Below, piece after piece: positions 1 to 21,554 of a stretch of DNA of 21,554 nucleotides. The position numbers and the translations under genes were made by a program. The notes under the pieces are model-generated. The model saw only the letters and a list, made by a program, of their open reading frames with translations, was not told the origin of the DNA and did no database searches. The DNA lies in IMG/VR virus record IMGVR_UViG_3300025010_000249, positions 1 through 21,554 of that record; one strand, 5' to 3'. How positions within the stretch are numbered: position 1 is the stretch's first letter; each line of letters begins with the position of its first letter. The stretch is from a virus.

Positions 1-1
1 A

Positions 2-127
2 GAAGAGATTTATGAGGCAGACCGAGCCGAATCACAAGCCAAGATTAGTGAGGTAGAAAACCAAATTAAGCGGAACTCTCGTGGCGAGGGTAGAGATGGC
101 TTGTCTGGAAGTGTGACTATTTCGTAA
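2..127 (+). CDS. C-terminal fragment of an upstream head-assembly protein (partial)
   Basis: An open frame enters from the left edge and stops at TAA 125-127, giving 41 residues. They begin EEIYEADRAES, contain a charged stretch rich in Glu, Lys and Gln that looks helical, and end in a Gly/Ser-rich tail. No start is visible because the gene begins outside the window. Its place just before a head protein and the major capsid protein, in the same direction, is where scaffold, head protease or portal genes usually sit. A charged helical C-terminus would suit a scaffold-like protein. That is inference from position only, and the family is not recognised. Confidence 0.6.
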   Translation, partial: EEIYEADRAESQAKISEVENQIKRNSRGEGRDGLSGSVTIS

Positions 128-155
128 AATTTAAATCTTTGTTGAGGTAAAAAAT

Positions 156-752
156 ATGGCAAATCTTGATACTCCTTTCGGCTTTAAGCCAGTCAAACAT
201 TTGAACGGGTCTCCTTGGAATGGCCAGGCAAATGTTTATTATATTCCATCTACAGATAATACTGCAACTTTTATTGGAGATGCCGTTAAGGGTGCTGGAT
301 CTGCAGATGCAACTGGCAAATATCCTACGGTCGCCCAGGCTACTGCTGGTGCTGCCGTACGCGGTGTTGTAATTGGTTTTGGTGATAATCCCTATGTAAT
401 GACTCATCCTGATGCTCCTAATCGTGCATATCGTCCTGCTGCTACTGCAATGTATTGTCTGGTAGTTGATGATCCTCAGGTTATTTTTGAAGTTCAAGAA
501 GATAGTGATGCCAACTCTATTACTGCTGCAATGGTTGGGCTTTCTACTAACTTTGTAGTTGGTTCTGGATCGACTGTTACTGGTAAGTCTGCTATGGAAC
601 TTGATTCAAGTGATACTGCAACCGACACTAGTGGTAATTGCAGACTTTTGCGGTTGGCTAATCGAGAAGATAATGAACTTGGAAATTATGCCAAGTGGGA
701 AATTCTTTTCGGAGAGCATGAGCTGGGCCTGACTATTTCAACTGATGTTTAA
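156..752 (+). CDS. Phage head structural protein upstream of the capsid gene
   Basis: A 198-residue protein starting MANLDTPFGFKPVKHLNGSP. This opening (APFGF.PV.HLNGSP-like), followed by a Gly/Ala/Thr-rich beta-type body, recalls a family often found next to the major capsid gene in environmental tailed phages, usually annotated only as a structural protein. It has no signal peptide, membrane segment or catalytic motif. The start is supported by a GAGGT ribosome site at about 143-147. It lies 28 bases after the previous stop and 52 bases before the capsid gene. A decoration, head-stabilising or minor capsid role is the natural reading. The codon use is T/A-ending, like the other head genes. 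The gene is certain; the exact role is not. Confidence 0.8.
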   Translation: MANLDTPFGFKPVKHLNGSPWNGQANVYYIPSTDNTATFIGDAVKGAGSADATGKYPTVAQATAGAAVRGVVIGFGDNPYVMTHPDAPNRAYRPAATAMYCLVVDDPQVIFEVQEDSDANSITAAMVGLSTNFVVGSGSTVTGKSAMELDSSDTATDTSGNCRLLRLANREDNELGNYAKWEILFGEHELGLTISTDV

Positions 753-804
753 TTAGTTGCTTATTAACTTCTGCTATTTAATCATCATTTAAAGGAGCTT
801 ACAA

Positions 805-1728
805 ATGGGTATTATTACTACTAGTAATTTTGCAAAAGATCTGGTGCCTGGGGTCAAGACTTGGTTCGGCCAAAAGTATAAAGAGTATCCGATTGAATAT
901 TTGGATATTTTTGAGAAGGGTAACTCTACAAAAGCGTTCGAAGAAGAAGCTGGTGTAACTGGTTTTGGCCTCGCAGCAGTAAAAACCGAGGGAGCTGGGA
1001 TTGCGTACGATGAGCAAGAGCAAGGCTTTGTTAGTCGCTATACTCATGTAACGTACGGCCTCGGGTTTATTATTACTCGGGAAATGTACGAAGATGGTAT
1101 AGCTGTAACTGTAGCGCTGCGTCGTGCAAATGCGCTGGCCTTCTCCATCAGGCAGACCAAAGAGATCATTGGGGCAAATATTCTCAATCGGGCATTTACT
1201 GCTGCTTATACCATGGGAACTAATAGTGATGGTAAGGAGCTTTGTGCTACTGATCATCCGAACAAGTCTGGCGGAACTTGGCGGAATGAACTTGCTACTG
1301 CCGCTGACCTGAGTGAAGCAGCCCTCGAGCAGGCTTGCATTGACATTGCTGCATTCACCACTGATCGTGGACTCAAGATTGCGATTATGCCCCAAAAGTT
1401 GATCATCCCCACAGCTCTTGAGTTTGACGCTATGCGGATTCTCGAATCTATTGGTCAATCAGGCAGCGCGAATAATGATATCAATGCTATTCGGGCCTCA
1501 AAAAAGTTCCCGCAAGGCATCGCTGTGAATCATTACCTGACGGATAGTGATGCATGGTTTATTAAGACCAACTGCCCTGATGGCTTGAAGTATATGGAAA
1601 GGCGGCCGGATGCATTTGGAACTGAGAATGACTTCGACACTGAGAATGCTAAGTTCAAAGCGACATTCAGGGGTTCGTTTGGTTGGTCTGATCCACGAGG
1701 CATATTTGGTTCGCCTGGTGCTGCATGA
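805..1728 (+). CDS. Major capsid protein (HK97-fold, Mu gpT-like)
   Basis: A 307-residue protein that would form the icosahedral head shell. It is preceded by a strong ribosome site, AAGGAG at 791-796. The middle has the pattern typical of this capsid group: a VTYGLGFIITREMYEDG stretch (about residues 83-99), then a helix with ALAFSIRQTKEIIGANILNRAF (read as two overlapping pieces, about 112-133), then LCATDHPNKSGG (about 147-158). I recall similar segments in phage proteins assigned to the Mu-like head subunit gpT family and related podovirus capsid proteins. The length suits a compact HK97 fold with no N-terminal delta domain, so scaffolding is probably a separate protein. A strong hairpin follows the stop. 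Confidence is high for capsid and moderate for the exact family. Confidence 0.85.
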   Translation: MGIITTSNFAKDLVPGVKTWFGQKYKEYPIEYLDIFEKGNSTKAFEEEAGVTGFGLAAVKTEGAGIAYDEQEQGFVSRYTHVTYGLGFIITREMYEDGIAVTVALRRANALAFSIRQTKEIIGANILNRAFTAAYTMGTNSDGKELCATDHPNKSGGTWRNELATAADLSEAALEQACIDIAAFTTDRGLKIAIMPQKLIIPTALEFDAMRILESIGQSGSANNDINAIRASKKFPQGIAVNHYLTDSDAWFIKTNCPDGLKYMERRPDAFGTENDFDTENAKFKATFRGSFGWSDPRGIFGSPGAA

Positions 1729-1774
1729 TAACTTGGTGTTCATAAGTGAACGGCCAAGACTAATTTTAATACTG

Positions 1775-1802
1775 GCGTTGGAAGGACCCAATCTTCCAAC
1801 GC
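1775..1802 (+). terminator. Perfect 10-bp hairpin after the capsid gene
   Basis: GCGTTGGAAG (1775-1784) pairs perfectly with CTTCCAACGC (1793-1802) around an 8-base loop. It lies 46 bases after the capsid stop and just before the next ribosome site. No T-run follows, so it is not a textbook intrinsic terminator. It could be a leaky terminator, an RNA-processing site or a 3' stabiliser for the abundant capsid message. Confidence 0.5.
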
Positions 1803-1825
1803 TGCTCTAAGGAAAGGGTGGTAAA

Positions 1826-2233
1826 ATGGGAAAATATTCGTTTGGTAAAAACGGTCCGACTTTTGAAGGTGTTTCGTTAACTCCTGCATTTGCTTCTATC
1901 ACGACTACTGCTACACCTGCATCAGGTTCCTGTGCAGTTCAATTTGTTTTCAAAGATGTTCTTGGTAACACTATTACTTCTCCAGTGTCTGGATTGCTTT
2001 ACTTAAGTGAAGTAGCTACCGGACTGACTCATAATTTGGCCGATACATCTCTTGCTGTATTGACTAACGGTGCACTTACTAATCTTGGTAGTGCAGGGCC
2101 TAGCTTGTTTACTACGACTGCGGCTGGATTATTGGGGCTGACTATTACTGCTGCTGCTGATGATTATTATGTAGTGTTTGTCAAGCCTGATGGGGCATTG
2201 TTGATTTCTACTGTTTGTACTGTGAATGCTTAG
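1826..2233 (+). CDS. Small Ser/Thr/Ala-rich virion protein, possible head decoration
   Basis: A 135-residue acidic protein with alternating Ser, Thr, Ala and hydrophobic residues, which suggests an all-beta fold. It has no signal peptide and no cysteine cluster beyond two isolated Cys. A purine-rich ribosome site (GGAAAGG) lies upstream. It sits directly after the capsid gene and its hairpin, where decoration proteins or Ig-like head-fibre domains are common. Residues near VFKDVLGNTITSPVSGLLYL resemble an Ig-like or beta-sandwich strand pattern, but that is a visual impression. I do not recognise a named family. It is AT-rich, like its neighbours. Confidence 0.65.
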   Translation: MGKYSFGKNGPTFEGVSLTPAFASITTTATPASGSCAVQFVFKDVLGNTITSPVSGLLYLSEVATGLTHNLADTSLAVLTNGALTNLGSAGPSLFTTTAAGLLGLTITAAADDYYVVFVKPDGALLISTVCTVNA

Positions 2234-2251
2234 GTCATATTAAAGGAGAAC

Positions 2252-2283
2252 TTGTAATAATAAGGGAAACTTTATTATTACAG
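2252..2283 (+). terminator. AT-rich hairpin with GAAA tetraloop, candidate terminator
   Basis: GTAATAATAAGG (2254-2265) pairs with CTTTATTATTAC (2270-2281), with one G-U pair, closing a GAAA loop at 2266-2269. Two more pairs (one wobble) extend the stem outward to 2252 and 2283. A short TTTT run follows at 2285-2288. The GNRA-type loop and following T-run suit a weak intrinsic terminator or RNA stabiliser. An unused ribosome site (AAAGGAG, about 2242-2248) lies just before it. Confidence 0.45.
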
Positions 2284-2286
2284 ATT

Positions 2287-2316
2287 TTGTGTTAATATGA
2301 ACTTCCATATTATAAT
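2287..2316 (+). promoter_or_regulatory. Candidate sigma70-type promoter
   Basis: A perfect TATAAT box lies at 2311-2316. A weak -35 match, TTGTGT, lies at 2287-2292, 18 bases upstream. It follows directly after the hairpin and precedes the gene at 2338, a terminator-then-promoter arrangement. The region is very AT-rich, so a chance match is quite possible. Confidence 0.3.
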
Positions 2317-2337
2317 GATTACTATATAGGAGATATT

Positions 2338-2646
2338 ATGAGGGCAAAAACATTAATAGCACCAACAACAGCTGCTGCAAATAAGATATTAATTATTGAT
2401 AACTTGAATCTTAATGGGTCAGTTTCTATTGTAGGCCTTGTTACTACTGAGTCTGTTGCTATTCAGATTCCTAGAGTAGGAAGTCCTGCTGTAGATACTG
2501 ATACAGATTGGACTCCGCTTATTTATAATGGTACTACTTATGTTTTAGATGTAAATAATAATAGAATAAGTATTCCTTTTCGTGGAACTTATAGAATAGC
2601 TAAAGCTGAAAGTGTTGGTAATGCCTTTGGGATAAGGTTTGAATAA
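2338..2646 (+). CDS. Small AT-rich hypothetical protein, probably structural
   Basis: A 102-residue protein with a clear ribosome site (AGGAG, about 2328-2332). The sequence is mostly beta-like (IVGLVTTESVAIQIP, GTYRIAKAESVGNAFG) with no cysteine, signal peptide or membrane segment. It may be a small beta-sandwich virion protein of the kind found between capsid and fibre genes. It overlaps the next gene by one base (TAATG), implying coupled translation. Base composition here is very low in GC; by hand count about 18% at 2521-2580. I do not recognise the family. Confidence 0.65.
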   Translation: MRAKTLIAPTTAAANKILIIDNLNLNGSVSIVGLVTTESVAIQIPRVGSPAVDTDTDWTPLIYNGTTYVLDVNNNRISIPFRGTYRIAKAESVGNAFGIRFE

Positions 2647-3068
2647 TGTTTAGTTCACCTCTTGTAAGTCCAATTAATAGTTCTGTTATTGGGATGAATC
2701 GTTATGGAGATTTTGTAGCTAGAACTCCAGGGATTAAAGACGATCAAGAACTCAATGCGCAGGTAATTTCTCGTCGTTGGTATCCATTACCGAAACCAGC
2801 AGCTGATTCAACAGTATCTATTGTAAATGGTTTGCATCGTGTAAACGGTACAGGAGAATTTCAGTCTGGTGCAATTACCATTACTTCTGCTACAAGATAT
2901 ATTGAAACATTGGTAATGAGTGATGCTGATGAGTATGAAACTAAGACTGAAGCTATACAATTATTCAGCGATGGTGCAAGAGAATTTATTTTTGAGTCTT
3001 GGACAAAAGTTGATCCAGCAACAATAAATACAGCATTTCCTTATGTGTTTCCATTTATATTGGAGTAA
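2646..3068 (+). CDS. Small hypothetical virion protein
   Basis: A 140-residue protein whose start overlaps the stop of the gene before it (TAATG), with only a weak ribosome site, so it probably depends on translational coupling. The N-terminus is polar (MFSSPLVSPINSSVIGMNRYG). The middle contains VSIVNGLHRVNGTGEFQSGA and a beta-rich C-terminus ending FPYVFPFILE. There is no signal peptide, although the very next gene has one. Position just before a tail-fibre gene suggests a structural or fibre-attachment role. That is inference from order alone. Confidence 0.6.
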   Translation: MFSSPLVSPINSSVIGMNRYGDFVARTPGIKDDQELNAQVISRRWYPLPKPAADSTVSIVNGLHRVNGTGEFQSGAITITSATRYIETLVMSDADEYETKTEAIQLFSDGAREFIFESWTKVDPATINTAFPYVFPFILE

Positions 3069-3071
3069 GCA

Positions 3072-4883
3072 ATGAAAAGAATATTTTTAATGTTGGGAAT
3101 GTCTTTACTTGCTTCCCAGTGTTTTGCAACTGATGTAACTTATGATGATAAAGTTACTGGAGGAACATTTTCAGCAGCTGAAGCTAATAATGTAAAAAAT
3201 GCAGTTAATTCTAAAGCAAACATATCTGCAATAACATGGATAACAGCTACAGCTTATACTGCAAATAATCAATCAGTAACACATGGTGGGCATGTATTTG
3301 TATGTACGTCGAATCATACTGCTGGCGCATCTACTGAGCCGGGAGTCGGGGCATCCTGGGCAACAGTGTGGAGGTATCATGGAGTAGACTTATATGAGCC
3401 GCTGAAAGGGGAAGATGATAACTATGTCACTGATGCTGAGAAAGCAAGACTTGGAAATTTAGAGTTAACAGACAATGTCACCTTCGGCAACGTGACAGCG
3501 GCTGGTGGAGCACTCTATGCTGGTGTGGCGAATACCACACAAGGAGCACTGGTTCTCTATACGAATACTGACCCGATATACACTGCCGGGTTTACGCCAG
3601 CAGCAACTCCTTCTGGTAGTGTGACAATTAAATTTCCACCGGCTCCTCCTACTGGAGCGAACTACTTGTGGAACGTTGATGTAAATGGGACAAGCGATTG
3701 GACTGATCCGGCATCGTTTGAACCAGCACTCGGAAACCCTGCCGTGACAGGCTATGTGCTCGCCTCGACAGATGCTGGGGTGAGGTCATGGGTCGAGATG
3801 ACGGGGGGCAGCGCAGAAGTCCAAGATGAAGCCTTTTCCGCTGCCAACTTTGACACTGACACGACACACGCAGTTTCACAAGATGACTTCTATGACCGCT
3901 TCCACCTCTTTGATGCTGATGACGATGGAGATTTCACCGATGAGACGTGGTTTCCATCTACATCCGGTGCGCCGACGAACGCGACCTATCTGACGACTTC
4001 AAACGAAACGGGGTTGAGTGCAGAGGCCAACCTTGGAGCGCTCACAACAGGTATTCTCAAAATCGCAGTGGCGGTTGGAGTGGCTACCCCTTCAACCGCA
4101 GTTGCCGGTGATTTTCCAACCCTGAACCAGAACACCACAGGCACGGCAGCAGGGCTTTCCGGTACTCCGAACATCACGGTTGGGACTGTTTCGGCAGGCG
4201 CGGGAGGGTTCATTGTCGATGCTGACGGGGATGCAACGGCAAAGTCATTCTCAACTACCTTTGTCGATGGAGCGATGTACTCGGAACTGCCAATCAACAC
4301 AGCGGCAAATCCTTACGTTCCAGGTGTATCTGCCAAGCTGATCAAGATTTTCAACAATGACGGTGTACCAAAACTGAGTATCAGCGATGCGGTTTATACC
4401 ATGCTGACAAGCAACGATATCGATGACACTCCGAGCGATGGAAACACCACTCAACCTGCCAGCAGCAACTCGGTAAAAGACCTCGAAACAGGGCTGAAAG
4501 CAAAATACGTCTCAGGCACCGAAGCCGATTTCTACGGCACTCTGCTCGACCCGCAGGCAATCTACGCGGTCGATGCTACAAATCACGCGGTAACACTAAT
4601 CAACGATGTCCCGGCAGCATTCACCATCACTGAGATAAGCGTCTCATGCGATGCCGACCCAACCACAGAAACGACATTTACCTTTCAACACAAGGTGGTT
4701 GGTGTCGGTTACGGATCACCAACCACAATTGAGGCAGTCCTGACAGTAAACGGAACGGCAACCATCACATCCGGCATTGACGATGCAACCATCCCGGCAG
4801 GAACGAAGGTCTTTATGACACTCTCTGACCCTGATGATGCATTGAACGAATGCTCATGGCAGATTGAGGGGGATTGGGATTGA
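3072..4883 (+). CDS. Tail-fibre-like protein with an N-terminal signal peptide
   Basis: A 603-residue protein preceded by GGAG at about 3063-3066. Residues 1-19 look like a Sec signal peptide (MKRIFLMLGMSLLASQCFA, then TDV). Residues about 54-102 (W56, Y62, GGHVFVCTSNH, W96, W100) resemble a CBM5/12-type carbohydrate-binding module. Residues about 115-130 (DDNYVTDAEKARL) and about 452-470 (DIDDTPSDGNTTQPASSNSV) match motifs common in phage tail fibres. The rest is long, repetitive and low in complexity, like a fibre shaft, with a beta-type C-terminal domain. A signal peptide on a tail fibre is odd, since virions assemble in the cytoplasm. The first ~75 codons are AT-rich and the rest much richer in GC, suggesting a fused gene. 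It could instead be a secreted adhesin built from fibre modules. Confidence 0.75.
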   Translation: MKRIFLMLGMSLLASQCFATDVTYDDKVTGGTFSAAEANNVKNAVNSKANISAITWITATAYTANNQSVTHGGHVFVCTSNHTAGASTEPGVGASWATVWRYHGVDLYEPLKGEDDNYVTDAEKARLGNLELTDNVTFGNVTAAGGALYAGVANTTQGALVLYTNTDPIYTAGFTPAATPSGSVTIKFPPAPPTGANYLWNVDVNGTSDWTDPASFEPALGNPAVTGYVLASTDAGVRSWVEMTGGSAEVQDEAFSAANFDTDTTHAVSQDDFYDRFHLFDADDDGDFTDETWFPSTSGAPTNATYLTTSNETGLSAEANLGALTTGILKIAVAVGVATPSTAVAGDFPTLNQNTTGTAAGLSGTPNITVGTVSAGAGGFIVDADGDATAKSFSTTFVDGAMYSELPINTAANPYVPGVSAKLIKIFNNDGVPKLSISDAVYTMLTSNDIDDTPSDGNTTQPASSNSVKDLETGLKAKYVSGTEADFYGTLLDPQAIYAVDATNHAVTLINDVPAAFTITEISVSCDADPTTETTFTFQHKVVGVGYGSPTTIEAVLTVNGTATITSGIDDATIPAGTKVFMTLSDPDDALNECSWQIEGDWD

Positions 4884-4885
4884 TT

Positions 4886-5608
4886 ATGAAAAAACTCATA
4901 CTGGTTTTGATACTGGCGCTGATTCCTGGTCTGTCGTTTGCTGGATCGCATAGTGTCGGTGTGACGATGGCGAAGGTGCAAGCGAGCTACTCAGACATCC
5001 TTTTTTATCACAACGCCGACTCATGGGCCACCGCCCCAACCAAGGGCGCGGGGACAGTCGCATTTACAGAGTGGGCATCACAGAACACCAGTACGACAAC
5101 AAAACTGGCCGGTACCGGATCGTTTGATACCAACGATGACGGTTACGGCAAGATGATCATTCCGGTAGCAAGCAATTTTTCAACCGCGAATGCGCGTATA
5201 GGTTTCTGGGTGCATCTAAAAGAAGCATCAGAGGCAACCCACAGAATAGTAGCCTTGACGAATAGCACGGGAGTTAACGAGACATCGGGAAGTTTGTTTA
5301 TATATATACTGTCTGGAGGGGGGATTCGTGCATCTATAAATGGCACGCAATTCAACGCCACCACCACTGCTGCCAATGGCACTGCGTATTATGTCGAATT
5401 GTCCATACACAACAACACTGATGTAGATTTATTAGTCAATGGAGTCTCTGAAGCATCCGGGACGTGTGCAAATACAACCCATAACGGTACACACCTGACT
5501 TTCTTTTCGGACACAACCATGCTCAATGCCTATTACGATCAGATTGTTTTCTCTAATGATTACACCAGAAACATATATGCGATCCGTACTGTTACTGATT
5601 TTAATTAG
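4886..5608 (+). CDS. Secreted jelly-roll (LamG/ConA-like) protein
   Basis: A 240-residue protein. I chose ATG 4886 over ATG 4874 because it begins a classic signal peptide (MKKLILVLILALIPGLSFAG, cleavage after SFA). A purine-rich stretch upstream can serve either start. The mature part has features of a concanavalin-type sandwich: a DILFYHNADSW start, GSFDTNDDGYGKMIIP, ARIGFWVHLK, AYYVELSIHNNTDVDLLVNG and a final YYDQIVFSNDY. This is the order of strands in LamG-like lectin domains, which bind sugars. Cysteine is nearly absent. It is overlapped by the next signal-peptide gene. It probably acts outside the cell or on the virion surface as a glycan binder. The family call is by pattern only. 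Confidence 0.65.
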   Translation: MKKLILVLILALIPGLSFAGSHSVGVTMAKVQASYSDILFYHNADSWATAPTKGAGTVAFTEWASQNTSTTTKLAGTGSFDTNDDGYGKMIIPVASNFSTANARIGFWVHLKEASEATHRIVALTNSTGVNETSGSLFIYILSGGGIRASINGTQFNATTTAANGTAYYVELSIHNNTDVDLLVNGVSEASGTCANTTHNGTHLTFFSDTTMLNAYYDQIVFSNDYTRNIYAIRTVTDFN

Positions 5609-6665
5609 CCTATGGTCCGGTGCCTGCTTGGCTGCTCCGTCGATTGACTCATCGACTCCATCAAGCGTCACATTGGGTCAGCCTGTAACAATCACAGGTG
5701 CAGGTTTCGGGGCAATCGGTCCGACCGTAGCTTATTTCGATGATTTTGAGGATGGGGTCGCTGGAAATCTCCCAGCACAGGGAAGCTCAGCTATCGTGGG
5801 AACTAGAGACATTGTTTCCGGCACCTACGGCGGGTATGTCAACACTTTTAAAAACAGCGGATCGCTGGCGTTTCAGGTGCCGTTTGATCAAGCGGGATGG
5901 TCAGAAATCGCCACGGCACTCCCAGCCGAAACGAGAGATATTTATGTCTCGTACTATTTTTTGCTCCCAGAATCAGACTATTGGCCTGGAGAGGGTGGTG
6001 ATTCCGGGACAGCCATAAACCTCAAAGCCATGTGGATACTCGGTAACAATGCCGGAGCGATTGACACAGCCAACAACGACAAGGTTATTCCTACCATCCT
6101 TGGAGATGACGGCGGCACTGGAATGAGTGCGATGGTCGTGGGAAATGACCTCACTCCGAATTACTCCACCTATGTAGATGCCGTACCTACAAAAGGCACG
6201 TGGACCAGGTTGTCATGTTGGTTGAAAGCTGGCGACCCTACAGGGGCGATGAAATTCTGGAAGGATGCGGCTCTTGTTAAAAATGATACTGGCGTGAGCA
6301 CCATAGCAGATGGCGAATACCGGGGATTCGTGGGGTTCCCTGGGTACGGGCGGGTTGATGCTGCTGTAACATCCAGGCCAACTTATGATGATGTATACAT
6401 TGCCGTAGGGGCAGCGGCAATGGCTAGGGTCGAACTGGGAGATAATAGCACATATACAGACTGCACAAAACTGGCTGTGGCTACTGTCAACACCTGGGCA
6501 GACACCTCAATATCAGCGAGCGTAAGGTCCGGCAGTTTTTCGCCTGGGGAGACTGCATATCTGTTTGCCATAGACGCTGACGGTGTTGCATCTGGGGGGT
6601 ATCAGGTAACGATAGAGGGAGGCCCACAACCCCGCGGCACAGTCCCGCTCGGAGATATGCGATGA
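5577..6665 (+). CDS. Secreted TIG/IPT plus jelly-roll protein
   Basis: About 362 residues from ATG 5577. A longer frame opens at 5526, but the inner start gives a clean signal peptide (MRSVLLLILISLWSGACLAA) and a shorter overlap (32 bases) with the gene before. Residues about 21-45 (PSIDSSTPSSVTLGQPVTIT then GAGFG) are the first half of an IPT/TIG immunoglobulin-like domain. A long sandwich-like insert follows (FDDFEDG, IYVSYYFLLP, GTWTRLSCWLKAGDPTGAMK, YDDVYIA), like ConA-type lectin or polysaccharide-lyase folds. The last ~60 residues (WADTSISASVRSGSFSPGET, then AYLFAIDADG) complete the TIG-like domain. It may bind or degrade surface glycan, but no catalytic residues can be assigned. It overlaps the endolysin stub by ATGA. 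Confidence 0.65.
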   Translation: MRSVLLLILISLWSGACLAAPSIDSSTPSSVTLGQPVTITGAGFGAIGPTVAYFDDFEDGVAGNLPAQGSSAIVGTRDIVSGTYGGYVNTFKNSGSLAFQVPFDQAGWSEIATALPAETRDIYVSYYFLLPESDYWPGEGGDSGTAINLKAMWILGNNAGAIDTANNDKVIPTILGDDGGTGMSAMVVGNDLTPNYSTYVDAVPTKGTWTRLSCWLKAGDPTGAMKFWKDAALVKNDTGVSTIADGEYRGFVGFPGYGRVDAAVTSRPTYDDVYIAVGAAAMARVELGDNSTYTDCTKLAVATVNTWADTSISASVRSGSFSPGETAYLFAIDADGVASGGYQVTIEGGPQPRGTVPLGDMR

Positions 6666-6748
6666 CCGGCAACGAGCGGGTGTTTCTGGATATGATTGCG
6701 TGGGCTGAAATGGTGTTGAAATCTAACTTTATATGGGGGAAGAGATGA
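6662..6748 (+). pseudogene. Stub of a GH104-type endolysin (28 codons)
   Basis: A short frame reading MTGNERVFLDMIAWAE, then a changed tail (MVLKSNFIWGKR) and a stop. I recall N-ER-x-FLDMIAWAE-G-T as the N-terminal signature of GH104 phage lysozymes, where the last E is the likely catalytic acid. Here the next residues should be G-T, but the match ends after E16. The frame overlaps its neighbours by ATGA at both ends (6662-6665 and 6745-6748). It is therefore probably a relic of a deleted endolysin kept as a coupling peptide. The intact lysozyme of the window is an unrelated GH24 type at 10302. A chance short match is possible but unlikely over 13 residues. Confidence 0.5.
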
Positions 6749-7128
6749 AGAGACTTTTGGGAGTAGCCTTGGCCGTAGGCTTGTTATCGAGTTGTGCAGG
6801 GCCGATGGAAATCAACCAGAGCGGGACGAGCGGCGGCAAGGCAGCTGCCACACAACCTGGCGGGGATGTGATCAATATCTCGGTTGTAATAGAGAAGAAG
6901 GATGATATCAAGGATGCTCTTGACGTGGTCGGGCAAGTGGAGAACTTCATTCCGGACCTTCCCGGAAAACTCCCGAGTTTGCCGGCGGCCCCCGAGTCGA
7001 AGCCAGAACCCGCCGCGCCGGTCTTTCCGGATGTCGCTCCGCCCACCGCGCCCACAGAAGAGATTGCAAAACCGGAAGGCCTTGAAGATGTTATCCCGCC
7101 ACAGGGGACGGTTGAGGAGGTAGATTGA
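6745..7128 (+). CDS. Proline-rich outer-membrane-type lipoprotein
   Basis: A 127-residue protein. ATG 6745 is preferred over ATG 6733 because GGGGGAAG lies just before it and it overlaps the endolysin-stub stop (ATGA). The N-terminus MKRLLGVALAVGLLSSCAGP is a lipoprotein signal with lipobox L-S-S-C, so Cys17 would be lipidated. The mature part has a short charged helix (VVIEKKDDIKDALDVVGQVE), then a long Pro/Ala/Glu-rich tail. A small proline-rich lipoprotein next to an endolysin relic raises the possibility of an outer-membrane spanin subunit. There is no clear inner-membrane partner overlapping it, so this is weak. Codon use is strongly GC-rich. It could equally be a host-derived surface lipoprotein. 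Confidence 0.6.
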   Translation: MKRLLGVALAVGLLSSCAGPMEINQSGTSGGKAAATQPGGDVINISVVIEKKDDIKDALDVVGQVENFIPDLPGKLPSLPAAPESKPEPAAPVFPDVAPPTAPTEEIAKPEGLEDVIPPQGTVEEVD

Positions 7129-7928
7129 TGTTCCGGCTTGTCCTGGTTCTCGTCCTGCTCTGGGCAGTCCCAGCCGGGGCGGTGACCATCCCGCAATCTT
7201 TCGGCGAATGCTCTGCGCTCTGCGCTCAGTATTTCCCAGGCGGAACTGTAACTCCTCCAGTTGATCCGGTGATACCACCTGTTGTTCCCCCGTCAGGGAC
7301 AAAGACTTTTCCCCATGCGATTACATTTGAAAGATCAACTGATCAAGGCAACGGTTCTGCAGGGATTTTGTTCAGGACTTTACAAGCAGGATCGATTATT
7401 TATGTTTCAGTTAATGGTGAGGTTGCAAGATTAGGAGTTCCATATAAAGGTGCTCCAGTTTTCTTGTTGACAAAGTCTGGTGATCAATATGCAAGACCAT
7501 TGAACTTTGTAATTAAGATGAATGATGGTGTGACTTATACTGCTAAGAGCGGAATAGCTGGTGATGCAACTGAGCCTGTAACTCCTGGAGTATATAAGAA
7601 TAGCAAATCATACGGCTATTACAATGTAGCGAATAAACGACAGGCTTGGAGAATACCATCAAGGGGTGATTCTCTTGGGCCAGGGCCGGTTAAATTTACA
7701 TTTTCGTCTGGTAAGACCTTCACGGTCAGAAGCACTGCAAAGAATTGCAGGGATCGAGAAGATACATGTAATCGCGACAGTAGAGCTGTAATGTATGGAT
7801 TTGTGTTCAAGCCAGGCAATGGCCGGCCGAATGGCAAGGGTGATTCTGACATGGGAACATCACATGGTGGCATATATCTTCATGCGCCGTTCGGAGACAT
7901 CAGTAAGTCCGTGTTGATGCAATGGTGA
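7128..7928 (+). CDS. Secreted two-part protein: signal peptide and Pro linker on an unknown domain
   Basis: A 266-residue protein starting at ATG 7128, which shares one base with the lipoprotein stop (TGATG) and has GAGGAGG at about 7114-7120. Residues 1-18 are a signal peptide (MFRLVLVLVLLWAVPAGA). Residues ~20-58 hold two Cys (GECSALCAQY) and a Pro/Val linker. From about residue 60 the composition shifts from GC-rich to AT-rich and a ~205-residue domain follows, with ITFERSTDQGNGSAG, YGYYNVANKRQAWRIPSRGD, a Cys pair (NCRDREDTCNRD) and DMGTSHGGIYLHAP. I do not recognise this domain. The His and Asp residues near the end could be catalytic or metal-binding, but this is not shown. The frame looks like an exported N-terminus joined to an older phage domain. 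Confidence 0.6.
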   Translation: MFRLVLVLVLLWAVPAGAVTIPQSFGECSALCAQYFPGGTVTPPVDPVIPPVVPPSGTKTFPHAITFERSTDQGNGSAGILFRTLQAGSIIYVSVNGEVARLGVPYKGAPVFLLTKSGDQYARPLNFVIKMNDGVTYTAKSGIAGDATEPVTPGVYKNSKSYGYYNVANKRQAWRIPSRGDSLGPGPVKFTFSSGKTFTVRSTAKNCRDREDTCNRDSRAVMYGFVFKPGNGRPNGKGDSDMGTSHGGIYLHAPFGDISKSVLMQW

Positions 7929-8005
7929 TCTGTAAGCAATGTGGATATAAATATACTGGTCCAAGATGTCCTATATGTAATTATCCAAACGAAGACTGTG
8001 ATTGA
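7922..8005 (+). CDS. Tiny zinc-ribbon-like microprotein
   Basis: A 27-residue frame beginning MVICKQCGYKYTGPRCPICN and ending NEDCD. The two knuckles C-x-x-C (residues 4 and 7) and C-x-x-C (16 and 19) with 8 residues between form a rubredoxin-type zinc ribbon, and a fifth Cys lies near the end. Its start overlaps the stop of the gene before by 7 bases; the ribosome site is weak, so coupling would be needed. The dense Cys pattern in so short a frame makes chance less likely. A role is not known. Confidence 0.45.
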   Translation: MVICKQCGYKYTGPRCPICNYPNEDCD

Positions 8006-8033
8006 TCCTTACCTCAACTTTCAGGAGAAAGTT

Positions 8034-8222
8034 ATGCGGGTGATTGCGGAAGACAGTTTGCAGTTGTTCAAGAAAAATGATGAAGGTTTACATTTTGTCA
8101 AGGATCGATATTGCAAAGAACCTGGACCATGTTTTTCATTCGACGATCACGGCAGAGCCGGAGTGAGTTGTGATCGGTTTCGCTATCAACCAACAGGTGT
8201 AAAATTATGTGTCAAATTATAA
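8034..8222 (+). CDS. Small Cys-containing hypothetical protein
   Basis: A 62-residue protein. The frame is open from 7941, but AGGAGA at 8023-8028 points to ATG 8034. It begins MRVIAEDSLQLFKKNDEGLH and contains four Cys (DRYCKEPGPCFSF, VSCDRF, KLCVKL), which could form disulfides or bind metal. There is no signal peptide. It overlaps the start of the thermonuclease gene by 16 bases, so the two are probably translated together. I do not recognise the family. A partner or inhibitor of the nuclease is a thought suggested only by the overlap. Confidence 0.5.
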   Translation: MRVIAEDSLQLFKKNDEGLHFVKDRYCKEPGPCFSFDDHGRAGVSCDRFRYQPTGVKLCVKL

Positions 8223-8674
8223 TTTTTCTCATTTTACTACTCACTTCGACAGCCAACGCTCGTTTAGCCACAGTTGTTAGTGTCACTGATGGTGATACAG
8301 TAAAAGTGGTTGATGAGACTGGACTAATTACTGTTCGACTTTATGGAATTGATTCGCCTGAAAAGAAACAAGCATTTGGTCTTGCAGCTAAAGATTTTGT
8401 TGAAGTTATGGTTAAAGGCAAAGTTGTTGATATTGCTCCAGTTGATGTTAAACATTATGATAGATATGGACGAACAGTTGCAGTTGTAATGCTTGGAACA
8501 CAATGTGTGCAGGAACAGCTTTTGCTTGCTGGATATGCCTGGGTTTATCCTCAGTATTGCAAGAAGTCATTTTGTCAAGCCTGGGAAAAGTTACAAAGTA
8601 TTTCAGCTGGCAACAGGGTGGGGCTATGGTCTGGACCTGCACCAGTGCGGCCGTGGGTTTGGAGGAAGAAATGA
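8207..8674 (+). CDS. Secreted thermonuclease (SNase family)
   Basis: A 155-residue protein. Residues 1-18 look like a signal peptide (MCQIIIFLILLLTSTANA). The rest is an SNase (micrococcal nuclease) domain of an OB fold: VTDGDTVKV with calcium-ligand D28, V-R44-LYGI-D49-SP-E52, and YDRYGR with R88. R44, E52 and R88 correspond to the catalytic Arg, Glu and Arg of staphylococcal nuclease. The C-terminal GLWSGPAPVRPWVWR is typical of this family. It would cut DNA and RNA outside the cytoplasm, which suits clearing host DNA at lysis or attacking DNA in the periplasm. It overlaps the gene before by 16 bases and the gene after by ATGA, inside the lysis block. All key residues are present. Confidence 0.9.
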   Translation: MCQIIIFLILLLTSTANARLATVVSVTDGDTVKVVDETGLITVRLYGIDSPEKKQAFGLAAKDFVEVMVKGKVVDIAPVDVKHYDRYGRTVAVVMLGTQCVQEQLLLAGYAWVYPQYCKKSFCQAWEKLQSISAGNRVGLWSGPAPVRPWVWRKK

Positions 8675-9219
8675 ATTTTGTCAAGCTGTCTCATTATGGT
8701 GCTGATCTTACTGTTCCAGAGTTTCTAGTTCCACTCTGGCCACATGATCTTCCTCCTGAGAAGTGGCCTTCATTTCTTGGTGCTGGCCAAGGCTGGGGAG
8801 ATAAGATAGTTCCTGATCATTTTGGTAAGGCTAGGCTTAATCCTGCAGGACTTTGTCATGATGTAGAATGGGCTGTATCAGTAAAGAATCTGTCTGCATT
8901 TTTAGGTGCTAATGGTAGGTTCTTCTTGAATTGTGTATCACTTATTCTTGCCTCAGATATGGATGTATGGCCTAAGATAAAGACCATGATTTTTGTTAGT
9001 GGATTGTATCTTACGGCAGTTAGTACTATAGGAATCTTATTCTTTTCTTGGTTCACTAAGGAACGAAAAGAAGATGTTGAGCCACTGCAGAATCCTATTG
9101 TAAAAGATAGATTAAGGAGATTGGCGATAGCGCGGAATAATCACTGGGCGAAGATTCTTGATACTCGGTTACCTGATAATGAAGATGCGCTTTATAGAGA
9201 CGATGAAAGGACAATATAA
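8671..9219 (+). CDS. Membrane protein with an HD motif
   Basis: A 182-residue protein starting at ATG 8671 (GGAGGAAG just upstream, ATGA overlap with the nuclease). The N-terminal ~70 residues contain WPSFLGAGQGWGDKIVPD and PAGLCHDVEWAV, with C62, H63 and D64. A C-x-HD-like motif of this kind occurs in phage proteins that resemble the phospholipase A2 core (C..HD..Y); here Trp replaces Tyr and calcium-loop Gly residues are not clear. One membrane segment follows at about 105-127 (IFVSGLYLTAVSTIGILFFS), then a charged cytoplasmic-type tail. It sits between the nuclease and a small membrane protein. A lysis or membrane-damaging role is possible but unproven. Confidence 0.6.
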   Translation: MNFVKLSHYGADLTVPEFLVPLWPHDLPPEKWPSFLGAGQGWGDKIVPDHFGKARLNPAGLCHDVEWAVSVKNLSAFLGANGRFFLNCVSLILASDMDVWPKIKTMIFVSGLYLTAVSTIGILFFSWFTKERKEDVEPLQNPIVKDRLRRLAIARNNHWAKILDTRLPDNEDALYRDDERTI

Positions 9220-9572
9220 TGACCGAAGATTTGGAAGTTTATGCTGGTCACAGTTATGATGATCGTACAGGTCCTAGACGAAGATATAATCTTACTAATG
9301 AAGATCTTGAAGCAATAACTGCAATTGTTGAAGCTGTAATTTATAAGCAGCAGCATAATGATATGAATTGTAGATTTGCTGCTATTCAGCCTGGTGATTT
9401 AAAAGCAATGGTTGATGCACATAAGAAGTTCACGGTTATGATGGATGATAACAGAACGGTAATTAGAAGGTTTTTCCTAGTACTAATTTTGACTGGGGTA
9501 GCTGGCACAACGGTATATGGATATTGGTCAAAATTCGTCGATGCAGTTAAAAAAGTAACAGTAGGGAACTGA
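9219..9572 (+). CDS. Small single-span membrane protein, holin candidate
   Basis: A 117-residue protein whose start overlaps the previous stop (TAATG), with AAGGA at about 9205-9209. The first 80 residues are polar and mostly helical (LTNEDLEAITAIVEAVIYKQ, then CRFAAIQPGDLKAMVDAHKK). An RR pair at 83-84 leads into one membrane span at about 85-101 (FFLVLILTGVAGTTVYGYW) and a short basic tail. Its size, single span near the C-terminus and place two genes before the lysozyme fit a holin-type or lysis-accessory protein. The family is common in phages without experimental function, as far as I recall. No second span or dual-start motif is seen. Confidence 0.55.
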   Translation: MTEDLEVYAGHSYDDRTGPRRRYNLTNEDLEAITAIVEAVIYKQQHNDMNCRFAAIQPGDLKAMVDAHKKFTVMMDDNRTVIRRFFLVLILTGVAGTTVYGYWSKFVDAVKKVTVGN

Positions 9573-9573
9573 T

Positions 9574-10299
9574 ATGATACTTAAAGATGGTAGTGAAACT
9601 CGCGATCCTCGTTGTGGCTTGATCTTTCAAGCTGATCCTACTGCGCCAAATCTTCTTGCAGTTCCTCCGATTGATGATGGTATTGACTTACGATATCGAG
9701 AACTAATTAGTAAATATCGAGTAAAGAAATTTAAAGAACCTTTGCTTAATCAGGATAAGTGGAGTGCTTGCGGTGGATTTGGATTTGCAGCATTTCTTGA
9801 GCATGAACCTGGAATAAGAACTCTTGGTGATGAATGGGCTCTTGAGTTTTATTTCAGGTGTCAAGATAATGATCAGTGGCCAGGGTCTGAGCGCCCTGGA
9901 TCAAAGCCAATTAGTTACGGAACTTCTCTTGCAGCAGTGATGCAGACTGCAAAGCAAGAAGGCTTGATTGAATCATATTGTCGAGCAAGCACAGTTGATG
10001 AAGTAATTCGTGGGATTGATTATTATGGTTCTGCCATACTTGGGCTAGAATGGACTGAGGGTATGATGTATCCTCGCGAAGTAGATGGACTGAGTACTCC
10101 TGGTGGAGAAGTAGTTGGTGGACACTGTACGGCTGGAACTTTTATTAATCTTCATCAAAACATTATCGGTGGTCCGAACTCATGGCCGGATTGGAACCTT
10201 TTGCGTAACGGCTATTGGGTGATGGATTTAGATGATTTTGCAGAAGTATTCATGAAACGTGGTGGTGAATGTGCGTTTGCAAGGAAGGCAATAGTATAA
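9574..10299 (+). CDS. Papain-like (C1 family) cysteine peptidase
   Basis: A 241-residue protein with a complete papain-type active site in the right order. Q60 (oxyanion) is six residues before C66 in NQDKWSACGGFGFAAF, as in papain. H184 lies in EVVGGHCTAGTF, and N202-S-W lies in GGPNSWPDWN, like the papain Asn-Ser-Trp. A SYGTSLAAVMQTAKQEGLI stretch (about 114-132) matches the usual helix after the catalytic domain's left half. There is no signal peptide. It lies between a membrane protein and the lysozyme, so it may act in lysis, in processing virion proteins, or inside the host after injection. The substrate is unknown. It is not a CHAP endolysin, since the motifs are of the C1 type. Confidence 0.75.
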   Translation: MILKDGSETRDPRCGLIFQADPTAPNLLAVPPIDDGIDLRYRELISKYRVKKFKEPLLNQDKWSACGGFGFAAFLEHEPGIRTLGDEWALEFYFRCQDNDQWPGSERPGSKPISYGTSLAAVMQTAKQEGLIESYCRASTVDEVIRGIDYYGSAILGLEWTEGMMYPREVDGLSTPGGEVVGGHCTAGTFINLHQNIIGGPNSWPDWNLLRNGYWVMDLDDFAEVFMKRGGECAFARKAIV

Positions 10300-10301
10300 G
10301 T

Positions 10302-10772
10302 ATGAAAGTTGATAATAAATTTTATGAATTTTTAACTTCTGTTGAGGGAAAATATAAACAAGTTTATCTTGATTCAGGTGGAGAGCCTACTATTGGTATT
10401 GGCCACTTGTTGACACTTTCTGAGCGTAGATCAGGCAAGATAATTATTGAAAAAACTGCAATAGAATATCGACACGGACTGACCGAACAACAGGTGATGG
10501 CTCTTTGTCTTCAGGATATTCGAGACGTGGTAAATGTAGTTAATCGAGTGGTCGTGGTGAGGATCTCGCAGAACCAATTCAATGCCTTGGTAAGCTTCGT
10601 TTTCAACATCGGTAATGAGGGGTTTAGGCAATCCACATTACTACGGTTACTTAATCAGGAGCGCTTCATTGATATTCCTACACAGATGCGTCGATGGAAA
10701 TATGATAATGGAAAAGTAGTTCAAGGTTTAATTAATCGACGAGAAAAAGAAATTCAATTATGGTTATCATAA
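10302..10772 (+). CDS. T4-type lysozyme, endolysin (GH24)
   Basis: A 156-residue endolysin that would hydrolyse the peptidoglycan glycan backbone. The frame is open from 10269, but ATG 10302, three bases after the previous stop, gives the usual N-terminus. The GH24 catalytic triad is present with the same spacing as T4 lysozyme: E15 (SVEGKYKQVYLD), D24 and T30 (GGEPTIGIGHLLT). The later QFNALVSFVFNIGNEGFRQS and INRREKEIQLWLS match the conserved helices of this family. There is no signal peptide or SAR-type span, so it would need a holin. The ribosome site is weak (GGAAGG at about 10284, long spacing). Length is normal for the family. Confidence 0.92.
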   Translation: MKVDNKFYEFLTSVEGKYKQVYLDSGGEPTIGIGHLLTLSERRSGKIIIEKTAIEYRHGLTEQQVMALCLQDIRDVVNVVNRVVVVRISQNQFNALVSFVFNIGNEGFRQSTLLRLLNQERFIDIPTQMRRWKYDNGKVVQGLINRREKEIQLWLS

Positions 10773-10784
10773 AGAAGGTAAGTA

Positions 10785-11024
10785 ATGTCATATAAACCTG
10801 GTGATTATCTAGTAACTTGTGACCAATGCGGCTTTCAGCGTTATGCGTCTGAATGCAGAATGACTTGGGATAAGTTGTTTGTTTGTGCTGACACTTGTTG
10901 GGAAGAAAAGCATCCGCAATATACTGATCCAAAGCCATTAGGTGAGAAGCAAAGTGTTCCTGTACATAGGCCAGAACCAGAAGAAAATTTTATAACTACA
11001 CCAATTACACCAGATGATCTTTAA
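10785..11024 (+). CDS. Small zinc-ribbon-like phage protein
   Basis: A 79-residue protein starting MSYKPGDYLVTCDQCGFQRY. Four Cys in a C-x-x-C (12, 15) plus C-x(13)-C-type arrangement, together with WDKLFVCADTCWEEKHPQ, form a likely zinc-binding fold. The CWE-x-(K/R)HPQ ending is one I recall from many phage small proteins near lysis and adaptor genes. The C-terminal 30 residues are Pro/Glu-rich and probably disordered. It has a modest ribosome site (AAGAAGG at about 10772-10778). The role in phage biology is not established. It is separate from, and longer than, the microprotein at 7922. Confidence 0.7.
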   Translation: MSYKPGDYLVTCDQCGFQRYASECRMTWDKLFVCADTCWEEKHPQYTDPKPLGEKQSVPVHRPEPEENFITTPITPDDL

Positions 11025-11032
11025 GGATACTT

Positions 11033-11701
11033 ATGACTACTTTTAGTGAATTAAAAAGTAAAGCTGATGTTCTTGTTGCTGATCCTTCTTTGACTGCTTC
11101 TTTAGGTGGCTTTATTAATCAAGGAGTTTCTGAAATTGCTGGTGGAATGCTTTCATTGTTGGATGGAATTGAAAATCCAATACCGAATGCACTTACGCCG
11201 CCGTTGCCTGAATTGTTTACTATAGGTACTGTGACTACTTCGACTACAGTTGCCTTTGTAGCTATGCCAACTAACTTTCATCGAGACTTACAGTTAGTAG
11301 TTTCACCTACAGGAAGTGAAATTGATATAGCACATTCGTTTATTGAGTTTGCAGAAACTTATCCCTTGCTGAATAAGGCAGGCAGAATTTCTGAGGCTAT
11401 TGAACATGGAAGAAAATTATATTATCAAGGTATTCCTACAAGTGCTGAGACATTAACATTGCATTATTATAGAAAACCTGTTGATATGGTTGCTGATGCT
11501 GATGTGCCGGATGGAATTCCTTCACATTTACAAATATCTTTGTTGGTAAATTTTGCAGCATGGAAAGCCTGGGAACATATTGAAGATGGTATTGAAGGTG
11601 AAACACCAAATACTACTAGATTTAAAAACAGTTTTCTTAGTGCTATGAGAACACTTGAATTAACACTTCCATCTTATACTCGTGGATTAGCTCTTAGGTA
11701 A
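11033..11701 (+). CDS. Head-to-tail adaptor-like protein
   Basis: A 222-residue protein with AAGGA before its start. The N-terminus is helical (FSELKSKADVLVADPSLTAS, then an INQGVSEIAGG helix). The middle is beta-like (TVAFVAMPTNFHRDLQLVVS), and the C-terminal half is helical again (HYYRKPVDMVADADVPDGIP, then HLQISLLVNFAAWKAWEHIE). This layout (short helices, a beta segment about a property value, then LVNFAAWKAWE-type helix) resembles the phage adaptor proteins that sit under the portal. It lies directly before a hub-like gene, as in podovirus neck modules. No enzyme motif is present. Moderate confidence in the role, high in the gene. Confidence 0.65.
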   Translation: MTTFSELKSKADVLVADPSLTASLGGFINQGVSEIAGGMLSLLDGIENPIPNALTPPLPELFTIGTVTTSTTVAFVAMPTNFHRDLQLVVSPTGSEIDIAHSFIEFAETYPLLNKAGRISEAIEHGRKLYYQGIPTSAETLTLHYYRKPVDMVADADVPDGIPSHLQISLLVNFAAWKAWEHIEDGIEGETPNTTRFKNSFLSAMRTLELTLPSYTRGLALR

Positions 11702-11705
11702 TGTT

Positions 11706-12665
11706 ATGAAACTTTCTATAATCAAGGGTTCTTCAGGACTACGAACACAGCCAGATCCATCAAGGTCTCCGTATTCTCAGGGACAGGGAGGATTTCCTGG
11801 GCAGATAGGATTGGTTGACCTAGCAGCATGCATGAACATTGACATTACTGATGGTAATATGATCATGCGAAGACGAGGAACTGTTAAGCGTGTTCCTGAG
11901 AATGCACACTCAGTATATCAGATTGGTCAGTATTGTTTGTTTGTGATAGATAATGGTTTGTGGTTGCTTAAGCCAGGCTTTTCAGGCTATGTGCAGATTG
12001 CTACCATTACTCCTGCTCCTGTCTGTTGTGAAGTGGTGGATGGTATTGGTTACTGGAGCAATGGGATACAGAAAGGCAAGATTGTTAATGGCGTTAATCA
12101 GCCTTGGACCAAAGCAACAACGGTTTATTCTAATAATCAAACAAGAATATATGAAGATCCGCCGATTGGAAATATCCTTGGTTATTGGAACGGTCGAATG
12201 TATGTTGCTGGTATAGCTGAAGATCGGAAAATAGTCAGATATTCTGAAGCATATGGACCTGATTTATTCGCACCGGCAGATGGATATCTCTCGCTTGAAT
12301 CCGCAGTGACGATGGTAAGACCTGTTGCTGGAGGAATCTATGTTTCTGAATCAGACAAGACACATTTTGTTTCAGGTGATCAGTTGAAACCAGATTGGAA
12401 AGTAGTTGATAGTCAGTCTGCTTTGCCTTGGTCAAGCAAGCCAGCAGTTGGGGCAATGTCTATGGGGCAGGATGGAAATTACGTATGGCAGCCTGGAGGC
12501 AAGACCGAAGTTGCTTTCTGGCTGACTAATGAAGGCATCATGTTCGGTGATGCTACAGGCAATGTAACAAATATTACGGAGGGAAAAATTAACTTACTTC
12601 CCCCTTACACATCAGGTGCGATCCTAATTGATGGATCAACCTTACTCGCGCAGTTCATCAAATAA
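11706..12665 (+). CDS. Beta-propeller-like tail hub / DNA stabilisation protein
   Basis: A 319-residue protein. It begins with a segment typical of phage neck or hub proteins (LVDLAACMNIDITDGNMIMR then RRGTVKRV), that is, an Asn/Asp-rich strand with paired Arg. Repeated strand blocks follow, each with aromatic and Gly residues (YCLFVIDNGLWLLKPG, VDGIGYWSNG, YWNGRMYVAG, AGGIYVSESDKTHFVSG). Such repeats fit a beta-propeller like the P22 gp10 tail hub, though this protein is shorter than gp10. It follows the adaptor by four bases and precedes other tail genes. It would seal the portal channel and hold the receptor-binding proteins. The fold is inferred from pattern, not from a search. Confidence 0.65.
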   Translation: MKLSIIKGSSGLRTQPDPSRSPYSQGQGGFPGQIGLVDLAACMNIDITDGNMIMRRRGTVKRVPENAHSVYQIGQYCLFVIDNGLWLLKPGFSGYVQIATITPAPVCCEVVDGIGYWSNGIQKGKIVNGVNQPWTKATTVYSNNQTRIYEDPPIGNILGYWNGRMYVAGIAEDRKIVRYSEAYGPDLFAPADGYLSLESAVTMVRPVAGGIYVSESDKTHFVSGDQLKPDWKVVDSQSALPWSSKPAVGAMSMGQDGNYVWQPGGKTEVAFWLTNEGIMFGDATGNVTNITEGKINLLPPYTSGAILIDGSTLLAQFIK

Positions 12666-12677
12666 AGGAGACGTACA

Positions 12678-13409
12678 ATGGCAATTCGATTCAGCACAAG
12701 TTTACGGACTAAAATGTATGGTTCTGATAGGGCGCTTGTCCATGCCGCTCTGGCAGGAAACAACATTAGTTTTGACAATGCCTCTGGAGAGATCAGGCAC
12801 GCAGGTAATGGTCTGTTGACTGCTGGTTTTTTGGTTGGCGATAAGGTTCGAGCATTCGGTACAGCTAACAACAATACTACATTCACTGTTACTGCTGCTC
12901 TTGCAGGTGCTTTGACAGTTACTCCTGCTCCTACTACTGAGGCAGCTGGTACGATCTTCGCGCTTGCTGCTGCAACAGGTGGATCGCTTCGTGATGTTAT
13001 GCGGAATTTTGTAATGCGCGAATATTCTGGTTCGCAGCCAGCGTCTCCTGATAATGCAGTAGGAACAGCTACCTTGCTGGTTGAATATACTAATAATGGC
13101 GGAACGTTTGCTCATGGTGCAGCTGCTAATGGATTGAATTTTGATGCAGCTTCAGCCAATGTTATTGCTACGGCAGCTGGAGAGACACCAAAAGGAACAG
13201 GACTTGCTAATGGTACTGCTGGTTGGATTCGACTGTGTGCTAATCCTGCTGATAATGGCTTGGCTTCTACTACTCTTGATAGAATTGATATGACAGTTGG
13301 AACAACTTCCGGGGTTGACGCTTTGGTTGCTACGACTGCGATTCAGCTTGGAAAAGTTTATTATCTCAATTCTGGTTCGTTTACTTTTCCGCTTCAGTAT
13401 GGGGTGTAA
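12678..13409 (+). CDS. Phage virion protein (beta-rich, Ala/Thr/Gly-rich)
   Basis: A 243-residue protein with a strong ribosome site (AAAGGAGA at about 12664-12671). The first ~20 residues (FSTSLRTKMYGSDRALVHAA) and the middle (FVMREYSGSQPASPDNAVGT, then GLNFDAASANVIATAAGETP) recall phage proteins with L-R-x-x-M and SG-x-QPAS-x-DNAVGT-LL motifs found next to tail genes. The C-terminus (ASTTLDRIDMTVGTTSGVDA, then FTFPLQYG) matches the same pattern. An inserted Ala/Thr-rich piece (about residues 55-90) makes it longer than the versions I remember. It has no signal peptide. Probably a tail or baseplate structural part. Confidence 0.65.
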   Translation: MAIRFSTSLRTKMYGSDRALVHAALAGNNISFDNASGEIRHAGNGLLTAGFLVGDKVRAFGTANNNTTFTVTAALAGALTVTPAPTTEAAGTIFALAAATGGSLRDVMRNFVMREYSGSQPASPDNAVGTATLLVEYTNNGGTFAHGAAANGLNFDAASANVIATAAGETPKGTGLANGTAGWIRLCANPADNGLASTTLDRIDMTVGTTSGVDALVATTAIQLGKVYYLNSGSFTFPLQYGV

Positions 13410-13411
13410 TC

Positions 13412-13852
13412 ATGGCAGCCTCAGCATTTGCAGTATTCCATACATTCAAGGCGAGGTTGGGGCAGAAACTCATTGACCTCGACACTGACGATATCAAGTG
13501 CGCTCTGGTTGCCTCAACCTGGACTCCGAACCTGGCCACGCAGGCTAATTGGGCCGATATCAGTGCCAATGAGATCACTGGTGATGGTTACACCGCTGGT
13601 GGTCTTGCGGTAACAAATGAATCTTTCACCGATGCAGCAGGCACGGTGACATGGGACTGTGACGACCCATCATGGACCGCAGGGGCTTCCGGTATCGCTG
13701 CAAGGTATTGTGTTTTCTATGATAATACTGACGCAAACAAGACCCTGATTTGCTACAGCCTTCTCGACACAACCCCGGCAGACCACAGTGTCACGACTGG
13801 CCAAGTTTTTTTGGTTACACTCCCCGCTACCGGGATTTTCCAACTGGCATAA
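13412..13852 (+). CDS. Phage tail structural protein
   Basis: A 146-residue protein, two bases after the previous stop. The pattern LIDLDTDDIKCALVASTWTP, then DGYTAGGLAVTNESFTDAAG, then a W-type strand and a final FLVTLPATGIFQLA is a layout I recall from a widespread family of small phage structural proteins (L-x-TD-x-K-x-x-LV, GYTAGG, GIFxL). It is all-beta with Trp residues at strand edges. It is richer in GC than the genes before and two genes after, and begins the second GC-rich stretch of the window. The exact place in the virion is not known; tail or receptor-binding assembly is likely from position. Confidence 0.7.
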   Translation: MAASAFAVFHTFKARLGQKLIDLDTDDIKCALVASTWTPNLATQANWADISANEITGDGYTAGGLAVTNESFTDAAGTVTWDCDDPSWTAGASGIAARYCVFYDNTDANKTLICYSLLDTTPADHSVTTGQVFLVTLPATGIFQLA

Positions 13853-14865
13853 AAAATGGCGATATCGTTTGTAGGTAGTGCTACTAATTCAGTAATTGAT
13901 GGGGGTGCGAGTTTTGATATCACTCTCCCGTCCTGCCTTGAAAATGACCTTGTTATAGTCGTTGTCGGTGGTGCTGGGCCAACTGATGTAGACCTCGGGG
14001 TTTCCACTTCCGGTTATGCTGAGATAGCAGACTTGTTCCAAACAGAGTTTGCGAGCATGAACTTCTCGGTCTCTTGGAAGAGGATGGGCGCAATCCCTGA
14101 CACGACTGTCACCTGTATCGGAAACAGCTATAGCAGTGCTGTTGGAACGGCAGGGATTGCATATGTTTTGAGGGGCGTGGACACTACTACAGCCCTTGAT
14201 GTTACTCCCACCACTGCCACGGCGGATAATAGTGCCATCCCAAATGGCCCTGCTATTACCCCTGTAACATTAGGTTCGCTTGTTGTCGTATGTGGTGGCA
14301 GTTCTCTTAGCGATGCAGCAGTTACAGTTCCATCTGGGTATGGGAACCACGTCTCCATAAATGTGGTCGACACCAATTCAGCAACCATTGCAGTAGCGAG
14401 TAAGGAATGGAACGGGACAGGGGCTGAAGATCCACCAGCTTGGACACTATGGTCTTCAAACACGCTTTCCGCATGGTGTGCAGTAACAATAGCACTTAGA
14501 CCCGTGATAGATACCAGTGTCACCATTCCGTCAGGAGAGATGTCGATATCAGGGACAACTCCTGCTATCGGATTGTCGCCGGTTTCTGGAGAACTTGCCA
14601 TAATTGGGGGTACTCCCGTCCCTGGTTTGGCTATCCCAGTATTCCCGGCAAGTGGAACAATTACAATTACAGGGGGAGCCCCATCTGTTTCCAACATCCC
14701 CATCGTTATGCCTCCCTCTGTCCAGATGCGGATAACTGGACAGACTCCGACGATTGAACAATTTATGGAAATTGCCGGGACGACGCCCAACATGCGGGGT
14801 TCGTTCATCTTTGCTGATACCATAGAGTTTTCCGGCAACACGGCGCAGATGCAGGGGGATTGGGC
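13430..14865. other. Second GC-rich stretch, ending inside a repeat array
   Basis: C/G-ending codons become frequent soon after 13412 and give way to T/A-ending codons around 14865. The right edge falls between repeats 6 and 7 of the G-x-T-P array in the gene at 13856. The change in style, seen by eye, suggests a swap, with the repeats themselves as a possible crossover site. The borders are estimates. Confidence 0.45.
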
Positions 14866-15475
14866 ATTTGTTTATCCTCATGATTTTGCTGGTGAGACTC
14901 CTGCAACAACTGGTATATTTGAATTTGGTGCAGAATTTTCAGGAGAAACGCCTGCATCTACTGGGGCGTTTGTTCTTGAGGAGATTCAGTATGCAGATTT
15001 CATGGGAAATACTCCGGTTATGCAGGGGGCATTTGAGTTTGGCGCTGAGTTCTCTGGCAAGACTCCAGTTATGCAAGGCTCGTTTGAGCTAGAAGAGGAA
15101 AACTGGGGATCGTTCTCTGGCAAGTCTCCAGCAATGTCTGGTAGTTTTGATATTGAACAAGCGATGGACTTTGCAGGTTTTTCTCCTGCAATGGAAGGGG
15201 CGTTCACAGGAGATATGGAACAGTATGGATCTTTCTCCGGTACGACTCCTGCAATGGATGGCTCGTTTGATTTTCTTGTCAGTGAGTTTTCATTTTCTGG
15301 ATTGACTCCTGAAATGGATGGAGCATTCGTTATTGGAGAAGAAACAACAATGGTTTTTTCTGGCAACACTCCACCATCCGTAGGTGAGTTCTTTATTGGA
15401 GTTGACTTGCCCACAGATTTTACTACAACCTCAGACGAAGTAATTAGGTATAGGCGCGGATATGACAACGGTTAA
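13856..15475 (+). CDS. Virion protein with N-terminal beta domain and about 15 G-x-T-P repeats
   Basis: A 539-residue protein. Residues 1 to ~225 form a beta-rich domain (MAISFVGSATNSVIDGG, ENDLVIVVVGGAG, TVPSGYG, WCAVTIALRP) that I recall from the start of other phage virion proteins. From about 226 to 518 comes a tandem array, with core F-(S/A)-G-x-(T/S)-P-x-M-x-G-(S/A)-F. Early copies (about residues 229-310) are longer and less regular; the last eleven are 18-21 residues each. The array ends in an Asp/Arg-rich tail. The start is only weakly marked by a ribosome site, four bases after the previous stop. It overlaps the next gene by 14 bases. It is probably a tail-surface or receptor-facing protein with a repetitive beta structure. 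Confidence 0.65.
   Translation: MAISFVGSATNSVIDGGASFDITLPSCLENDLVIVVVGGAGPTDVDLGVSTSGYAEIADLFQTEFASMNFSVSWKRMGAIPDTTVTCIGNSYSSAVGTAGIAYVLRGVDTTTALDVTPTTATADNSAIPNGPAITPVTLGSLVVVCGGSSLSDAAVTVPSGYGNHVSINVVDTNSATIAVASKEWNGTGAEDPPAWTLWSSNTLSAWCAVTIALRPVIDTSVTIPSGEMSISGTTPAIGLSPVSGELAIIGGTPVPGLAIPVFPASGTITITGGAPSVSNIPIVMPPSVQMRITGQTPTIEQFMEIAGTTPNMRGSFIFADTIEFSGNTAQMQGDWAFVYPHDFAGETPATTGIFEFGAEFSGETPASTGAFVLEEIQYADFMGNTPVMQGAFEFGAEFSGKTPVMQGSFELEEENWGSFSGKSPAMSGSFDIEQAMDFAGFSPAMEGAFTGDMEQYGSFSGTTPAMDGSFDFLVSEFSFSGLTPEMDGAFVIGEETTMVFSGNTPPSVGEFFIGVDLPTDFTTTSDEVIRYRRGYDNG
14531..15410 (+). repeat. Coding tandem repeats, about 15 degenerate copies of 54-66 bp
   Basis: In-frame copies inside the gene at 13856. 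Canonical examples are EFSGKTPVMQGSFELEEENW, GSFSGKSPAMSGSFDIEQA and GSFSGTTPAMDGSFDFLVS. The fixed points are an aromatic or aliphatic residue, Gly, Thr/Ser-Pro, often Met, Gly and Phe. DNA identity between copies is moderate, so they are old or kept by selection at protein level. Copy lengths vary in multiples of three. Confidence 0.85.
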
Positions 15476-15959
15476 AGTTAATCTTAAAAATGGTGCAGTC
15501 ACACAACATTCATATCCTGCTGCTTTCAATTCGTTCACGATGTTTGAAGGCAGACCATTAGGTGCAAGTCCAGATGGTATATTTACTCTGGATGGTGGGT
15601 TGAAGGATGTTTATACAACTACTTCGGATGAGAGGAACATTTCTGCTTGGTTTGAATTGGGACCAAGTCAACTAGGTGACGATCATGTGAAGCAGGGCAG
15701 AAGACTATATCTTGGTGGTGAATTTACTGGAAGTATGACAATCAAAGTAGATACTCCCAAGGCGTATGTTCCGACTATGACTTATACTGCAACACCAAGG
15801 GACACAACTCTTGTACAGCACACTCTTGAAGTTCCTATAAGCAGCAAGCAGAAAGATGAATATTGGAAGATTACTGTTGCTAATGTTTCAGGTTCTGATT
15901 TTTCGCTAGATTTTATTGATGGAATTTTTGTCCTGGTTAATCGTAGGCATGGTTTATGA
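15462..15959 (+). CDS. Conserved phage virion protein
   Basis: A 165-residue protein that begins 14 bases before the previous stop. The N-terminus (TVKVNLKNGAVTQHSYPAAF) sets a beta domain. The second half (RLYLGGEFTGSMTIKVDTPK, DTTLVQHTLEVPISSK, YWKITVANVSGSDFSLDFID) follows a pattern I recall in tail proteins of several phage groups: G-R-x-x-YLG, then a strand with K-V, then L-x-VPI-x-x-x-K-x-x-YW-x-I-x-x-ANVSGSDF. It overlaps the next gene by ATGA, implying coupling. It is AT-rich and lies between two GC-rich stretches, so it is likely part of the older phage backbone. A role in anchoring the surface proteins on either side is plausible. Confidence 0.65.
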   Translation: MTTVKVNLKNGAVTQHSYPAAFNSFTMFEGRPLGASPDGIFTLDGGLKDVYTTTSDERNISAWFELGPSQLGDDHVKQGRRLYLGGEFTGSMTIKVDTPKAYVPTMTYTATPRDTTLVQHTLEVPISSKQKDEYWKITVANVSGSDFSLDFIDGIFVLVNRRHGL

Positions 15960-17494
15960 ATAAGAACTGGGATGAAATTCGAGGTAAGGCTGAACAAGAA
16001 CAGAATGTTCCAACTAAGAACTTTACCCATGATGGCACTCAGTATGCTTTAACGGGTGATCACCAGCGCGCGCACTCCCATTTCCACGAAGCACGGGCAC
16101 ACCTGGGCAAGATGAAGATGGTCAACGTCAACAATCTACCCATCATCTCAGGTATCAAATATTTTGATGACGGATCGGTAGCGACTTTCAAGGTCGTGCA
16201 CGGCAAGGAAGATATTCACATCGTCTCACCAATGGCACAACTGGGCGGTGAAATTCCACCTGTACCAAAGAAAGGCGTTGATGAGATTGAACAGATTGTC
16301 CCGGTCATGCGGAGTGTTGACAATACACACTGGGTAGCATGTCTGTCAGGGACGTTTGAAGGACCGTACTATCATTTCCCCAATACATTTGAAATTCCCG
16401 CTGAGGCGTTTGGTGATAATATCGAAGTGGACCTTGACGGACAGCTTATCTCAATTGGCACGGCACCAATTGAGGACAGCATAACCGACCCGGAATTGTT
16501 CTTCATCGCTCAGACCGGCATAAGGCCGGACCTCGGAACAGGTGAGGCACTTACTGGCGATATCAGCGCGATCTATGACCCAAGGTACGATGCGAACAAT
16601 TACGGGGTCGTTGCTAATGTGTATTTCATAAGCCTTGTCGGAGATGAGATTCACTGCGAGATAGAATACTACCCGTGGTCGTACTATTCATACGATATAA
16701 GTTTTGAATATAACGATACATTTTATATTACAACTACAGTATGGGGTGAAATTCTTGCAATTCCAGAAAGAACTTTTTCCAGGAACACCACCTATGAAGG
16801 GGAAGGGGCATCTCAGTATAGTGTTCAGCCTACTTCTGAACTAAATTTCTGGGGGGAATACTACAGTCTCAGGGAATATTCCGTCCCGACTATTGTCAGT
16901 ACCAGCGTTGAGCGTGAAGCCGTTGCCAACTTTGCATGTTGCTATGCCCAGACCGAGATTGAATCAACGTCTCAACGAGATGCTGTTTCCGCCACTTGTG
17001 CAGAGAAGTATCGAGACGATCCCCCTCCTTATATTGAGAATACGGTGCGGCGAAAGCCTTATTACTTCCAGGTCAATGAGGACTCTTACAAATTCTATGA
17101 CACTCCTGAAAAAACAGATGATTTATCCTCATGGGAACTTGATGGATATCCCTACAGGTGGTCAGAATATCCTCCCGGTCAAATCTGCTACGTCGAAGAG
17201 AACATGCTCAAATACTACGGGCCTGAGAGTAGAGCACAAATCACCGGAATCATGTGTGGCAGAGTGGAGGACTCAGAGGTTGACGAAGAGTCTGGGGCGT
17301 ATATAAACCGCCAGTGCCTTGGCTTCTATTACAACTATGTCGGACCCCGGCATGATGGCATTAGCACCGTTTTATATATCCCAGAGGCAGGCCAATACGA
17401 GCATATCATCCCCAACGTCGAAGGCATTGACGACACAGTTCTATTCAAAGGTGAGATTTTCCTCGGCTTAATCAAATACGAGATAGAGGCATAA
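15956..17494 (+). CDS. Large unknown virion or receptor-facing protein with a His-rich N-terminus
   Basis: A 512-residue protein whose start overlaps the previous stop (ATGA). The first ~32 residues are in AT-rich DNA. From about residue 34 the DNA turns GC-rich, beginning with a His-rich stretch GDHQRAHSHFHEARAHLG (H36, 40, 42, 44, 49). The remainder is rich in Tyr, Glu, Asp and Trp (YYPWSYYSYDISFEYND), with beta-like blocks and scattered Cys (FACCYAQ, ICYVEE, IMCGRV, QCLGFYY). There is no signal peptide or enzyme motif I can name. The aromatic-acidic make-up would suit a surface protein that binds a host receptor or sugar. I do not recognise the family. Confidence 0.55.
   Translation: MNKNWDEIRGKAEQEQNVPTKNFTHDGTQYALTGDHQRAHSHFHEARAHLGKMKMVNVNNLPIISGIKYFDDGSVATFKVVHGKEDIHIVSPMAQLGGEIPPVPKKGVDEIEQIVPVMRSVDNTHWVACLSGTFEGPYYHFPNTFEIPAEAFGDNIEVDLDGQLISIGTAPIEDSITDPELFFIAQTGIRPDLGTGEALTGDISAIYDPRYDANNYGVVANVYFISLVGDEIHCEIEYYPWSYYSYDISFEYNDTFYITTTVWGEILAIPERTFSRNTTYEGEGASQYSVQPTSELNFWGEYYSLREYSVPTIVSTSVEREAVANFACCYAQTEIESTSQRDAVSATCAEKYRDDPPPYIENTVRRKPYYFQVNEDSYKFYDTPEKTDDLSSWELDGYPYRWSEYPPGQICYVEENMLKYYGPESRAQITGIMCGRVEDSEVDEESGAYINRQCLGFYYNYVGPRHDGISTVLYIPEAGQYEHIIPNVEGIDDTVLFKGEIFLGLIKYEIEA
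16040..17490. other. Third GC-rich stretch, within one gene
   Basis: Codon style turns GC-rich around 16050, soon after the start of the gene at 15956, and returns to AT-rich just after 17496. A short AT-rich patch lies inside at about 16680-16750. The left edge is in frame within a host-contact gene, as with the other two stretches. Confidence 0.45.
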
Positions 17495-17495
17495 T

Positions 17496-19472
17496 ATGGG
17501 TGGTTTAGGATATCCAGCAGACGACTACGTAACAGAAGACCCGTTGACTACAGAGGTCACGCACAGCCTTGTGGCTGGCAGATTCGCACTATCGCAGGAT
17601 TATGCGGATCAGACATTTAGTACTGCATTGGGTTATTTAGGAAGTGCCGGAGCAGGAACAAGTGTTGACTTTAATTGGGGTCCACCATCTCCGATTACTA
17701 TTGGCTCACCGGCGGGTATTTCAGGATTGGTGCCAATTACTCCTGAATGTGAACCAATTAATGCGATCACTATTGCTCCAGTTGTGTTTACTAAACCATC
17801 TCCGGTTCTTGAGGATTATACCATTATTCCTCTTGATGTGCCGGAAATGAACGTCCCGCTACCTGACTTTTTTATACCAGCCGCACCAACCACACTTCCG
17901 CCGACCTTTACGCAGACTCCACCTGCCGAACTGGCAATTAATCTTCCATCTGATATGGAGATACCTTCAGCACCACCGCTGCCAGTTCTCAGGGAAATCT
18001 TACCACCTGATGAACCTGTATTTGCTTTGCCTGAATTTGCTGCAATCTTCCCAACTGCTGATTTGACACCTCCCGATGTAGTTTACTCATGGAACGAAGC
18101 TGCATATGATACTGATTTCAATCGAATGCTGAGGATGAAGATTGAGGATGGTATACTTAATGGTGGTCAGGGAATGCTGCCAGAAGTCGAGCAAGCCATT
18201 TATGACAGAGCAATTACTCGGCTTGATGCAGAATTACAGAAAAATGAATTGATTGCATTAAATGATTTTGCTTCCCGCGGATCACGACTTCCACAAGGAG
18301 CATTAGTTGCAAGACTAAGTGAAGCACAACTTCAGAGTGCCTTTGTTCGTGAAGATTTGGTCAGAGATATTATGATCAAATCAGCAGACCTTGCTTATCA
18401 ATATTCTACGTTTATCATTGAGAAAGGTCTTGCACTTGAACATGAATACATGGCATTGTTCAACTCAGTCCAGCAGCGTGCTTTTGAGGCTTCTAAAGTT
18501 ACACTTGAATTCCTTATTCAAGAGTATGATATTCGAGTAAAGGCATTCGCTGCCAGACTTGAAGGTTACAAAACTGAAGCAGAGATTTTCAAAGCAAGGC
18601 TGCAAGCAGAACTTGCCAAGGCAGAACTTTATAAGGCAACTATTGAAGGAAGAAAGCTCTCTGTTGAGATGCAAGCTTTGACTGTTGATCTGTATGGTAA
18701 GCAACTTGCTGCAATTGATACGATGGCGAAGATTTATCTTGCCAAGGTAGAAGGGCAGAAGGTTATCTCCGAGATTAACGGAATCAGAGTTGAGCAGTTC
18801 CGGGCATATGTTGAAGCGTACAAGGCGCAGGTTGAAGGAGTTACGGCTGAGTATAATCTCTATCAGGCGAAGATTGCCGGTGAGTCAGAGAAAGCCAAGA
18901 TGTATTCTTATCAAGTTGAGGGATACGGAAAGGTAGTTGATGCGTATAAGACTCGCAGCGAGATTGATGTTTCTGTCCTTGATGCAAAGGTCAAGAAGAG
19001 TCAAGGTGAAGTTAATATCTTCATGGCTGAACTTGAGAAATACAAAACAGATATTTCAGCAAACGTCAGTCAGGCTGAAATTCAAGCTAAGGCTGAAGGA
19101 CTGAAACTTCAAGTCTTTGATGGAGAGATTAAAAAATTCTCCTCGATTGTTGCTGCTTTGGTAGATAGTTATAAAGCTGAAACTTCAGTAGCAATTGCTA
19201 ACTCAGAAATTCAGTTACGTTATGGTGATATGCTGGCGAGAATTGAAACGGCACAGGCTGAGATTAATGCGGAACTGATTAAGGCAAAAGCACAGATAGC
19301 CAGTCAGCTTTCAGCAGCTGCATTGTCCAGCGTTAGCGCAGGTGCGAATCTTGGTTATAGCCAGAGTAGAAGTGATAGCAGTGGCAAGAGTAAATCTTAT
19401 GGTACTTCCGTATCTGATCAATATAGTTTCAGCCAAAGCATAACTGAACGTAACTGTTGTAATGGAGAATAA
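17496..19472 (+). CDS. Long coiled-coil virion protein with a proline-rich head
   Basis: A 658-residue protein, two bases after the previous stop, with GAGG just before it. Residues 1-70 are mixed. About 75-215 are strongly Pro-rich (VPEMNVPLPDFFIPAAPTTL and similar), likely extended. From about 215 to 610 the protein is almost wholly helical and charged, with many Ala, Glu, Lys and Gln. Within it, motifs of the type Y-K-A-x-(V/I)-E-G recur at steps of 28, 35, 28, 14 and 14 residues, all multiples of seven, so the coiled-coil register is kept. The last ~45 residues are Ser-rich and end CCNGE. A tail needle, stalk or injected helical protein fits. It has no hydrolase motif. Confidence 0.65.
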   Translation: MGGLGYPADDYVTEDPLTTEVTHSLVAGRFALSQDYADQTFSTALGYLGSAGAGTSVDFNWGPPSPITIGSPAGISGLVPITPECEPINAITIAPVVFTKPSPVLEDYTIIPLDVPEMNVPLPDFFIPAAPTTLPPTFTQTPPAELAINLPSDMEIPSAPPLPVLREILPPDEPVFALPEFAAIFPTADLTPPDVVYSWNEAAYDTDFNRMLRMKIEDGILNGGQGMLPEVEQAIYDRAITRLDAELQKNELIALNDFASRGSRLPQGALVARLSEAQLQSAFVREDLVRDIMIKSADLAYQYSTFIIEKGLALEHEYMALFNSVQQRAFEASKVTLEFLIQEYDIRVKAFAARLEGYKTEAEIFKARLQAELAKAELYKATIEGRKLSVEMQALTVDLYGKQLAAIDTMAKIYLAKVEGQKVISEINGIRVEQFRAYVEAYKAQVEGVTAEYNLYQAKIAGESEKAKMYSYQVEGYGKVVDAYKTRSEIDVSVLDAKVKKSQGEVNIFMAELEKYKTDISANVSQAEIQAKAEGLKLQVFDGEIKKFSSIVAALVDSYKAETSVAIANSEIQLRYGDMLARIETAQAEINAELIKAKAQIASQLSAAALSSVSAGANLGYSQSRSDSSGKSKSYGTSVSDQYSFSQSITERNCCNGE

Positions 19473-19473
19473 T

Positions 19474-20571
19474 ATGACACCTGAAGAAGAAAAGAAAAAA
19501 GCACTTATGACTAATATTGGAAGTGACCCCTATACATTTGCAAAAGATCAGCCTGAAAGACCAAAACCTCTTTCAACTTATAGAGATCCTGAAACATCTG
19601 AATTTTTTGGTACGTTTGGTTATCCTAATGTGCCAACGCTTGATCCTGGCGAAATAGCAAGAGAGAAAATGAGAGGACAATCAAAGTTGTCTCAACTTTC
19701 ATCTCAACCTATTACACAGACTCAAAATCTAGCAACACAAAATAATAACAGTAACGCGCTTAATAATACTTCACCGAGCGATAACAAAAAGTTAGCTAAT
19801 CCTAATTTCCTTTATGCTGAAGATACAGAAAGAATGAATCGGCTAGGTGGATTGAAAGAAATGCTGCGCTCACCTAATCCTGATATCAATTATTCTATGA
19901 TGAGAGATGAGAAAACAGGAAAATCAGTTGTAAGGGAAACTATTAATGGGTCTGGGAATAATAGTGCTCCTACTCTTGAACGTCCGTTTGTTAGTGCTAA
20001 GAAGTTCAGACAGATTATAGGATGGGATAAAGATGATAGACCAATTTACAGTACTGGCGTAGATGAAATGAATGCAGCCAATGCAGGTATATCTAGTTAT
20101 AATGCAGAACAGATGGCTGGATATAACAATCGAAACAATGCTTGGGCATCTGAAAATGGAACAGTCCCACTTCAGAATGCCCAGACAGCTGAATCAAATG
20201 CAAATGCTCAAAAGTTACGCACTATGGGTAATGGTAGCGGAGTAGATAAAGATAATTATCTTAAAATTATCAATCAAGTTCCTTATGGAGATCCTGAGCC
20301 AGGTACTGGTAAACAACAGTTTATAAATGAAGAACAATTATATGATATAAGTGCAGGTAAGTTTATTAATCCAAAAAGACAACAAACAGGTCCACAAAAT
20401 GATATCCTTACTGAACTGAATAGTGGACAAAAACCACAGATGATTTATGAGAAATACTTTTCTTCAATGCCACATGATCAAGCAATTGCAACTCTTAATA
20501 GTATGCCTCCAGGAGAATCGAGAAAGCAATTAGCAAAGCTGCTTAATGATCGCTGGAGTAGTGGTAATTAG
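19474..20571 (+). CDS. Asn/Gln-rich hypothetical protein, possible internal virion protein
   Basis: About 365 residues from ATG 19474. The frame is open from 19462, but GGAGA at 19464-19468 lies five bases before 19474, and the upstream ATG would sit inside the previous gene. The N-terminus MTPEEEKKKALMTNIGSDPY is charged. Residues ~65-115 are Gln/Asn/Ser-rich and probably disordered. Patches with QIIGWDKDDRPIYSTGVDEM, YGDPEPGTGKQQFINEEQ and a helical end (HDQAIATLNSMPPGESRKQL) suggest small folded parts. It has no signal peptide or membrane span. Its place just before the Gly/Ala-rich large protein is typical of internal or ejection proteins in short-tailed phages. The family is not recognised. 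Confidence 0.6.
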   Translation: MTPEEEKKKALMTNIGSDPYTFAKDQPERPKPLSTYRDPETSEFFGTFGYPNVPTLDPGEIAREKMRGQSKLSQLSSQPITQTQNLATQNNNSNALNNTSPSDNKKLANPNFLYAEDTERMNRLGGLKEMLRSPNPDINYSMMRDEKTGKSVVRETINGSGNNSAPTLERPFVSAKKFRQIIGWDKDDRPIYSTGVDEMNAANAGISSYNAEQMAGYNNRNNAWASENGTVPLQNAQTAESNANAQKLRTMGNGSGVDKDNYLKIINQVPYGDPEPGTGKQQFINEEQLYDISAGKFINPKRQQTGPQNDILTELNSGQKPQMIYEKYFSSMPHDQAIATLNSMPPGESRKQLAKLLNDRWSSGN

Positions 20572-20583
20572 TTATTAATGTAT

Positions 20584-20610
20584 TTGACTGGATTAATAAA
20601 GCTATATAAA
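20584..20610 (+). promoter_or_regulatory. Weak promoter candidate before the last gene
   Basis: TTGACT (20584-20589) and TATAAA (20605-20610) each match five of six consensus bases, with a short 15-base spacer. They lie in the 66-base gap before the gene at 20638. An 8-bp all-AT inverted repeat (20572-20579 with 20592-20599) surrounds the -35 box. The short spacer and AT-rich setting make this uncertain. Confidence 0.25.
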
Positions 20611-20637
20611 TAAAAACTTTTCAGATGAGCGTGATAA

Positions 20638-21554
20638 ATGCCTGAAATGACTGAAAGTCCATATAAGCAATTTCTTGTTGATGAAAAAGAAGAAAGTCCT
20701 TATAAGCAATTTATGGAAGATACACCTATTCCTGAACGTACTTTAGGATCAACCTTAAAAGATACTGGAATATCTCTTGCTAAAGGTGTTATTGGTGCAG
20801 GTCAAGGAATCGTGGGACTTGCCGACATTCCAACTGGTGGAAGAATTGGTCGTGGACTTGAGTCTATTGGGATAAAGCCAGAAGAATGGCAGGCAGATTT
20901 ATCTAAAGAATTCTCTCCAGCACAACAAGAAGCAAATAAAAAGGTTGATTCTGCAAAAGGCTTTGTGAATACAGCACAAGCAATGCTGGAAAATCCAAGT
21001 ACCATTGCTCATGGTATTGTTGAAACATTGCCATCTGTTGCTGCTGGTGGTGTATTAGGTCGTGGTGCTCTGGCACTTAGTAGCAAATTAGCTCCAAAGG
21101 CTGTAACTGCATTAGGCAAAACTGGATCTGCTATTGCTGCTGGATCAGTTGGTGAAGGTGCAATATCTGCTGGGCAAACTGCAGAACAAATAAGAAATGC
21201 AACACCTGATGATCTTTTGACGGCTGAACAATCTGCACTTGCAGCAGTTTCAGGATTGGGAACAGCAGCATTTAGTATAGTCGGTGGATCATTAGCTAAA
21301 AGACTTGGTTTTGCTGACGTAGATACAATGGTAGTTTCTGGTTTAAATCCTGCTAAGAAAGAAGGGTTTAAAGGTGTTGTGAAATCTATTATTGGTGGTG
21401 GTATAACTGAGGGTGTGTTTGAAGAGCTGCCACAAACTGTTCAAGAAACAATATTTACTAATGCAGCTCTTGATAAGCCTTTGCTGGAAGGAGTTCCTGA
21501 AGGAGCTGCACAAGCTATTATTCTTGGTGGAGTAATGGGTGCTGGAGCAAATTT
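20638..21554 (+). CDS. N-terminal part of a large internal/ejection-type protein (runs off window)
   Basis: A frame from ATG 20638 stays open to the right edge (over 305 codons). Residues 6-12 and 19-25 repeat the motif ESPYKQF. After that come Gly/Ala-rich, partly hydrophobic helices (LAKGVIGAGQGIVGLADI, VAAGGVLGRGALAL, IIGGGITEGVFEELP, AIILGGVMGAGAN) broken by charged stretches, such as IKPEEWQADLSKEFSPAQQE. I recall this layout, with an E-G-x-x-E-E-x-P-Q segment and then a Gly-rich helix, from the start of very large internal virion proteins that are ejected into the host, some of which carry lysozyme or other enzyme domains further on. Those parts would lie outside this window. The ribosome site is weak. 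Confidence 0.7.
   Translation, partial: MPEMTESPYKQFLVDEKEESPYKQFMEDTPIPERTLGSTLKDTGISLAKGVIGAGQGIVGLADIPTGGRIGRGLESIGIKPEEWQADLSKEFSPAQQEANKKVDSAKGFVNTAQAMLENPSTIAHGIVETLPSVAAGGVLGRGALALSSKLAPKAVTALGKTGSAIAAGSVGEGAISAGQTAEQIRNATPDDLLTAEQSALAAVSGLGTAAFSIVGGSLAKRLGFADVDTMVVSGLNPAKKEGFKGVVKSIIGGGITEGVFEELPQTVQETIFTNAALDKPLLEGVPEGAAQAIILGGVMGAGAN
20653..20712 (+). repeat. Direct repeat encoding ESPYKQF twice
   Basis: Two 21-base copies (20653-20673 and 20692-20712) differ by one base and start 39 bases apart, in frame. Both encode E-S-P-Y-K-Q-F near the N-terminus of the large protein. The near identity suggests a recent duplication or selection for a short linear motif. Confidence 0.8.

Follow-up and report, generated by a model that had tools for sequence, protein, structure and literature searches.

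A fixed G-x-T-P repeat array carries exchanged N-terminal domains in a putative podovirus virion protein

The window analyzed here is the whole 21,554-nucleotide stretch of the IMG/VR virus record IMGVR_UViG_3300025010_000249. At 13856-15475 on the plus strand it contains a single ORF with an ATG start, which encodes a protein of 539 amino acids that we call the array protein. The array gene sits between head-closure and internal-virion-type genes, and F116-like podoviruses have homologs of both the head-closure gene and a 658-aa gene. Directly upstream lies a 146-aa gene of PHROG 644 (13412-13852, plus strand) and downstream follow genes for a 165-aa partner protein (15462-15959, plus strand) and a 512-aa protein (15956-17494, plus strand). 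The structural region also includes a Staphylococcal-nuclease-like gene (PF00565, 8207-8674) near the phage lysozyme gene at 10269-10772.

The 165-aa protein matches the C-terminal domain of the PHROG 26502 virion structural protein (profile residues 471-613, E = 1.5e-7; 1.7e-7 for the orthologue on the distant contig L018), a domain that the array gene itself lacks. The two genes overlap by 14 nt (15462-15475) in different frames, an arrangement conserved in close relatives and reduced to 4 nt in L018. A frameshift could join both as one product, which we note as a candidate only. An earlier note made from the DNA letters had called the array protein a virion protein; the gene context and the PHROG 26502 match of the downstream gene speak for this, and from them we infer its location on the particle.

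Residues ~225-518, about 55% of the protein, are composed of 15 units with a G-x-T/S-P-like core. Core glycines are found at residues 233, 251, 273, 295, 308, 327, 346 and 363 (units 1-8) and 384, 401, 422, 441, 462, 482 and 503 (units 9-15), and two degenerate units carry GGAP and GNTA instead of the core. Exact G-x-[TS]-P occurs 14 times in residues 221-539, whereas 1000 shuffles gave 0.65 on average and never more than 4, and the best internal-repeat score of 157 exceeds the shuffle maximum of 49. The array of about 15 in-frame copies filling over half of the protein, as originally described, is thus far above chance. Self-similarity is strongest at lags of 38 and 21 aa because units tend to alternate between 17 and 21 aa. 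The repeat exists at the protein level: DNA copies of the units are ~60-86% alike and Tandem Repeats Finder detected no tandem repeat in the array DNA. Long antisense ORFs over the array (14128-14841 and 14986-15468, minus strand) have no support as genes and are probably by-products of the repeat composition.

Two types of units can be distinguished. The first six (14531-14865, plus strand, glycines 233 to 327) include the proximal type P-S-x-G-x-h-x-I-T-G-x-T-P-x-V, with the first four being closer to I-[ST]-G-x-T-P-x-[IV] in the context P-S-x-G-x-h-x-I. The nine distal units (14866-15410, plus strand) follow F-S-G-x-T-P-x-M-x-G-x-F with a spacing of 17/21/17/21/19/21/20/21 aa. The core F-S-G-x-T-P-x-M-x-G-S-F that had been proposed for the entire array therefore describes the distal units but not the first four, which are built differently. 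A conserved C-terminal tail (15411-15475, plus strand, T-D-F-T-x-T-S-D-E-V-I-R-x-R-R) closes the protein and is present even in the distant L018.

The earlier note had further placed a switch in base composition near 14865. Its position holds, as GC3 within the array changes most clearly at 14864, but the signal is weak (permutation p = 0.04 for GC3 and p = 0.23 for total GC). GC content falls from 52.5% in the first six units to 44.4% in the remaining ones in the window, whereas most relatives show no drop or the opposite trend. L012, which equals the window in architecture and length, goes from 51.1 to 52.0%. GC content increases in L005 and stays level in L004 and L006, and L002 alone displays a drop like that of the window.

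Structure prediction for the array by itself gave an all-beta, beta-helix-like model with two strands per unit and a mean pLDDT of 63. This low-confidence model superimposes on the HMW1 secretion domain, a parallel beta-helix, with Z 19.4 and an rmsd of 2.3 over 215 residues. Foldseek comparison of the model with the PDB and BFVD yielded nothing below E 0.001 (best E 0.04 or worse), and searching the PDB by sequence returned nothing meaningful. Shallow repeat alignments can yield spurious beta-helix-like models. For this reason, and because the full-length model failed (mean pLDDT 38.5, too poor to use), the beta-helix is regarded as a lead only. The repetitive beta structure suggested previously is accordingly plausible at low confidence.

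Relatives of the array gene were found on nine IMG/VR contigs. IMG/VR supplied L002/L003, L004, L005, L006 and L012, while the deeper group L018-L020 was reached by searching with the 165-aa neighbor. A degenerate DNA pattern of two consecutive units, which matches every known member, was scanned against 2.9 million viral contigs and returned no further convincing member, the other matches being of low complexity or due to chance; the distal repeat thus has a narrow distribution. GTDB genomes searched with the partner gene and the array contained no relative.

Among close relatives the distal half of the protein is fixed. From a G-D-W-A-F motif to the stop it measures exactly 206 aa in six phages without any indel, and the spacing of 17, 21, 17, 21, 19, 21, 20 and 21 aa recurs in all six wherever the G-x-x-P core is intact. 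In each of L012, L006 and L005, every one of the nine distal units has its best match in the window unit that occupies the identical position. The dN/dS of the distal array (0.04-0.15, approximate because several dS values are near saturation) indicates purifying selection. The distant L018 homolog, 225 aa long, has eight units and retains the 17/21 register along with the C-terminal tail. Its units are not colinear with those of the window, and unit similarity is higher within each of the two phages (mean score 32-38) than between them (19), a pattern compatible with slow turnover of units or with constraints particular to each lineage.

These observations bear on the possibility of a contingency locus, in which slippage or unequal crossover would often alter the number of units. 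The repeats are in frame, the distant relative has fewer of them and units resemble each other most within a phage, all of which speaks for such a locus. However, no tandem repeat is found in the array DNA, six phages share one unit number and one spacing and positional matches are complete in the three tested, making this explanation highly improbable. The changing copy number that the earlier note suggested is not borne out in close relatives; fewer units occur only in L018.

The region upstream of the array behaves differently. The N-terminal domain (13856-14530, plus strand, residues 1 to ~220) is an exchanged cassette. In the window it is homologous to that of L012 (55% over 215 aa, z 54) and to a domain of the Microcystis phages Mae-JY04/JY28 (37%), where it precedes a different repeat. 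It matched no named binding domain, including PF00754 (F5/8 type C). The N-terminal domain of L002, on the other hand, is of the F5/8 type C (galactose-binding-like) kind (PF00754, E = 5.6e-9, above cut-off), and that of L005 finds matches both in a PHROG of the phosphodiesterase type and among minor tail proteins of Streptomyces phages. Both of these types are also seen in unrelated phages, as parts of minor tail or virion proteins. L004 and L006 have no large N-terminal domain and start with short N-termini that are 77% alike. Apart from the window and L012, all comparable pairs of N-terminal domains are at shuffle level (z -0.7 to 2.0). Yet the distal array is 95-96% identical among the window, L002 and L004, which have three different N-termini. 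The contigs with the N-terminal variants of L002, L004 and L005 share one IMG sample identifier, 3300025000.

DNA similarity of the window to L002 and L005 stops at 13852, where the upstream gene ends, while in L004 and L006 the upstream PHROG 644 gene is replaced too. Similarity resumes inside the array, on the plus strand between 14725 and 14822 (L002 at 14725, L004 at 14764, L006 at 14765 and L005 at 14822). Sequence comparison thus supports a recombination junction in this zone, and the swapping of N-terminal domains with a crossover within the array, which the earlier note had put forward, agrees with unrelated N-termini on near-identical arrays. That the repeats themselves promote the crossover is plausible from the position of the junction. 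A second variable cassette lies in the 512-aa gene, which is conserved at its ends but exchanged in the middle (about 16520-17400). Between phages the middle of this protein is about 10-35% identical and the flanks 70-95%; a link to H66 gp56 was not detectable.

Which end of the array protein would contact the host can be read in two directions. Tail fibers usually have a conserved N-terminal anchor and an exchanged C-terminus (PMC10386132). If the array protein had this normal polarity, its N-terminal domain would anchor it and the repeat array, a large, repetitive and probably exposed surface, would contact the receptor together with the C-terminal tail. The diversity gradient is opposite to this expectation: the C-terminal half is near-identical and under purifying selection, the tail is retained even in L018 and it is the N-terminus that is replaced or missing. 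We consider normal polarity unlikely. Somewhat less unlikely, though still improbable, is a role as a head or neck decoration or as an internal particle protein, with N-terminal domains that do not bind the host. The position of the gene next to head-closure and internal-virion-type genes and the PHROG label of the partner's relatives ("head and packaging, virion structural") would suit such a role, but the swapped domain types are known from minor tail proteins, and two exchanged cassettes lying close together are easier to reconcile with proteins that contact the host.

Overall, we favor as the probable explanation a modular appendage on the virion of a podovirus related to F116/H66, consisting of a C-terminal stalk of beta-repeats that stays fixed and an N-terminal binding tip that can be exchanged. 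The distal array and tail, coupled to the 165-aa partner, would remain constant and dock on the particle, and the C-terminal half would form a stiff beta-repeat stalk. The N-terminal domain may act as a ligand-binding tip that is exchanged between phages by recombination, with one crossover inside the array and the other either where the gene begins or ahead of the PHROG 644 gene. Against this reading stand the lack of a named binding domain in the window's own N-terminus and the dispensability of the tip, as L004 and L006 are without a large N-terminal domain. A more far-reaching version is possible but tentative. Here the protein would be an adhesin of reversed polarity, whose partner-docked stalk with its fixed 17/21 register serves as a universal socket for unrelated N-terminal binders, in tandem with the second cassette. 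The locus offers a natural experiment, in that the tips differ between phages whose stalks are 95-96% identical. Should the tip prove to be the binder, the usual logic of fibers would be turned around by a conserved C-terminal stalk able to take up unrelated N-terminal domains, and the transfer of host-binding domains from phage to phage could be tested directly.

The closest known systems are proteins of F116-like podoviruses (H66 gp57, PHROG 12240 / 26502) and of phage ctwe8250, which resemble the window in neighborhood, in having a repeat array and in the PHROG 26502 C-terminal domain. H66 gp57 (L022:8508-9671) has its own D-x-A-x-x-S-D repeat array followed by the PHROG 26502 domain. In gp57 and ctwe8250 the repeat sequence is different and array and C-terminal domain form one polypeptide, whereas the window encodes them in two overlapping genes. 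When the 165-aa protein is compared directly with these two by profile, the similarity is weak, so the link to H66 gp57 runs through PHROG 26502. The H66 counterpart, gp57, is not one of the proteins that carry a mark of mass-spectrometric verification, which weighs against the appendage reading. F116-like phages are reported to have longer and suppler tail fibers than T7-like podoviruses (PMC5217972).

The array has no family match in Pfam, PHROGs or NCBIfam, in line with the initial impression that the repeat belongs to no named family, but its proximal units are similar to unnamed repeats found in minor tail proteins of mycobacteriophages (e.g. LunaStella gp22, PHROG 553; CCUG48898T-2 gp99). 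Their repeat, P-x-A-x-L-T-I-T-G-G-x-P, aligns with window residues 214-324 at ~30% identity (tblastn, E = 7e-4 to 9e-3), and an HMM of the distal unit (F-S-G-x-T-P-x-M-x-G-x-F) found no match in these proteins. The order also differs, as the mycobacteriophage proteins place the array first and a globular domain after it, while in the window the domain comes first. Sphingomonas phage Kimi WLJ71049 (L063:2495-4357) combines an F5/8-type-C-like N-terminal domain, short tandem repeats and a C-terminal part in one chain. Unlike the array gene, it is encoded after a tape-measure gene, which marks Kimi as a phage with a long tail, and its repeat S-G-L-V-L-E-A-H is unrelated to that of the window. Tandem BACON domains in tail-associated proteins of crAss-like phages evolve by duplication and transfer and have a possible role in host binding (PMC6949934); these are whole carbohydrate-binding domains, in contrast to the array units of 17-21 aa. 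Proteins of this kind are known. What sets the array protein apart is that the swapped end is opposite to that of a normal tail fiber, the N-terminus being exchanged and the C-terminus conserved.
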